Part shown: one piece after another, positions 1-64,000 of the stretch
How the letters are laid out: each line of letters opens with the position of its first letter
How positions within the stretch are numbered: the first letter of the stretch is position 1
From: Leucobacter luti
GTDB taxonomy: Bacteria; Actinomycetota; Actinomycetes; Actinomycetales; Microbacteriaceae
NCBI RefSeq assembly: GCF_019464495.1
Contig: NZ_CP080492.1
Coordinates: 2,604,001-2,668,000 of the forward strand
Direction of reading: 5' to 3'
Length of the DNA stretch: 64,000 nt
Position numbers and translations under genes: made by a program
Notes under the pieces: generated by a model
The model's database searches: none
Told to the model about the DNA's origin: nothing
The model's input: the letters and a program-made list of their open reading frames with translations, nothing else

Positions 1-2
1 AC

Positions 3-905
3 CCTGGTGCAGTGCCGGCCACGGTAGAGCTCGCCGTGTTCGATGAGAACGGCGCGGTCGACGCCCTGCAGACGGCTGGCGTGCTTGTTGCCGCCGGCAC
101 GGAGCAAACCGTGTCACTCAACGGATACGCTCCCGATCGTGAACGCCTCGCGGTGCGCGTGGTGAGCACAGGCGCGCCAGTAACGGCGAGTCTGGGTGTT
201 GGTCAGAGCACCGGGATTACGCCGTTCGCAGTTTCCTCGGTGACGCGCCAGACAGCACCGCAGACCGAGCTGGTGATTCCGGGGCTTGCAAACGTGAGCG
301 ACCATGAGCACGGCCCGTCGGACGTGGGGGAGGGCGATGACTTCCCCGTACAGCTCCGCGTGCTCGCGCCCGGAGGCGAAACGCCGGAAGTCCGTGCGCG
401 CGCGATCGACGGCAAGGGCGTCAGCACGGATCTCGGATCCCTGACCCTCGAACCGAACGCGATTGGCGAGCTGCGGATTCCCGTGTGGCCGGCTGGCGCG
501 AACGCGATGGTCATCGAGTCTGATGCGCCAATCATTGCCGCGGCGCTCGGCTCTGCGACCGAGGGCAAAGAACACGACTATGACTGGTTTACACCAGCGC
601 CCCAGATGGGGGCTGACACGCCTGTCGCGGCCCCGGTGGTGTCGGGTGGGACACTCGTGCTCGCGAACTCGGGCGAGACCGATGCGGACGTGCAGCTTGT
701 CGCAGCAAGCGGGAAGGGGAAGCCGAGCAAGGCGACCGTCCCCGCTGGTGCTGCGATCACCGTCAAAGCGCCAGCGGATGCCGTGATCACGAGCACCGAG
801 CCCCTGTTCGCCGGAGTGCGCTACGTGCAGGGCGGCGATATCGCCGGATACCCGGTGCTCGCGCCGGATCCCCGAGATGGCGAACTCACGGTCTACACCC
901 GATAG
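3..905 (+). CDS. DUF5719 family protein, 5' truncated by window edge
   Basis: The frame is open from the window edge to a TAG ending at 905, so the true N-terminus (probably with a signal sequence) lies upstream; GTG at 12 is only the first possible start seen here. About 300 residues are visible, rich in Ala, Val and Gly, with no membrane helix, ending in DGELTVYTR. This resembles the secreted actinobacterial DUF5719 family, which often neighbours a degenerate metallopeptidase gene, as it does here 109 bp downstream. The family has no known activity; an envelope role is inference. Confidence 0.6.
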   Translation, partial: PGAVPATVELAVFDENGAVDALQTAGVLVAAGTEQTVSLNGYAPDRERLAVRVVSTGAPVTASLGVGQSTGITPFAVSSVTRQTAPQTELVIPGLANVSDHEHGPSDVGEGDDFPVQLRVLAPGGETPEVRARAIDGKGVSTDLGSLTLEPNAIGELRIPVWPAGANAMVIESDAPIIAAALGSATEGKEHDYDWFTPAPQMGADTPVAAPVVSGGTLVLANSGETDADVQLVAASGKGKPSKATVPAGAAITVKAPADAVITSTEPLFAGVRYVQGGDIAGYPVLAPDPRDGELTVYTR

Positions 906-1002
906 TTCTCGCGCACCGCGGGCCAGCTGAGCGAAACGACGCCGACCGGGTCATCACCTGGTGACGCCCTGATCTCGTGCGTTTCGCACAGCTGCTCCCG
1001 CG

Positions 1003-1008
1003 TAGACT
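1003..1008 (+). promoter_or_regulatory. -10 element TAGACT of a leaderless promoter
   Basis: TAGACT fits TANNNT and ends 6 nt before the ATG at 1015, with no Shine-Dalgarno between. This spacing recurs at many starts in the window. Confidence 0.5.
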
Positions 1009-1014
1009 GGGGGC

Positions 1015-1446
1015 ATGTCCGGTCGAGAGCACGAGTCCCGCCGCGCGGTGGCCCGCAGGCACGGTCGACGCCCCAACCGCTCGTCCGTGACAGGCCATGG
1101 CCTGCCCAACCCGGATTCCCGAGTGCGCAAGTTTGAGGCGTTTGCCCGGGGTGCTGTCGAGCTGCTGCAGGCGCATTTCCCTGAGGAACTCCGGTCGGTG
1201 CAGATCGGGTTCCAGACCGCCCCAACCGGGACCGGCGACGGGAATAACCCACTGCTGTATTCGATCGATCGTGAGGCAAAGACGATCATGCTGTTTCGTG
1301 TGCCGATCCAGCGGGCGCGCGGCCTCCATGTTGAGGATGACGAGCACCGGCGCTACTACGTCGAACACTGCGTGCACCTCGCGGTGTGCGAGTATCTCGG
1401 GCGCGAGCCATGGGAAGTGCTGCCGGGTCGTTTCGACCATTTCTAA
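1015..1446 (+). CDS. Metallopeptidase-family (zincin-like) protein, degenerate active site
   Basis: 143 residues with a basic N-terminal tail, then a domain with the actinobacterial zincin_1-like pattern of a strand FRVPIQRAR followed by a helix and the C-terminal motif EYLGREPWEV. The place where catalytic members carry HExxH reads VEHCVHLAV, so the two His are only three apart and the Glu is missing; activity as a protease is doubtful. The ATG lies 6 nt after TAGACT (1003-1008), a -10-like hexamer, so the mRNA is probably leaderless. It follows the DUF5719 gene in the same direction. Confidence 0.7.
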   Translation: MSGREHESRRAVARRHGRRPNRSSVTGHGLPNPDSRVRKFEAFARGAVELLQAHFPEELRSVQIGFQTAPTGTGDGNNPLLYSIDREAKTIMLFRVPIQRARGLHVEDDEHRRYYVEHCVHLAVCEYLGREPWEVLPGRFDHF

Positions 1447-1484
1447 GCGGCGACAGCACTCCCGGAGCCCGCACTCGGAGCCCG

Positions 1485-2144
1485 CTAAGCTGCCGCCTTC
1501 TTCTCTTTCTTGATGACGTCATCAATATTCAAGAAGCGGAATGCGAGCGCTGCGAGCGCTGATCCGACGAGCGGTGCGAGCACGTACAGCCACATGTTTG
1601 ACCAGTCGAAGTACCCGCCCAGGGCGAGGCTGAGCGAGACTGCTGGGTTGAATCCGCCGCCCGAGACGGGGCCGCCAAGAGCAACGCCCGCCACAATCGT
1701 GCTACCGATCGCGAGGCCGTAGAACGAGTTATTCGGGTGGTCGCGCGACGTGGCCACGTTGAGGATCACGTACACGAGAATGAACGTGACGAGTGCTTCG
1801 ACGAGGAACGCCGGCCCAGCTTCGATCTGCAGCGCCCCGCCTTCGGGAGCACTCCAGATGGTGCCCGCGAGCAGCGCGGCGAGGATGCCGCCGATGATTT
1901 GTCCGATCGCGTAGCACAGGAACTCACCGAAACCGATGACCCCGCGCAGGAACGCCGCGAGCGACACCGCGGGGTTGAGGTGTCCGCCGGAGATGTGTCC
2001 TGTGGCAAAGATGAGCGCCATCAGCATGAAGCCGATCGCGAGCGGCGCGAGATCTCCTGCGTTGTTGACTGCGGCGACGATGGAAAAGACAAAGAGAAAC
2101 GTTGCGAGTGCTTCAGCCGCAACGTTTCGGGCAGTGCCGGTCAT
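1485..2144 (-). CDS. MIP/aquaporin family channel
   Basis: 219 residues with six hydrophobic membrane helices and two half-helix NPA boxes: HLNPAVS (NPA at residues 57-59) and FNPAVS (166-168). This is the aquaporin/glycerol facilitator fold for water or small neutral solute flux across the cytoplasmic membrane. After the second NPA most members have Arg (NPAR), the key residue of the aromatic/arginine filter; here it is Val, so selectivity may differ. The C-terminus is Lys/Ala-rich and cytosolic. It is convergent with the metallopeptidase gene and divergent from mtrA. Confidence 0.88.
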   Translation of the reverse strand: MTGTARNVAAEALATFLFVFSIVAAVNNAGDLAPLAIGFMLMALIFATGHISGGHLNPAVSLAAFLRGVIGFGEFLCYAIGQIIGGILAALLAGTIWSAPEGGALQIEAGPAFLVEALVTFILVYVILNVATSRDHPNNSFYGLAIGSTIVAGVALGGPVSGGGFNPAVSLSLALGGYFDWSNMWLYVLAPLVGSALAALAFRFLNIDDVIKKEKKAAA

Positions 2145-2248
2145 ATCAGCTCACTTCCTTGGGAACCCGGGACTGTCCTCAGGTGGTTCTCATTATTGCA
2201 AATAGACGCGCGGACTGGTCCGTTCACGCATAATTCCGCTGAGCCGGT

Positions 2249-2254
2249 CATAAT
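2249..2254 (+). promoter_or_regulatory. -10 element CATAAT of mtrA (leaderless)
   Basis: CATAAT is followed by six bases (GGGACC) and the mtrA ATG. No ribosome-binding site fits in the gap, so transcription probably starts at or next to the start codon. Confidence 0.5.
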
Positions 2255-2260
2255 GGGACC

Positions 2261-2944
2261 ATGAGTGCGCGCATCTTGGTAGTAGACGACGACAGGGCGC
2301 TTGCCGAGATGCTGGGCATGGTGCTGCAGGGTGAGAACTTCGAGACGGAGTTTGCGTTCGACGGAAACGAAGCGGTCGAGAAGTTCCGTGAGACTCGGCC
2401 CGATCTCGTGCTCCTCGACGTGATGCTGCCGGGTCTCGATGGGATCGAAGTCGCGGAGAAGATTCGTGCAGAATCAGGGACGCCGATCATCATGCTGACG
2501 GCGCGGACGGATACTCGCGACGTCGTGCGCGGGCTCGAAGCAGGCGCCGACGACTACGTGGTGAAGCCGTTCAACCCCGTCGAGCTCATTGCGCGTATTC
2601 GTGCGCGGCTGAGGGAACCACAGCAGGAAGCGACCGAAACGCTGCGCATCGGGGATCTCGCGATCGACGTCGCCGCACACGAGGTGCGCCGCGGAACGCT
2701 GGCGATTCCGCTCACTCCGCTGGAGTTCGATCTGCTCGTGATCCTCGCGCGCAAGCCGCAGCAGGTATTCACCCGAGAGGTCCTTCTGGAGAAGGTGTGG
2801 GGGTACCAGTACAAAGCTGACACGCGGCTCGTGAACGTGCACGTGCAGCGGCTGCGCGCCAAGATTGAGCAGGATCCGGATCACCCCACCATCGTGACGA
2901 CCGTTCGCGGTGTGGGGTATCGCGCCGGCACCCCCATCGAATAG
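2261..2944 (+). CDS. mtrA: Two-component response regulator MtrA
   Basis: 227 residues: an N-terminal receiver domain (ILVVDDD acid pocket, phospho-acceptor Asp53 in LLDVMLPG, conserved Lys in YVVKPF) and a C-terminal OmpR-type winged helix (about 130-225). Neighbouring mtrB and lpqB fix the identity as MtrA, the essential actinobacterial regulator of cell-wall hydrolases, division and osmotic response. The ATG follows a CATAAT -10 by six bases. mtrB starts 9 bp after the stop, so the three genes form an operon. Confidence 0.95.
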   Translation: MSARILVVDDDRALAEMLGMVLQGENFETEFAFDGNEAVEKFRETRPDLVLLDVMLPGLDGIEVAEKIRAESGTPIIMLTARTDTRDVVRGLEAGADDYVVKPFNPVELIARIRARLREPQQEATETLRIGDLAIDVAAHEVRRGTLAIPLTPLEFDLLVILARKPQQVFTREVLLEKVWGYQYKADTRLVNVHVQRLRAKIEQDPDHPTIVTTVRGVGYRAGTPIE

Positions 2945-2953
2945 GCAGGGCCC

Positions 2954-4639
2954 ATGTCCTCACGCCGTTCGCGCTTCGCGATTGCGCTGCGTCGATTGCG
3001 GCTCCGGTGGACGCGCTGGTCTGAACCGGTGCTCGGGCCGTTCCGTGCGCGCTGGCGCCGATCGCTCATGGTGCGCACGATGACGATTACTGGCATCGTG
3101 ACCGGCTTCATGGTGCTCATCGCGGGTGTGTTCATCCTCACGAGCATTGGGAGCGATCTCTACACTTCACGCAAAGACGCTGCACTGCAGGATTCAGCGC
3201 GCGCCACGATCGCCGCACAGCGCCTGATCGACGCGTACGAGGGTGCGCAACCGAACCTCGTCCCGCTCGTGCGCCGCACGGTGCAGGATACGTCGTCAAG
3301 TCAGCTGGTGTACCTGCGTCGCGAGCCCGGGCAGGCGCCGGCCGCAGATGCTCCGCCCGCGACGACAACGGCCGACATGCTGCTCGACGCGGTGAGTCCC
3401 GAGCTGACTGAGGCAGTGGCCTCTGCGAGTGCGCCTCAGCACTGGCAAGCGGTCGGGTTTACTGCGGACGACGGCACCACCGCACCCGGTATCCTCGTCG
3501 CTTCGACACTTGAGTTTCCTGCAGGGGCCGGCACCTACGATCTGTTCATTGGCTACAACCTCGCCGATACGCAGGCGACGCTGAGCTTTGTGCAACGCAC
3601 GCTGCTGATCACGGCTGCCGCGATGATGGCGTTCATCGGAATCCTGGTCTGGATCATGTCGCGGATCGTGTTCCGGCCGCTCCGCGCAGCGGCTGCGGCG
3701 AGTCGACGCCTCGCTGCAGGGGAGAGCGACGCGCGGATGCCGCAGCAGAATGACGAGCACTTCGACGTGCTCTCCGAAGGTTTCAACGATATGGCCGATA
3801 CTCTGCAGGCCAGGATCCAGGAACTCGACACTCTCTCCGAGATGCAGCAGCGCTTCGTCTCTGATGTCTCGCACGAGCTCCGTACTCCGTTGACCACGAT
3901 TCGGCTCGCGAGTGAAGTGCTCCAGGGCACCGCTGGTGGTCTTCCTCCGGGCCAGCAGCGTGCGGTCGAAGTGCTCGGCACGCAGGTGGAACGTTTCGAA
4001 CTCTTGCTCGGAGACCTGCTTGAGATCTCTCGCTACGATGCCGGTCGCGTCACCCTCGAGACCGAGCAGACGCACCTGGTGGGGCTCGCAGAAGAAGTGG
4101 TCGATGGGCTGCGGCCACTTTCTCCCAGTGAGATTGAGGTGCGTGCGCTCGGCGGGTATGCACCAATTGAAGTGGATCCGCGGAGAATCAGGCGGATCGT
4201 TTCGAACCTCGTCGGGAACGCGATCGAGCACGGTGAGGGCGGACCCATCCAGGTCACGATTGATTCGAATGCTGCCGCTGTGGCGATATCAGTGCGCGAC
4301 AGCGGAGTTGGGATGGCCACAGCGGATTTGGAGCACGTGTTCGATCGCTTCTGGCGGGCCGATCCGTCGCGGAAGCGGACGCTCGGGGGGACCGGCCTGG
4401 GCCTCGCCATCGCGCAGGAGGACGCGGCAGTGCACGGCGGTATCCTGGAAGCCTGGTCTCGCACCGGTATCGGCTCAAATTTCCGGCTCACCCTGCCGCG
4501 CGGCGAGCACGTCACCAGCTTCGTTTCCCCGCTCCCGCTCGTGCCAGAGGGTGTAGAAACGGAAGACGGTGATCCGCAGGCGACCGGCGGGTGGCTGCGC
4601 AGGCCCGGCAGGCGAATCAGGAAGGACAAGCGACGATGA
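2954..4639 (+). CDS. mtrB: Sensor histidine kinase MtrB
   Basis: 561 residues. After a basic N-terminus come TM1 (about 43-66), an extracellular sensor region (67-214), TM2 (about 216-236), HAMP, the HisKA phospho-acceptor His307 in SDVSHELRTP, and a HATPase domain with N box NLVGNAIEHG, G1 DSGVGM and G2 GGTGLGLAI. It phosphorylates MtrA. Its stop overlaps the lpqB start (ATGA at 4636-4639), consistent with coupled translation. The C-terminal tail after the kinase core is proline- and arginine-rich and not recognisable. Confidence 0.95.
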   Translation: MSSRRSRFAIALRRLRLRWTRWSEPVLGPFRARWRRSLMVRTMTITGIVTGFMVLIAGVFILTSIGSDLYTSRKDAALQDSARATIAAQRLIDAYEGAQPNLVPLVRRTVQDTSSSQLVYLRREPGQAPAADAPPATTTADMLLDAVSPELTEAVASASAPQHWQAVGFTADDGTTAPGILVASTLEFPAGAGTYDLFIGYNLADTQATLSFVQRTLLITAAAMMAFIGILVWIMSRIVFRPLRAAAAASRRLAAGESDARMPQQNDEHFDVLSEGFNDMADTLQARIQELDTLSEMQQRFVSDVSHELRTPLTTIRLASEVLQGTAGGLPPGQQRAVEVLGTQVERFELLLGDLLEISRYDAGRVTLETEQTHLVGLAEEVVDGLRPLSPSEIEVRALGGYAPIEVDPRRIRRIVSNLVGNAIEHGEGGPIQVTIDSNAAAVAISVRDSGVGMATADLEHVFDRFWRADPSRKRTLGGTGLGLAIAQEDAAVHGGILEAWSRTGIGSNFRLTLPRGEHVTSFVSPLPLVPEGVETEDGDPQATGGWLRRPGRRIRKDKRR

Positions 4640-6321
4640 AGCGCACACGCATTCGCCGCAGGCTCGTGAGCGCACTCGCGCTCGCCGCCGGAGCAGCGCT
4701 GGCGCTTGCCGGGTGCACCGCGATCCCGAGCTCCGGCCCCGTCGAACTCGGGCTCAAAGCCCTGAAGCAGGACGAGCAGCGCTTCCAGTACAAGCCGCCC
4801 GGACCAATTGTCGGCGCGAGCCAAGAAGAAATGGTGCGCGGGTTTGTCATCGCCGCCACCTCCGCAGTGGATGACTACGCGACCGCACGTGAATTCCTGA
4901 GCCCGGGCTACGCAGACCAGTGGGATCCCTACTACGGTGTGCTCATCGACGAGGGGAGTCGACCCTATCGCGAGGACGGCGAATCTGCCGGAGTGCTCTC
5001 GCTTGCTGCCACCGCGAAGGTCGACGCAACGGGTGACATGCTGCCGGTCGGCCCCGGTCCGAGTACTGACATGCGCTTTGAGTTCGAGCGCGTCGGCGAG
5101 GAATGGCGGATTGCTTCCGCGCCGAGCGGGATCATCCTAGATGCAAATACGTTCTCGACGATCTGGTCGCCGCACCAGCTCTACTTCTTGGGCGCCAACA
5201 ATGTGCTGGTGCCCGAGACGCGCTGGTACCTATCGCGTACTGCGCTCGTCACCGAGATTGTCGGCGACCTGCTTGAGGGGCCGGGGGAGCGCATGCGTGA
5301 GGTGCTGCGCAGCGGATTCCCGACTGGCACCGCCCTCGTGTCCAACTCCGTGCCCATCGTCGATGGAAAGGCGCGGATCGACTTGACGGGCAACGTCTTA
5401 GAGGCTGGGCCGCAGGCCATGGCCGCGATCCGGCAACAGCTGAAGAACAGTTTGCAGAGCGTCACTGAGGTTACTGGGTTTGATCTGTACGTTGAGGGAA
5501 CTCAGCTGCGCCCAACCCCAGAGGACTCCGAGGACGCACCGCACCTCGTCGCGCTCCCCAGCAGTCCGCCCGTCATGATCGACTCAGTGTTCGGCACCCT
5601 CGCTGCGGGCGAGTTCACTGAATTGCCCGGTTTTGGGGAGTCGATTCACGAGCTCGACCCCATCGCGATTGCACTGTCCCCCAATGAGAGTGCAGCCGCA
5701 GTGCTGAGCCCAGCCGGAGTCAGCCGAGTCTCCCCAGACGGGACTGTCGTGCTGGATGCGCGCGCCGGACTCGTTGCTCCGAGCTACGACCCGCTCGGGT
5801 ACGTGTGGACGGCGTCACGAAACGCCCCGGAAGTGCTGCTGGCCTTTGCGCAGGACGGCAGCGTGACCCAGGTGGCCGCACCGTGGCTCGCTGGGCGCCA
5901 GCTGACCGCGCTCCGCCTGTCACCCGATGGCAGCAGGGTCGCTGCACTCGTCGCAGATGGAGACGAGTCTCAGGTGCTGGTCTCGGGCGTCATCCGAGAA
6001 GACTCAGGTGTACCAGCGCGCACGGTATCGGAGGCGGACGCGAAACTGTGGGCGTCCGGGAAGCCGATTGACCTGGACTGGATGGGACAGCTCCGCTTTG
6101 CCGCGCTGACCCGCGTTGGCGCCGCGGGCAAGGTCACGAACGGCGGGATCGGGATCTTTGGTGAGGAGCAGGCTTCAGTGCCTGGCGGTTCCCAGCTCAG
6201 CGGTGGCGGCGGCCGCAGCTACCTCCGCGTCCTGGGAGCAGAAGGGGATCTGTATGCCCCGCAGAATTCGGGCTGGCAGCGCACCGCTGAAAATATCGAG
6301 CTGCTCGGCAAACGCGGGTAG
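4636..6321 (+). CDS. lpqB: Lipoprotein LpqB, MtrB accessory protein
   Basis: 561 residues from the ATG that overlaps the mtrB stop; an upstream in-frame ATG at 4591 is rejected because it would precede the signal peptide. The N-terminus is basic, then hydrophobic, ending in a lipobox (LALAGC). Then come a GerMN-type domain (about 200-330) and a C-terminal beta-propeller-like region. LpqB is known to bind the extracellular part of MtrB and influence MtrA phosphorylation. The third position in an mtrAB operon is the usual one. Confidence 0.93.
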   Translation: MKRTRIRRRLVSALALAAGAALALAGCTAIPSSGPVELGLKALKQDEQRFQYKPPGPIVGASQEEMVRGFVIAATSAVDDYATAREFLSPGYADQWDPYYGVLIDEGSRPYREDGESAGVLSLAATAKVDATGDMLPVGPGPSTDMRFEFERVGEEWRIASAPSGIILDANTFSTIWSPHQLYFLGANNVLVPETRWYLSRTALVTEIVGDLLEGPGERMREVLRSGFPTGTALVSNSVPIVDGKARIDLTGNVLEAGPQAMAAIRQQLKNSLQSVTEVTGFDLYVEGTQLRPTPEDSEDAPHLVALPSSPPVMIDSVFGTLAAGEFTELPGFGESIHELDPIAIALSPNESAAAVLSPAGVSRVSPDGTVVLDARAGLVAPSYDPLGYVWTASRNAPEVLLAFAQDGSVTQVAAPWLAGRQLTALRLSPDGSRVAALVADGDESQVLVSGVIREDSGVPARTVSEADAKLWASGKPIDLDWMGQLRFAALTRVGAAGKVTNGGIGIFGEEQASVPGGSQLSGGGGRSYLRVLGAEGDLYAPQNSGWQRTAENIELLGKRG

Positions 6322-6372
6322 CGGTGTGCAGTTTGTCGCGCTCTGATTCCGCGCCGGCGATGGTGCGTATGC

Positions 6373-6405
6373 GCTCCGAGTGAGCTCCGAGTGATCTCCG
6401 AGTGC
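6373..6405 (+). repeat. Three tandem 11-bp repeats
   Basis: GCTCCGAGTGA occurs at 6373-6383 and 6384-6394, followed by the variant TCTCCGAGTGC at 6395-6405. They lie in the 204-bp gap between lpqB and comF. No function can be assigned. Confidence 0.8.
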
Positions 6406-6525
6406 GGGCGGGGCGCTACCTTCGCGCTTCGCTCACCGTGTCGAAGAGGCGCGGTTCGAGTGGAAGTTCTGCACATCGCCCGCACGGCGGCCATCCCCGT
6501 GCTCTCCGTGAGTCAAGCTCGGAGC

Positions 6526-7290
6526 ATGACACTTCGTACCGGGCTTCAGGAACTGTGGCTCGATCTGCTTGCACTCTTGTGGCCTACCTCCTGCAGTGGG
6601 TGCGGTGCGCCAGACCGGGATTGCTGCGCGAGCTGCGTGCGTGAGCTGAGTGCGCCAGCAGTGCTCATTCAGCCCAGTTTCGGGCTGCCGTGCTTCGCGC
6701 GGGCAGTCTATGCTGGCCCCACACGTGGGCTCCTGATCGCGTTCAAACACAGCGGCATGGTTCGGTTCGGCGGTGTGCTGGGTGGACAGCTGCGCCCGGC
6801 ACTCATTGCCGCCCTGAGCTGCGCTATCGGCGCGAGTGGAGACACGCGTGCGGGCGCTCAGACACCCGGGCGCGTGGGTCCAGGAGCAGCCAGGGCCGGG
6901 CCCCTCATCGTGCCGGCACCGTCGCGCCCGGCGAAGGCTCGGGAGCGCGGATATCGGCACGTCGAACTGCTGGTGACCGCCGCGCTCCGCGGGCGGCGGG
7001 GTGAGCCAGCGGTGCGCCTACCGCTCATTCGGGCGCTTCGCACGCTGCGTGGGCGCCGAGGACAAGTGGGGCTGGGGCCGCGGGAACGCGCACGGAATGC
7101 GCGGCTGGTTGCGGTTCGCTCCCGGGCGAGATCCGCACTGCGTGGGAGAACCGTGGTGCTCGTCGATGACGTGCTCACTACGGGCGCTACGCTCCTCGCT
7201 GCACGAGATGCAATCGAGCGCGCTGGTGGACGAGTGGTCGCCATCGCGGTGTTGTGCGTCGCAGTTGCGCCCGAGCCGACAGCTCTGTGA
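6526..7290 (+). CDS. ComF family phosphoribosyltransferase-like protein
   Basis: 254 residues from ATG 6526. An N-terminal zinc-ribbon-like cluster (CSGCG...CCASC, about residues 20-36) is followed by a phosphoribosyltransferase fold with the PRPP loop VVLVDDVLTTGATL near the C-terminus. ComF proteins take part in DNA uptake in competent bacteria; in Actinobacteria the role is not settled. The frame is open further upstream (ATG 6391), but the conserved domain begins just after 6526. The ribosome-binding site there is poor, so the start is uncertain. Confidence 0.8.
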   Translation: MTLRTGLQELWLDLLALLWPTSCSGCGAPDRDCCASCVRELSAPAVLIQPSFGLPCFARAVYAGPTRGLLIAFKHSGMVRFGGVLGGQLRPALIAALSCAIGASGDTRAGAQTPGRVGPGAARAGPLIVPAPSRPAKARERGYRHVELLVTAALRGRRGEPAVRLPLIRALRTLRGRRGQVGLGPRERARNARLVAVRSRARSALRGRTVVLVDDVLTTGATLLAARDAIERAGGRVVAIAVLCVAVAPEPTAL

Positions 7291-7400
7291 CGGCTCCCAG
7301 CGGGGGACTGGAAACGGCGTCGCCTGGTGGAGTAGAGTTCGAGAAAGGCGTATAGGTGCGCCGCACTGGTCCACCCGCCTGAGTCCCCTGGGAGGTCACC

Positions 7401-8030
7401 ATGGACGTGAACATCCGCGGCAAGAATGTCGGTATTACCGATCGTTTCGAGCAGTATGTCGAGGCGAAGACCGAAAAGGTTTCAGGGTTGTTGCCCAGGG
7501 CACAGTCGTTCGAAGTGAGAGTGTCGCGCCAGAGCGACCGGAGCCCGCAGAACGGTGACCAGGTGGAGATTACGCTTATTGGCCCCGGGCCAGTGATTCG
7601 CGCAGAATCGGCGGGTGGCGACAAATACACGGCATTCGATATGGCGTACGGCCGGATCCTGGAGCGCATCAGGCGCATGAAGGATCGGCAGCACGACCGT
7701 CGCGGAAAGGGTCGCGTGTCCCTCGGTGATGCCGCGGCGAACGATTTTGGCACTATCGACGTGACCCCTGCGCCGCTTGAGGTGCTCGAATCCGTTGCTA
7801 CCGGAAACATCCCCGTCACGAGCGGCGATTCCGAGGAGCAGTACACACCGGTGGTGATCCGCAGTAAGGAGTTCCCAGCTGAGCGGCTGTCAGTCGAAGA
7901 CGCTGTCGACCAGATGGAGCTTGTGGGGCACGATTTCTTCCTCTTCGTGGAGACCGGGTCCGGTCGTCCCAGTGTCGTGTACCGGCGCAAAGGCTGGAAC
8001 TACGGCGTGATTACGCTCGCAGAGGCGTAA
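7401..8030 (+). CDS. hpf: Long-form ribosome hibernation promoting factor
   Basis: 209 residues: an N-terminal S30AE domain (1-100; starts MDVNIRGKNVGITDRF) and a C-terminal dimerisation domain ending in GHDFFLFVETGSGRPSVVYR. The two-domain length marks long HPF, which joins two 70S ribosomes into inactive 100S dimers in stationary phase. A good ribosome-binding site (GGGAGG) precedes the ATG. The gene usually lies just upstream of secA; here a mannosyltransferase, catalase and fur sit between them. Confidence 0.93.
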   Translation: MDVNIRGKNVGITDRFEQYVEAKTEKVSGLLPRAQSFEVRVSRQSDRSPQNGDQVEITLIGPGPVIRAESAGGDKYTAFDMAYGRILERIRRMKDRQHDRRGKGRVSLGDAAANDFGTIDVTPAPLEVLESVATGNIPVTSGDSEEQYTPVVIRSKEFPAERLSVEDAVDQMELVGHDFFLFVETGSGRPSVVYRRKGWNYGVITLAEA

Positions 8031-8076
8031 CGCTCACGGCATCGGTCGCGGTACCTGACCGAGCGCACATGCACAC

Positions 8077-8115
8077 CGCGGCGGCGGCGTCTGAACTCTA
8101 GGCGCCGCCGCCGCG
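8077..8115. terminator. Bidirectional hairpin between hpf and the mannosyltransferase
   Basis: A perfect 13-bp stem, CGCGGCGGCGGCG (8077-8089) with its complement (8103-8115), and a 13-nt loop. It lies between convergent genes and slightly overlaps the 3' end of the minus-strand gene. There is no U tract. Confidence 0.6.
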
Positions 8116-8880
8116 CTGTGTGTCAGTGATGGCGAGGGGTGCTGCAGAAAAGCGCAACCGCCACCCCCACCGCAGCACGCCGCACAGCGCTTCCCACACG
8201 ATGCCAACGGACATTTTCGAGCGTCCCTCGACGCGCTCAATGAACGAAATGGGCACTTCCGCGATCGGACAGCCGAGACGTTCAAGCGTCCACGCGGTTT
8301 CGACCTGAAACGCGTATCCCTCCGAATCGAGAGCTGCAAGGTCGAGCCTGCTGATCCAGCGCGTATCGAGCACCCGAAAACCGCTCGTGAGGTCTCTGAG
8401 CTGTGAGCGCAGCGCGATCCGTGCGACGGCGGTTCCGGTGCGTGAAATCCAGCGCCGATACCACGGCCAGTTCACAATCGTGCCGCCGGGAATCCAGCGG
8501 GTTCCAATCACGAGCCCGGCACCGGCTTCGGCTGCGGCGATCAGTGCCGGGAGCTCGCTCACCTGGTGCGAGCCGTCGGAGTCCATTGCGACGGCGAAGC
8601 GGTAGCCGCGGTCCACGGCCTCCTGAAAGCCCCACGCATACGCGGTGCCGAGGCCCTGTTTCCCACTGCGGTGGTGGGCTTCGACGCGCGCATCGCTCGC
8701 GAGTTCGTCAGCGATCTGACCGGTTCCGTCTGGGCTGCCATCATCGATGATGAGCACGTGCGCGGTGGGGATAGCGTGCAGGATCCCGGACACTGTGGCT
8801 GGCAGTGTGGAACGCTCATTGTAGGTGGGGAGCAGGACGAGGAGACCGCTACGCGCGAGGGTGTGATCCTGAGGCACCAT
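8098..8880 (-). CDS. Polyprenol-phosphate mannose synthase-like GT2 glycosyltransferase
   Basis: 260 residues from ATG at 8880, which has GGGAG 3 nt upstream; an in-frame start at 8907 lacks one. GT2 motifs are present: PTYNE, DDGSPDGT, the metal-binding DSDGSH and GTRWIPGG. This is the Ppm1/DPM1 catalytic-domain pattern: transfer of mannose from GDP-mannose to polyprenyl phosphate for lipoglycans and protein mannosylation. There is no N-acyltransferase domain and no C-terminal membrane helix pair, so it is the stand-alone catalytic form. It is convergent with hpf. Confidence 0.85.
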   Translation of the reverse strand: MVPQDHTLARSGLLVLLPTYNERSTLPATVSGILHAIPTAHVLIIDDGSPDGTGQIADELASDARVEAHHRSGKQGLGTAYAWGFQEAVDRGYRFAVAMDSDGSHQVSELPALIAAAEAGAGLVIGTRWIPGGTIVNWPWYRRWISRTGTAVARIALRSQLRDLTSGFRVLDTRWISRLDLAALDSEGYAFQVETAWTLERLGCPIAEVPISFIERVEGRSKMSVGIVWEALCGVLRWGWRLRFSAAPLAITDTQRGGGA

Positions 8881-8965
8881 GCTCCCATCCTGGCAGAAAC
8901 TGTGCACGGATCATGCAGAACGGGAGGCCGCCCAGAGTGGGCGGCCTCCCGGTGCTCAGCGGAAC

Positions 8966-10426
8966 TTACGCAGCGAAGTTGTTGCGCAGAATCTGACCGA
9001 GGTTCGCGTCGACGTTCGTCCAGTACTGGAAGAATCGCTCACGGATCTCGGGTACCGTGATCGACTTCGCCTGGCCCCCGAGGACCGCATGGAAGCGCTC
9101 CTTCGATTCGGCGGAGAAGACCTCGCGGTACAGCGTTCCTGGCTGACCGAAATCGTCATCGTCCGAGCGCAGCGTAGCCGCAGCGCGCACGAGTTCGCCG
9201 TCGTTCTCCCAGCTTGCCTCGACCCCGAGCAGCGGGTCGGCCTGCGGGCCGCCTGCTGCGCCGTATGAGTTCGGGGTGTACGTGCGGTGATCCGGTCCGT
9301 TGAACCGGTACTGCATGTTGCCCTCGTGCATGTAGTTGTTCACCTCGGCCGCGTGCGGCTGGTTCACGGGGAGCTGGTTGAAGTTCGTGCCAATGCGGTA
9401 GCGGTGCGCGTCAGCATAGGAGAATACCCGAGCCATCAACATCTTGTCCGGCGAGATCCCGGTGCCGGGCACCTGGTTCGCGGGTGAAAATGCTGCCTGC
9501 TCGATCTCAGCGAAGAAGTTCTGCGGGTTCCGGTTCAGCGTGAACGTGCCGACCTTGATGCGGGGGTAATCCGCCTTTGCCCAGGTCTTCGTGAGGTCAA
9601 ACGGGTTGAAACGGTACGTCTTTGCCTCTTCGTACGGCATGACCTGCACGTAGACGTCCCAGGACGGGAAGTCACCCGTGTCGATCGCGTTGAAGAGATC
9701 CCGACGGTAGTAGTCGGCGTCAGAACCGGCGAGCTTTTCAGCCTCATCGGCCTCGAGGAGCTCCACGCCCTGGTGGGAGATGAAGTGGTACTTCACCCAG
9801 AAGCGCTCGCCTTCAGCGTTGATCCACTGGTAGGTGTGCGAGCCGTAGCCGTTGAGGTGGCGCCAGCTCTTCGAGAGTCCGCGGTCGCCCATGAGGTAGG
9901 TGACCTGGTGAGCGGACTCGGGAGAGAGCGTCCAGAAATCCCACTGCATGTCCGCATCGCGGAGCCCGGAATCACCGAGTCGCTTCTGCGAGTGGATGAA
10001 ATCGGGGAACTTGATGCCATCGCGGATAAAGAACGTCGGTGTGTTGTTGCCGACGATGTCGAGGTTGCCCTCAGAGGTGTAGAAACGCAGCGAGAAGCCT
10101 CGCACATCGCGCCAGGTGTCAGGGGAGCCCTGCTCGCCGGCTACCGAGGAGAACCGGATCAGAGTCTCACTCTTCGCGCCCGGCTGGAACACGGCAGCGC
10201 GGGTGTACTGGGACACATCCTCGGTGACGACGAACTCGCCAAATGCGCCGCCGCCCTTCGCGTGCGGGTTGCGCTCGGGCACACGCTCGCGGTTGAACGA
10301 CGCAAGTTTCTCAACCAGGTAGCGGTCGTGCAGCGCGGTGACGCCGTCGGCGCCTACGGTGAGCGAGTGCTCGTCGCTGGCTACCGGAGTGCCGGTCTGG
10401 GTGGTTGTGGGCTTCTTGTCGGTCAT
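8966..10426 (-). CDS. katA: Monofunctional heme catalase
   Basis: 486 residues from the ATG at 10426, preceded by GAGAGG; a longer frame to 10513 is unlikely. Family features seen: the substrate-side region [20 protein letters not shown], the [10 protein letters not shown] segment, and the heme-ligand motif [12 protein letters not shown] with the proximal Tyr. It is a small-subunit catalase that destroys H2O2. It lies 53 bp downstream of a Fur-family gene on the same strand, the usual peroxide-sensing regulator-catalase pair. Confidence 0.95.
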
Positions 10427-10479
10427 TATGCCTCTCACTGCTGGGGTCGGGGGTGGGTACATGAAAGATTGGGGCCGGA

Positions 10480-10920
10480 TCACACCGGGGCGTGCTCCGC
10501 ACAGTCTTGGCACAGGCCAATAAACGTCACGTCAGCCGCGTCAATGGTGAAGCCGTGGGTGTTCTCTGGGATCAGGCAGGGAGCCGCGCCAACGACGCAC
10601 GCAACGTCCTCCATGCGACCGCACTCGCGGCAGACGAGGTGGTGGTGGTTATCGCCCACGCGGGCCTCGTATCGGGCGGGTCCACCGTCGTGTGCAATTC
10701 TGCGCGCCAAGCCGGCATCGGTGAGAGCGCCGAGTACGCCGTACACCGCTTGGAGAGAGGTGCCGGGGAGTTCGGTCAGGAGGCGTTCGTAGACCTCGCT
10801 TACCTCAAGGTGCCCACCCTCAGCGAGCAAGTCGAGCGCAGCGCGACGCGTGGCGGTCGAGCGCAGTCCGGCGGCACTGAGGCGCGCCGTCGTTGCGGGG
10901 ATGGGCTGGCGGGGAGTCAC
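10480..10920 (-). CDS. Fur-family transcriptional regulator (FurA/CatR/PerR type)
   Basis: 146 residues with an N-terminal winged helix, the His-rich metal region [10 protein letters not shown] and a second CxxC (CQDC) that completes the structural zinc site. Its place directly upstream of catalase suggests a peroxide sensor that represses katA and itself. The start is GTG at 10920, six bases after a TACGCT -10 (10927-10932), so it appears leaderless. A palindrome at 10939-10955 overlaps the presumed -35 region. Confidence 0.9.
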
Positions 10921-10938
10921 GTTTCAAGCGTATCGTTG

Positions 10939-10955
10939 TTTTGAGTAATTCAAAA
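10939..10955 (-). promoter_or_regulatory. Candidate Fur-family operator, TTTTGA-N5-TCAAAA
   Basis: Perfect 6-bp inverted repeat (10939-10944 and 10950-10955) in an otherwise GC-rich region. It sits just upstream of the TACGCT -10 of the fur-katA operon, well placed for autorepression. That the Fur-family protein binds it is inference. Confidence 0.55.
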
Positions 10956-11077
10956 AAACGGCATTCTCAGCAGCGCGTCTCTGCGCATTGCTAAGCTGAG
11001 GCGTTGTCACAATTTGGCAACGGCGGGAGTTGTGCCCTGGCGGGCGGGCTTCCGTGTAGACCTACTGGAGAGACAAC

Positions 11078-13825
11078 GTGGCGACAGTTCTCGAAAAGCT
11101 CCTTCGCGTCGGCGAAGGCCGCACCCTGAAGAAACTCGAGCGTCAGGCGAAACTCGTCGCCGACCTCGAAGATTCCTTCGCAGAACTCAGCGACGAGGAG
11201 CTGCGCGGCGAGACCGAGGAGTTCCGCAGTCGCCTGGACAAGGGCGAGACCCTTGATGATCTGCTTCCCGAGGCCTTCGCTGCGGTGCGCGAGGCAGCGA
11301 AGCGCACCATTGGGCTGCGTCCGTTCGATGTGCAGGTCATGGGCGGAGCCAACCTTCACCTCGGCAACATCTCCGAAATGAAGACTGGCGAGGGCAAGAC
11401 CCTCGTCGCCACGATGCCCGCGTACCTCAACGCGCTCGCGGGCAAGGGCGTGCACATCGTCACGGTCAACGATTACCTCGCGAGCTACCAGTCGGATCTC
11501 ATGGGCCGCGTGTTCCGCGCACTCGGCATGACGACCGGATGCATTGTTGCGGGCCAGGATCCGCCCCTGCGTCGCGAGCAGTACAACGCAGACATCACAT
11601 ACGGTACGAACAACGAATTCGGCTTCGACTACCTGCGCGACAACATGGCGTCCAGCGCAGAAGAACGCGTGCAGCGCGAGCATTTCTTCGCGGTCATCGA
11701 TGAGGTCGACTCGATCCTGATCGATGAGGCCCGTACGCCACTGATCATCTCCGGCCCAGCCTCCGGAGAAGCGAACCGATGGTTCTCAGAGTTTGCGCGC
11801 ATCGCCCGCAAGCTCACGCCGGGGGTCGACTACGAGGTCGACGAGAAGAAGCGCACCGTTGGTGTGCTTGAGCCCGGTATTGAAAAGGTCGAAGACCACC
11901 TCGGCATCACGAACCTCTACGAGTCGGTGAACACCCCACTGATTTCGTTCCTGAACAACTCGATTAAAGCCAACGCCCTGTTCACGCGCGACAAGGATTA
12001 CGTCGTGCTCAACGGCGAGGTGCTGATCGTCGATGAGCACACCGGGCGTATCCTCGCCGGTCGGCGCTACAACGAGGGAATGCACCAGGCCATTGAGGCG
12101 AAGGAAGGTGTGCAGGTCAAAGCCGAGAACCAGATGCTCGCGACGGTCACCCTGCAGAACTACTTCCGTCTCTACGAGAAGCTCTCCGGTATGACGGGTA
12201 CGGCTGAGACCGAGGCCGGCGAGTTTATGTCGACCTACAAGCTCGGAGTCGTGCCGATCCCGACGAACAAATCGATGCAGCGCAAGGACCAGCCAGACCT
12301 CGTCTACAAAAATGAGGAAGCGAAGTTCGCGCAGGTGGTCAGCGATATCGCTGAGCGCTACGAGAAGGGCCAGCCCGTCCTCGTCGGTACCACCAGCGTC
12401 GAGAAGAGCGAGTACCTTTCGCGTCTGCTCGCCAAAGCTGGTGTGCGCCACGAAGTGCTGAACGCGAAGAACCACGCGCGCGAGGCGGCAATCATCGCAC
12501 AGGCCGGTCGGCTGGGCGCCGTAACCGTCGCCACCAACATGGCCGGTCGCGGTACTGACATCATGCTCGGTGGCAACGCCGAGTTCCTCGCGGTGCAGGA
12601 GATGGCCGCGCGCGGCCTCTCCACCGATGAAGATCCGGACGCCTACGAAGCGGCCTGGGACGACGTATTCGCCGCCGTGAAAGAGACGGTATCTGGCGAG
12701 GCAGACAAGGTCATCGCTGTCGGTGGCCTCTACGTGCTCGGCACCGAACGCCACGAGTCGCGCCGTATCGACAACCAGCTCCGAGGCCGTTCCGGTCGTC
12801 AGGGAGATCCAGGCGAGAGCCGGTTCTACCTGTCGCTCGCGGATGATCTCATGCGCCTGTTCAACTCGGGCGCTGCAGCAGCGCTCATGAACCGCGACGG
12901 ATTCCCCGACGATCTTGCGATCGAGTCGAAGGTGGTCTCACGCGCCATCCAGAGCGCACAGAGCCAGGTTGAGCAGCGCAACGCTGAGATCCGGAAGAAC
13001 GTCCTCAAGTACGATGACGTCCTCGACCGCCAGCGCAAGGCGATCTACGGCGACCGCCAGCAGATCCTTGACGGGGAAGAGATCGAACCCCGCATTGAGG
13101 CCTTCCGCGAGCAGACGATCGACGCAATCCTCGACTCACACGGCCGCGATGGCGAGTGGGACTTCGACGCGCTCTGGAGTGATCTTCGCCAGGTCTACCC
13201 GGTCGGCATCACCGTGGATGAACTCCTCGCCGAGGCCGGCAGCAGCCGCGTCGACAAGGACTTCCTCCGCCGCGAGATCCTCTCCGACGCGGTCGTGGCG
13301 TATGAGAACCGCGAGAAGGCTCTGGGAAGCGAAGCGATGCGCGAGCTTGAGCGCCGCGTCGTGCTCGCCACGATCGACCGACGCTGGCGCGATCATCTGT
13401 ACGAGATGGAATACCTCAAGGAGGGCATCGGCCTGCGCGCGATGGCGCAGCGCGATCCGCTCGTTGAGTACCAGCGCGAGGGATACACCATGTTTGAGGG
13501 CATGATGGGGCAGATCAAGGAAGAGTCCATGGGGCTGCTCTACAACCTCGAAGTCAAGGTCCGTGAGGAGCCGGGACACGAGGGCCACGTGCACCTGGAA
13601 GGTGGCGGGCTCGATGAGCAGCAGTCGCCCGACCAGACCAAGCTTTCCTACAGCGCCCCCGACGAGGACGGTGCCCCGGCCGTATCCGGTGCTCCGGATC
13701 CAGCAGCCAAGGCTGCCGCACGGAAGGCTGCAGCTCAGCCGGCCGAGCGTGGTGCATTTGGCCAGCAGGTGCCTGCCGGCGATGCGAACAACCGCGCAGA
13801 GCGCCGGGCAAACAAGAAGAAGTAG
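11078..13825 (+). CDS. secA: Preprotein translocase ATPase SecA
   Basis: 915 residues from GTG 11078, with GGAGAGA upstream. Motor motifs: Walker A MKTGEGKT (about 100), VITVNDYLA-like motif Ia, the DEAD-like [16 protein letters not shown], and [14 protein letters not shown] in the second motor domain. A PPXD region and helical scaffold follow. SecA drives protein export through SecYEG. The C-terminus ends [10 protein letters not shown] without the zinc-binding SecB site, as expected where SecB is absent. The length fits SecA1. Confidence 0.97.
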
Positions 13826-13884
13826 GGCGTTCCGCCCACACCGAACCGTGATCCGCAACTGCGGACCGACTGGGAGATAGACCT

Positions 13885-14841
13885 ATGGCAAGCGAGAGCA
13901 ACAGCCGCCCGACGAAGAATGAGCGCCGCAGCCAGGCGCGCGAGCAGGCTCGTCAGGCGCGCGAGCAGGAGAAGAAGCGGGAAAAGCGGAACCGCATGTT
14001 CCTGCAGGGCGGCATCGTCATTGGCGTGCTCGCGATCCTCGGGATCGTCGCCCTCGTGCTGACGCAGACCATGAAGCCTGCGGGCCCCGGCCCGGAAAAC
14101 ATGGCCTCGGGTGGTGTCGTCTTCACGAAGGATTTGAAAGTCGTTCCGAGCACGGCCCTCGCGTCGGGTGCTGAGCGCAAGGCGCGCGAAGTCAACCGCG
14201 AAGAACTGCCGCTCGACGTCACCGTGTACGTCGACTACATGTGCCCCGCCTGTGGCGCATTTGAGCAGCAGTACGGCACGATGCTCGAGAACTACGTGGG
14301 CGCCGGAGACATTGAACTCGAGGTGTACCCGCTGAACTTCCTCGACAGCGCCTCGCTCGGAGCGAAGTACTCCACCCGTGCAGCCAACCTGTTCTCGTGC
14401 GTCGTGGAGGAGCAGCCCGACAAGGCATTTGCGCTTCACAACAGCTTGCTGAGCGCCGAGGTGCAGCCGTCCGAGGGCACCACAGGGCTCACGGATGATC
14501 AGCTCCTCGACCAGGCCAAGGCCGTGGGAGTTGAGTTGACCACCGAACTGCGTCAGTGCGTGAAGGATGTGCGCTTTGGCAACTTCATCTCCTCGAACTA
14601 CAAGTCCGCCAGTGAGAACGGCGTGCTCGGCCTCGCAAAGGGCGCGCAGTTGCTGAGCTCGGACGGCGCGACCCCGCAGCCTGCCGGCGAGCCGCAGCGT
14701 CTCGTCTCCACGCCGACCGTGATCGTCAACGGCCAGCAGTGGAACCAGACGCGCGACGGAGACCTCGAATCGTACCTCCTCAAGGTGAAGGGCGAGTTCG
14801 AACAGCCAAGCAAGGATGCAGACGCCGAAAAGTCTGAGTAG
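13885..14841 (+). CDS. Membrane-anchored DsbA-like thioredoxin-fold protein
   Basis: 318 residues. A cytosolic, strongly charged N-terminus (Arg/Lys/Glu/Gln, likely helical) is followed by one TM helix (about 40-62) and an extracytoplasmic thioredoxin_4 domain with the active site YMCPACGAF and the cis-Pro region STPTVIVNG. This predicts a thiol oxidoreductase acting on exported proteins. GAGATAG precedes the ATG. It follows secA by 59 bp in the same direction, which fits a role with secreted proteins. Confidence 0.88.
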   Translation: MASESNSRPTKNERRSQAREQARQAREQEKKREKRNRMFLQGGIVIGVLAILGIVALVLTQTMKPAGPGPENMASGGVVFTKDLKVVPSTALASGAERKAREVNREELPLDVTVYVDYMCPACGAFEQQYGTMLENYVGAGDIELEVYPLNFLDSASLGAKYSTRAANLFSCVVEEQPDKAFALHNSLLSAEVQPSEGTTGLTDDQLLDQAKAVGVELTTELRQCVKDVRFGNFISSNYKSASENGVLGLAKGAQLLSSDGATPQPAGEPQRLVSTPTVIVNGQQWNQTRDGDLESYLLKVKGEFEQPSKDADAEKSE

Positions 14842-14848
14842 AATACTG

Positions 14849-14872
14849 GGGGCGGTCCCGCGCGGCCGCCCC
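14849..14872 (+). terminator. GC hairpin between the DsbA-like gene and tRNA-Thr
   Basis: GGGGCGG (14849-14855) pairs with CCGCCCC (14866-14872) across a 10-nt loop. There is no T tract; it could be a terminator or a tRNA processing leader. Confidence 0.35.
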
Positions 14873-14875
14873 TGT

Positions 14876-14951
14876 GCCGCCTTAGCTCATCTGGTAGAGC
14901 AGCGCCCTTGTAAAGCGCAGGTGATCGGTTCGAGTCCGATAGGCGGCTCCA
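14876..14951 (+). tRNA. tRNA-Thr (anticodon TGT)
   Basis: Cloverleaf: acceptor GCCGCCT pairs with AGGCGGC, D arm GCTC/GAGC, anticodon loop CTTGTAA with TGT at positions 34-36, T arm ATCGG-TTCGAGT-CCGAT, discriminator T, and CCA encoded in the genome. The last anticodon-stem pair is a C-A mismatch. Confidence 0.95.
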
Positions 14952-14963
14952 CATCACAGGTAC

Positions 14964-14987
14964 ACGCCCCCACTTCGGTGGGGGCGT
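14964..14987 (+). terminator. Rho-independent terminator after tRNA-Thr
   Basis: A perfect 10-bp stem, ACGCCCCCAC/GTGGGGGCGT, with a TTCG tetraloop, followed by TTCCTGTTT. Confidence 0.85.
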
Positions 14988-15139
14988 TTCCTGTTTCTCC
15001 TCTGGCCCTGCTCCGTTCAGCGCAGGCTGCGGCGGTACTGAGGAGACTTCGCGCCGTCCTGGCGCTCTGCAGCCGGATCTCGCTCTGCAGCACCACACGC
15101 GCGTCCAGCGCATCTCGCGCGGGCGGGTAGGGTGAGTGG

Positions 15140-16102
15140 GTGAGTCGCACAGGATCTTTCCCCGTATGGGCCGCGCTCGTCGGTTCCGGCCTTGCCGGTG
15201 TCCTGGTCGCGCTGCAGTCCCGCATCAATGGCGGCCTGAGCCAAGAACTCGGCAATGGATACGTCACCGCCGCAGTCTCGTTCAGCATCGGACTCGTGAT
15301 CATGAGTCTCGTCATGCTGCTTTCGCGTGCCGGACGAGTGGGCTTCACCCGGTTGAAGACTGAGCTGCGGGCCGGACGTCTCCCGTACTGGACTCTATTT
15401 GGCGGAGCCGGTGGTGCGTTTTTCGTGCTGAGTCAGGGACTGGTGGCTCCGCTGACAGGCCTTGCGCTCTTTACGGTCGGGATTGTCGCTGGCCAGGTGC
15501 TCGGCGGCCTCGTGCTGGATCGTGTCGGGCTCGGGCCAGGCGGTCGGATTGATCCAACGCCCCCGCGAATTGTCGGGACAGCGCTTGCGGTCATTGCGGT
15601 CGCGCTGTCAGTCGGCATGGGGGCTGGGGACCCGAAAGTGCTGTGGCTTGTGGTGTTCCCCGTGCTCGTTGGCGTCTGTGTTTCTGGACAGTCGATGGTG
15701 AACGGCCTCGTGCGTGCAGCATCGCACAGCGCGATCACTTCCACGTTCATCAACTTCGTCGTCGGCACTACGATTCTGGTGCTGATCGCGTGCGTATCCG
15801 TGGCGGTTTCGGGCTGGCCGCAGACGTGGCCATCGGCGCCGTTCTACTATATTGGCGGCTTCGTTGGCACGATCTTCATCGCGGTCGCAGCAATGCTCGT
15901 GCGCACGGCCGGCGTGCTGTTGCTCAGCATGTCGAATGTCGCCGGTCAGCTCATTGCGGCCGTGGCGTTTGAGGCTGGCGTGCCGCTCGCGGGTGGCCTC
16001 ACCCAGGGCATGATCGCGGGTACGGCGGTCGCCCTGCTCGCCGTGGCGATCGCTGCGCTTCCCTGGCGGGGTCGCGCGAGTGGGGGCACTACAGGGCGCT
16101 GA
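15140..16102 (+). CDS. DMT-superfamily transporter, YdcZ (DUF606) type
   Basis: 320 residues with about ten hydrophobic helices in two related halves: the first opens with WAALVGSGLAGVLVALQSRING, the second repeats the pattern around QSMVNGLVRAASHS. This is the YdcZ/DUF606 five-plus-five arrangement; the substrate is unknown. The start is GTG 15140, six bases after TAGGGT (15128-15133), so it looks leaderless. The following nitroreductase gene is convergent. Confidence 0.85.
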   Translation: MSRTGSFPVWAALVGSGLAGVLVALQSRINGGLSQELGNGYVTAAVSFSIGLVIMSLVMLLSRAGRVGFTRLKTELRAGRLPYWTLFGGAGGAFFVLSQGLVAPLTGLALFTVGIVAGQVLGGLVLDRVGLGPGGRIDPTPPRIVGTALAVIAVALSVGMGAGDPKVLWLVVFPVLVGVCVSGQSMVNGLVRAASHSAITSTFINFVVGTTILVLIACVSVAVSGWPQTWPSAPFYYIGGFVGTIFIAVAAMLVRTAGVLLLSMSNVAGQLIAAVAFEAGVPLAGGLTQGMIAGTAVALLAVAIAALPWRGRASGGTTGR

Positions 16103-16652
16103 GGTGCCGGGCGGGGTCGAGGGGCGAGCGAGGCTTGTGTTTCCGATCTCGATCCGGAATCCCGCCGACGTAGAGCCACCCCAGCAGGTACTCGTTCGCA
16201 CCGAGCTCATGCGCTGCGTGCACGGGTTCCGAACGGGTGAGTGGTCCGGTGCGCCAGATCACACCCCAGCCGGCCTCGTGCAGGAGGAGCCCGAGCGCAT
16301 GGGCGACCCCGCTCGCCACAGCCTCTTGCTCCCATACGGGCACCTTGTGGTTGAGTCGAGGCGACACGACGATTGCGAGGACGAGGGGCGCGCGCGTCGC
16401 CTTTGAGCGGTACTTCTCACGTTTCTCGCCGGCAGCTGCGGCGAGCCCCTCGCCGAGCCGGAGCCGGGCGTCGCCGCGCAGCTCGATGATGCGCCAGGGG
16501 CGCAGCCCGGAGTGATCGGCGATGCTCGACATCACGCTGAGCAGTTCCGCGAGCTCGGCGTGGTTCGGAGCCTCGTCAGTCACCTTTGAGTGTGATCGCC
16601 GATCCCGCAGCGCCGCCAGCGCCGGGGCGGTCCTCTCTGGGTGTTCGTTCAT
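16089..16652 (-). CDS. Nitroreductase family protein (YdjA-like)
   Basis: 187 residues in the small nitroreductase fold: an N-terminal RRSHSKVTDE FMN-contact motif, SGLRPWRIIEL in the middle, and a C-terminal GWLYVGGIP strand. It is predicted to bind FMN and reduce nitro compounds or quinones with NAD(P)H; the real substrate is unknown. Its ATG overlaps the msrB stop (16649-16652), so the two are co-translated. Pairing with MsrB suggests an oxidative-stress role (inference). Confidence 0.88.
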   Translation of the reverse strand: MNEHPERTAPALAALRDRRSHSKVTDEAPNHAELAELLSVMSSIADHSGLRPWRIIELRGDARLRLGEGLAAAAGEKREKYRSKATRAPLVLAIVVSPRLNHKVPVWEQEAVASGVAHALGLLLHEAGWGVIWRTGPLTRSEPVHAAHELGANEYLLGWLYVGGIPDRDRKHKPRSPLDPARHLSAL

Positions 16653-17089
16653 GCGTCCCGCTCGGGCTGCGCGCCCGGTTCGAAGCTGAGGGCGAGCGAG
16701 TTCATGCAGTAGCGATCCCCGGTCGGAGTGCCGAACCCGTCTGGGAACACGTGCCCGAGATGCGAGCCGCAGTCGGCACAGCGCACTTCAGTGCGCGTCA
16801 TGCCCAGGCTGTGGTCTTCGATCAGCTCGACCGCGCCGGGGCGAACACTCTCGTAGAAGCTGGGCCAGCCGCAGCCGGAATCGAATTTGGTGCCGGCGAT
16901 AAAGAGCTCATTGCCGCAGGCGCGGCAGCGGTAGAGGCCGTCGCGCTCCTCGTTGAGGAGCTCGCCGGTGCCCGCGCGCTCGGTGGCGGCTTCGCGCAAA
17001 ATTGCGTATTCCTCGGCACCAAGACGCTCTCGCCATTCGCTTTCGGTGAGCTGAACTGGGTACTCGGGTGAATCGCTGGGCTTACTCAC
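16649..17089 (-). CDS. msrB: Peptide methionine-(R)-S-oxide reductase MsrB
   Basis: 146 residues with all MsrB landmarks: two zinc CxxC pairs (CRAC and CADC), GCGWPSFYE, the HLGHVFPDG loop, and the catalytic Cys in GDRYCMNSLAL. It reduces the R isomer of methionine sulfoxide in proteins using thioredoxin. It is first gene of a two-gene unit with the nitroreductase and is divergent from the SLH gene. Confidence 0.95.
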   Translation of the reverse strand: MSKPSDSPEYPVQLTESEWRERLGAEEYAILREAATERAGTGELLNEERDGLYRCRACGNELFIAGTKFDSGCGWPSFYESVRPGAVELIEDHSLGMTRTEVRCADCGSHLGHVFPDGFGTPTGDRYCMNSLALSFEPGAQPERDA

Positions 17090-17254
17090 TGTTGCGCCTC
17101 CCCGGGCATGTACTATAGGCCCGCTGGCCTACTTACTCTTCAGTCTACGACGCTTCCACACTGATGGGACGTATGCACAGGCCGCTCACCGGAACCGAGA
17201 ATCGCGGTTCGACTTGCAACATCCGATGATATTCGTCAGACTTATCGACGGTGC

Positions 17255-17273
17255 CGAGGTTAGGCACACCTCA
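17255..17273 (+). promoter_or_regulatory. DtxR/IdeR iron box upstream of the SLH gene
   Basis: The 19-bp site CGAGGTTAGGCACACCTCA matches the known DtxR/IdeR/DmdR1 consensus TTAGGTTAGGCTAACCTAA at 14 of 19 positions. It lies 70 bp before the SLH-gene start. A second site with the same score is at 24811, and a DtxR-type repressor is encoded at 51039. Regulation by iron is inference from these facts. Confidence 0.65.
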
Positions 17274-17342
17274 CTTCGATCCGATGAGCGCCTTCACTGC
17301 CCGTGAGTCGGCCACCCCGACGAGAAAAGGACTGCAATCGTC

Positions 17343-19136
17343 ATGACTGCTTACACGAGCTGGCGGAGGCGTTCCGCCTCAGTGCTGGCAACCACCACAG
17401 CGGTGCTCCTCGCCGTGAGCGGCGCGCTGATGGCACCCGCAATTGCGAACGCCGACGAGCCCATCGCGCCGACTCTGACGGTGGAACCGAACGTCGACCT
17501 GAACCGCGAGGGTGCCACGGTCACGATCACGGGCACGGGCTACAACCCCAATCAGCCGATCTACGTCACCACATGTGCGGATACGGCGTTGGAAAATCTG
17601 AACTTTGCCTACATCAACAATGGGTGCACCACTGGCGCGAAGCAGATCGCCCTGGGGGCAACTCCGTCGCCGCGCGCGGACGCGTTCCAAGCCGATGGCT
17701 CGTTCGTCACCACGCTCCCTGTTTCACCGAAGGCGGGCGCGGAAGTGACTTCCGTCTTTACGATCGCGAACCACACCGCCATGACAGACCGTACCCAGGA
17801 CGCGAAAGCGGTTCTCAACTTCGCTCCCGAGGTGGTACCGTCTGGCGTCTCGCCCTCGGTGACCGCAGCTGCGACCACTGGTCTGACGGTCACGACACAA
17901 CTCACTGGTGTGACAGGAACCAACGGAGCCTATGTTGCCGTCATCGAAGCTGGCACATCAGGCGAGATCGACCAGGAACACATGGGTATCGGTTTTCAGT
18001 GGGTCAAGCCCACTGATTTGACCAACGGTGCTGGGGCAAGCGTCATCACCATCGACGCAGCTGATCTCGATCGCACGAAGAGCTACGAGGTGCTCGTGTG
18101 GAAGGGGCACTCGATGCCCGACACTGAGACCACGCTGGGGCTCGCAGCTTTGGCCGTTTCTGGCGCCCAGTGGGACGCGGTGTTCCCCACTGTGGTTGAT
18201 CCGAAGCCGGAACTCACGGCGACGGCAACCGCGAAGCTCGCTTCCAGCCTGGTCGTGCAGGCCCAGTTGAAGAACATTGATTCGCCTACGGGTGCCTATG
18301 TGTCAATCATTGAAGCCGGAACGGCGGCCGAGCTGTCACGCACGAACCAGGGCCTTGGCGCTGTGTGGGTTCAGCCAGGCCAATTCGACAATGGATCCGC
18401 CACCGTTGACGTTGTAGTGCCGAAGAAGGCGCTGGACCGCACCAAGCAGTACGAGGCCGTTTCCTGGAAGGGTCACACGAATCCCGAGCTCGAGTCGCTC
18501 TACGGAATCGCCGAGCTGACGATCCCGGCTGCAACCTGGGACGCAGTCATGCAGGAAACGCCATTTACCGACGTGAAGAAGGGCCAGGATTTCTACTCTG
18601 AAATCTCCTGGATGTTCAACAACGGAATCACGACGGGCGTCGCGCAGAGTGACGGAACCGTGAAGTACGAGCCGAAGTGGAAGATCTCCCGCGAAGCTGT
18701 CGCCGCGTTCATGTACCGCCAGTATGGTGACCCCAAGTTCAAAGCACCGTCTACGAGCCCGTTCGCTGACGTGCAGAAGAGCGACCCCTTCTACAAGGAG
18801 ATTGCCTGGATGGCCGCGGAGGGAATCTCCACGGGAGTGAACGCGCCGGGCGGAAAAGTGAACTTCCAGCCGAAGGCGAAGATCACCCGTGAAGCGATGG
18901 CTGCGTTCATGTACCGCGTCGACGACAGCGTGAAGCCTGCGGCGCCAAAGGTATCGCCTTTCGCGGACATGACTCCGAATAGCAAGTTCTACAAGGAAAT
19001 CGCCTGGATGCACTCAACCGGCCTGTCGACTGGTGTGAAGCAGACAACGGGGAAGGCGAAGTACGAACCGAAGTGGCAAATCTCGCGAGAGGCTACGGCT
19101 GCCTTCCTCGCGCGGCACGACGCCATGGCGAAGTAG
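17343..19136 (+). CDS. Secreted SLH-domain surface protein of the heme locus
   Basis: 597 residues. A signal peptide (about 1-38, ending AIANA) is followed by a neocarzinostatin-like Ig domain (about 42-165: VTITGTGY, a Cys pair, DRTQDAKAVL) typical of HtaA-associated proteins, then two copies of a ~110-residue domain (about 170-282 and 287-401; hallmarks GAYV..IEAGT, LDRTK.YE, WKGH, WDAV). Three SLH repeats fill 405-597 (FADV/FTDV, FYKEIAWM, TGV, ISREA). SLH repeats bind pyruvylated wall polymers. The iron box at 17255 and the HtaA gene downstream suggest a wall-bound helper in heme capture. Its own ligand is unknown. Confidence 0.85.
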   Translation: MTAYTSWRRRSASVLATTTAVLLAVSGALMAPAIANADEPIAPTLTVEPNVDLNREGATVTITGTGYNPNQPIYVTTCADTALENLNFAYINNGCTTGAKQIALGATPSPRADAFQADGSFVTTLPVSPKAGAEVTSVFTIANHTAMTDRTQDAKAVLNFAPEVVPSGVSPSVTAAATTGLTVTTQLTGVTGTNGAYVAVIEAGTSGEIDQEHMGIGFQWVKPTDLTNGAGASVITIDAADLDRTKSYEVLVWKGHSMPDTETTLGLAALAVSGAQWDAVFPTVVDPKPELTATATAKLASSLVVQAQLKNIDSPTGAYVSIIEAGTAAELSRTNQGLGAVWVQPGQFDNGSATVDVVVPKKALDRTKQYEAVSWKGHTNPELESLYGIAELTIPAATWDAVMQETPFTDVKKGQDFYSEISWMFNNGITTGVAQSDGTVKYEPKWKISREAVAAFMYRQYGDPKFKAPSTSPFADVQKSDPFYKEIAWMAAEGISTGVNAPGGKVNFQPKAKITREAMAAFMYRVDDSVKPAAPKVSPFADMTPNSKFYKEIAWMHSTGLSTGVKQTTGKAKYEPKWQISREATAAFLARHDAMAK

Positions 19137-19155
19137 TAGACCTGTGCCGGTGGCC

Positions 19156-19202
19156 GTGGGGTGTTGGGCTGAGCGTCTCGTGCGCTCGGCTCAGCACCCC
19201 AC
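19156..19202 (+). terminator. Long hairpin after the SLH gene
   Basis: A 20-bp stem with a few G-T pairs, GTGGGGTG...GAGCG (19156-19175) with CGCTC...CACCCCAC (19183-19202), 20 bp after the SLH stop. There is no T run. Confidence 0.6.
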
Positions 19203-19345
19203 GCTGTCTGCCACAGCCGAGACCTGGTGGCGACGCCAGGTGGCCCCCAAACGGGCCGGAGACCGGAACGAACCAACGATTCCCGTGGTAATTTTGCGGG
19301 ATCGAATGCGCACAGTGTGCGCCGCAATCAGGGAGCGCATGCCGC

Positions 19346-22300
19346 ATGTACGCACGTAGGGCTTTCCGTGGAATTGCCGCGGGACTTGTGGCAGCAGCGC
19401 TCTTCTCGGGGGGCGTGTTTGCGGATCCAGCGATCGCCATAGACGAGGCTGCGGGAGCCTCTCAGGCCGAGATCGGAGCGGCTTCCGACGCCAGCGAGCT
19501 CCTGACTCCAACCGATGATCCACCCACGGCTGCAGACGATACGGGTGTTGTCCAACATGCTGGGGACGTGCTAGCCCCTGAGACTCCAGCACTGCCCTCG
19601 GAGTCTTCAGACGAATCGAATCCGAATACCGCGATCGGCGACGGCTCTGAAGACCCCGCGTCACCGCTGCCCGCAGACGGTGCAGAAGTTCCTGGTCCAG
19701 TCGCCCCGACTGGCGAAGCCGCCTCTGTCCCAGGGGCGGTGGATGACCGAGTAGCTCAGACGGCGAAGCCCGCAATGAAACTCGTTCCCAAAATCTCGGC
19801 GAAGAACAGCCTGGCGGTTCAAGCTAGCGTGACGGGAATGCCGAGTGACGTCACTGAAGTTACCGCCATCATGCTTTCTCAGCTCGACGAAGAACGGATT
19901 GAAAGCAACCGGACGGCTATCACCCCTATTGGCACCGTGACTTCTCCCGTCGTCAACGGTGCAGTTGACCTGACGCTCAAGGCTTCGCTCGGCGAACTGA
20001 CTCGTGACACGGCATACGCCGTGGTGTTGTGGCCCACTGCTTCCGAACTGACGGTGGACTCGATTCTTGTTCGTGGCGACGTCGTGCTGACGAATGATCA
20101 GTGGGATGAGCTCTATGGAACGGTGCCGGCCGCCGTCGCCGAAGTCGGGAGTCTCCAATGGGGCGTGCTGGACAGATTCCGCGCCTATATTGAAGGTGAC
20201 ATAGCCAAGGGAGAAATCATGACCCTTGGTGCCGCGAAGTATGACGGGACAAAATTTAACCTGCCTCAGATCGCAGGCGGGAAATGGAATGCTCAGTCGA
20301 AGACTGGAAGTGTTCAGTACTCGGGCGGAATGCGATTTTACGGTCACGACGGTCAGCTGGATCTCAGCTTCGAGAATCCCGTCATCACGGTGAAGAGCGC
20401 GAATCGTGCTGAGTTGACGGTGTACTCAGAGTCCTACGATTTCAAAGCGGAGAAGTGGGTCGAGCGCACGGCCGTGCTCGCAACTATCGACCTATCGACC
20501 GCGACGCGCACTGAGCGTAAGGGTGGTGCAGTCCGCTGGGCAGGCGCCAGTGCGACGCTCACCAAGATCGGAAACGTGATGCTCGAGGGCTACTACAAGG
20601 AGGGCCAGCGCCTCGACCCGATCACCTTTACGGTGGGGGCAGAGTCCAAGGATGTGAAGCCTGTCCCCCCTGCGACGAAGCCGAAGCCGAAGCCAATCAC
20701 GACGAAGCCTGTCCCGAAACCGCTCGTGCCCGCACCGAACGCGAGTGAGGGTGGCGCCCAGGCAGCTGGGTCGCTGAGCTGGGGTGTCTCCAGCGCCTTC
20801 GCGAAATATGTCACTGGTCCGATCGCCAAAGGTGAGGTGTCCACGACAGGTGTAGGCGGGTCCGGGGGAGCGTATCTCTTCCCCCAGGCGGCAGGAGGCA
20901 GCTGGGACACGGCAACTCAGACCGGATCAGTGCAGTACTCCGGTGTCGTCTCCTTCACCGGGCATAAAGGCCTGTTGCAGGAGGGCGTGAGTAACCCGAT
21001 GATTCAGGTCACCGGACCCGACTCGGCCGTCATCTACTCGGGTGGTGCGCAATGGGGCACCCTCAACCTCGGTGCGGCTTCCAAATCCGTCGGTGCGAAC
21101 GGCGAGGTCACCTGGAGCGGAGTGCCCGTCACTGGCGGCTTTTCCGGCGGAGCCTCTGGCGGCAACCAGTACTCGCTGCCTGCAGATCCCTTGACCTTCA
21201 CTGTGGGCGTGGCCAGCGGTGTCAGCTACGGCAGCACCGCAGTGAGTAACGAGTCACTGAAGCGCACTGCAGCGTCAGCGCCGCCGACGACGACGGGGAT
21301 TCGGATCCTGACCGATGCCAAGAAGCTTGTGCCCGGTGGCGAGATTGAGTTCGAGGCAGCAGGCTTCGAGTCGAAAGAGCGCGAGGCGCTCGTGGTCCTG
21401 TACCCCGGGGCCATCGTGCTTGATGAGGCAGCTGGAGCTGACGCAGCTGGCACGCTGCGCTGGCTCGGCACGATTCCCGAGGACACCGAGCTGGGGGAGT
21501 ACGTCATCACTGTGCAGGGCAGCACGGACGCTGGCGCTGTGATTGAGGTCCGCGAACCCGAGAAGAAATCCAAAGCCGCGGCGAAGCAGAAAACTGTCGA
21601 GGAACTTGCGGCCGAGGCGACACAGGCAGCACCGGCAGCTGCTGGGATCCTTCCGACTGAGAGTAGCCCAGTGTGGGTCTGGTGGGCAGCGTCCGCAGGC
21701 CTGCTACTCATCGCCGGAACGATGGGTGGCCTCGTCGTTGCGCAGCGAAAGCGCGCAGCCGCGGGCGTCGATACCCAGCTCAGCCCAGGCAACGCACCCC
21801 CGCCCCGTAATATGGGTGCCACTCGCGGGAAGCCCGCGGCGCGCCCCAGCCCCACAAGGAGAACACCCGTGCACACCACTCAGCACCCCGGCAGCGCGGT
21901 CTCGCGACGCGCAGTAGTGATCCTCGGCGCGGGTCTGCTCGCAGCCGGATCCCTCGCGGTGCCAGCAGCTGCGACAGCCGCCACCGCGGCCCCAATCCAC
22001 GCGACCACCGATGCAGCATGCAGCGTGAGCGCAGCCACACTGACCTGGGGCGTGAAAGAGAGTTTCCGTTCGTACATCAGCGGCTCGATCGCGAATGGTG
22101 AGTGGACCGTCAGCGATGACATGCGCTACGAAACTCCGAACTTTATTTGGGACACGGCGACCGCAGCGTTCGCCAGCGATCTGGAATCAGGCAACATCGG
22201 GTTCACGGGTGCGGTGCACTTTACCGGCCACGATGGCGCAATGAAGCTTGACCTCGCCGACCCCGTGCTCGAGTTCGACGGCGCCGACACCGCCTACCTG

Positions 22301-22813
22301 ACCCTCACCATCGGGGCCACCGACTCGGCAGATGCCGGAGGCGAAGCGACAGCGGCACCGGTACGCGCTGCGAAGATCGACCTCGCTGACGCGGTGACGT
22401 CCGGCGGCACCGAACTCAGCATTCAGAGCGCGGTTCCGCGCCTCACCGCAGAGGGCGCAGCGGCGTTCAACGGCGACTACGGTAGCTACGTCGCGGGAGA
22501 GGAACTCGACCCAATCACCCTCACCGCCACGGTGTCCGGCTGCGCACTCGGTGAAGCGACTGCCGTGACTCCCGCCCCCACCGCTCCAACGGATCCTGCG
22601 GACCCAGTCGATCCGGTAACTCCGGTCGACGGTGGCGAAACTGCGGCGCCCGCGATCCCGTGGCTCCCGATCGCGATCGGCGGCGTCGCCCTGCTCGTGA
22701 TCGGCGTCACCGGAGGCATGCTACTCGCGGGCCGCAAGAAGCCGCAAGCCACAGCCTCCGAGCAAGCCGCGTCACAGCCGACCGCGACGCAGGATCCCAC
22801 TTCGGAGGGATAA
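19346..22813 (+). CDS. htaA: HtaA-domain heme-binding surface protein, apparent fusion of two genes
   Basis: One 1155-codon frame as sequenced. Part 1 (about 1-820): signal peptide, one copy of the domain shared with the SLH protein (about 145-260), HtaA domains at about 265-430 and 465-630 (L.WGV...F..Y, GxIAKGE, GHDG/GHKG), an Ig-like domain, a TM helix (about 774-797) and a basic tail. Part 2 (from residue 842) opens with its own ribosome-binding site, GTG start and signal peptide, then another HtaA domain and TM anchor. HtaA proteins bind heme and pass it to HmuT. One missing C at 21797-21801 would explain the fusion: with it, part 1 ends at TAA 21808-21810. Confidence 0.85.
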   Translation: MYARRAFRGIAAGLVAAALFSGGVFADPAIAIDEAAGASQAEIGAASDASELLTPTDDPPTAADDTGVVQHAGDVLAPETPALPSESSDESNPNTAIGDGSEDPASPLPADGAEVPGPVAPTGEAASVPGAVDDRVAQTAKPAMKLVPKISAKNSLAVQASVTGMPSDVTEVTAIMLSQLDEERIESNRTAITPIGTVTSPVVNGAVDLTLKASLGELTRDTAYAVVLWPTASELTVDSILVRGDVVLTNDQWDELYGTVPAAVAEVGSLQWGVLDRFRAYIEGDIAKGEIMTLGAAKYDGTKFNLPQIAGGKWNAQSKTGSVQYSGGMRFYGHDGQLDLSFENPVITVKSANRAELTVYSESYDFKAEKWVERTAVLATIDLSTATRTERKGGAVRWAGASATLTKIGNVMLEGYYKEGQRLDPITFTVGAESKDVKPVPPATKPKPKPITTKPVPKPLVPAPNASEGGAQAAGSLSWGVSSAFAKYVTGPIAKGEVSTTGVGGSGGAYLFPQAAGGSWDTATQTGSVQYSGVVSFTGHKGLLQEGVSNPMIQVTGPDSAVIYSGGAQWGTLNLGAASKSVGANGEVTWSGVPVTGGFSGGASGGNQYSLPADPLTFTVGVASGVSYGSTAVSNESLKRTAASAPPTTTGIRILTDAKKLVPGGEIEFEAAGFESKEREALVVLYPGAIVLDEAAGADAAGTLRWLGTIPEDTELGEYVITVQGSTDAGAVIEVREPEKKSKAAAKQKTVEELAAEATQAAPAAAGILPTESSPVWVWWAASAGLLLIAGTMGGLVVAQRKRAAAGVDTQLSPGNAPPPRNMGATRGKPAARPSPTRRTPVHTTQHPGSAVSRRAVVILGAGLLAAGSLAVPAAATAATAAPIHATTDAACSVSAATLTWGVKESFRSYISGSIANGEWTVSDDMRYETPNFIWDTATAAFASDLESGNIGFTGAVHFTGHDGAMKLDLADPVLEFDGADTAYLTLTIGATDSADAGGEATAAPVRAAKIDLADAVTSGGTELSIQSAVPRLTAEGAAAFNGDYGSYVAGEELDPITLTATVSGCALGEATAVTPAPTAPTDPADPVDPVTPVDGGETAAPAIPWLPIAIGGVALLVIGVTGGMLLAGRKKPQATASEQAASQPTATQDPTSEG
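21869..22813 (+). CDS. Second HtaA-domain protein (probable separate gene inside the fused frame)
   Basis: AAGGAG (21856-21861) lies 7 nt before GTG 21869. The 314-residue product begins with a textbook signal peptide (RRAVVILGAGLLAAG...AAATA), then one HtaA domain (TLTWGVKESFRSYI, GSIANGEW, HFTGHDGAM), a Thr/Pro/Asp linker, a TM helix (LPIAIGGVALLVIGVTGGML) and a short tail. This is the layout of a one-domain HtaA/HtaB-type heme relay protein. It can be translated on its own whether or not upstream ribosomes read through. Confidence 0.7.
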   Translation: MHTTQHPGSAVSRRAVVILGAGLLAAGSLAVPAAATAATAAPIHATTDAACSVSAATLTWGVKESFRSYISGSIANGEWTVSDDMRYETPNFIWDTATAAFASDLESGNIGFTGAVHFTGHDGAMKLDLADPVLEFDGADTAYLTLTIGATDSADAGGEATAAPVRAAKIDLADAVTSGGTELSIQSAVPRLTAEGAAAFNGDYGSYVAGEELDPITLTATVSGCALGEATAVTPAPTAPTDPADPVDPVTPVDGGETAAPAIPWLPIAIGGVALLVIGVTGGMLLAGRKKPQATASEQAASQPTATQDPTSEG

Positions 22814-22822
22814 GCCCGAGCG

Positions 22823-23641
22823 CTACACGCGGCGCTTCGGCATTACGATCCCCTGCCCCGTTACGGGGTGGGGGATCACCTCTACCGGGGTGCGGTAGAC
22901 ATCGCTCACGATTTCTGCAGTAAGCACTCGGTCCGGCACATCGCACGCGGCAATCCGGCCGTCGCGCAGCAGCGCGATGCGATCGGAGTACGCCGCCGCG
23001 AGATTCAGATCGTGCAGCACGACGAGCACCGCGTCCCCGGCGGCCGCTCGCTCGCGCGCGAGCCCCAGCACCGCTTCCTGGTGTCCGAGGTCGAGTGCGG
23101 CAGTCGGCTCGTCAAGCATCAGCACGCCAGTGCGCCCGGCCATCACGCGCGCGAACGCGGTGCGTGCGCGCTCTCCGCCCGAGAGTGACGGTACGCGCCG
23201 GTTTCCGAGGTGTCCGATGTCTGCGGCCGTGATTGCCTCGCCGATCGCCTCATTGTCGTCGTCTTCGCGCGGGGTGCGGCGCCACGGCGCACGGCCCATC
23301 TCAACAACCTGGTGCACCGTGAACGGGAACAAGAGCTGGTTGTCCTGCAGCAGTACGCTGCGTCGCCGCGAGAGGTCACCGAGCGACCACTCAGAGAGCG
23401 GGCGCCCACTGAAGCGAGCCTCCCCGCTATCCGGCGTCAGGTCCCCGGAGAGTACGCTCAGCAGCGTAGACTTCCCGGCACCGTTCGGGCCGAGCAGTGC
23501 GAGAACCTCGCCTGCGCGCACGTCGAGCGATACGCCGTCGAGCAGCGCACGTCCGCCACGCTTGAGCACGATTGCATCAGCTTCGCAGACCACTTCGCCG
23601 ATCGGGGCGACCGTGGGGAGCGCAATGTGTCGGGCGTTCAT
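22823..23641 (-). CDS. hmuV: Heme ABC transporter ATP-binding protein HmuV
   Basis: 272 residues: Walker A GPNGAGKST (51-59), Q-loop LLQDNQLLFPF, signature LSGGERART, Walker B VLMLDEPTAALD, and a switch His in VLHDLNLA. This is the FecE/BtuD class that drives iron-chelate or heme import. Its start overlaps the permease stop (23638-23641). The tail is convergent with the HtaA gene, 9 bp away. The heme assignment rests on the HtaA neighbours. Confidence 0.93.
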   Translation of the reverse strand: MNARHIALPTVAPIGEVVCEADAIVLKRGGRALLDGVSLDVRAGEVLALLGPNGAGKSTLLSVLSGDLTPDSGEARFSGRPLSEWSLGDLSRRRSVLLQDNQLLFPFTVHQVVEMGRAPWRRTPREDDDNEAIGEAITAADIGHLGNRRVPSLSGGERARTAFARVMAGRTGVLMLDEPTAALDLGHQEAVLGLARERAAAGDAVLVVLHDLNLAAAYSDRIALLRDGRIAACDVPDRVLTAEIVSDVYRTPVEVIPHPVTGQGIVMPKRRV

Positions 23642-24702
23642 CCCCAGCCTCCGCTCCGTTTGCGCGTTCGTCGCAGCAGCCAGAAGAAGAACGGGCCGCC
23701 GACGAGCGCGGTGAGCATACCGATCGGCATGTCTGCCATCGGAACAAGTGTGCGCGCTGCGAGATCCGCAAGAGTCAGCAGCAGCGCACCGCCGAGTGCG
23801 CTCGCGGTGACCAACGGAAGGTGCGCGGGACCCAGGAGCATGCGCATGAGGTGCGGGATCACGAGCCCGACAAACGCGATGATGCCGGCGAACGCGACGG
23901 CTGCTCCGACGAGCAGGGCGACAACGAAGATCATGACGATCCGGAGCAGCTCGACATTTACGCCGAGGTGGCGTGCGTTCCGCTCACCCAGGGAGAGCAG
24001 ATCGAGCTTGCGTGCGGCAATGTATGCCGCGATCAAGCCCACCGCGATAATCGGCGCGATGATGAGCACCTGGGACCAGCGGCTCCCGGCGAGACTCCCG
24101 AGCTGCCAGAAGACGATCTGCTCGCGTGATTGGGTGTCTCCGAGAAACGTGAGGAGCGCAATACCCGCGCCACCCATCGCATTGACTGCCACGCCCGTCA
24201 GCACGAGGGTGACCACCTCAGTTTTCCCCTCCGCGCGGCTCATCCCGTAGACCACAAGTGTGGCTCCGAGGCCAAAGATAAACGCGAACACCGCGGTGGT
24301 CCACTCACCAAAGATGGTGAGGCCAAAGACGATCGCGAGGCCCGCGCCGACTGCTGCACCGGAAGAGATGCCAATGACGCCCGGCTCTGCGAGCGGGTTC
24401 CCAAAGATTGCCTGCATCAGGAGACCGGACACGGCCAACCCTGCACCCACGAGGGCTGCCATTGCGACGCGGGGGAAGCGGATCGCCCACAGGGTCTGAT
24501 CGCCTGCCGGGTGCGACGGCATGGGAAGCCAATCGATCCCGATCCGATGCAGCAGGGATCCTAAGACCTCCTGCGGTGGAATTCCGAGCTGGCCCGTTCC
24601 CGCCGAGATCAAGACAGAAGCGATCAGGGCGATGCCGAGGGCGCTGAACAGGATCGTCGTCTTTGCGGCGTGCCGCGAAGCGGTTCTGTGGGAGGTGGTC
24701 AT
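23638..24702 (-). CDS. hmuU: Heme ABC transporter permease HmuU (FecCD family)
   Basis: 354 residues with about ten membrane helices and FecCD family signatures such as GNPLAEPGVIGISSGA and VPHL-like IPHLMRMLLGPAHL. It forms the membrane channel with HmuV and receives heme from HmuT. It is divergent from hmuT; the 209-bp gap carries an iron box. The order hmuT | hmuU-hmuV differs from the simple hmuTUV operon of corynebacteria. Confidence 0.93.
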   Translation of the reverse strand: MTTSHRTASRHAAKTTILFSALGIALIASVLISAGTGQLGIPPQEVLGSLLHRIGIDWLPMPSHPAGDQTLWAIRFPRVAMAALVGAGLAVSGLLMQAIFGNPLAEPGVIGISSGAAVGAGLAIVFGLTIFGEWTTAVFAFIFGLGATLVVYGMSRAEGKTEVVTLVLTGVAVNAMGGAGIALLTFLGDTQSREQIVFWQLGSLAGSRWSQVLIIAPIIAVGLIAAYIAARKLDLLSLGERNARHLGVNVELLRIVMIFVVALLVGAAVAFAGIIAFVGLVIPHLMRMLLGPAHLPLVTASALGGALLLTLADLAARTLVPMADMPIGMLTALVGGPFFFWLLRRTRKRSGGWG

Positions 24703-24810
24703 GCGCGCGAAGAGCAGCTTTCGTGAGGGATCGAGGGGGAGGGGCCCGAGCGCGCACGCGCTCCGGTCGCCACGTCCCCGCGGCTTCCTCTCACCTTCAT
24801 CATACCTTTC

Positions 24811-24829
24811 CTAGGATAGACTCACCTCA
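24811..24829 (+). promoter_or_regulatory. DtxR/IdeR iron box in the hmuU-hmuT divergent promoter
   Basis: CTAGGATAGACTCACCTCA matches the 19-bp DtxR-family consensus at 14 of 19 positions and shares the right half ACCTCA with the site at 17255. It lies 109 bp from hmuU and 83 bp from hmuT, so one site could control both directions. Confidence 0.65.
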
Positions 24830-24911
24830 GGTGTGCTCGGGAAATATCCAGTGTCGTCGCGTGGCCTGGTATACGTTTCCGATCGGCGCCGAGCGACTTT
24901 GAAGGGACCCC

Positions 24912-26039
24912 ATGCACTCGACTCGCGGCATGCGTGCGCGACGCACACTCGCCCTAGCCACGATCGCCCTGCTGAGCCTGGGACTCGCGGCATGTCAGAC
25001 CCCCGCGTCCTCCACTTCGGGCACTGAGAGTGAAGCGGTCGCGCTTCCCCCGCTGTCTGAGATCACTCCGGTGGCGGATCCGAGCAACGTTGAGGGCCCC
25101 TCGACCGCGCGCATCGGTGGCCCGTCGATCGCCCCACTTCCCGACCCGCCCGCACCCGAGCTGCCGGTCACGGTCACCTCACACGACCGCACCGGGGACA
25201 CTGAAATCACAGTGACTGACACCTCACGGGTGCTCGCGCTTTCGCTGAGTGGATCGCTCGGCGAACTCGTGCACGCGTACGGACTGTCTGATCAGCTTGT
25301 CGGGCGCGACATTTCGACCAACTTCCCAGGAGCCGAGGATCTCCCGGTCGTCACGAAAGACGGCCACTCGATTGACGCGGAGGGCGTGCTCGCACTGAGC
25401 CCAACGGTGATTCTCACGGACGGCAGCATCGGCCCAGTAGACGTCGTGCTGCAACTGCGTGATGCCGGGATCCCGGTGATCACCGTTGAACGATCGGTCG
25501 ATGCTGAAACAACCTACGAGACTGCGCAGCAGGTTGCCGACGCACTGGGGGTCGGCTCCGCGGCACCCCCGCTCATCGAGACCCTGAAACAAGCGATTGC
25601 GGACAAAGAAGCAGAGGTCGCGAAACTGTTGCCGGCAGACGCTGAGAAGCTGCCGCGTGTCGCGTTCCTCTACGTCCGCGGCACCGCTGGGATCTACTAC
25701 CTCTTTGGTGAAGGCAGCGGGGTGGATAGCCTGATTCGATCGATCGGTGCGCTCGACGTCGCCGAAGAGATCGGGTGGAAGGGTGAGAAGCCCATGACCG
25801 ACGAGGCACTGATCGCGATTGACCCGGATGTGATCCTCGTGATGACCAAGGGGCTCGAGAGTGCTGGCGGGGTCGATGGATTGCTGGCGGCCCAGCCGAG
25901 TATCGCGCTCACCACGGCGGGCAAGAATCGCAGGATCATTGATGTGGATGACACGCTCCTGTTCGCAGGAGGTACCCGCATCCCGGACGTGATCGACGGT
26001 CTTGCCCGAGCGATCTACGCACCGGATTCGCTCAAGTAA
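24912..26039 (+). CDS. hmuT: Heme-binding lipoprotein HmuT
   Basis: 375 residues: a basic N-terminus, hydrophobic stretch and lipobox LGLAAC, a Pro/Ser/Thr linker, then a PeriplasmicBP_2 domain (TSRVLALSLSGSLGELVHAYG; GAEDLPVVTKDGHS; VSVEGVLAL-like strands). This class III binding protein hands heme to HmuUV. In known HmuT proteins heme is held by a His and a Tyr; the His in KDGHSIDAEG is the likely first ligand, as I judge from position. Confidence 0.92.
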   Translation: MHSTRGMRARRTLALATIALLSLGLAACQTPASSTSGTESEAVALPPLSEITPVADPSNVEGPSTARIGGPSIAPLPDPPAPELPVTVTSHDRTGDTEITVTDTSRVLALSLSGSLGELVHAYGLSDQLVGRDISTNFPGAEDLPVVTKDGHSIDAEGVLALSPTVILTDGSIGPVDVVLQLRDAGIPVITVERSVDAETTYETAQQVADALGVGSAAPPLIETLKQAIADKEAEVAKLLPADAEKLPRVAFLYVRGTAGIYYLFGEGSGVDSLIRSIGALDVAEEIGWKGEKPMTDEALIAIDPDVILVMTKGLESAGGVDGLLAAQPSIALTTAGKNRRIIDVDDTLLFAGGTRIPDVIDGLARAIYAPDSLK

Positions 26040-26488
26040 CGTGCCGTTTCACCCCGCATGAACCCGCGTTGCCGCCGTTCTGCGGGGCGCTGCGGACAGT
26101 GAATCAGTCTGCGATTCCGCGCTGGAGGCGGCCTCGCGACCGGCCTCGCGTCCGGCCGAGGGACTGAGCCAGAAGAGTGATGCGTTGCCGCGCTGCGTCA
26201 GCGTTGCGCAAATTCAGTGCCGGAAATCGTCATGCGTCTCACCGGCGGGTGGAGTCCAGAGAAGCTTGCGCTCGACGCGCGTGTGTCCTGTATCCGATGA
26301 ACGCGCGGCAGCGTCCTCGGGGGAGGCACATGAACCCGCGTCACCATGCGCGATTTGGGGCCAGATGCGGCACTCGAAACTGTGCTCTGTGCTACATCCA
26401 CGCTTCTGGCAGGAACGGCGTTGTACTCTAGTGGCTGATCCTGCGGTATCTCCGCGGTGATGATGAGCACCTAACCGAGGGGAAATTC
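26040..26488. other. 449-bp gap without a supported gene
   Basis: Only short overlapping frames are present and none looks like a protein. The 13-mer CATGAACCCGCGT occurs twice (near 26058 and 26329). TACTCT near 26425 could be the -10 of the downstream gene. No RNA gene or terminator with a clear stem was found. Confidence 0.5.
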
Positions 26489-27259
26489 GTGGCGAAGAGG
26501 ACCGAAGACGCTGGAGTGCGTCGTGGGACCCGCCAGGACTACCCCGAAGATCGCTTCGACCGGGTCGAGCGCACCGGCCGAGTTGGCGCGCACCGCGTCA
26601 CCGCTCGGCCCCGCTACACGTGGCAGTACATTATTGCTGCGCTGCTCGGCTTTGCTGTGCTGACAACGCTTGGGGTGTTGACCGTGCACACGATCGGTGA
26701 CTCGGGCAAGCTTCCGATCTCCGGCACGTCGCCCAGCTCAACCGCTGAGCAGAGCGCACCCGAGGCGAAGCTGGATCCGGACGCGACAGTTGCGATCCTG
26801 AATGGCACCACTACTGAAAACCTCGCGGCTGCGCTCGACCAGATCATCTCCACCGAAAAGTGGGGCTCGATCCTCTTCTCCGGAAGCGCTGCCGAATCCA
26901 ACGTCGAGATCTCCGCAGTGTTCTACTCTGATCCAGCGGATGCTCCCGCCGCTGCGGGCCTTGCCGCGAAACTCGGGGGGTTGTCGACGTACACGACCTC
27001 CGACTACGACTCGTATAACGCGAAGCTCGTGGTGCTGCTCGGTGCCGACTATCAGGGCCCCGGCCTCGCAGAGGCTGCGGAGATGACGGCGACTGCTGCC
27101 GCAACTCCGGGCGGCGAGATCAGCATGGGCAATGAAACCGTGCCCGAGGGAACACCAGAAATCGATCCGGCTACCGGCTGGGAAATTGACCCTGCAACAG
27201 GCTTCCCGATCGATCCTGCGACCGGTCTCGCCACCGATCCGGCCGCTGCCACTTCCTAA
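26489..27259 (+). CDS. LytR C-terminal domain membrane protein
   Basis: 256 residues from GTG 26489 (GAGGGGA upstream). A charged cytosolic N-terminus is followed by one TM helix (about 45-67) and an extracytoplasmic LytR_C domain (about 95-185: ATVAILNGTT, near-C-terminal KLVVLLGADYQGPG). LytR_C domains go with cell-wall polymer attachment, but this protein lacks the LCP catalytic domain. The C-terminus holds three IDPATG repeats spaced 8-9 residues apart. It lies upstream of groL, as in related genomes. Confidence 0.85.
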   Translation: MAKRTEDAGVRRGTRQDYPEDRFDRVERTGRVGAHRVTARPRYTWQYIIAALLGFAVLTTLGVLTVHTIGDSGKLPISGTSPSSTAEQSAPEAKLDPDATVAILNGTTTENLAAALDQIISTEKWGSILFSGSAAESNVEISAVFYSDPADAPAAAGLAAKLGGLSTYTTSDYDSYNAKLVVLLGADYQGPGLAEAAEMTATAAATPGGEISMGNETVPEGTPEIDPATGWEIDPATGFPIDPATGLATDPAAATS

Positions 27260-27315
27260 GCTCGCCCCATGGACTGAGATGTCCCTCCCTGTTCGCTGTG
27301 CGCGAGCGTTACCGC

Positions 27316-27341
27316 TTGCACTCACCCCTTGTGAGTGCCAA
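27316..27341 (+). promoter_or_regulatory. CIRCE-like HrcA operator 1
   Basis: TTGCACTC-N9-GAGTGCCAA, close to the CIRCE consensus TTAGCACTC-N9-GAGTGCTAA. It lies 108 bp before groL. HrcA itself is not encoded in this window. Confidence 0.75.
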
Positions 27342-27349
27342 GATTGGTG

Positions 27350-27376
27350 TTAGCAGTCGAATCGGCTGAGTGCTAA
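27350..27376 (+). promoter_or_regulatory. CIRCE element 2
   Basis: TTAGCAGTC-N9-GAGTGCTAA matches CIRCE at 17 of 18 defined bases, with exactly nine bases between the arms. It starts 8 bp after operator 1, giving a tandem pair. Confidence 0.9.
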
Positions 27377-29071
<1,695 letters not shown>

Positions 29072-29087
29072 GTCCAACACACCCTGA

Positions 29088-29119
29088 CAGGGGGTCGCGC
29101 CTTCGGGCGCGGCCCCCTG
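29088..29119 (+). terminator. Rho-independent terminator of groL
   Basis: A 14-bp stem with one mismatch (29088-29101 with 29106-29119), a TTCG loop, and TTTCGTGTTT after it. It starts 16 bp after the groL stop. Confidence 0.9.
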
Positions 29120-29155
29120 TTTCGTGTTTGCCCGTTGTGCGCGCGACCCCGCGTG

Positions 29156-29243
29156 TTCGAGCTCGTGCAGGAGATTCCAGCTCGTGCAGGGCGAAAAGGC
29201 TAGATGCGTCCTGCGCGAGCTCGAATTTCCTGCGTGAACTCGG
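29156..29243. repeat. 88-bp repeat element, copy 1
   Basis: Identical over 88 bp to 29308-29395. The unit is itself palindromic: its first 17 bases TTCGAGCTCGTGCAGGA pair with TCCTGCGCGAGCTCGAA later in the unit with one mismatch. It looks like a REP-type intergenic palindrome; no transposase is present. Confidence 0.9.
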
Positions 29244-29307
29244 GTGCGCGCGAGGTTTCAGTGCAGATCCGGCCCGCACCGGTAGCTCGGGCTTTGGGCG
29301 CCGGGCC

Positions 29308-29395
29308 TTCGAGCTCGTGCAGGAGATTCCAGCTCGTGCAGGGCGAAAAGGCTAGATGCGTCCTGCGCGAGCTCGAATTTCCTGCGTGAACTCGG
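29308..29395. repeat. 88-bp repeat element, copy 2
   Basis: Exact second copy of 29156-29243, starting 152 bp after it, with 64 bp of unique sequence between. The two are followed by a 550-bp groL-to-DUF559 gap with no other supported feature. Confidence 0.9.
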
Positions 29396-29621
29396 AATTC
29401 CTGGGCGAACTCCGCTGCGCTCGATCCTCCAACCGGAGTGCGATCCGCACTAGTTGCCTGTGGCTGCAACTCGCGACCCAGCCACAGCCCAAGCGGCCGG
29501 GCCCACGGCATGGTGCCTTTCGCCCGCGGCCAGTGGTCTTCGTCCACAGACCAGGAAGACCGCGAAGCGATCGCAGGTTTTCCACACTGTCACACCCTGC
29601 GCTCCTGGCAGCTTCCTGACG

Positions 29622-30461
29622 ATGCAGAGTGAAGGCATGCTCCTCTTCAGTACACTGCACTCCGTCGGCGGGATCATGCGGATGCGCGATGTGATCGATC
29701 GAGGGTGGAGCCGTCACGCCGTCGATCGCTACCGCCTGGCGGGTCGCTTGATCCGGCCACAGCGAGGATGGATCGCCCTTCCTGAGACGGATCCTGAACT
29801 CCTGTTCGCAGCAAGGCACGGCGTCATGCTCAGCTGTATGTCTCTCGTCGCACGGCACGGCCTGTGGGTACCGGAACCCCTGCGGCAGCTCCACATCGCG
29901 GCCCGCACACAGAAGTCTCGTATGCCAGAGGGCAGGCACGTCCGCCACTGGGGCACTCCAGTGGTACGCCGCGAACCGCACGCGCTCGTGGATCGCATCG
30001 AGAACGCGCTCGTATTCGCTGTGGACTGCCTCAGCGCGGAAGGCGCCCACGCTGTATGGGAGTCGGCACTCCGAAAGGGCGCAGTGAATCGAGCCACACT
30101 GGCGGAACTGCCTCTGCGTGACCGCGAGCGGGCTCTGCTCGACGAGTGCACGCAGTTTTCGGACTCGGGACTCGAGAGCTACGTGGCGCGTCGTCTCCGT
30201 GCACTGCGTCTGCGGGTGGTGGCGCAAGCGGTGATTCTCGGGCACCGAGTTGACTTCCTGATCAATGAGTGGCTCGTGCTCCAGATCGACGGCGGACACC
30301 ACGTTGGGCGCCAGCGTGATGAAGACAACTGGCTCGATGCCCAACTCCTGCTGAACGGCATCGTGACGATCAGAGTGAGCCAGCGTCAGGTGGACCACCA
30401 CTGGCCGAGAGTGCAGCAGCTCATCATGACTGCCGTCTCGCAAGGCCGCCCACGGCGCTGA
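29622..30461 (+). CDS. DUF559 / AbiEi-antitoxin-like protein with endonuclease-like C-terminus
   Basis: 279 residues if started at ATG 29622 (29637 is as likely; neither has a good ribosome-binding site). The N-terminus (VGGIMRMRDVIDRGWSRHAVDRYRLAGRLIRPQRGW) resembles the winged-helix AbiEi antitoxin domain; the C-terminus is a DUF559 PD-(D/E)XK-like fold with VDFLINEWLVLQIDGGHH. Such proteins are common and strain-variable in Actinobacteria. No toxin partner lies beside it. Repeat-rich DNA on both sides suggests a plastic site. Function is unknown. Confidence 0.7.
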   Translation: MQSEGMLLFSTLHSVGGIMRMRDVIDRGWSRHAVDRYRLAGRLIRPQRGWIALPETDPELLFAARHGVMLSCMSLVARHGLWVPEPLRQLHIAARTQKSRMPEGRHVRHWGTPVVRREPHALVDRIENALVFAVDCLSAEGAHAVWESALRKGAVNRATLAELPLRDRERALLDECTQFSDSGLESYVARRLRALRLRVVAQAVILGHRVDFLINEWLVLQIDGGHHVGRQRDEDNWLDAQLLLNGIVTIRVSQRQVDHHWPRVQQLIMTAVSQGRPRR

Positions 30462-30537
30462 GTGGCTCACGAAGCGGCGTGGAGATACCGAGCTTGCGCC
30501 GAGCACTTCTGCACGTTCGGCTCAAGCAGGAGAAACT

Positions 30538-30580
30538 GGGTCCTGCCTATCGAGTTGAGGCCGGGGAAATGGGCGCCTGC
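30538..30580. repeat. 43-bp direct repeat, copy 1
   Basis: Starts GGGTCCTGCCTATCGAGTTG and is identical to 30791-30833. It belongs to a 385-bp gene-free, duplication-rich gap between the DUF559 gene and the sensor kinase. Confidence 0.85.
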
Positions 30581-30581
30581 G

Positions 30582-30674
30582 CGTCGAGCTCACGCAGGAG
30601 ATTCGAGCTCGTGCAGGCTGGAAAGGTAGATTCCGTCCTGCGCGAGTAAGGATTTCCTGCGTGAGTTCGACGCC
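30582..30674. repeat. Third, diverged copy of the palindromic repeat element
   Basis: Outer arms of about 19 bp (from GCGTCGAGCTCACGCAGGA at 30581 to TCCTGCGTGAGTTCGACGC near 30655-30673) pair with one mismatch. The inner part repeats GAGCTCGTGCAGG and TCCTGCGCGAG of the 88-bp unit. Confidence 0.75.
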
Positions 30675-30699
30675 TACGGCTCGGCGCCCACTACTCGGA

Positions 30700-30778
30700 G
30701 CCTGCTGCGCGGAGCCCGCTACTCCCCGCTCGGGGCAGAGCCTGTCCTGGCCGAGCCAGCTCCGGACGAGCCAGCTCG
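30700..30778. repeat. ~78-bp duplication of the kinase 3' end, copy 1
   Basis: The first 48 bases are identical to 30828-30875, which covers the stop codon and last codons of the sensor kinase gene; the rest is similar. The offset is 128 bp. Confidence 0.8.
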
Positions 30779-30790
30779 CGCAGGAGGGCC

Positions 30791-30833
30791 GGGTCCTGCC
30801 TATCGAGTTGAGGCCGGGGAAATGGGCGCCTGC
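30791..30833. repeat. 43-bp direct repeat, copy 2
   Basis: Identical to 30538-30580. It sits between the two copies of the kinase-end duplication. Confidence 0.85.
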
Positions 30834-30846
30834 TGCGCGGAGCCCG

Positions 30847-32475
30847 CTACTCCCCGCTCGGGGCAGAGCCTGTCCCGGACGAGCCAGCTCCGGACGAGCC
30901 AGTTGCGCTAGAGCCAGTTGCGATAGAGCCGGCAGATGCCGAGCTGGGAGTGGCTGACCCTGTCGCGGGCTGTGTGGCGACCGGCGAGGTCGGTGTCGGG
31001 CCCGTGCTTGGGGCAGGGTGCGTCGCTGGGAGGTCGACGCGGAAAGTTGCGCCACCACCGGGCGTCTCATGCACGCTCACCGTGCCGCGGTGCGCCTGCA
31101 CGATCGACTGCACGATCGCGAGCCCGAGTCCCGATCCGCCGGTCTCCCGGTTGCGCGACGAGTCTGCTCGCCAGAAGCGGCCGAAGATCTTGTCTCGGAT
31201 CTGCTCGGGCACCCCCTCGCCGTGATCGACGATCTCGAACCGGCCAAACTCTGCTTCGCCCTCTGCCGGCTCTGGAGACGACACGACGATCTCAATGGGA
31301 CTGCCCTCGGGGGTGTGCCGCATGGCGTTGCCGATGAGGTTGGTGAGGAGCTGGCGCACCTTGTGCTCATCGCCGACCACGATCGGGTCCTTGGGATCTT
31401 CGACGACCGTGACTTCGCGGTCGGGCGCCTGTGCGCCGGCATCGAGTGCCGCGTCCCGCGCAAACTGGTTCAACGGGAGGGACGCGAGCTGCAGCGGGCG
31501 CCGCTCGTCGAGGCGGGCAAGGGCCAACAGATCTTCGACGAGTGAGGTCATGCGGATCGCTTCTTTCTCGATGCGTTCCATCGCCTGACCCACCTGCTCG
31601 CTCTCCTGCAGCGCGCCCATTCGATACAGCTCCGCATAGCCGCGGACAGACACGAGTGGCGTGCGCAGCTCGTGGCTCGCGTCACCAATGAAGCGCCGCA
31701 TGCGCTCGATGGTGTGGGCTTGTTCCTCAAGTGAGCCGTCGAGTCGATCGAGCATGACGTTGAGGGATTCGCCGAGGTGCCCGACCTCCGTGTGTGGGCT
31801 CGACACCATGATGCGCTTTGACGTGTCGCCGCGCGCGATCTCGAGCGCGGTCTGTTCGACCTCCGCGAGCGGCAGGAACGTCGTGGTCACAAGGAGCCGT
31901 GTCAGGGCAGCCCCGAGGAGGATCACCGCGATCCCGAACCCGGTAAAGATGATCACGTACTGCGCGACGATCTGGTTGATGCCTGCCGTCGAGGACGCGA
32001 TCAGGAGGATTGCCCCGTGTTCGCCAGGCACGAGCACGGGGATCGTGACGGCGCGCCAATCGACACGATCCGGGCTGGTCATCGTCAGGATCTGTCCGGG
32101 ATTCTTGGTGACGGACTCGAGCGTCATCGGCTCGCGCAGCTCGGGCACCCCTGATGGACGGAGCCCGAGGGTGTTGTCGTACTGCAGCGCACCGGCACTA
32201 TCAAACAGCGCCACGTAGAACTGCTGGTTCGCGAATCGGATGTCCTCCGAGCGCAGATCTGAGCGGTCAGCATCAACCGCGAGTGCTGCGGTCGGATCTT
32301 GCCGCAGCTGCATCAGCGTCGAAGTCTGGTTCGAGAGCAGCATAGGCTGCAGTACCGATAGGGTGCCGACGCCGGCCACGATGAGTCCCAGGAACAGGAT
32401 GAACACCGTGACGCCGGTGATCTTCGCGCGCAGTGAGATGTCGGCCCACCGCTCCGCGAAGCCGGGGCGCGACAC
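30847..32475 (-). CDS. Two-component sensor histidine kinase (TcrY/TrcS-like)
   Basis: 542 residues: TM1 (about 20-42), an extracellular domain, TM2 (about 170-192), HAMP, HisKA with phospho-His in IGDASHELRTP, then HATPase boxes NLIGNAMRHTP, DHGEGVP and GGSGLGLAI. After the kinase core comes a 55-residue Ser/Thr/Pro/Gly-rich tail with repeated GSS/GSA units, which is unusual and lies in the duplicated DNA. Its GTG start is one base after the TAG of the upstream regulator gene, so the pair is co-translated. The signal is unknown. Confidence 0.9.
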   Translation of the reverse strand: MSRPGFAERWADISLRAKITGVTVFILFLGLIVAGVGTLSVLQPMLLSNQTSTLMQLRQDPTAALAVDADRSDLRSEDIRFANQQFYVALFDSAGALQYDNTLGLRPSGVPELREPMTLESVTKNPGQILTMTSPDRVDWRAVTIPVLVPGEHGAILLIASSTAGINQIVAQYVIIFTGFGIAVILLGAALTRLLVTTTFLPLAEVEQTALEIARGDTSKRIMVSSPHTEVGHLGESLNVMLDRLDGSLEEQAHTIERMRRFIGDASHELRTPLVSVRGYAELYRMGALQESEQVGQAMERIEKEAIRMTSLVEDLLALARLDERRPLQLASLPLNQFARDAALDAGAQAPDREVTVVEDPKDPIVVGDEHKVRQLLTNLIGNAMRHTPEGSPIEIVVSSPEPAEGEAEFGRFEIVDHGEGVPEQIRDKIFGRFWRADSSRNRETGGSGLGLAIVQSIVQAHRGTVSVHETPGGGATFRVDLPATHPAPSTGPTPTSPVATQPATGSATPSSASAGSIATGSSATGSSGAGSSGTGSAPSGE

Positions 32476-32476
32476 G

Positions 32477-33178
32477 CTACTTGGTTTCGGTCTTGAGCAT
32501 GTACCCGAATCCGCGCTTGGTCTGGATCAGGGACTCTTCGGTCAGCGGATCGAGCTTGCGCCGCAGATATGAGATGTACGACTCAACGATGCCGGCGTCT
32601 CCGTTGAAGTCGTACTCCCACACATGATCGAGGATCTGTGCCTTGGAGAGCACGCGGTTCGCGTTCTGCATGAGGTAGCGCAGCAGCTTAAATTCAGTGG
32701 GAGAGAGCTCGACTGAGGCACCTTCAACGGTGACTTCGTGGGTGTCCTGATCCATCGTCACTGGGCCGACAGTGAGGACGGAGTCCTCGTCTTCCTGGAT
32801 GGTACGGCGGAGCACTGCTTTGATGCGGGCGATGATCTCATCGAGGCTGAACGGCTTGGTAACGTAGTCGTCGCCGCCGACCGTGAGGCCCTCGATCTTG
32901 TCCTCAGTGTCATCCTTCGCGGTGAGGAAGATGATCGGTGCGGTGTAGCCAGCGGAGCGCAGCCGCTTGGTCACGCTGAAGCCGTTCATGTCGGGCAGCA
33001 TGACGTCGAGCACGATCAGATCGGGCTCCTCCTCAAGCACTGCGGAGATGGTCTGCGCGCCGTTGGCTACCGCGCGCACACCGAAGCCTGCGAACCGCAA
33101 GCTCGTGCTGAGCAGCTCGCGGATGCTGGGCTCGTCGTCGACGATAAGAATCCGGGGTCCCTTTGGCTGAGTGTTCAT
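32477..33178 (-). CDS. OmpR-family response regulator (TcrX-like), partner of the kinase
   Basis: 233 residues from ATG 33178 (MNTQPKGPRILIVDDEP); a longer frame to 33307 is rejected since it adds no conserved sequence. Receiver: acidic DDE, phospho-Asp in IVLDVMLPD, Thr in FLTAKD, Lys in VTKPFS. The effector is a winged helix (about 135-230) with VESYISYLRRKLD. Organisation matches TcrXY/TrcRS-type systems. Confidence 0.93.
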   Translation of the reverse strand: MNTQPKGPRILIVDDEPSIRELLSTSLRFAGFGVRAVANGAQTISAVLEEEPDLIVLDVMLPDMNGFSVTKRLRSAGYTAPIIFLTAKDDTEDKIEGLTVGGDDYVTKPFSLDEIIARIKAVLRRTIQEDEDSVLTVGPVTMDQDTHEVTVEGASVELSPTEFKLLRYLMQNANRVLSKAQILDHVWEYDFNGDAGIVESYISYLRRKLDPLTEESLIQTKRGFGYMLKTETK

Positions 33179-33290
33179 GTACCCAGTCTCTGACCGTTTG
33201 CTATGAAGTCGCTGAAAGTGTGTCGGCGAGTTCGCCGACCGGCCACCGACCGGCGGCGGCCCGACCCGACAGCCGGGGACCTGGCGCATG

Positions 33291-33323
33291 GGGCCGGGGC
33301 AGCGCATTGCACGGCCCCGGCCC
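33291..33323 (-). terminator. GC-rich hairpin after the binding-protein gene
   Basis: A perfect 10-bp stem, GGGCCGGGGC (33291-33300) with GCCCCGGCCC (33314-33323), lies 26 bp beyond the stop of the minus-strand gene. It has no T tract. Confidence 0.5.
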
Positions 33324-33348
33324 AGTCGCGAGTGTCGGAGCTGCGGTA

Positions 33349-34455
33349 CTACGCCCCGGTGACCCAGGTGGCCCAGGCTTTCGCCATCGCGTCGTAGTTC
33401 TCAACCCAGAAATCGAAGTCCGGCACGTGCCCGGTTTCGAAGCGGGTGCTTGCGAGCCATTCGGCGAGCGTGTCATCGACCTGCGGATCAGCGTTGACGT
33501 TCACGGGCGACATTGAGTTCAGCTCGGTCATGCCGGCTTGCTGTTTCGCGCCGAGGAAGTAGTTGATGGCGGCGTGAGAGGCTTCCGGATCTTTCACCCC
33601 CTTCGGGATTGCGGTTGAGTCGATGGCGACGAGCCACTCATCCCATACTGGAGCGATCGGAGCCCCTGCTTCAGCGGCGCCGTAGCCGCGCCCTGACCAC
33701 ACGTAGCCCATCACGGCTTCGCCACTCTCGAGCTGCTGCTGCGCTTGCGCGCCGGTTGACCACGCAATCATGTCATCGCCCAGGCTGTCGTACTTCGCGA
33801 TGGCTTGATCGATGTGCTCAGGCTTGAGGTTGTCCATATCAACGCCGTCGGCGAGGAGCGGGAACTCCAGGTTCTGTGGGTCGACGTAGGTGGTTTGCGG
33901 TACCGTACGCTTGCCGGGGAATTTCTCGGTGTCGAAGAAGTCTGCGGCGCTCTTCGGCGGATTGTCTCCGAACGCTTCAGTGTTGTAGGCGATCACGAAG
34001 CCGTACATCACGTTCGGGATCATGCATTCGTCGGTGATAGTGCCCTCCGGGATTTCAGAGGTGTCGATTAACGAGCGGTCGATCTTCTCGTACAGGGTGC
34101 CGCAACCGCGGGCGCTGTCGACTTGAGAGGTATCAACGAGGTCCCAACTCACGTTGCCGCCGTCGACCATCGCTTTGAGTTTGCCAGAATCGAATGCGTC
34201 CATCTGCATCGTCGCGCCGGACTCCTTGGCGAAGGGCTGCCAGATCGCTTCGTCCTGCCCCTCTTGGAAAATGCCGCCAGGGCCGGCGTACGTGAGCGTC
34301 ACGCCGTCGAGCACGCCTGGCGCAACCTCACCGACTTTCGGGGTGCCGAAGTCGCGGTCGGCGGGCGGTGGCGCTTCCGCCCCGGAACATGCGGCGAGGA
34401 GGAGCGCGGCGGCGCCGGTCATGGCGATGGCCGAAAGCGTCCGGGAGAGTGTCAT
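33349..34455 (-). CDS. ABC-transporter substrate-binding lipoprotein, polyamine (PotD) type
   Basis: 368 residues from ATG 34455 (AAGG 8 nt upstream). Signal with lipobox LLLAAC, then a SBP_bac fold: DGVTLTYAGPGG near the start, SWDLVDTSQVD, VMYGFVIAYNTEAFG, MGYVWSGRGYGAAEAG. Closest in pattern to spermidine/putrescine-binding proteins. No permease or ATPase gene lies beside it, so it is an orphan that must use a transporter encoded elsewhere. The adjacent agmatinase and AruI-like genes suggest agmatine, arginine or polyamine as ligand (inference). Confidence 0.8.
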   Translation of the reverse strand: MTLSRTLSAIAMTGAAALLLAACSGAEAPPPADRDFGTPKVGEVAPGVLDGVTLTYAGPGGIFQEGQDEAIWQPFAKESGATMQMDAFDSGKLKAMVDGGNVSWDLVDTSQVDSARGCGTLYEKIDRSLIDTSEIPEGTITDECMIPNVMYGFVIAYNTEAFGDNPPKSAADFFDTEKFPGKRTVPQTTYVDPQNLEFPLLADGVDMDNLKPEHIDQAIAKYDSLGDDMIAWSTGAQAQQQLESGEAVMGYVWSGRGYGAAEAGAPIAPVWDEWLVAIDSTAIPKGVKDPEASHAAINYFLGAKQQAGMTELNSMSPVNVNADPQVDDTLAEWLASTRFETGHVPDFDFWVENYDAMAKAWATWVTGA

Positions 34456-34635
34456 CAGTACACCTTTCAGTGGGTGGTGCGAGGCCCGCGTCGTTGCGGA
34501 CACCGTGAATCTTGTTGGGCGGAGGGGCGGATGGACGGTTGGACGGTTGGACGGGCAGAGGGCTGCACGGGTGCGAGTAAGAACAAGTGCAAGCAGGAAT
34601 TGAGGAACGGGGAGAGGAGGGGGAGAGAACGGGGT

Positions 34636-35613
34636 TTAGCGGCCCCAGAGCGAGAGGAACTCGTACGCGATGTGCGCCGCAGCGAGCGAGGTGACATCCG
34701 CGTGGTCGTAGGCAGGCGCAACTTCGACGACGTCTGCGCCAACGAGGTTGAGCGGCGCCAGTCCGCGCAGCAGGTACAGGAGTTCGCGGCTGGCGAGCCC
34801 GCCGGGCTCAGGGGTGCCAGTGCCGGGAGCGAACGCCGGATCCAGCACATCAATGTCGACGGAAACGTAGACGGGGCGATCGCCGAGCCGAGTGAGGATC
34901 TGCTCGAGAATCCCCGGCAGTCCGGTGGTGGCGAACTCACTGGAGTGCACGGTTTGGAAGCCGACGGCTCGATCGTCCGAGAGATCGTGCGGGCCGTAGA
35001 GTGGGCCGCGAATTCCCACGTGCATGCAGCCTTCTGGGTCGAGGAGCCCCTCTTCGGCCGCTCTCCTGAACGGCGTGCCGTGGTGCATCGCAGCCCCGAA
35101 GTAGGGTCCGAACGTGTCGATGTGCGCATCGAAGTGCAGTACCGAGATTGGGCCGTGGTGCCGTGCGAGCGTTTTTAGGGCCGGATATGCGATCGTGTGG
35201 TCGCCCCCGAGAATGACGAGTTTGCCCGCACGCTCACGTGCCGCGGCGAGTCCGGTCAGCATCGCTTCAACCGCGCGGTCGACCCCGAACGGCGTCACGG
35301 CCAGGTTCCCGACGTCGGCCACTTGGTGTTTCGCGAAGGGGAACGAATCGAGTTCGACGTTGTATGGCCGGATCAGGTGGCTTGCGCCACGGATGCCCTC
35401 GGGGCCGAACCGTGCGCCCGGCCGAAATGTCACCCCTGAATCGAACGGGATCCCGATCACGCCAGCCTGAGCCTCGCCGACCTCGGCCAGGCTCGGAAGG
35501 CCGGCGAATGTGCCGGGCCCGGCAAACCGCGGGACACGGGAGAAGTCGACCTGTCCGGTCACAGCTTTGCCGTCGGGCGTGAGCCCGGTGGTGTACGGAA
35601 TTTCGAGACTCAT
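34636..35613 (-). CDS. Agmatinase/guanidinobutyrase-family ureohydrolase
   Basis: 325 residues from the ATG that overlaps the upstream stop (35610-35613). The two-manganese motifs are complete: GGDHT, SVLHFDAHIDTF, and SVDIDVLDPAFAPGTGTPEP. The family cuts urea from guanidino compounds. Agmatinase is the default name, but co-translation with an AruI-like 2-ketoarginine decarboxylase makes 4-guanidinobutanoate (giving GABA and urea) a serious alternative; sequence alone does not decide. A 180-bp gap with a TTGGACGG tandem separates it from the binding-protein gene. Confidence 0.88.
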   Translation of the reverse strand: MSLEIPYTTGLTPDGKAVTGQVDFSRVPRFAGPGTFAGLPSLAEVGEAQAGVIGIPFDSGVTFRPGARFGPEGIRGASHLIRPYNVELDSFPFAKHQVADVGNLAVTPFGVDRAVEAMLTGLAAARERAGKLVILGGDHTIAYPALKTLARHHGPISVLHFDAHIDTFGPYFGAAMHHGTPFRRAAEEGLLDPEGCMHVGIRGPLYGPHDLSDDRAVGFQTVHSSEFATTGLPGILEQILTRLGDRPVYVSVDIDVLDPAFAPGTGTPEPGGLASRELLYLLRGLAPLNLVGADVVEVAPAYDHADVTSLAAAHIAYEFLSLWGR

Positions 35614-37226
35614 GCGGAGGCCTCCTGTGTCAGTGAATCTGCTTCGACCCGGTGGTCGGCTGGTGCCTCCACCACGAGCACGGAGAGTCCGGGATGTGCG
35701 ATCGCGGTCTGGAGCGCCGCGGTGAGCTCGTGTGGTGTGGTGGGGCGTGCGACAGCTGCCCCGAAGCCTTCGGCAATTGCGGCGAGGTTGTGCGCGGTGG
35801 TGCGCACCCCTGCCGGGGCGATGTCGGTGCGGTCGAAGGACACCTCGATTTCCCGATAGCCGCCGTTGTCCCAGATCACATACGTCAGATTTGCGCCCAG
35901 GTCGTGGGCAGTCGCAAGCTCTGGCAGCGTGAACAGCGCGCTTCCATCGCCAGCCAACGCAATGACGGGCTGACCAGGAGCGGCAATCGCTGCGCCGATC
36001 GCCATCGGGAGGGCTGGTCCGAGCGTGCCGTACCCATACGGCGCGAGCCACCTGCCCGGTGTGTCGAGGGGGAGGAAATGATGTGACTGATAGGCCACTT
36101 GCGCAGAATCAGCCGTCAGAATCGCGTGCTCCGGCAGTGCAGCACTGATCGCGTCGATCCAGATAGTGTGCGGATCCGCCGCGCGAGCTGCGGCGAGTCC
36201 CTCACGCGCGATCGCTGCTCGGGCAGTGCCGGAATCGCGAGGTACAGCGGTCGTGGTCGCGAGCGCCGCCGCCGCGAACTCGGCGACGCGGAGCTGCAAC
36301 GTTGGAGTCGTCTGGTCGGGGTGCGTCACACTCGGGTCGATATCGATGCGCACAATGTTCGCCATCGTGGGTTCCGCTGAGCCTGTGAACAAGACCTCGA
36401 AGTCCGAGAGTTCAGTTCCGAGCGCGAGGATCAGATCAGCGTCGCTGATGAGTTCCTGCGTGCGCGGGAACGGCATGCTAATCCCCGTATTGAGCGGGTG
36501 CGCCTCCGGGAGCAGGCCTTTCGCATTTCCGGTCAGGATCACGGGTGCCGCGATCCGTTCGGCGAGGGCTTGCACGGCCGCCCCATCGTGTCGTGCGCCG
36601 CCGCCAGCGATGATCACTGGCCGGGTGGCCGTCGCCAGGGCGGTGAGGGCGGCGGTGATCGTGGCCTCAGCGTGTGGCGCGGGCTCTGATCGTGTTGTCT
36701 CCGGGCGGTGCAGCTCGCCGACTTCTTCTTCAAGCAGATCGCGAGGGATCCCGATGTAGACGGGTCGTGGCCGCTCGTGCTGCCAGCGCCTGAATGCCTC
36801 ATCGATGAGTGTGGCAACACGCTCGGCTGACGTTACGGTTTCGCTGAAGAGCGTGAACGGCCGCAGCACCTCTGCGAGGTCAGGGGTGTCATGCAATGTG
36901 CCGCGGTGCGCACCGAGCTGTTCGCGTGTGACGGCGGATCCGATCACGAGCATCGGAGTCGAGTCGTGCCAGGCCTGCGCGATCGGCGTCAACGCGTTGA
37001 GCACGCCGGGCCCGGTGATGAGATAGCAGACACCGGGCTTGCCGGAGACGCGCGTGTAGGCGTCGGCCATGAACCCCGCGCCTTGTTCGTGTCGGGGGAT
37101 CGTGACGTTGAGTCCGCTTCGGTCGATGTCGCGGAACAGCTCGAGTGTGTGGACTCCGGGAATCCCGAAGATGTGTTCTACGCCGTATTCGGTGAGCAGT
37201 GCGCTGATGGCCTGGCCGAGCCGCAT
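35610..37226 (-). CDS. ThDP-dependent decarboxylase, probable 5-guanidino-2-oxopentanoate decarboxylase (AruI-like)
   Basis: 538 residues from ATG 37226 (GAGGGG 9 nt upstream). Acetolactate-synthase fold: N-terminal PYR domain with the ThDP-activating Glu in IPRHEQGAGFMADAY, central domain, and C-terminal PP domain with the metal motif GDGSALFTLPEL...WDNGGY. Not a true acetolactate synthase by context: it is coupled to a ureohydrolase gene, as expected for the 2-ketoarginine route (arginine transaminase pathway). Substrate is inferred, not shown. Confidence 0.75.
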   Translation of the reverse strand: MRLGQAISALLTEYGVEHIFGIPGVHTLELFRDIDRSGLNVTIPRHEQGAGFMADAYTRVSGKPGVCYLITGPGVLNALTPIAQAWHDSTPMLVIGSAVTREQLGAHRGTLHDTPDLAEVLRPFTLFSETVTSAERVATLIDEAFRRWQHERPRPVYIGIPRDLLEEEVGELHRPETTRSEPAPHAEATITAALTALATATRPVIIAGGGARHDGAAVQALAERIAAPVILTGNAKGLLPEAHPLNTGISMPFPRTQELISDADLILALGTELSDFEVLFTGSAEPTMANIVRIDIDPSVTHPDQTTPTLQLRVAEFAAAALATTTAVPRDSGTARAAIAREGLAAARAADPHTIWIDAISAALPEHAILTADSAQVAYQSHHFLPLDTPGRWLAPYGYGTLGPALPMAIGAAIAAPGQPVIALAGDGSALFTLPELATAHDLGANLTYVIWDNGGYREIEVSFDRTDIAPAGVRTTAHNLAAIAEGFGAAVARPTTPHELTAALQTAIAHPGLSVLVVEAPADHRVEADSLTQEASA

Positions 37227-37283
37227 TGGGTGCATCCCCTCTGTGGACGCCGTCGTCCACAAGTAGTTTATTCAGGTAATACT

Positions 37284-37306
37284 CTGTGTGGGTATACTAA
37301 ACACAG
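37284..37306. promoter_or_regulatory. Inverted repeat CTGTGT-N11-ACACAG in the divergent promoter
   Basis: It lies between the aruI-like gene and the XRE-cupin regulator gene and contains GTATACT, a likely -10 (TATACT). A local regulator such as the adjacent XRE protein could bind here; this is inference from position. Confidence 0.45.
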
Positions 37307-37396
37307 GTCATGGCTTTCGTCAACGACCGCGGCAGGGCAAGATGGAGCAGTGGGGATCACCGATTGCGTCCCATGCCGCCACTGGGAGGGAACCCC

Positions 37397-37990
37397 TTGA
37401 CTGAACGCCGTACCACCGCACGGGGGCCGCACGCAGCTGCGTCGCAACAACTTGCGCAGATCGGGTTCCGACTCCGCGTAGCCCGCGAAGAGCGCGGGAT
37501 GACCATCAGCAGTGTCGCTGAGTTCACAGGCCTCACGAAAGGGTTCATCTCACAGGTCGAACGCGGCCTCGCCTCGGCTTCGGTCACGTCTCTCGCGGCA
37601 ATCTGCGATGCGCTCACGATGCCGATGGGGCGCCTCTTCGACCCGCCGAAGATCTACGTCAATCGTCGTGCGGACCGGGCGCCGGCCGCACTGATGGGGG
37701 AGGGCGTGTCTGACACGATCCTTTCACCGCCGGGCCAGAGCGACGTCCAGGTGATCGAGACCTGGGTGGAGCCCGGCGGTGGGTTCGAGCCCGAGCCCTA
37801 TCGGCTCCCGGTCGACCGTGAGTTCGTCGTCGTGCTTGCCGGTGAGCTTGAGCTGCGGATCGAAGCCGAGACTTTTCTGCTCGAGGAGGGGGACTCGATG
37901 AGTTTCGCCGCGCGGCACGCCCACATCTGGCGCAATCCCTCGGAGACCGAGCGCAGCAGGGTGATGTGGGTGCTCACCTCTCACGTGTGA
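37397..37990 (+). CDS. XRE-family regulator with C-terminal cupin domain (PuuR-like)
   Basis: 197 residues if begun at TTG 37397, which has GGGAGGG at good distance; ATG at 37373 has no such site, so the start is uncertain. A helix-turn-helix (about residues 20-75: LRVAREERGMTISSVAEFTGLTKGFISQVERG is split here only by description) is followed by a cupin sensor domain (PGGGFEPEPYRLPVDREFVVVLAG). This architecture is that of PuuR-type regulators of polyamine or amino-acid use. Divergent from the decarboxylase-ureohydrolase genes, it probably controls them. Confidence 0.82.
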   Translation: MTERRTTARGPHAAASQQLAQIGFRLRVAREERGMTISSVAEFTGLTKGFISQVERGLASASVTSLAAICDALTMPMGRLFDPPKIYVNRRADRAPAALMGEGVSDTILSPPGQSDVQVIETWVEPGGGFEPEPYRLPVDREFVVVLAGELELRIEAETFLLEEGDSMSFAARHAHIWRNPSETERSRVMWVLTSHV

Positions 37991-38077
37991 GCGAGGTGAG
38001 CACTCACCTCTCATGTGTGAGAGCGGATGGCGTGACCTCTGACTCCTGGCCCCTGAGCGCGGCGACGGGCGTCTCCG

Positions 38078-39712
38078 CTAGATCTGATCCTCGTCGAGGA
38101 TCGTGTACGCATAGCCCTGCTCGGCAAGAAAACGCTGCCGGTTTTGCGCAAAGTCCTGATCAACCGTGTCACGAGTGATGAGGGTGTAGAACGATGCCGT
38201 TGCGCCGTTCGCTTTCGGGCGGAGTAGCCGGCCGAGACGCTGGGCCTCTTCTTGCCGTGAACCAAACGATCCGGAGATCTGCACGGCGACCGACGCATCC
38301 GGGAGATCCACTGAGAAATTTGCGACCTTCGAAACGACGAGGATCTTTTCTTCGCCTGATCGGAACGCCTGAAACAGCCGCTCGCGCTCATCGACGGGCG
38401 TCTGGCCCGTGATCAGCGGAGCGCCGAGCGTCTCGGACATCGACTCGAGCTGGTCGATGTACTGGCCGATCACGAGCACGCTCTCACCAGGATGGCGCGC
38501 AATGATTCGGCGGGCGATCTGTTCCTTCACGGTCGTGCTCGACGCGATCCGATAGCGATCCTGATCTTCCGCAACCGCGTAGTCCATGCGCTCGGACTCG
38601 CTGAGCCCAACGCGCACCTCGAAGCATGCGGCTGGCGCGATGAACCCCTGCGCCTCGATGTCTTTCCACGCGGCGTCATAGCGTTTCGGACCGATCAAAC
38701 TAAACACATCGCCCTCGCGGCCATCCTCACGCACAAGCGTTGCGGTGAGGCCGAGCCGGCGGCGTGCCTGCAGATCGGCTGTCAGCTTGAACACCGGGGC
38801 AGGCAAGAGGTGCACCTCGTCGTACACGATGACCCCCCAGTCCTGGGCGTCGAGGAGCGACAGATGCGCGTATTCGCCTTTCCTGCGGCTCGTCAGGATC
38901 TGGTACGTCGCGATCGTGACAGGTTTGATCTCCTTCACCTGGCCCGAGTACTCCCCGATATCGTCCGCGGTGAGTGTGGTGCGACGAAGGAGCTCGTCTC
39001 GCCACTGCCTGGCGGACACCGCATTCGTCACGAGCACGAGTGTTTTCGCGCCGACTGCCGCCATGGAGGCAGCGCCAACAATCGTCTTGCCTGCGCCACA
39101 GGGGAGCACGACGACCCCGGATCCGCCACGCTGGAATGCCTCGACTGCCTTTGCCTGGTAGTCGCGCAGCTCCCAGCCGTCCAGCTCGAGTTCGATGTCA
39201 TACGGCTCACCCGGCGTGTAGCCCGCGAGATCCTCCGCGGGCCAGCCGCGCGCCACCAACTGCTGTTTCAACTCGCCGCGCGCCCACGCCTCAACAGGGT
39301 AAGTGCGGTCGTCGGTTTTGTTGCCGAGCAGCGGCGCAATCTTCTTTGCGCTCGTCACCTCGCGGAGCACTGCGGCGTCTTCTGAACGGAGCACGAGCGC
39401 ACCCTCAGCGTCTCGCTCAATGGTGAGACGCCCGTAGCGCCGCATGGTGTCTTCGATTTCACTGGCAACGCCGGAGGGAACCGGAAACTTCGCGTAGCGA
39501 TTGAGCGTGTCGAGGATCTCTTCGGAGGTGTGCCCCGCGGCCCGCGCATTCCACAGTCCGAGACGCGTCACGCGATAGGTGTGGATGTGCTCCGGCGCGC
39601 GTTCGAGCTCCGCAAACACCGCGAGTTCGTGCCGAGCATCCTCCGCTTGGGGGTGGGCAACCTCGAGGAGGACGGTGTGGTCGCTCTGCACGATGAGTGG
39701 GCCGAGTGTCAT
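38078..39712 (-). CDS. XPB/Ssl2-type DNA repair helicase
   Basis: 544 residues from ATG 39712. Superfamily 2 motifs: Walker A PCGAGKT, DEAH-like YDEVHLLPA, SAT-like GLTATLVREDG, and QRLGRLLRPK in the second RecA domain. An N-terminal damage-recognition-like region (helicase_C_3 partner) precedes the motor. XPB-type helicases unwind DNA with 3'-5' polarity. TAGAGT lies 8 nt before the ATG, a possible leaderless promoter. The next gene upstream encodes a helicase-associated protein on the same strand. Confidence 0.9.
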   Translation of the reverse strand: MTLGPLIVQSDHTVLLEVAHPQAEDARHELAVFAELERAPEHIHTYRVTRLGLWNARAAGHTSEEILDTLNRYAKFPVPSGVASEIEDTMRRYGRLTIERDAEGALVLRSEDAAVLREVTSAKKIAPLLGNKTDDRTYPVEAWARGELKQQLVARGWPAEDLAGYTPGEPYDIELELDGWELRDYQAKAVEAFQRGGSGVVVLPCGAGKTIVGAASMAAVGAKTLVLVTNAVSARQWRDELLRRTTLTADDIGEYSGQVKEIKPVTIATYQILTSRRKGEYAHLSLLDAQDWGVIVYDEVHLLPAPVFKLTADLQARRRLGLTATLVREDGREGDVFSLIGPKRYDAAWKDIEAQGFIAPAACFEVRVGLSESERMDYAVAEDQDRYRIASSTTVKEQIARRIIARHPGESVLVIGQYIDQLESMSETLGAPLITGQTPVDERERLFQAFRSGEEKILVVSKVANFSVDLPDASVAVQISGSFGSRQEEAQRLGRLLRPKANGATASFYTLITRDTVDQDFAQNRQRFLAEQGYAYTILDEDQI

Positions 39713-39801
39713 AGCGATCAACTCTACTCGTGCTCAGTCGGAGCTCGGTGTGAGTCGGTGCGAGCCGGTCTGATCTCGGTGTGATCTTGCGCGCGCCGCG
39801 G

Positions 39802-41724
39802 CTACACCGGTTCCACTGCCGTGATCATATTCACGGGAAGCGTGCGTTCGACGCCAGCGACCTGATCTGTGGCACGCAGTCGCCCGCTCGTCACAGAGAC
39901 CGGAAGCAGGGTAAATGTGCGCACCTGGCCTCGGGCCTCGGCGGTGACGTACACCGGGCTGCGGTCGCGCATCGCGAGTTCCAGCCTGCGCGTGAATTCG
40001 CCGGTGCCTGGCTCCGCGCGTGCGGCGAGATAGACGCGCTCGACGAGCGTGGAGTACGCCTCAGTCAGCTGTGTCGCTTGCGGCGCAGCTGACACATCGA
40101 CGATGGGGATTGCGGCTGTGTCGAGGGTGTGCGCAGGAGAAGCCCCGCGGGTGCCGGGCGCTCGCCCGGCGCCGCTGAGCGCTGCGCTTGTGGTCGGGTG
40201 GTACCTCGCGTCGGTGAGCGCGGAGACCACGTGATCGGCCCTGAGGCGCGAGTAGAGCCGGATGGGCGTGCCCATTGCGACCGGCGCGTTCGGTGCGGGT
40301 GCTGGCCTGGTCAGCTGCAGGTGCTGCAGTGCGCGGTCGACGAGCAGCGTCTGCGCGAGATCTGAGCGTGAGACGGTGATGCGCGTGCGGCCGACATCGC
40401 CATCGTGTTCGTCCACCACGAGGTCACCGATACGTTCCGCCCGCGACGCGAGGAGATATTCCAAGGGCTGCGGGATCCCAGTCAGCGAGATCCGTCCGAA
40501 CAGCGCGCGAGCCGCATCGGGCGTGACGCCCTGTTCGAGCCCCTCGGCGAGACTGGCCTCGGAGATCCGGCGGGTCGATGCGACGCCGATCTGTTCTGGG
40601 CGGGAGATCGCGCTCAGCGTTGCCTCGTCTGCTGGGGCGAGGGGGCCGGGGACTACGACGCTCAAATCCGGCTGCACATAGACGCCTGGCGCCAGTCCCG
40701 GCGTATCTCGCGCCACGAGCTCTCCAGCGGCAGCAGGATCGTCCGCGATGAGCCGATCGGCGGGCGCGCTGAGGACACCGCTCACGGTGAGGCCAAGCTG
40801 CTCCGCGACCGCGGTGAACGCGGTCGCTGCCGCGAGCTCAGCAGGCGGGAGCAAGGGGAAACGATGGGGGATCGCCGCGGCGGCACCGGCCAGGTCGCCG
40901 TCCGCCGCCGTGAGCGCGATGTTCAACGGTGCCGGGATCGCTGCGAGTGTGGCCCGCGCCAGCGTGAGCCAGCGGTCCCGATTGTCCTGTGCAAGCCAGT
41001 CTCCCGCCGCGGCGGAGACCAGCAGAAGCTGCTCATCACTGCGAGGGGTGGTGAGGCCAGCGTGGCCGAGCGCGGTGACGATCCGAGAAACCGAGTCAAC
41101 ATCGATGCTCGTGGCTTCGGCGAGAGATCTGAGTGACGCGACGGCGACAGTTCCGTTGCGATTGAGCTTGCCCGGGCGCAGTGTGAGCACGCGGAGGCTC
41201 TCTGCGGCTTGACCCACTGCGGTCAGCGCTGGAGAGTACCAGGTGCTTGTGTCCGGGGCCTGGTGGGGTACGGCTGCTGTGGCCCGGGGACTGGGCTCGG
41301 GCGCAGGCGTAGCTCCGGAGGTGTGCGAGGCCGTGACGGCGTCCGGAGCCGCTCCGACCGCTGTGAGCGAGTCGGGCTCGATACCGGCTGAAATGAGTGC
41401 GTCACGCACGGTTTCAGTGACCTCGTCAAGTGGCAGCAATTGCTCTGACTCACGCCCGATGAGCCCGAGCGCCGTGAGGGCTTGGAGCTCATCCGGAGCG
41501 CAGGAGCGCGGCGCCGCGGCGAATCGCAGCAGTGCGCTGAGTTGGTTCCGCTCCAGCGGGACAATTGCGCGGGTGATCGAATCGCTGCGGAGCAGCTCAG
41601 CTGCGAGTCCGATCGGATCGGCAATAGTGCCAGCCGCCTGTAGGCGGCGCCGCGCGACGAGCGCGCGCAGAGCGTCGCGATCCATCTCTGCGATGGTGGA
41701 TGCGAGCGCGAGTGTGCCACTCAT
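39802..41724 (-). CDS. Helicase-associated (Helicase_C_3) domain protein
   Basis: 640 residues, Ala/Leu/Arg-rich and mostly helical, with repeated winged-helix-like segments at the N-terminus (LVARRRLQAAGTI, LLRSDSITRAIVPLERNQL) and a C-terminal half with VYVQPDLSVVVPGPLAP and ISEASLAEGLEQG, characteristic of the actinobacterial Helicase_C_3 (PF13625) proteins encoded next to XPB. It has no Walker motifs of its own, so it is likely a DNA-binding or regulatory partner of the helicase. The role is inferred from linkage. Confidence 0.8.
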   Translation of the reverse strand: MSGTLALASTIAEMDRDALRALVARRRLQAAGTIADPIGLAAELLRSDSITRAIVPLERNQLSALLRFAAAPRSCAPDELQALTALGLIGRESEQLLPLDEVTETVRDALISAGIEPDSLTAVGAAPDAVTASHTSGATPAPEPSPRATAAVPHQAPDTSTWYSPALTAVGQAAESLRVLTLRPGKLNRNGTVAVASLRSLAEATSIDVDSVSRIVTALGHAGLTTPRSDEQLLLVSAAAGDWLAQDNRDRWLTLARATLAAIPAPLNIALTAADGDLAGAAAAIPHRFPLLPPAELAAATAFTAVAEQLGLTVSGVLSAPADRLIADDPAAAGELVARDTPGLAPGVYVQPDLSVVVPGPLAPADEATLSAISRPEQIGVASTRRISEASLAEGLEQGVTPDAARALFGRISLTGIPQPLEYLLASRAERIGDLVVDEHDGDVGRTRITVSRSDLAQTLLVDRALQHLQLTRPAPAPNAPVAMGTPIRLYSRLRADHVVSALTDARYHPTTSAALSGAGRAPGTRGASPAHTLDTAAIPIVDVSAAPQATQLTEAYSTLVERVYLAARAEPGTGEFTRRLELAMRDRSPVYVTAEARGQVRTFTLLPVSVTSGRLRATDQVAGVERTLPVNMITAVEPV

Positions 41725-41736
41725 GGCGGAGGCCGC

Positions 41737-42003
41737 TTAGCTCTCGGCGTTCCGGCGAAATTCGCGGCGGCGACGGACTTGGCTCACGATGAGCAGCGCA
41801 ACGAGTAAGACGAAGCCGATGGGGAGGCCGATGAGGGAGATCCCGTAGACGATGGGCCACAGGCCCTCCGCCATGGCCTGCCGATCGTTCATACCCACGA
41901 TCAGCGTGACGAAAAATGAGAGCAGCGCGACGGCGATGATCGTCAGCGAAGTAAACGCCAGGATCCGCTCAATCAGCGACGGGGAATTGGGTTCTGTGGA
42001 CAT
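41737..42003 (-). CDS. Small two-helix membrane protein
   Basis: 88 residues from ATG 42003, preceded at 7 nt by TAAAAT, a good -10 for a leaderless mRNA; an ATG three codons upstream is the alternative. Two TM helices (about 18-41 and 52-75) and a basic C-terminus RRRREFRRNAES. Relatives are often labelled 'multidrug ABC transporter ATPase', but no ATPase motif is present. Function is unknown. It begins the minus-strand unit with the helicase genes and is divergent from the csp gene. Confidence 0.7.
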   Translation of the reverse strand: MSTEPNSPSLIERILAFTSLTIIAVALLSFFVTLIVGMNDRQAMAEGLWPIVYGISLIGLPIGFVLLVALLIVSQVRRRREFRRNAES

Positions 42004-42143
42004 CCGCTTCATTTTACCGGGTCGATCCTCCTGGTGGGCGGAAGAACGGACGGTAGACTTGTGTGGATATGCGGAACACGTGCCGTTCGCCACGACATGC
42101 GTGGCCGGAATGAGCGCCCCGCCGAGACGGAAAGGGACGAGGC

Positions 42144-42521
42144 ATGCCGAACGGCAAGGTCAGGTTCTATGACGAAGCGAAAGGCTTCGGATTTATTCAG
42201 GGTGAAGACGGCGAGCAGGTCTACCTGCACGCCTCAGTGCTCCCGCAGGGCGAGGAAGTGCAGCCCGGGACGCGCGTGGAGTACAGCGTTGCCGATGGGC
42301 GACGCGGGCCGCAGGCGCTGTCGGTGCGGATCCTTGACACCCCAAAGCTGGCAAAACGAAGCCGCAAATCTGCGGACGAAATGGCGGTCATCATCGAGGA
42401 TCTCGTGAAGTTGCTTGACGGACTGGGCGGCAGACTGAAGAACGGACAGTACCCTGAGCGGCAGCAGTCGCGTCAGGTGGCCTCCATGCTGCGTGCCGTT
42501 GCGGATGACTTCGATGTCTGA
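42144..42521 (+). CDS. Cold-shock domain protein with C-terminal extension
   Basis: 125 residues: an N-terminal cold-shock domain (1-66) with RNP-1 KGFGFI and RNP-2-like VYLHASVL, then an extra ~58-residue helical tail not found in 67-residue CspA proteins. It binds single-stranded RNA/DNA; actinobacterial long forms of this kind are common. GGGACGAGG precedes the ATG. The stop overlaps the start of the DUF3027 gene by 8 nt. Confidence 0.9.
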   Translation: MPNGKVRFYDEAKGFGFIQGEDGEQVYLHASVLPQGEEVQPGTRVEYSVADGRRGPQALSVRILDTPKLAKRSRKSADEMAVIIEDLVKLLDGLGGRLKNGQYPERQQSRQVASMLRAVADDFDV

Positions 42522-43229
42522 GGCCAGACCTGAAGCGGTCGCTGCGGAGGCCGATGCGGCCGAAGCTCCGCCAGCGGAGCTTCGTACGGCTGAGCCATCT
42601 CACGTGGAAGCCCCCGCGGCAGACGAAACTCCGGTGACGCCGGATCCAGTGCTGCTGCAGGCCCGAGAGCAGGCCCGTGCCGCGCTCGAAGAGATCACCG
42701 AGGCCGACACGATCGGCGCCGAGGATGGCTTCGGGCGCACGACGCGCACGTACTCACGCTCTTCTTTGACTGCCGGATGGCGGGCTACCCGGGGTGGCGC
42801 TGGGCCGCAACACTCGCGCGCGTCGACGCCGATGCGCCCGTCACAGTGCTTGAAGTTGAGCTGCTCCCGGGCGCCGACGCAGTCACCGCGCCCGAGTGGG
42901 TGCCGTGGTCCGAGCGTCTTGCGCAGTACCGCGAGACGCAGGCCAAACAGGCGGCAGAGGGCACGAGTGAAAGCGATGACGATTCCGCGGAACTCGCCGA
43001 GCTGCGTGAAGACGATGCGGCCGAAGACGATCTGCTGGACAACGATTTCAGCGACTTTGACGATGAGATCGACGGCGTAGACGTCGACGATCTGGACGAC
43101 GCCGAAGATGACGAAGACGCCGACGATTCCGATGGGTCCGATGACTCTGAGGATGATGAGGCGGAAGACCTTACTGACGAATCGGACGACACCGAGCTGT
43201 TCGACGACTCCGACGACGAAGAAGAGTAA
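42514..43229 (+). pseudogene. DUF3027 family protein gene, frameshifted
   Basis: The N-terminal part (from ATG 42514) reads in one frame up to EDGFG near 42735; the rest (AHVLTLFFDCRMAGYPGWRW, then EVELLPG and PEWVPWSERL) reads in the -1 frame to TAA at 43229. Both halves are clearly one DUF3027 protein. Adding one G to the GGG run at 42733-42735 restores ...FGAHDAHVL... No slippery heptamer is present, so programmed frameshifting is unlikely; a sequencing indel or recent mutation is. The C-terminal ~80 residues are mostly Asp and Glu. Function of the family is unknown. Confidence 0.85.
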
Positions 43230-43240
43230 CTCAGCGGTTC

Positions 43241-43297
43241 ACACAACAACGCCGCAGTGGCCAAGGAGAAAACTTGGGCGCTGCGGCGTTGTTGTGT
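43241..43297 (+). terminator. Strong nested hairpin after the DUF3027 gene
   Basis: A perfect 17-bp stem, ACACAACAACGCCGCAG (43241-43257) with its complement at 43281-43297; the loop contains CCAAG/CTTGG. It is followed by CTCTTCGTGTGTT. Confidence 0.85.
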
Positions 43298-43418
43298 CTC
43301 TTCGTGTGTTCCCCGGCGTGAAAGATACGTAGTTTTCCCGGATCCTCTGGCACCCCCACGTTCTTTAGCGTGATCGACAGGACGGGGAAAGTCCTCGAGG
43401 GTCTGTGCTGATCCTTGA

Positions 43419-43451
43419 GTTCCCCGCCAACCGTGTGGGGAGCAGGGGAAC
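43419..43451 (+). promoter_or_regulatory. Hairpin that could hide the ribosome-binding site of the pilus tip gene
   Basis: GTTCCCC (43419-43425) is complementary to GGGGAAC (43445-43451), and the latter contains most of the Shine-Dalgarno AGGGGA just before ATG 43453. Control of translation by pairing is possible but unproven. Confidence 0.4.
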
Positions 43452-43452
43452 A

Positions 43453-46400
43453 ATGGGGTACTCAAGTGTATTGAGCGCACAGGCACGCGAAGGCAGCGGA
43501 CGCCGTGCACATCGTCGGCGGGGAACAGTCTTCGCCGCAGCCGCGACGGTAGCGATCGCACTGCTCGGTGCCACTCCGGCACTGGCGGAACAGCCGACCG
43601 GCGCAGCCGAGGGCACAGACGCTGCGGCCCCCGCTCCTGCGCCCGCAGCGAGTGTGCGGTGGCGCGCTGTTGATGAAGCTGGAACACTGCAGACGAGCAC
43701 CTCTTTCGCCGTGAGTGGGCCGTGGGACGCAACGGCAGCCGCGACGGGCCAGGCCCCGATCACCGCGCAAGTGGCGGACAACGCTGGCCAATCAGACTAC
43801 GTCGGCGCAGACCTCGATCCCACCCCAGGAGCCTTCGAACTTGCGACCCTCGTGGACGCTGCACTCCCGGCGCTCACCCACGAACTTGCAGCCGGCGACA
43901 CTCTCCGGATCCGGGTCACCGCGACCGCAGCGGGTGAGCACCCGGAGAGCGTGTGGCAGGACGTCGTGGTGCCCGCCTCCACTGACGAAGCGGTGCCTCA
44001 GATCGTAGTGCCGGTGGTAGTAGACCCTGCCCCGGAGGTGCCACCGACTGAGACGGCACCACCCGAGGCGCCGGTGATCGATGATCCGCCCGCGACGGAG
44101 CCCACCACAACTCCTGCCCCTCGCCCGGCCCCCTCGGCGACCCCGAAGGCGGCGACCGACGATGCATCAGTCACCTCCGACGCAGTGACCCCGTTCTCGC
44201 TTGGCCCTGACGGCCCCGGAGTGACCGCTCCGTATGTGTACTGGACCGCCGTCGATGGTGACGGTGCGCTGGTACCCGGAGCGACGTTTACGATCGAAGG
44301 GCCGCGAACGTCGGCCATCAGCTGGACTCGGACCGTTACGGTCACAGACTGTGTGTCCGCGCCGTGCACAGGGATTGATCGGGATCCGGATCCGGGTGAA
44401 TTCCAGGTCAAATTCCTCACGCCCGCCACGAATCCCACTGCCAATGGCGTGACGACCTCCTCGCGATACCGCGTGACGCAGACTGCAGCGCCTACCGGGT
44501 ACACGTTCAACTCCACGGCGAACACGATCCCTGGCAGCGGCAACACCGGCAACTGGGGTGGCACAACCTACGACTTCGGCGCATACGTCAACACCAAGAT
44601 CGAGCCAGGCAAGATCGTTGTGAAGACCGGAGGCGATCGCACCGGCGCGAGTGGCGTCACGAACCTCGCCGGCGTCACACTGCTGCTGAACGGCGGAAGC
44701 GGATCGCCGAACGGTGTCCGACCAGACGGTGTGAGCGGAGCAGGAGCCGGCTGGGCGCTGTGCGTGTCAGACGCCAACGGCGAATGCACCTTTGAAGTGC
44801 CCAATACGCAGTCCGGCGGGGCCAACCGAGACGCCCGCTTCTGGGTGGTCCAGCGCACCGACGGTGCACCCACTGGCTGGTTCACGAACCCGTCGTTGAG
44901 CACGGGCAGCAGTGATGCCGGGACGGCAACCGCCTACAACTTCCGCACCGGGACACTGCTGCGATCGGGCGCGGTCTACCGTTCCACCGCGAACTTCATG
45001 TACGCCCCGGACTCAACTGACGCGAACGCCTCGGGCGGTATCTGGGCCCAGTCCCGCAACAACCCCGCGACTCCGCAATCATGCGGCATCGATGTTGCGC
45101 TGGTGCTCGATCTTTCCGGGTCGGTCGGCGACTCTATCGGAGCACTGCGATCAGCGTCCAACGCCTTCGTCGACGCGCTCGTCGGCACACAGTCGCGGAT
45201 GTCGCTCTTTTCGTTCTCGACCGGCTCACCCGCGCTCGGAGCAAGCCAGAATTATCCGGCACTCACCTCCGTGTCCACGCAGGCGCAGGCGGACGCGTTC
45301 AAGGCTCGCTACTCCGCCTGGACCTCGACCGGTGGGACGAACTGGGATCGCGGCCTCGCGGCAACGGCCTCCGCGGCGCAGACAAACCCCTATGACGTCG
45401 CCGTCGTGATCACGGACGGCAAGCCCACCTACTACGGCACGGGACCCTCCGGGCCGGGCGACACGACCAGGCTCATCGAGACCGAGAATGGCATCTTCTC
45501 TGCGAATGCGTTGAAGGCTACGGGCACCAGAGTCCTCGCATTCGGCGTAGGAACCGGCGCTACAGGAGCGAACAACGCGCTCAACCTGCGCTCGATCTCC
45601 GGCCCCACTGCCGGCACGGATTACTTCCAGACCAGCAACTACGCCACGACCGGTGGGATCCTGCGCAACCTTGCACTCGGCAACTGCGCAAGCCAGCTCA
45701 CGGTGACCAAGATGGTCGTACCCACGACCGCACCGGCAGGATCCATCGCTGGCGCGCAGCCGGCCGTCGGAGGGTGGCAGTTCACCGTGTCCGATCCGGG
45801 TCCGGGGATCACCCTGCCAGCCCCGCCGACTCGGGTCACAGAAAACGACGGAACCGGTACGGTCGCCTTTCCGCTCACCTTCGCAGGGGGAACCACGAGC
45901 TCCCCAGTGACGGTGACTGAAACCCAGCAAGCCGGCTACAACCTCGTCCCCGTTGGCGGCCAGAACGCGGTCTGCACCAACTTGGTGACCGGCGCAACCG
46001 TCGTGCCGAGCGGCAACCCGACAAACGGCGTCCGCGTAGCCGTGCCGAACGGGCAGACGGTGAACTGCACAATCTACAACCGAGCACCGGATCTTTCTGC
46101 GACGGTGAAGGTCGACAAGATCTGGAAGATCGTCGACGGGCAGGGCGCACCGCTCGGCACCTATCACGTGCCAGGCGACGAGGGTGCACTGCCGAGCGGG
46201 CTCACCGGGCAACTCACCCTGAGCGGGCCGGGAACCACGACGCCGACAAACCAGGACTGGGGCGTCGTGCGCGCGAACTACACGGCGACGAGCGGGGTCT
46301 CGATCAACGAGGCGGTGACCATTGATCCGGCCCAGCTGCCCGGGTGCACGCTCACCTCGAACCAGCTCACCAAGCGGGGCGCGACACCGGTCACTGACGC

Positions 46401-46953
46401 CCTGCCTGCGCAGGCCACGCTGACGCCGGGAGCCAACACCTTCGAGGTGACGAACACCGTGACCTGTGTGTCTCAGCTCACGCTATTGAAGCTCGTCGAA
46501 GACGGCACCGCGAGCCCTGCGAACTGGGATCTCAATGCCACGGGCGGATCCGGAGTCTTCTCACACACCGTGTCCGGATCCAACGCACGCTCAGCTGCGA
46601 ACACGTTCGCCGTCAGCTCAGCTCAGAGCTACACCCTTTCCGAACTGCCGCACGACCCGGCAGCACCGCTCGCGTATCTGCTTGACCGCGTTGAGCGCTG
46701 CGACCCGAACCCGGCTGCCGCAGGTGGGTGTGACTGGGTGCATGTCGACGAGACAGCACCGGTCTCGGTACCGATCGGGCAGACCGCGGTGTACCGCTTC
46801 GTGAATACCCCAGCACAGGCACTTGACGTGCCGCTCACTGGCGGCCTGAGCTCGGACGCGCTCGGAATCGCTGGCGCTGGAATCGCTGGCCTCGCCCTCC
46901 TCGTCGGCGCCGTCACCTGGACGCGCCGCCGCCGCACCGAATCGAGCGCCTAA
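43453..46953 (+). CDS. Pilus tip/minor pilin: vWA-domain, sortase-anchored surface protein
   Basis: 1166 residues from ATG 43453 (AGGGGA upstream; the ATG-like start at 43405 has none). Signal peptide to about residue 46, a Pro/Thr/Ala-rich stalk (about 190-240), SpaA-like prealbumin/CnaB domains with degenerate E-box motifs (TQTAAPTGY), a vWA domain with MIDAS DLSGS, TGGTN and VITDGKP (about 555-740), more Cna-type domains, then VPLTGG, a TM helix and RRRR tail. The sorting motif starts with V instead of LP. This is the SpaC-like adhesive tip of a sortase-built pilus; major pilin and class C sortase follow. Confidence 0.88.
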   Translation: MGYSSVLSAQAREGSGRRAHRRRGTVFAAAATVAIALLGATPALAEQPTGAAEGTDAAAPAPAPAASVRWRAVDEAGTLQTSTSFAVSGPWDATAAATGQAPITAQVADNAGQSDYVGADLDPTPGAFELATLVDAALPALTHELAAGDTLRIRVTATAAGEHPESVWQDVVVPASTDEAVPQIVVPVVVDPAPEVPPTETAPPEAPVIDDPPATEPTTTPAPRPAPSATPKAATDDASVTSDAVTPFSLGPDGPGVTAPYVYWTAVDGDGALVPGATFTIEGPRTSAISWTRTVTVTDCVSAPCTGIDRDPDPGEFQVKFLTPATNPTANGVTTSSRYRVTQTAAPTGYTFNSTANTIPGSGNTGNWGGTTYDFGAYVNTKIEPGKIVVKTGGDRTGASGVTNLAGVTLLLNGGSGSPNGVRPDGVSGAGAGWALCVSDANGECTFEVPNTQSGGANRDARFWVVQRTDGAPTGWFTNPSLSTGSSDAGTATAYNFRTGTLLRSGAVYRSTANFMYAPDSTDANASGGIWAQSRNNPATPQSCGIDVALVLDLSGSVGDSIGALRSASNAFVDALVGTQSRMSLFSFSTGSPALGASQNYPALTSVSTQAQADAFKARYSAWTSTGGTNWDRGLAATASAAQTNPYDVAVVITDGKPTYYGTGPSGPGDTTRLIETENGIFSANALKATGTRVLAFGVGTGATGANNALNLRSISGPTAGTDYFQTSNYATTGGILRNLALGNCASQLTVTKMVVPTTAPAGSIAGAQPAVGGWQFTVSDPGPGITLPAPPTRVTENDGTGTVAFPLTFAGGTTSSPVTVTETQQAGYNLVPVGGQNAVCTNLVTGATVVPSGNPTNGVRVAVPNGQTVNCTIYNRAPDLSATVKVDKIWKIVDGQGAPLGTYHVPGDEGALPSGLTGQLTLSGPGTTTPTNQDWGVVRANYTATSGVSINEAVTIDPAQLPGCTLTSNQLTKRGATPVTDALPAQATLTPGANTFEVTNTVTCVSQLTLLKLVEDGTASPANWDLNATGGSGVFSHTVSGSNARSAANTFAVSSAQSYTLSELPHDPAAPLAYLLDRVERCDPNPAAAGGCDWVHVDETAPVSVPIGQTAVYRFVNTPAQALDVPLTGGLSSDALGIAGAGIAGLALLVGAVTWTRRRRTESSA

Positions 46954-47054
46954 TGCGCATCACACAGACCAGGGAGCGCGCACTGGGGATGCGCACCCGT
47001 ACGTCCCGCACCACAGGACTCCCCACTTCGCACCACCACGAGAGGACATTCATC

Positions 47055-48584
47055 ATGAGTTACACCGGTCAAGGGGGAACCCAGAGGCGGGCGGTCGCTG
47101 CGCTCGCCGCAGCCGCCATCGCACTGCTCGGCGCTGTTGCCGTGAGCTCGCCGGCGCAGGCCGCGCCCAGCTTTGGCAGCATCGATCCCGATGCGACAGG
47201 CTCAATCATCCTGCACAAGCACCAGCACCAGACAGGCACCACGCCCGTTGAGCAAAACCCTGACGGCACTGGCACCGCGATCCCAACGCCGGGCATTCAG
47301 GGCGTCGAGTTCACCGCGTCGCCGCTGTTGCAGGGCGGCCAGCCGGTGGATCTCAACGATCCAGCAGCGTGGGATGCGCTCCAGGGCGTCGAGCCAGGTG
47401 CTGACTGCACCGCGCCGGCCGGCTACACACTGGGGACCGCGCTTCCGCCAGTGACCACCGACGCGAGCGGCACCGCGACGATCCCGACCACGGTTGGCGT
47501 CTACGTCGTGTGTGAAACGGCGGCACCGGCAACGGTCGTCGACCGTTCCGCGCCGTTCCTCGTGACGATCCCGTACCCCTACGAGGACGGCTGGCTCTAC
47601 GATGTCAACGTCTACCCCAAGAACGGCGTCACCACCGTTCGGAAGACGATCAACCCGCAGAACGGACTCGGGCTCGGCAGCATTATCGAGTTCCCGGTGA
47701 CCGTGACGATCCCCGCACTCGCGGTCAACCGCAGCTTCACCGGGTTCGACGTCGTCGACACGCTGGATCCTCGCCTCACCCCGACCCCGGCCGCCTCCGG
47801 CATCGGCGTCGGAGTCAAGAGCGTCACCGTTGACGGCGTTCCGGTTCCCACCGGAAACTTTGCAGTGACGGCGACCGGACAGGCCGTTCAGGTCGGGTTC
47901 ACCCCCGCGCCGGGGTATGCGTGGCTCAGCGGGCAGGCCGGCAAAGAAATCGTCGTGACCTTCCAGGGCACCGTCACCTCGCTCGGCAACGGCACGATCG
48001 TGAACACGGCTTCGGACTTCATCAACGATCCAACGCACCGCAATGCCATCACCTCGAACTCCGTTTCCTCCAACTGGGGCGACGTGCTGATCTCGAAGGT
48101 GAACGCCCGGACCCCGGGTGATGCGCTTGCCGGTGCAAAGTTCGAGGTGTACGCAGCAGCTGATCCGTATGCAGCCGACTGCTCAACCGCCACCGCCACC
48201 GGCTCAGCGCTCAGCGTCAGCGGCGGCACCGAGTTCACGACCGGCGCGAACGGCCGCGTGACTATCGCAGGCCTGTTCGTGAGCGACAGCGTGAACCTGC
48301 CAGTGAACGCCGCGCAGCGCTGCTACGTACTCAAGGAGACCGCGGCACCCGCTGGATTCGTGACGCCGACCGGCGCGGCAGCCCTCACTCCCGTCACCGT
48401 GCAGACAGGCGCGTCGACTGCCGTTGATGTCACCGTGAAGAACGTGCAGCAGAACGGACCCGAGCTTCCGCTTACGGGCTCGTCAGGGGCACTCGTCCTC
48501 TCGGTCGCCGGCGGAGCACTGCTCATCGCAGCTGCGGGAGCGGCGCTGATCGTCGCACGACGCCGGGCACACCGGGTCGAGTAA
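47055..48584 (+). CDS. Major pilin, SpaH/EbpB-like, LPXTG anchored
   Basis: 509 residues from ATG 47055 (GAGAGG upstream; the frame opens at 46953 but the signal peptide begins after 47055). After signal cleavage near AQAAP come a pilin motif YDVNVYPKN (about residue 180-188) whose Lys is the isopeptide donor for polymerisation, Cna_B-type domains, an E box YVLKETAAPAGF, and the sorting signal LPLTG with TM helix and RRRAHRVE tail. These are the defining marks of a backbone pilin. Second gene of the cluster. Confidence 0.93.
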   Translation: MSYTGQGGTQRRAVAALAAAAIALLGAVAVSSPAQAAPSFGSIDPDATGSIILHKHQHQTGTTPVEQNPDGTGTAIPTPGIQGVEFTASPLLQGGQPVDLNDPAAWDALQGVEPGADCTAPAGYTLGTALPPVTTDASGTATIPTTVGVYVVCETAAPATVVDRSAPFLVTIPYPYEDGWLYDVNVYPKNGVTTVRKTINPQNGLGLGSIIEFPVTVTIPALAVNRSFTGFDVVDTLDPRLTPTPAASGIGVGVKSVTVDGVPVPTGNFAVTATGQAVQVGFTPAPGYAWLSGQAGKEIVVTFQGTVTSLGNGTIVNTASDFINDPTHRNAITSNSVSSNWGDVLISKVNARTPGDALAGAKFEVYAAADPYAADCSTATATGSALSVSGGTEFTTGANGRVTIAGLFVSDSVNLPVNAAQRCYVLKETAAPAGFVTPTGAAALTPVTVQTGASTAVDVTVKNVQQNGPELPLTGSSGALVLSVAGGALLIAAAGAALIVARRRAHRVE

Positions 48585-48647
48585 AAGCTGGGGCGGTGAG
48601 CGGATTTCCCCGTCCATCATCGCCCCGAACAAGAGGAGGAAGTCATC

Positions 48648-49652
48648 GTGCCGCAGCAGACTATGGACGAGGCGCAAGCCGTTGTCGTCTCGCCCCAGGT
48701 CAGCTCCGCGGCCGCACTCCCTCCGGCCCCACCGGGCTCGGACCGTCGTTGGCGGAAACCGAGCCCGGTGGTTCTCTTTGTCGCGGTACTCGCCCTCGCA
48801 GGGGTGGGGCTGCTACAACTTCCGAGCATCGCGACCTGGTTCTCACAGCTCCAGTACTCTCAAGAGATCATTGGACTGAATCAGTCAGCGATCGCCGGGG
48901 GAGTGAGCGAGCGCGAGGCGGAGCTCGCCGCAGCGCACGCGTACAACGATCAACTCACCGGCGCGGCAGTGGTGGCTCCGGGAGAGCGGATCCCCCAGGC
49001 CGCAGATCCGGGAGCCGGATCCGCGTACGCTCAGCTCCTCGCCACAGACTCCACCGGACTCATGTCCCGCATTAAGATCCCAAAGATTGATGTTGATCTT
49101 CCGATCTATCACGGCACCAGCGATCGTGTGCTCGAACAGGGCGTCGGCCACTTGGAGGGAACCGCGCTCCCCGTCGGGGGAGACACGACTCACACCGTGC
49201 TGACCGGGCACCGCGGCCTTGCTCAGGCCGAAATGTTCAACAACCTGGATCGACTGGTGGTGGGCGACACGTTCACCCTGGAAACCTGGGGTCAGGTGCT
49301 GACGTACCGGATCACCGATACGCGCGTGGTGAAGCCGGACGAGACGCAGTCTCTGTATCCCGTGCAGGGCAAAGACCTGGCGACGCTTGTCACGTGTACG
49401 CCGCTCGGGATCAACTCGCACCGCATCTTGGTCACTGGCGAACGCATCACGCCGACGCCGATTGCAGACATCGAGAACGCGGGCCAGGCCCCGACAGTGC
49501 CTGGGTTCCCCTGGTGGACGCTGTGGTCCGCTGCTGCGCTCATCGTGATCGGTGGCTATGTGGTGGCCTCCTGCCGAGTGCGCGGTGGTCGCAGCGGCGC
49601 CGGAACAGTCTCTGGTGGTGTTCCGCCCGCAGCCGGACCTCGCCACGCCTGA
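48648..49652 (+). CDS. srtC: Class C (pilus) sortase
   Basis: 334 residues from GTG 48648 (AGAGGAGG upstream). TM helices lie near the N-terminus (about 40-60) and after the catalytic domain (about 280-300), the class C layout. Catalytic residues: His188 (LTGHRG), Cys250 (TLVTCTPLGINSHR) and Arg259. A lid-like region precedes the fold. It polymerises the major pilin through LPLTG and the pilin-motif Lys. The proline-rich tail is cytosolic or extracellular depending on the second helix. Confidence 0.95.
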   Translation: MPQQTMDEAQAVVVSPQVSSAAALPPAPPGSDRRWRKPSPVVLFVAVLALAGVGLLQLPSIATWFSQLQYSQEIIGLNQSAIAGGVSEREAELAAAHAYNDQLTGAAVVAPGERIPQAADPGAGSAYAQLLATDSTGLMSRIKIPKIDVDLPIYHGTSDRVLEQGVGHLEGTALPVGGDTTHTVLTGHRGLAQAEMFNNLDRLVVGDTFTLETWGQVLTYRITDTRVVKPDETQSLYPVQGKDLATLVTCTPLGINSHRILVTGERITPTPIADIENAGQAPTVPGFPWWTLWSAAALIVIGGYVVASCRVRGGRSGAGTVSGGVPPAAGPRHA

Positions 49653-49744
49653 ACCGGGACCGGCACCGGCACCCGCGCCCGAAATGCGCCCGAACTGCGC
49701 AGACAGGGCCCTGATCAGCGAGGGCCGAAACTCGCTCACACAAC

Positions 49745-49799
49745 GCGAAACGACCACGTGCCGACACCTTTCTGAGGTGTCACCACGTGGTCGTTTCGC
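49745..49799. terminator. Bidirectional terminator between srtC and serC
   Basis: A perfect 16-bp stem, GCGAAACGACCACGTG (49745-49760) with its complement (49784-49799), and an inner hairpin ACACCT/AGGTGT in the loop. It lies between convergent genes. Confidence 0.8.
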
Positions 49800-49841
49800 T
49801 CGTGACTGGGTGTCGCGGCGGCCTGCGGCGCGGCGGCCCTC

Positions 49842-50960
49842 CTAGCTCAAGCGCTCGAGCACGTAGTCGATCGACTCGGTGAGCGCACGCACGTCATCGG
49901 GCTCGATAGCCGTGAACGTGGCGACGCGCAGCTGGTTGCGGCCCAGCTTGCGGTAGGGCTCGGTGTCGACGATTCCATTCGCACGCAGCGCGGTCGAGAG
50001 TGCTGCGGCGTCGACCGACTCGTCGAAGTCGATCGTGACGACGACCTGAGAGCGGTGATTGGGATCAGAAACGAACGGAGTCGCGACCGCGGTGCGCTCG
50101 GCCCAGTCGTAGAGCACGTGAGAAGACTCCGCGGTGCGGGCCGACGCCCAGGCGAGTCCTCCCTGCTCGTTGATCCACCGAACCTGCTCGTCCATCATTG
50201 CGAGCGTGGCGAGCGCGGGGGTGTTCAGCGTCTGATTCTTCCTGGAGTTCTCGACTGCCCCAGCAAGGTTCAGCGTCTCAGGAATGTAGCGGCCGGAGGT
50301 TGTGACCCGCTCGATTCGCTCAATTGCGGCCGGCGAGACGAGCGCAAACCAGATCCCGCCATCGGAGGCGAAGTTCTTCTGGGGGGAGAAGTAGTACACA
50401 TCGGTCTGTGAGGCATCGAAGTCGATCCCCCCGGCAGCGCTCGTCGCATCGACCACGGTGAGCGCGCCCGCATCGCCCGCGACGCGGACGACCGGGGCCA
50501 TGACGCCAGTGGAGGTTTCGTTGTGCGGGTACGCATAGACGTCGATGCCTGCCACGGCCTCAGCCTGCGAGCGCGAGCCAGCCTCTGCTGAACGCACATC
50601 CGGCTCCTCAAGGAACGGAGCCGCGCCGGTTGCCTTGCCAAATTTCGCACCGAACTCGCCAAAAGCGAGGTGCTGGCTGCGCTTCTCAACCAGGGAATGA
50701 GCTGCCGAATCCCAGAACGTGGTCGCCCCGCCGTTTGCGAGCAGGATCTCATACCCCTCAGGCGCGCGGAACAGATCCAGGAGACCGGAGCGAACGCTCC
50801 CGACGAGATCCTTCACCGGTGCCTGGCGATGCGAGGTGCCCAGCACGCCCGGCTGTAGCGATGCGAGGAAGCTGAGCTGCTCGGAGCGCACCTTCGACGG
50901 GCCGCACCCAAAGCGTCCGTCGGCGGGCAAGAGGTTCGTGGGGATTGAGATGTCGGCCAT
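49842..50960 (-). CDS. serC: Phosphoserine aminotransferase
   Basis: 372 residues from ATG 50960; the longer frame to 51146 adds nothing conserved. PLP class V aminotransferase with the Schiff-base Lys in FSPQKNFASDGG, VVDATSAAGGIDFD (PLP-ring Asp), and an N-terminus ADGRFGCGPSKVR of the actinobacterial (Mycobacterium-like) SerC subtype. It converts 3-phosphohydroxypyruvate to phosphoserine in serine synthesis. It is divergent from the DtxR-family gene, 78 bp away. Confidence 0.95.
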   Translation of the reverse strand: MADISIPTNLLPADGRFGCGPSKVRSEQLSFLASLQPGVLGTSHRQAPVKDLVGSVRSGLLDLFRAPEGYEILLANGGATTFWDSAAHSLVEKRSQHLAFGEFGAKFGKATGAAPFLEEPDVRSAEAGSRSQAEAVAGIDVYAYPHNETSTGVMAPVVRVAGDAGALTVVDATSAAGGIDFDASQTDVYYFSPQKNFASDGGIWFALVSPAAIERIERVTTSGRYIPETLNLAGAVENSRKNQTLNTPALATLAMMDEQVRWINEQGGLAWASARTAESSHVLYDWAERTAVATPFVSDPNHRSQVVVTIDFDESVDAAALSTALRANGIVDTEPYRKLGRNQLRVATFTAIEPDDVRALTESIDYVLERLS

Positions 50961-51038
50961 ACGCACGATTCTAATAGGGGGCAGAGCGCTTGATGGTCCA
51001 TGCCCTAAGCTGGGGTACGGGCTAGAGAGAGGACGGCG

Positions 51039-53172
<2,134 letters not shown>

Positions 53173-53387
53173 CGGTCTGTTCCTGACGGTGGCCGGGAGA
53201 AAGTCGCTCGATATGAAGCGAATTTCCGTGAGCCCCGTGCCCGGAGTTCCCTTAAGTTTCAAGGGAGGTCGAGGGTTTCGTGACCTGAGCGTGACATTCC
53301 CGTGATCTTCAGTTACCCTTAAACGGTCGCGTTCCGTATGGGACGCCCCAGACGTACATCCCCATCAAGGTGAGGCAGATTATTCTC
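53173..53387. other. gdhA to NlpC/P60 gap, 215 bp
   Basis: It contains TTACCCT-type AT-rich sequence near 53314 that may hold a promoter and a small stem GCGTTCC/GGGACGC near 53328-53345. No known riboswitch consensus was recognised. Confidence 0.35.
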
Positions 53388-54134
53388 GTGAATCAGAACC
53401 CCGGTACGGCGGTCGCGGTCTCGAACCACGCTGCGAAGCCCGGAAAGTCGCCGGCGAAGCGTATCGGCCAGATGGTTGGCGCTGCGGCCCTCAGCCTCGG
53501 CCTGGTCGGCACGTTTGGTCTCCCCGCATACGCTGTGGCCCCCACGGTGGAAGGCGAGCCCGACGCAATCGCTGCGGCTCAGAAGCTCGAGACCGTCGAG
53601 GTCGACGCTTCAGTTCTTCCGCTGGTCGCGCCTGACGGGGCCGTCGCTGCTGACGTTCTCGAAGCGGAGCGCAAGGAAAAAGAAGAAGCAGCTGCGGCTA
53701 AGGCCGCGAAAGAAGCCGCTGAGCTCCAGGCCGCCGCTGGCATTGCTGGCACCGCGCCAATCGCGCCCAAGGGTGGGGCTGACGTGCCCGCCGGTGTCGG
53801 TGCACAGGGCCTCGTTGCCGCCGCGCTCGCCCAGGTCGGCGTTTCGCAGGACTGCACCGACCTCGTGCAGAACTCGCTCGCGGCAATCGGCCTGACCACC
53901 CGTCGGGATCAGGGCGGCTACGACCACGGCGTCTCAGACTTCTACAAGTACGGCACCCCGGTGACGGACGGCAACTACGCGCCGGGAGATATTCTCATCT
54001 GGCCGGGTGCTCCCCACACTGCGATCTACATCGGCAACGGCCAGGCCGTGCACGGTGGGTGGGGCGGCAACCAGACCGTTGTCAACACCTACGCGTCCCC
54101 GTCAGGAACGCCTGACGTGGTGCGCCTCGGCTAA
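53388..54134 (+). CDS. Secreted NlpC/P60-like (C40) peptidase
   Basis: 248 residues from GTG 53388 (AAGGTGAGG about 10 nt upstream). A long signal peptide (to about residue 50, AYAVAP), an Ala/Glu/Lys-rich helical linker (about 95-125), and a C-terminal papain-like domain: Cys in SQDCTDLVQNSLAAIG, His in GAPHTAIYIGNGQAVHGGW. NlpC/P60 domains usually cut peptidoglycan stem peptides. The catalytic-Cys box reads DCTDLV rather than the common DCSGLV, so it is a diverged member. A clean terminator follows. Confidence 0.85.
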   Translation: MNQNPGTAVAVSNHAAKPGKSPAKRIGQMVGAAALSLGLVGTFGLPAYAVAPTVEGEPDAIAAAQKLETVEVDASVLPLVAPDGAVAADVLEAERKEKEEAAAAKAAKEAAELQAAAGIAGTAPIAPKGGADVPAGVGAQGLVAAALAQVGVSQDCTDLVQNSLAAIGLTTRRDQGGYDHGVSDFYKYGTPVTDGNYAPGDILIWPGAPHTAIYIGNGQAVHGGWGGNQTVVNTYASPSGTPDVVRLG

Positions 54135-54149
54135 ACAGCTGTGAAACAG

Positions 54150-54177
54150 AACGGGTGGGGCTTCGGCCCCGCCCGTT
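54150..54177 (+). terminator. Rho-independent terminator of the NlpC/P60-like gene
   Basis: AACGGGTGGGGC, TTCG loop, GCCCCGCCCGTT, then TTGTGTTT; a 12-bp stem with one G-T-like mismatch. Confidence 0.9.
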
Positions 54178-54265
54178 TTGTGTTTCTCGGCACTCTGCCG
54201 CCCGGTGCCTCAGAGGCACGCGCCGTGCGCTAGACTCCCAGAGGTCGCACGCGAGTGCGACTCCC

Positions 54266-54338
54266 GCCCTAGTAGCTCAGTGGATAGAGCACTTCTCTCC
54301 TAAAGAAGGTGTCGGAGGTTCGATTCCTCTCTAGGGCA
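54266..54338 (+). tRNA. tRNA-Arg (anticodon CCT)
   Basis: Acceptor GCCCTAG pairs with CTAGGGC, D arm GCTC/GAGC, anticodon stem CTTCT/AGAAG with loop CTCCTAA (CCT at 34-36), T arm GGAGG-TTCGATT-CCTCT, discriminator A; CCA is not encoded. A 28-bp copy of its 3' end recurs at 54895. Confidence 0.95.
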
Positions 54339-54341
54339 CAA
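54314..54341 (+). repeat. att-like direct repeat, left copy (3' end of tRNA-Arg)
   Basis: GGAGGTTCGATTCCTCTCTA... over 28 bp matches 54895-54922 at 27 positions. The 3' end of a tRNA gene is a standard integrase target, so this may be attL. Confidence 0.75.
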
Positions 54342-54538
54342 CCGATTGGGTCGATACTTCCGCATGATGACGCGGCAGGATCGGCCGTATTCTTTGTCAG
54401 AATCGTTCGTGGCGACAGGAATGGCAACAGGGGCCACGTTTCGGCACCCACCTGTACGCCGTTGTTGGCGAAAAGCCTTCCGCCGTTGTGGCCGTGCAGG
54501 CCGATTCGCCCTGAGCTGGCCTGAGCTAGCCTGAGCTT

Positions 54539-54766
54539 ATGGGAACGGGAAAACAGCACGAAGCCACCGCTGTTGTGTGGATTGTTTGTCATGACGAGAG
54601 CCCGGACAACACGGTGCTTGGCGTGTTCGCGACCGGCGCGGAAGCTGAGGCGTACGCGGGCGAGGTGCAGCACCTTTTCGAGAATGGGGTGATCTTTACC
54701 AGCTTCCCGATTGGGTATCGACACATCGACGGTGTAGTGAGGTACAGCGCCCCAGACGTTCGTTGA
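54539..54766 (+). CDS. Small hypothetical protein inside the tRNA-Arg micro-island
   Basis: 75 residues, WIVCHDESPDN near the start, GVFATGAEAEAYAGEVQ in the middle and FENGVIFTSFPIGYR near the end; no signal or TM helix. The GVFAT..EAEAY pattern is seen in small proteins of mobile elements. ATG 54539 follows TAGCCT (54527-54532) by six bases, so it looks leaderless and transcribed. It is the only supported gene between the two att-like repeats. Function is unknown. Confidence 0.6.
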   Translation: MGTGKQHEATAVVWIVCHDESPDNTVLGVFATGAEAEAYAGEVQHLFENGVIFTSFPIGYRHIDGVVRYSAPDVR

Positions 54767-54894
54767 GTGTGTTGCCGGGGCAACCGAACGGCAACAACGC
54801 TTCCGAGTTTCAGGAATCACTGGTGTCTCACACAACCCGAGTAGTGCGTGACTATGCGATATTCCAGCGGTCCATGCTCACCGAGCGAGCCTGA

Positions 54895-54922
54895 GGAGGT
54901 TCGATTCCTCTCCAGGGCACAA
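54895..54922 (+). repeat. att-like direct repeat, right copy
   Basis: 28 bp matching the tRNA-Arg 3' end with one change (T to C in CTCTAGGG/CTCCAGGG). No 5' tRNA half is present here, so it is not a second tRNA gene. It closes a segment of about 550 bp. Confidence 0.75.
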
Positions 54923-55025
54923 GCGCGGCCTCCCTGCTCGGACGACGCGCAGGCTCGGGTTCGACGGCGCACGGAGGGTGAAGTGTTTCCCCGCCCTGAA
55001 TCGAGGATCCCCTATGCTGAGTCTC

Positions 55026-55187
55026 ATGAATCAGGACCAGTTGTTTCTTGTGTTCAACATTGTCGTGTGGCTGCTGGGAACGATCATTTCGCTCTGGATT
55101 CTGTGGGCGATCATCAGGGGTGCCGTGCTTTCTGCACTTCGTAAACACTCGCAGGAGCAGCGGGAAGTGACGAACTCCATGCGGTGA
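55026..55187 (+). CDS. Small single-helix membrane protein
   Basis: 53 residues from ATG 55026, seven bases after TATGCT (55013-55018), a leaderless arrangement; the frame is open to 54978 but nothing supports that start. One TM helix (about 5-33, LFLVFNIVVWLLGTIISLW) and a charged C-terminus. Function is unknown. It is convergent with the NarL-type regulator, 5 bp away. Confidence 0.6.
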   Translation: MNQDQLFLVFNIVVWLLGTIISLWILWAIIRGAVLSALRKHSQEQREVTNSMR

Positions 55188-55192
55188 GCTCT

Positions 55193-55813
55193 CTACAACA
55201 CCCCGGTCTCCTGGGCCACGTGAATCGCGCGGGCGCGTGTGTCAACGCCGAGCTTGGTGAAAATGTGCGCGAGGTGACTCTTCACAGTTGCTTCGGTGAC
55301 GAACAGGGTTCGTGAGATCTCACGGTTTGTTGCTCCGGTTGCGAGGAGCCGGAGCACTTCAAGCTCACGCGCGGTGAGCCGGGGAAGTGGGTTTCGCATC
55401 CCTTGGACCACACGCGTTGCGAGCTCCGGTGCGAGCACAGTCTCCCCGCGTGCGGTGCGCTGCACGGCGTCGATGATGGCCTCCGGTGCCATATCTTTGA
55501 GGAGATAGCCGGCTGCTCCAGCCTCGATCGCGCCCAGAATCTCTGCGGTGCGGTCAAAGGTGGTCAGGATCAGAACAGCGGGTGCTGGATCGAGGGAGCG
55601 CAGCAGAGCGGTCACCTGAATCCCATCTATGCCGTCGCCCAGCCGGAGGTCGCATAGCACCACATCGGGTCGCAAGTGCTCCGTGAGTGTGATGCCCTCT
55701 TCGCCTGTGGCTGCCTCTCCGACCACGTTGATGCGCTCGTCGGCATCGAGCACTGCGCGCAACCCCGTGCGCACGACGGGGTGGTCGTCGATCAGCAGCA
55801 CGGTCACGCTCAT
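55193..55813 (-). CDS. NarL/LuxR-family response regulator
   Basis: 206 residues: receiver domain (DDHPVVRTGLRAVL, phospho-Asp in VVLCDLRLG, Lys in GYLLKDMAP) and a C-terminal GerE/LuxR helix-turn-helix (LTARELEVLRLLATGATNREISRTLFVTEATVKSHLAHIF pattern, about 140-205). Its start overlaps the kinase stop (55810-55813), so the pair is co-translated. Targets are unknown. Confidence 0.93.
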   Translation of the reverse strand: MSVTVLLIDDHPVVRTGLRAVLDADERINVVGEAATGEEGITLTEHLRPDVVLCDLRLGDGIDGIQVTALLRSLDPAPAVLILTTFDRTAEILGAIEAGAAGYLLKDMAPEAIIDAVQRTARGETVLAPELATRVVQGMRNPLPRLTARELEVLRLLATGATNREISRTLFVTEATVKSHLAHIFTKLGVDTRARAIHVAQETGVL

Positions 55814-57099
55814 GAGGTCTCCAAGCCGAAGGACTGGCGCGTGGCAGACGATGCCGGGGGTGCATCTTCACCCTGGGCCAGTGGCAGATGCGCGGAGAGC
55901 GCGGTGCCATCACCCGGCGTGCTTTCCACGTCGAGTCCACCGCCCAGCTCGCGCAACCGCTCGCGCATGAAGCGCAGCCCATAGCTGGAGGAGGCGGCCG
56001 GATCTGTGCGCTCCCACGTGGCAGCATCAAAGCCATGACCGTCATCAATGAGATCGAGTCGTACGGCGTCGCCAGCATCAATCAGGCTGAGCACGACGCG
56101 CTGGGCCCCGGAGTGCAGCCGCACGTTGGCGAGCGCCGACTGCGCCGTGCGCAGCAGAGCCACCTCGGCCGCCATGGGAAGCTGCGGCAACGATTCATCA
56201 ATATGAATCTCGGCCCGTATCCCCGTTTCGGCTCCGAATGACACAAGGAGGCGCCGGAGCGCGGTGCCCAGCGCATCGTCGTCGAGCTCTGCGGGCGACA
56301 GCGCTGCGATAATCCTGCGAACATCCGTGAGACTGTCACTGGCGAGAGTTTCGACCTGTACGAGCGCCTGCACGGCCCCGCTGAGTTCCGGCTGTTCGCG
56401 CTCGGCATGTGCGAGGAGCCGGATCGAGGAGAGCGACTGTGCGACGGTGTCGTGGATGTCGCGCGCAATGCGGGTGCGCTCCGCAACCGCGCCCGAGTGT
56501 CGTTGCGCGCGGGCGAGTTCATCCTGGAGCTCTGACATCTCAGTCTGTGCGCGGGTCAGCGACGCCACGAGCCGCTCGCGCTCGTCAGCGTCGCGCAGTA
56601 GTTCGAGGTAGCCGCGGGAGATCCCGAGCGCGAAGACCCCACCGATCAGCGGGCCGAACACATTCGCATAGCTCGTCACCCCGTCGTGCAGCAGCGGCGC
56701 GATGGCGACAACGCCGAACACGAGAGCGGAGAACACGAGTGCCCACCAGCCGGGCAGCAGGTGCCCGGCCAAGAGCCAGAGCAGGAACGCGAGCCACACA
56801 AACTCAGCTGAGACCGCAACGGCCGCGCCCCACAGTACGGCGAGGCCCACGAGCCAGGCCACAGTCACAGTGTGTGACCGCGCTCGCGTGGGCAACAGCG
56901 TGCCAGCGGTGTGCCAGCCCAGAATTGCGAGGCCACAGATCAGCGCGACAGGAAACGCGACACCGTCACCGATCGCGCGCACCACTCCGATCGTGGTGAG
57001 GGCCGCCGCGATCACGTGCTGGCCGATCTGCATGGCCCGCACGGCTGGCCTCGTGGCGCCCTGGCCTGAGTGCGGCAGCGGCGCGTTCACGATACTCAT
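55810..57099 (-). CDS. Sensor histidine kinase, HisKA_3 type
   Basis: 429 residues from ATG 57099 (GGAGGAG upstream; the longer frame to 57195 is rejected). Several TM helices fill the first ~200 residues, then a coiled coil, the HisKA_3 phospho-acceptor in RTRIARDIHDTVAQSLS, and a HATPase domain with DLIDDGHGFD and YGLRFMRERLRELGG. It pairs with the NarL-type regulator. The membrane-embedded sensor resembles that of DesK-like kinases; the signal is unknown. Confidence 0.92.
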   Translation of the reverse strand: MSIVNAPLPHSGQGATRPAVRAMQIGQHVIAAALTTIGVVRAIGDGVAFPVALICGLAILGWHTAGTLLPTRARSHTVTVAWLVGLAVLWGAAVAVSAEFVWLAFLLWLLAGHLLPGWWALVFSALVFGVVAIAPLLHDGVTSYANVFGPLIGGVFALGISRGYLELLRDADERERLVASLTRAQTEMSELQDELARAQRHSGAVAERTRIARDIHDTVAQSLSSIRLLAHAEREQPELSGAVQALVQVETLASDSLTDVRRIIAALSPAELDDDALGTALRRLLVSFGAETGIRAEIHIDESLPQLPMAAEVALLRTAQSALANVRLHSGAQRVVLSLIDAGDAVRLDLIDDGHGFDAATWERTDPAASSSYGLRFMRERLRELGGGLDVESTPGDGTALSAHLPLAQGEDAPPASSATRQSFGLETS

Positions 57100-57244
57100 T
57101 GCGCTCTCCTCCACCCCGAATTGGGGATCCTGGGGCAACCATATCCGACCGGGCAGCGGAGCCGTCTCCACCATTCGAATGATCTTGATTGCCATCTCAG
57201 ATCCGGCGGTGCCGTGTTGCGGCCAGCTGCTCTACGCTGGCGTC

Positions 57245-57733
57245 ATGACATGGGAATCGCTGCTGCTGCGCATCGACCGCATCGCAGGGGGACGGCAGGC
57301 CGGGATCCGCATTCCAGAATCCGCGCGGACTCACCCGAAGACGCGACGGGCGTTCAGGTGGATCTGGTGGCTACTGGGGGCTGAAGTGCTGCTCGGCGTC
57401 AGCGCGGTTGTGATCGCCGTAGCCATCGCTGGCTCCGGGGGAGCCGTACCGTTAATGGTCTGGATGCGCACCATTGTGGTGCTGGGGATGACGGTGACGC
57501 TCGGGTACTTTGCCTGGCGTGCGATGCTGGGCTGGCGGTGGGCGTATCAGCGGCTGCGGCTGTTTGCGCAGATCTTTCCGATCATCACGCTCGTGATGGC
57601 TGCAATCCCCGGCCTGTACCCTGCATGGATGATCACTGAGCAGATCATCTTCAGCCTGGTCATGATCGGTATTGCTGACTTCCTCACGAGCGACCACATG
57701 CGCACGGCATTCCAGCGTCCTGACGCGGAGTAG
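57245..57733 (+). CDS. Four-helix membrane protein, unknown function
   Basis: 162 residues from ATG 57245, six bases after TACGCT (57233-57238), so leaderless; the open frame continues far upstream across the kinase gene but without protein-like sequence. Four TM helices (about 40-65, 70-90, 105-125, 127-145) and short loops. No family recognised. Its stop codon TAG (57731-57733) is the first base triplet of a tandem repeat array. Confidence 0.65.
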   Translation: MTWESLLLRIDRIAGGRQAGIRIPESARTHPKTRRAFRWIWWLLGAEVLLGVSAVVIAVAIAGSGGAVPLMVWMRTIVVLGMTVTLGYFAWRAMLGWRWAYQRLRLFAQIFPIITLVMAAIPGLYPAWMITEQIIFSLVMIGIADFLTSDHMRTAFQRPDAE

Positions 57734-57834
57734 CTGGGCACAGGCGGAAATAGCTGGGCACGGAACGGGAGCAGCTGGGCGGAGAACGGGAGCAGCTGGG
57801 CAGCGAACGGGAGTAGCTGGGCGGAGAACGGTCC
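57731..57834 (+). repeat. 21-bp tandem repeat array, five units
   Basis: Units begin TAGCTGGGC or CAGCTGGGC at 57731 (20 bp), 57751, 57772, 57793 and 57814; the inner ones share (G/A)(A/G)CGGGAG ends. Units are adjacent, with no spacers. The first unit contains the stop codon of the membrane-protein gene. Confidence 0.9.
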
Positions 57835-58180
57835 GAGTGGGCACGTATGTGCACGTTCTGTCTACTGATGCGACCACACACACCACTGCACTCGGAACGG
57901 CAGCTACGTCAGCCTGCGCAGAACGAGGCTGCGGGGAGCGGGCAGCCTCTAGTGTTGAAATCACCACCCCCGCGGTGGGTTGTGAGACACAACACTGAAG
58001 TACTGCTGCAGATACCTGCTGGGATTGTCCCCCCGATCTCCCCAGGGCGTAGTACTTCTCCTCCGCTGTATCGGCCGCGCGGCCACCCCCCCTATTGGGT
58101 CGCGCGGCCGGTGCGGCATTTTTGGTGCGTCTGGGCGGTGACGATTCCCGCTCGTGTGCTGGAGTCGCTGACTCTGAGTC
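57835..58180. other. Gene-free region with nested inverted repeats
   Basis: Hairpin 57951-57996: AGTGTTG/CAACACT enclosing ACCACCC/GGTGGGT. A further AAGTACT (near 57997) and AGTACTT (near 58050) pair over ~50 bp, and a terminator-like stem follows at 58073. No convincing reading frame is present. It could hold a structured RNA or simply stacked terminators. Confidence 0.5.
58073..58109. terminator. Terminator-like hairpin
   Basis: A perfect 9-bp stem, GGCCGCGCG/CGCGCGGCC, followed on the plus strand by GTGCGGCATTTTTGG. It lies between convergent genes. Confidence 0.65.
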
Positions 58181-58714
58181 TCACTCCTGAATTGGGGCGC
58201 GCAGCAATTCGGCTCGTTCGCTCATGAACGCGGCGAGTGTTGCCGCGCCGGTGAGTGATGCTCCTGCGCGCCACCGCACCCGGACTTCGTCGTCGGCGAT
58301 ACCGATGGGGAGCGTGGGATCCGCCAGCGCGTCGGCGTTGAACACGAGCGGTGTCGCATCGAAGTTCACGGCCGAACCAGGTTCGTATCCGCCACGGAGG
58401 GCTGCCGCAGCAATTTCCTTGCGCTCCTCCCGCGAGACGGACTGATAGCCGGGACGCCCGCGCTCCGCAGCCCTAGTCGCGCGGCCGGCCGCGTAGAGGG
58501 CCCCGTCGGTTCCGAGGAGCAGTGTGCCGAGCCGCCACACTGATCCGAGCTTCGCCATCCGAGCCGGTCTCGTCCAGAGCAGGACGCGTTTCGGGGGGAT
58601 CAATGCGGCGAGGTGTTCGGGTTCGACCCCGTATGCCTGGAGCGTCGCTGCAGCGTCTCTGCACGCAGCGGCCGCGCGCTCGAGTGCATCTGCAAGCTGG
58701 GGTTCCGCGGCCAT
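58181..58714 (-). CDS. Conserved hypothetical protein
   Basis: 177 residues from ATG 58714, six bases after TACACT on the minus strand, so leaderless; a GTG two codons upstream is the alternative. Contains PPKRVLLWTRPARMAKLGSVW and GTDGALYAAGR, a pattern I associate with uncharacterised Microbacteriaceae proteins sometimes named glutaminase without basis. No TM helix or signal. It is divergent from the EamA gene with only 33 bp between the starts, so both promoters overlap. Confidence 0.65.
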   Translation of the reverse strand: MAAEPQLADALERAAAACRDAAATLQAYGVEPEHLAALIPPKRVLLWTRPARMAKLGSVWRLGTLLLGTDGALYAAGRATRAAERGRPGYQSVSREERKEIAAAALRGGYEPGSAVNFDATPLVFNADALADPTLPIGIADDEVRVRWRAGASLTGAATLAAFMSERAELLRAPIQE

Positions 58715-58747
58715 CAGCACAGTGTATCCGGCACTAGAGTTGGTCTG

Positions 58748-59656
58748 ATGAGCTCATCGTCGAATACCCGCCGGTTCACCCGCGCCGCAACGATTCGCGC
58801 AATGGTGCTGGTGCTGATCGGCTCACTGGGAATGCAGTTTTCCGCCGTGATCGCCGTGGGACTCTTCCCGGCATTCGGAGTGCTCGGCACGAGTTCAGTT
58901 CGCATGCTGGTCGCAGCCGTGATCCTCCTCCTCATTTTTCGGCCACGGCTGCGCGGGCGCTCACGTCGCGAGTGGGCGGGGATCGTGCTCTACGGCGTCG
59001 CGATGGCCGCCATGAATGCGTTCCTGTACCTCGCGTTTGATCGCCTTCCGCTCGGGGTCGCGACCACGATCGACTTCCTCGGCCCATGCCTGGTTGCTTT
59101 GCTCGCTTCGCGCCGCGCTCGGGAGGGGGCGCTGGCGCTTGTTGCGCTGCTGGGAGTTGCGTTGATCGCGGGCTTCGGGGGTGCGCTGGATCCGCTTGGC
59201 CTGGTGTTTGCCGCCCTTGCTGGTGCGGCGTTCGGGCTGTACACGCTGCTCGCCGCGAGTGTCGGGCAGTCTGAGGGCGGGCTGCCGAGCGTGGCGCTCT
59301 CGGTGACGATCGCGGCGGTCTTGACGTTGCCGTTTTCGGTGCCAACGCTGCCGCTGATCCGAGCTGAACACTTGGTGCCGCTCGTGGCGTCTGCGCTCCT
59401 CGGCACCGCGCTCGCTTTTACCGTGGACACGATCGCAGGGAGGCTCACTTCTGCGCGCGTGCTCGGCGTCTTCTTCGCGTTTGACCCAGTCGTTGGCACG
59501 ATTCTTGGTGCAGTCTTCCTTGGTCAACTTTTGACGCCGCTCGCGCTCACCGGTGTGGTGCTGATTGTCGCGGCGGGCGCGGGGATTGTATGGTTCTCCG
59601 GTGGACACGGTCCTGCCGCCGATCCGCCGCTGACTGATTCGGAGCACCCGGCGTAA
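58748..59656 (+). CDS. EamA-family (RhtA-like) metabolite exporter
   Basis: 302 residues from ATG 58748, seven bases after TAGAGT (58735-58740). Ten TM helices in two EamA repeats, with RMLVAAVILLLIFRP in helix 2 and AAMNAFLYLAFDRLPLGVA typical of the RhtA threonine/homoserine exporter branch. The substrate is not known. The frameshifted CYTH gene starts 9 bp after the stop. Confidence 0.85.
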   Translation: MSSSSNTRRFTRAATIRAMVLVLIGSLGMQFSAVIAVGLFPAFGVLGTSSVRMLVAAVILLLIFRPRLRGRSRREWAGIVLYGVAMAAMNAFLYLAFDRLPLGVATTIDFLGPCLVALLASRRAREGALALVALLGVALIAGFGGALDPLGLVFAALAGAAFGLYTLLAASVGQSEGGLPSVALSVTIAAVLTLPFSVPTLPLIRAEHLVPLVASALLGTALAFTVDTIAGRLTSARVLGVFFAFDPVVGTILGAVFLGQLLTPLALTGVVLIVAAGAGIVWFSGGHGPAADPPLTDSEHPA

Positions 59657-59665
59657 ACTGGGCGC

Positions 59666-60375
59666 GTGACATCAGAAGCAGGGGTCGAAGCGCTCGAGAT
59701 CGAGCGGAAGTACGAGGTTGCTGTTGACGCGCACCTCCCCACAGCGGAGCGCTTCGCACGAGCAGGCTTTTCGGCCACGGAGCCCGTGATCTTTCACCTG
59801 GCCGCACAGTACTTCGATACGCCAGATGAGGCGCTTGCGCGTGCGGGCATTGCCGTGCGGGTGCGCACGGGCGGGTCTGATGCCGGGTGGCACGTGAAGC
59901 GACGCGAGCCAGGGGAGTGCGGGAACTGCACTGGCCGGTTGCCTCCCAGATGCCCGCAGGCCTGCTGGACGAGCTGCGTGCGCGGGTCGGGGAGGTCGCC
60001 GAACAGGTGGCGCCTCGTGCAACACTGAAAACTGAGCGCACTGTGGTGGTGCTACGTGATGCCGCGGGCGCTGGTCTGGTTGAGCTCGCGGATGATCGCG
60101 TGTACGCGACTGATCTCAGCGACGGCGTGCACCGTGCCTGGCGTGAGTGGGAGGCCGAACTACTTCCGGGGGCGGCGGAGACTGTGCTCGATGCGGTGGA
60201 CCCACTCTTGCGCGCGGCGGGCGCGTACCCCTCGGCAAGCCCCGCGAAGATCGCGCGAGCGACGGGCAAGCTCATCGCGTTGGCACAGGCCCGTGGCGCG
60301 GATCCAGAGCAGCTCGCGGCGCTCACGGAACTCGACGCTGCCGATCAGGCTGCTGCGCGTAGGCTGGGGTCATGA
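59666..60375 (+). pseudogene. CYTH-domain phosphatase-like protein gene, frameshifted
   Basis: Frame 1 from GTG 59666 gives the CYTH opening EIERKYEV, then YFDT and GIAVRVRTG...GWHVKRREPGE; the sequel VRELHWPV...LKTERTVVVL...ELADDRV...WREWEAEL reads in the -1 frame to the stop at 60375. One extra G in the GGGG run at 59912-59915 would join them as PGGVRELHW. Intact CYTH proteins are triphosphate-tunnel enzymes; this one also keeps the end of a CHAD-like linker. TAAACT six bases before the GTG suggests a leaderless mRNA. Confidence 0.85.
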
Positions 60376-60611
60376 GCAAGGGATCACAGTCCGGGAAGAC
60401 CGGCGGCGCTGGCATGTCGCGGAAGAGCCGCGAGCGGGGCGCGTCCCAGCCATCGCCGCAGGCACGACGCAAGCAGATCATCGTCGGAATCATCATGGGC
60501 GCCGTGATGGGGATCGTCATCGGAGCGATTACGCAGTTCTGGTTGTGGCTTCCTGCGGGGCTCGCTCTCGGGTTGGCGACCGGCGCGATCATGAAGCCGC
60601 CAGCTGAGTAG
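60372..60611 (+). CDS. Small membrane protein with basic N-terminus
   Basis: 79 residues. A Ser/Gly/Arg/Lys-rich N-terminal half, then two short TM helices (about 36-54 and 56-73) separated by WLWLP. The ATG overlaps the stop of the CYTH gene (60372-60375), so it is translationally coupled. Unknown function. Confidence 0.7.
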   Translation: MSKGSQSGKTGGAGMSRKSRERGASQPSPQARRKQIIVGIIMGAVMGIVIGAITQFWLWLPAGLALGLATGAIMKPPAE

Positions 60612-60655
60612 CGTTCTGCGGAGAGCGGAGAGCGCGCCGACCGGTTTCACAGCGA

Positions 60656-60684
60656 TGTAAACGGCGTTGACATTGCCATTTACA
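60656..60684 (+). promoter_or_regulatory. Operator-like inverted repeat over a TTGACA box
   Basis: TGTAAACGGC-N9-GCCATTTACA, 9 of 10 arm positions paired. The spacer holds TTGACA (60668-60673), a consensus -35. A repressor bound here would block the promoter of the FAD oxidase gene, which starts at 60736. Confidence 0.55.
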
Positions 60685-60735
60685 AACTCGAGTGGGTGTG
60701 CGAAGATCAAAGCGGACATCGAAGACGAGGACCTC

Positions 60736-62157
60736 ATGCACTCCACCATTTTTGAAACACACCGACCGGCCGCGAAGATCGTCGAAGACGCGCTCGCAGA
60801 TACCAAGCTCGGCTGCTTCTGGACCGACGATGTCGCCGGTCACGCGGCGAAGTATCCGGCGCTTCCTGGCGATACCCGCGTCGACGACGCCGTCGTCGGG
60901 GGCGGGTACGCCGGGCTCTGGACCGCCATCAAGCTGAAGACTGAACACCCCGAACGGCGCGTGATCCTGCTCGAAGCTGTGCGCATTGGCTGGGCAGCTT
61001 CCGGTCGCAACGGCGGTTTCTGCGAGGCGAGTATCACCCACGGTGAGCCCAACGCTGAGGCGCGCTGGCCGGAGGAGACCGGCACGCTGCGCCGGCTCGG
61101 CTTTGAGAACCTCGATGCGATCGAGCAGTTCATCGCAGAGCATCAGCTCGACGTCGATTTTGAACGCACGGGCCAGCTGTCCGTCGCGAACGCACCGCAC
61201 CAGGTTGACTGGCTCGGTGAGAGTGACGACCCGTCAGTCGTGACGCTTGATGCTGCCGAGGTGCAGCAGAGGATCGCCTCGCCCACGTTCCTCGGCGGCG
61301 AGTTCTCGCCCCACGAAAACGCAAACCTTCACCCGGCCAAACTTGCCGCAGAGCTGGCTCGCCACGCGGCCAGCCTCGGTGTCGAGATCCATGAACAGAC
61401 TCCGGTGAAGCGCCTCGAAGGTGGATCAGACACTCCGATCCAACTCACCACTGAGCGCGGCACCGTCACCGCTGAGCGCGTCGCACTCTGTACGAATGTG
61501 TTTCCTTCGTTGCTCAAGCGCTACCGTTTCCACACGGTCCCGGTATACGACTATGTGTTGATGACCGAGCCGCTGACGGACGAGCAGCTCGAATCGATTG
61601 GGTGGACGGGACGCGAAGGCCTCGCTGATATGGCGAACCAATTCCACTACTCGCGCCTCACGAAAGACAACCGGATCCTCTGGGGTGGGTACGACGCAGT
61701 GTATTTTGCGGGCGGTCGAATCAATCCGGAGCACGAGGATCGGGTGGAAAGCCACCGCAAGCTCGCCAGCCACTTCTTCACCACGTTCCCGCAGCTCGCC
61801 GGTGTGCGCTTCACCCACCGCTGGGCCGGCGTCATTGATACGAGCACGCGATTCTGCGCATTCTTCGGACAGGCGCACGGCGGTCGAGTGCAGTACGTCG
61901 CTGGCTTCACCGGGCTCGGAGTCGGGGCGACCCACTTCGCCGCCGATGTGCTCGTGGACCGGCTCGAGGGTCGTGTCACTGAGCGCACCGAGCTCAAGAT
62001 GGTGCAGGACGTCCCGCTGCCATTCCCGCCAGAGCCAGCCGCATCGATCGGAATCAACCTGACGCGCTGGGCGCTCGACCGGGCCGACCACAATGAGGGC
62101 AAGCGCAATGTGCTCCTGAAAACACTCGACGCGCTCGGTCTGGGGTTCGACTCATGA
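60736..62157 (+). CDS. FAD-dependent amine oxidase, gamma-glutamylputrescine-oxidase-like
   Basis: 473 residues from ATG 60736 (GAGGA 5 nt upstream; ATG-like start at 60667 overlaps the promoter). DAO-superfamily: N-terminal HTIFET-type segment with CFWTDD, the FAD motif VVGGGYAGLWTA, GWAASGRNGGFCE, and a C-terminal GFTGLGVGATHFAAD. The pattern is close to PuuB/OrdL, which oxidise gamma-glutamyl-putrescine; other amines are possible. The stop overlaps the cupin gene start. Confidence 0.82.
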   Translation: MHSTIFETHRPAAKIVEDALADTKLGCFWTDDVAGHAAKYPALPGDTRVDDAVVGGGYAGLWTAIKLKTEHPERRVILLEAVRIGWAASGRNGGFCEASITHGEPNAEARWPEETGTLRRLGFENLDAIEQFIAEHQLDVDFERTGQLSVANAPHQVDWLGESDDPSVVTLDAAEVQQRIASPTFLGGEFSPHENANLHPAKLAAELARHAASLGVEIHEQTPVKRLEGGSDTPIQLTTERGTVTAERVALCTNVFPSLLKRYRFHTVPVYDYVLMTEPLTDEQLESIGWTGREGLADMANQFHYSRLTKDNRILWGGYDAVYFAGGRINPEHEDRVESHRKLASHFFTTFPQLAGVRFTHRWAGVIDTSTRFCAFFGQAHGGRVQYVAGFTGLGVGATHFAADVLVDRLEGRVTERTELKMVQDVPLPFPPEPAASIGINLTRWALDRADHNEGKRNVLLKTLDALGLGFDS

Positions 62158-62564
62158 GTGCTCGCGCGGCAGAAACTGAGCTGCCTGAGGGCTTGAACGC
62201 TGTGGTACGCGCGGCGAGCGTGCCCGTTGCGCTCGACGCCGTCGCGACCGACGATGTGGTCGCAGGGTCCCCTGAGCAGGGGTTCGTGGAGCTGGGGAGC
62301 ATCGCTGGCGTTGGCGCCGGAATCTGGGAGCTGCGCGGCGGCACGGTGACGGACACCGAAATCGACGAACTCTTCGTGGTGCTCTCAGGCTGGGCGACGA
62401 TCGAGCTGCTGAGCGAGCCAGACACGGCACCCTCGCTCGACCGCACGGGTGATCCGCGCACTGTCGAGGTGGGCCCTGGCGACGTGATGCGCCTCGTCGC
62501 CGGCACGCGCACGAAGTGGACTGTTCCAGACCACATTCGGAAGATCTACATCGCAGCGGAGTAG
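62154..62564 (+). CDS. Cupin-domain protein (DUF861-like)
   Basis: 136 residues in one cupin fold: GIWELRGGTVTDTEIDELFVVLSG (motif 1) and VGPGDVMRLVAGTRTKW (motif 2). Several metal-binding His of enzymatic cupins are missing, so it may be a binding or (S)-ureidoglycine-aminohydrolase-like accessory protein. Its ATG overlaps the oxidase stop (62154-62157), pointing to a shared pathway. Confidence 0.82.
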   Translation: MSARAAETELPEGLNAVVRAASVPVALDAVATDDVVAGSPEQGFVELGSIAGVGAGIWELRGGTVTDTEIDELFVVLSGWATIELLSEPDTAPSLDRTGDPRTVEVGPGDVMRLVAGTRTKWTVPDHIRKIYIAAE

Positions 62565-62812
62565 ACGCCGCTCCCGGCGCCACCCGACCGGCGCCAGCCG
62601 GGTGCACTTCGCTCCACCCGCAGCGTGAGCATTCACGTGCGGCGGTGGGACACACCAATGGAACGCGATACCGCACGCCGGGCCGGTGCATGCAGATCAA
62701 AACTGGGAGCGCGGGCGGCTGAGTGTTGGCTGTAAGATAAACGCTTGGTCGCGCGGCCTCGGGGCGGACGCGCAGCACGCTCGGAGTCGACCGCCCCATC
62801 GAAGGAGCCAGC
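62565..62812. other. Promoter-bearing gap before the permease gene, 248 bp
   Basis: TAAGAT (62733-62738) is a reasonable -10 for the permease gene. AAGGAG (62802-62807) is its ribosome-binding site. No other structure was identified. Confidence 0.4.
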
Positions 62813-64000
62813 ATGGCCCTGCCCTGGAAACTGCACGGCGACGGCAAGACCGTTTCTCCCGACGCGATTGTGCTTCCCGACGAGCGCCTGAGCTGGGGTC
62901 GCACGTTCGGCTTCGGCGCACAGCACGTCGTCGCGATGTTCGGCGCCACGTTCCTGGTGCCCCTGATCACGGGCTTCAGCCCCACGGCGACCCTGTTCTT
63001 CTCCGGTCTCGGCACACTGCTCTTCTTGGTCCTCACCGGGAACCGCCTTCCGAGTTACCTGGGGTCATCATTCGCATTCATTGCCCCGATCCTCGCGGCG
63101 ACGGCTGGCGGCAATGATCTGGGCCGCGCATCGTTCGGCATCCTGGCGATCGGCGTGCTCATGGCGATCGTTGGCCTCGTGGTGCACCGTTTTGGCACCG
63201 GGTGGATCAACGCGCTCATGCCTCCCGTGGTGATGGGTGGAATCGTCGCGCTCATTGGGTTCAACCTGGCACCCGCCGTGCGCAACAACTGGACGGGCAA
63301 CCCGGGCGCGAATCCGGACGTGGACCAGGTGCTCTCCTCCTGGGTAGCGCTGGCGACGCTGCTCGCGATCCTGCTGATCACGGTCTTGTTCCGAGGCCTC
63401 ATCGGGCGCCTCTCAATCGTGCTCGGCATGGCCGTCGGCTACGTCATCGCAATGATGACCGGCCTCGTTGACTTCTCAGCGGTGGACGATGCGGCCTGGG
63501 TGGGTCTCCCGGCATTCCATGCGGTTGGGAACCCCTTCACGGATCCGTCGCTGTGGGGGCTGCTCCCCGCGTTCCTGCCTGTTGTGCTTGTGCTCATCGC
63601 CGAGAACGTCGGCCACGTGAAGAGCGTCGGCCTCATGGTGAACCGCGACCTCGATGGTGTGACGGGCCGTGCGCTCCTCGCTGACGGTATCTCGACGATG
63701 CTCGCCGGCTTCGGCGGCGGATCTGGCACCACCACCTATGGCGAAAACATCGGCGTTATGGCTGCGACCCGCGTGTATTCAACGGCGGCATACTGGGTTG
63801 CAGGCGGAATCGCTGTGCTGCTGAGTTTCTCGCCCAAGGTTGGCGCCGTGATCTTCTCGGTTCCGCCGGCGGTGCTCGGCGGAGTCACAGTCGCGCTCTA
63901 CGGACTCATTGGCCTGATCGGCGTGAAGATCTGGATCGACAACAAGGTCGACTTCTCGAAGCCGATCAACCAGTTCTCCGCGGCGGTTCCCCTGATCGTC
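62813..64000 (+). CDS. Uracil/xanthine permease (NCS2), 3' truncated by window edge
   Basis: The frame from ATG 62813 (AAGGAG 5 nt upstream) is open for 396 codons to the window end; the stop lies outside. Many TM helices; NCS2 hallmarks FGAQHVVAMFGATFLVPLITG, GSSFAFIAPILA, and the substrate-site segment VLIAENVGHVKSVG with FGGGSGTTTYGENIGVMA. This is the UraA/PyrP-type proton symporter for uracil or a related base. It lies after the oxidase-cupin pair in the same direction. Confidence 0.93.
   Translation, partial: MALPWKLHGDGKTVSPDAIVLPDERLSWGRTFGFGAQHVVAMFGATFLVPLITGFSPTATLFFSGLGTLLFLVLTGNRLPSYLGSSFAFIAPILAATAGGNDLGRASFGILAIGVLMAIVGLVVHRFGTGWINALMPPVVMGGIVALIGFNLAPAVRNNWTGNPGANPDVDQVLSSWVALATLLAILLITVLFRGLIGRLSIVLGMAVGYVIAMMTGLVDFSAVDDAAWVGLPAFHAVGNPFTDPSLWGLLPAFLPVVLVLIAENVGHVKSVGLMVNRDLDGVTGRALLADGISTMLAGFGGGSGTTTYGENIGVMAATRVYSTAAYWVAGGIAVLLSFSPKVGAVIFSVPPAVLGGVTVALYGLIGLIGVKIWIDNKVDFSKPINQFSAAVPLIV

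Follow-up and report, generated by a model that had tools for sequence, protein, structure and literature searches.

What do two neighbouring, differently anchored surface proteins of a putative heme uptake locus have in common? The stretch of Leucobacter luti DNA analysed here (contig NZ_CP080492.1, 64,000 nucleotides, called the window below) encodes an SLH-domain protein followed by an HtaA protein, and a first-pass annotation had pointed out that two segments of the former and one of the latter, each of about 110 residues, follow the same outline. The questions raised by this locus are whether the three segments are copies of one domain, whether this domain already has a name, and what it does beside HtaA.

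The window locus and its shared domain

The SLH-anchored protein (597 aa, 17343..19136, plus strand) consists of a signal peptide recognized by eye, then a neocarzinostatin-like Ig module at the N-terminus (S0, 17469..17825, plus strand), two copies of the ~110-residue domain, for which we use the working name DX (S1, 17847..18206, and S2, 18204..18566, both plus strand), and three SLH domains as wall anchor (18561..19115, plus strand). PF00395 matched two stretches of the anchor over threshold, and our own profile found three domains. S0 was identified by our own profile, by a partial match to NF040680 (E 2.4e-9, 37.2 bits, under the cut-off of 86) and by a weak match to PF00960 (16.7 bits, under the cut-off of 25); NF033190 matched only the SLH part of the protein, and its 14.7 bits were far below the cut-off of 1275. 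The HtaA protein (1155 aa, 19346..22813, plus strand; PF04213 E 2e-87 in three stretches) carries one DX copy (H, 19796..20137, plus strand) and three HtaA (CR) domains (20147..20632, 20768..21175 and 22034..22525, all plus strand and all matched by PF04213), the third of which is preceded by a membrane segment within the protein and by a second signal-like stretch, both seen by eye. The boundaries of S1, S2 and H are those of the DX profile matches, converted to window coordinates, and the HtaA domain positions were converted from genome coordinates. Both reading frames and the segments within them lie where the first-pass annotation had placed them.

Downstream are genes for a heme ABC transporter ATPase (hmuV-like, 22823..23641, minus strand; NF010068, 298.7 bits, cut-off 261), a FecCD permease (hmuU-like, 23638..24702, minus strand; PF01032 E 4.5e-92) and an ABC substrate-binding protein (hmuT-like by its place, 24912..26039, plus strand; PF01497 E 5.1e-29), the last two without reaching any NCBIfam cut-off. 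With three PF04213 stretches, an NF010068 match over the cut-off, a FecCD and a Peripla_BP_2 protein, the locus has the make-up of HtaA-type heme uptake. A search of the window for a DtxR-type box with up to three mismatches to the consensus gave 0 matches.

S1, S2 and H are copies of one homologous domain. In pairwise Smith-Waterman comparisons S1 and S2 were close (z 39.7), and the pairs that include H were remote (S1-H z 7.5, S2-H z 4.3); none of 1000 shuffles scored as high as the S1-S2 or the S1-H alignment, and 4 of 1000 scored as high as S2-H. The N-terminal module S0, compared in the same way with S1, S2 and H (1000 shuffles), gave z values of 0.8, -0.9 and -1.0. A profile that was seeded with S1 and S2 only, and iterated over the frames of loci from genomes of the same genus, reached H one round after the start with a domain E of 1.9e-15, when H was not yet included, and later with ~1e-19. 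Together with the shuffles this rules out chance resemblance and bears out the proposal that the two proteins share a domain, present twice in the SLH protein and once in HtaA. Searched with the profile built from 84 copies, the 3.41-Mb genome to which the window belongs yielded S1, S2 and H as the only matches at E 0.001. The motif outline drawn in the first pass corresponds to a family signature, with G65, L78, Y84, W89 and W113 (S1 numbering) conserved in at least 90% of the 84 copies.

Relation of DX to named families and predicted fold

The absence of a family name, which the first-pass annotation had suspected, holds for the libraries searched. In Pfam and NCBIfam (copies of 2025 and June 2026) the 84 copies had scattered matches of one or two members each, with no family matched consistently across the copies; the best Pfam E was 0.0098 and the best NCBIfam E 0.00065, the latter from a single member and to a methyltransferase family. 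PHROGs gave only scattered weak matches, and among PDB sequences the DX profile found nothing better than E 0.1. We therefore rejected the possibility that DX is a domain already named in these libraries. The HtaA/CR domain (PF04213) occurs in the same proteins and the same neighbourhood, yet DX is not a variant of it (hhalign against the HtaA profile 0.23%, no PF04213 match), nor is it a variant of SLH (hhalign 0.04%).

AlphaFold2 predicted for both S1 (pLDDT 96.8) and H (pLDDT 86.7) a seven-strand Ig-like sandwich with a C-terminal helix. Strand order and helix are the same in the two models, so the difference in fold that would speak against a shared domain was not seen. A bridge subfamily connects DX with the neocarzinostatin-like module (hhalign 98.6% and 97.5%); the direct comparison of DX with the neocarzinostatin-like profile gave 8.8%, and the HtaA and SLH controls less than 1%. 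Profile homology between DX and the neocarzinostatin-like modules of HtaA-linked proteins is thus found via the bridge only, but as the bridge joins DX to Ig modules of the same proteins, DX is not an orphan. In the window's own genome the bridge profile matched S1 (3.5e-8) and S2 (2.9e-4) and did not match H, and among PDB sequences it found nothing better than 0.64. PF00960 was absent from the families matched by the 84 DX copies at E 0.1; of the 29 bridge copies two matched it, at E 0.011 at best. Members of the Neocarzinostatin family PF00960 have two disulfides, whereas the S1, S2 and H sequences contain no Cys.

Distribution and linkage to HtaA

DX was found in 37 of the 54 genus genomes, in 44 of 249 of the family sample (Microbacteriaceae), in 34 of 297 of the order, 24 of them beyond the family, and in 5 of 396 of the phylum sample, all Microbacteriaceae; the bridge profile matched 7 of these 396, three of them outside Microbacteriaceae. 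HtaA itself is present in 53 of the 54 genus genomes and in 108 of the 249 family genomes. When the genome lists of the family sample were compared by hand, PF04213 occurred in 42 of 44 genomes with DX vs 66 of 205 without it (Fisher p 1e-15), and the two remaining DX genomes (G184 and G236) have HtaA-like segments detected by an iterated HtaA profile only. The survey for co-occurrence with HtaA, which had been suggested in the first pass, thus revealed a tie, and it is accompanied by adjacency in loci chosen for DX.

Linkage was studied in loci picked by DX, not by HtaA, in 37 genus genomes, 39 other family genomes, four further family genomes and 24 genomes of other families. A DX frame was taken as linked if it was shared with HtaA, or lay at most 3 kb from an HtaA frame on the same strand. 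By this definition 44 of 48 DX frames of the genus are linked; the remaining four are at most 300 bases away from the end of a contig or belong to a contig of 3.3 kb. For other genera of the family the figure is 38/46 with the single-pass HtaA profile or 41/46 with the iterated one, and for other families of the order 11/24 or 18/24. Divergent HtaA-like segments came up with the iterated profile alone. Compared with strict HtaA they gave 99.4%; Pfam missed them in loci L122, L186 and L127, as well as in L191, itself a match of only E 8e-4. In L131 HtaA was detected by Pfam and missed by both the single-pass and the iterated profile. Local search showed no DX frame in the G173 locus, and the linkage count does not include the DX place G210:C4 or the two repeat places of G186.

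Fused and split arrangements

DX copies, 1 to 7 per frame, occur in two layouts: as arrays fused to HtaA, with up to seven copies within the HtaA polypeptide, or on a separate partner with an SLH, sortase-like or Ig-repeat tail. The split type was found in 13 genomes of the genus, the partner ending in SLH in ten and in Ig repeats in three (G027, by Pfam; G046 and G052, by eye). The partner adjoins HtaA in 12 of the 13. SLH-tailed partners stand beside HtaA in nine genomes, to which G005 is added, where HtaA is encoded on another contig than the partner, whose own frame is truncated at the end of its contig. Sortase-like tails were seen on DX partners of G015 and G024 in the genus and of G214 in another genus, and the partner of G020 has a masked end. 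Because the partner tails swap, DX is the constant element. In the tree, partner copies are interspersed among copies from fused arrays. The identical or nearly identical neighbouring copies in locus L064 of G017 indicate recent array growth.

Topology was determined with the iterated HtaA profile, and anchors were judged by simple patterns. Every DX precedes every HtaA domain in 56 of 67 family fusions, and 55 of these 56 have a C-terminal membrane segment. As DX is mostly N-terminal to the HtaA domains in the membrane-anchored family fusions, their DX arrays are farther from the membrane anchor along the chain. DX follows HtaA in 7 of the 67, and the order is mixed in 4. Since all seven 'after' fusions have sortase-like tails, and the 16 fusions of other families divide into 6 before, 6 after and 4 mixed, there are also proteins in which DX is located where a spacer would lie.

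The FG-loop histidine

S1 and S2 have a His in the FG loop (WKGHS and WKGHT), and H has Ala in its place (WPTA). Of 250 DX copies 196 retain the His, as do 98 of 127 non-redundant ones, and the His column ranks 7th of 100 by conservation. The most conserved residues, Y84, G65 and L78, look structural. The His is missing from 29 of 127 non-redundant copies, from the window's H, and from the four DX of L048:6216-9956, which have Arg at this place. In the bridge modules the His is invariant (29/29) and aligned with that of DX, and it is also aligned between bridge and S0-type modules, so that it is seen in three subfamilies in the contexts WxxH, AAHG and NHT. Among the copies of split systems, the His is present in 16 of 17 on partners vs 2 of 8 borne by HtaA (Fisher p 0.001), a value that overstates independence, because the six His-less HtaA-borne copies form one clade in the tree. 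The loss in these copies was probably one event, not six, and the HtaA-borne copy of split systems, being mostly His-less, may be mainly structural.

Possible roles of DX

It is very likely that DX is an accessory domain of heme uptake. Our preferred reading, with a rough probability of 0.55, is that in this order of actinobacteria the unnamed Ig-like domain serves as an accessory to heme uptake of the HtaA type, where it would present heme or hand it on. In favour of this reading are the linkage found in DX-chosen loci, the swapping of partners, the topology of the fusions, the conservation of the His, and the adjacent heme ABC ATPase gene with two transporter-type genes. We count against it the core-type character of the top columns, the 29 of 127 copies without His, and the strict linkage of only 11 of 24 in other families. 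For active presentation or capture as opposed to mere spacing the chance seems to us slightly below even. In the proposed mechanism the SLH protein and HtaA would form one joint surface assembly, with the His-bearing DX modules placed at the outer wall, where they could capture heme or a heme carrier or present it to the HtaA (CR) domains; there heme would be ligated by Tyr, and then passed to HmuT-HmuUV.

The linkage and topology also bear on the view that DX is a passive spacer or stiffener that spans the wall, the copy number tuning the reach of HtaA and the His capping the FG loop structurally. The predicted Ig-like fold, the variable copy number with recent array growth in G017, the core-type character of the strongest columns, the other Ig repeats borne by partners and, in some genera, a DX placed after HtaA and ahead of a sortase-like tail would all fit a spacer. 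We nevertheless hold this view to be rather unlikely, because in most membrane-anchored family fusions DX lies beyond the HtaA domains and not between them and the membrane, the tie to HtaA is stronger than expected of a generic spacer, and the FG-loop His is aligned in three subfamilies.

A common partner or assembly interface had been proposed in the first pass on the grounds that the two proteins share the domain. The genomic tie to HtaA implied by this proposal stood; a common partner or DX-DX pairing does not follow from sharing, as in 5 of the 13 split genomes (G002, G023, G026, G027 and G052) the HtaA frames beside the partner are without DX. Docking of the DX of the SLH protein to that of HtaA, which would tether HtaA to the wall, agrees with the eight split genomes in which both proteins carry DX, but it is hard to reconcile with these five, with HtaA's own membrane segment and with the fast evolution of the window's H copy (end branch of 1.76 in the tree), odd for a conserved interface, and we regard it as improbable. 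Still less credible is that the link with HtaA reflects history and not function, a pool of actinobacterial surface Ig repeats having been recruited in one ancestor: there are indeed DX-type modules that lack an HtaA frame in their vicinity (L206, L137, and L195, where HtaA is 4.4 kb away), but the link recurs across several families of the order despite changing anchors and domain order. The preferred reading, presentation or transfer of heme, can be extended to a bolder version, which we consider unlikely as a whole. Here DX would be a second module contacting heme or hemoprotein, from the stock of the ligand-holding neocarzinostatin fold, whose FG-loop His would help to catch heme at the outer wall and hand it to Tyr-ligated HtaA; in split systems the job would have moved to the S-layer-type partner, and the HtaA-borne copy would be decaying.

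Comparison with known heme uptake systems

In NEAT-type heme surface systems of Firmicutes a wall-anchored surface protein is encoded beside heme transporter genes. The window locus resembles them in this respect, and no NEAT family of Pfam matched either of the two window proteins at E 1. The HtaA domains and hmuTUV-type genes are also those of the Corynebacterium relay, in which, according to the portions available of the respective papers, heme passes from HtaA to HtaB and to HmuT (PMC8977872), and CR domains bind it by an axial Tyr, mostly plus a helper His (PMC12494546). Within these portions the relay is described with CR domains only, to which the window system adds DX; the words 'immunoglobulin' and 'Ig-like' have 0 occurrences in the main text of PMC12494546. 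A published passage states that the htaABC operon is apparently missing in one Leucobacter strain. The accessible parts of the open-licence literature on HtaA, searched in combination with neocarzinostatin, immunoglobulin-like, S-layer homology, Leucobacter and Microbacteriaceae, contained no description of DX. What was found there on HtaA dealt mostly with Corynebacterium and CR domains.

DX is conserved and unnamed in the libraries searched, hinting at an overlooked part of heme uptake. It would give annotators a new family to define, and its FG-loop His would offer a clean test for the involvement of an Ig-like domain in heme handling. In several families of the order DX is found alongside HtaA, at times as part of a distinct SLH-type protein, and if our reading is true, heme uptake in actinobacteria other than Corynebacterium would gain a component.

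Organization of the HtaA reading frame

The HtaA gene of the window (19346-22813, + strand; 1155 aa) looks like two genes fused into one, because the last HtaA domain is in several relatives (e.g. loci L039, L041 and L054) encoded on its own, in a separate, overlapping frame. In the window the frame stays open across 21671-22000 (HtaA residues ~776-885), a region that by eye holds a membrane segment together with a second signal-like stretch, and it runs on into the third HtaA domain (22034-22525).

A further stretch, whose C-terminal end reads GEYVITVQGS, lies ahead of the membrane segment (21300-21560, residues ~652-738). Look-alikes of it were seen in the tails of fused relatives, in which DX arrays form part of the HtaA polypeptide (L064, L044, L040 and L050).

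Modules and DX arrays associated with HtaA

The N-terminal part of the SLH protein is a neocarzinostatin-like module (17469-17825), and such modules are present in many HtaA-linked proteins. The named families of the neocarzinostatin type are antibiotic carrier proteins. The bridge subfamily (A2; in L142, L146, L135 and others), which ties DX to these modules by profile comparison, has 15 invariant columns, AAH, R and D among them; against Pfam it gave no consistent match, TIG and Neocarzinostatin being hit by two members each at E about 0.01.

The genome has a second HtaA locus (L168, C1:1432000-1446000). Its 775-aa HtaA protein, which matches PF04213, has a sortase-like tail in addition to two bridge-like modules, and is adjoined by two SLH proteins. 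One of these contains a weak HtaA-like segment, detected with our own profile only (1e-6) and without a match in the Pfam search.

To the eye, the initial stretch ASWGLSTYLN of one DX partner, a DX-bearing protein separate from HtaA (L053:6436-8196), resembles the start of an HtaA domain; the profiles made no HtaA call there. In the fused relative L064 (genome G017) several adjacent DX copies are identical or nearly identical, and this sequence likeness points to recent growth of the array.
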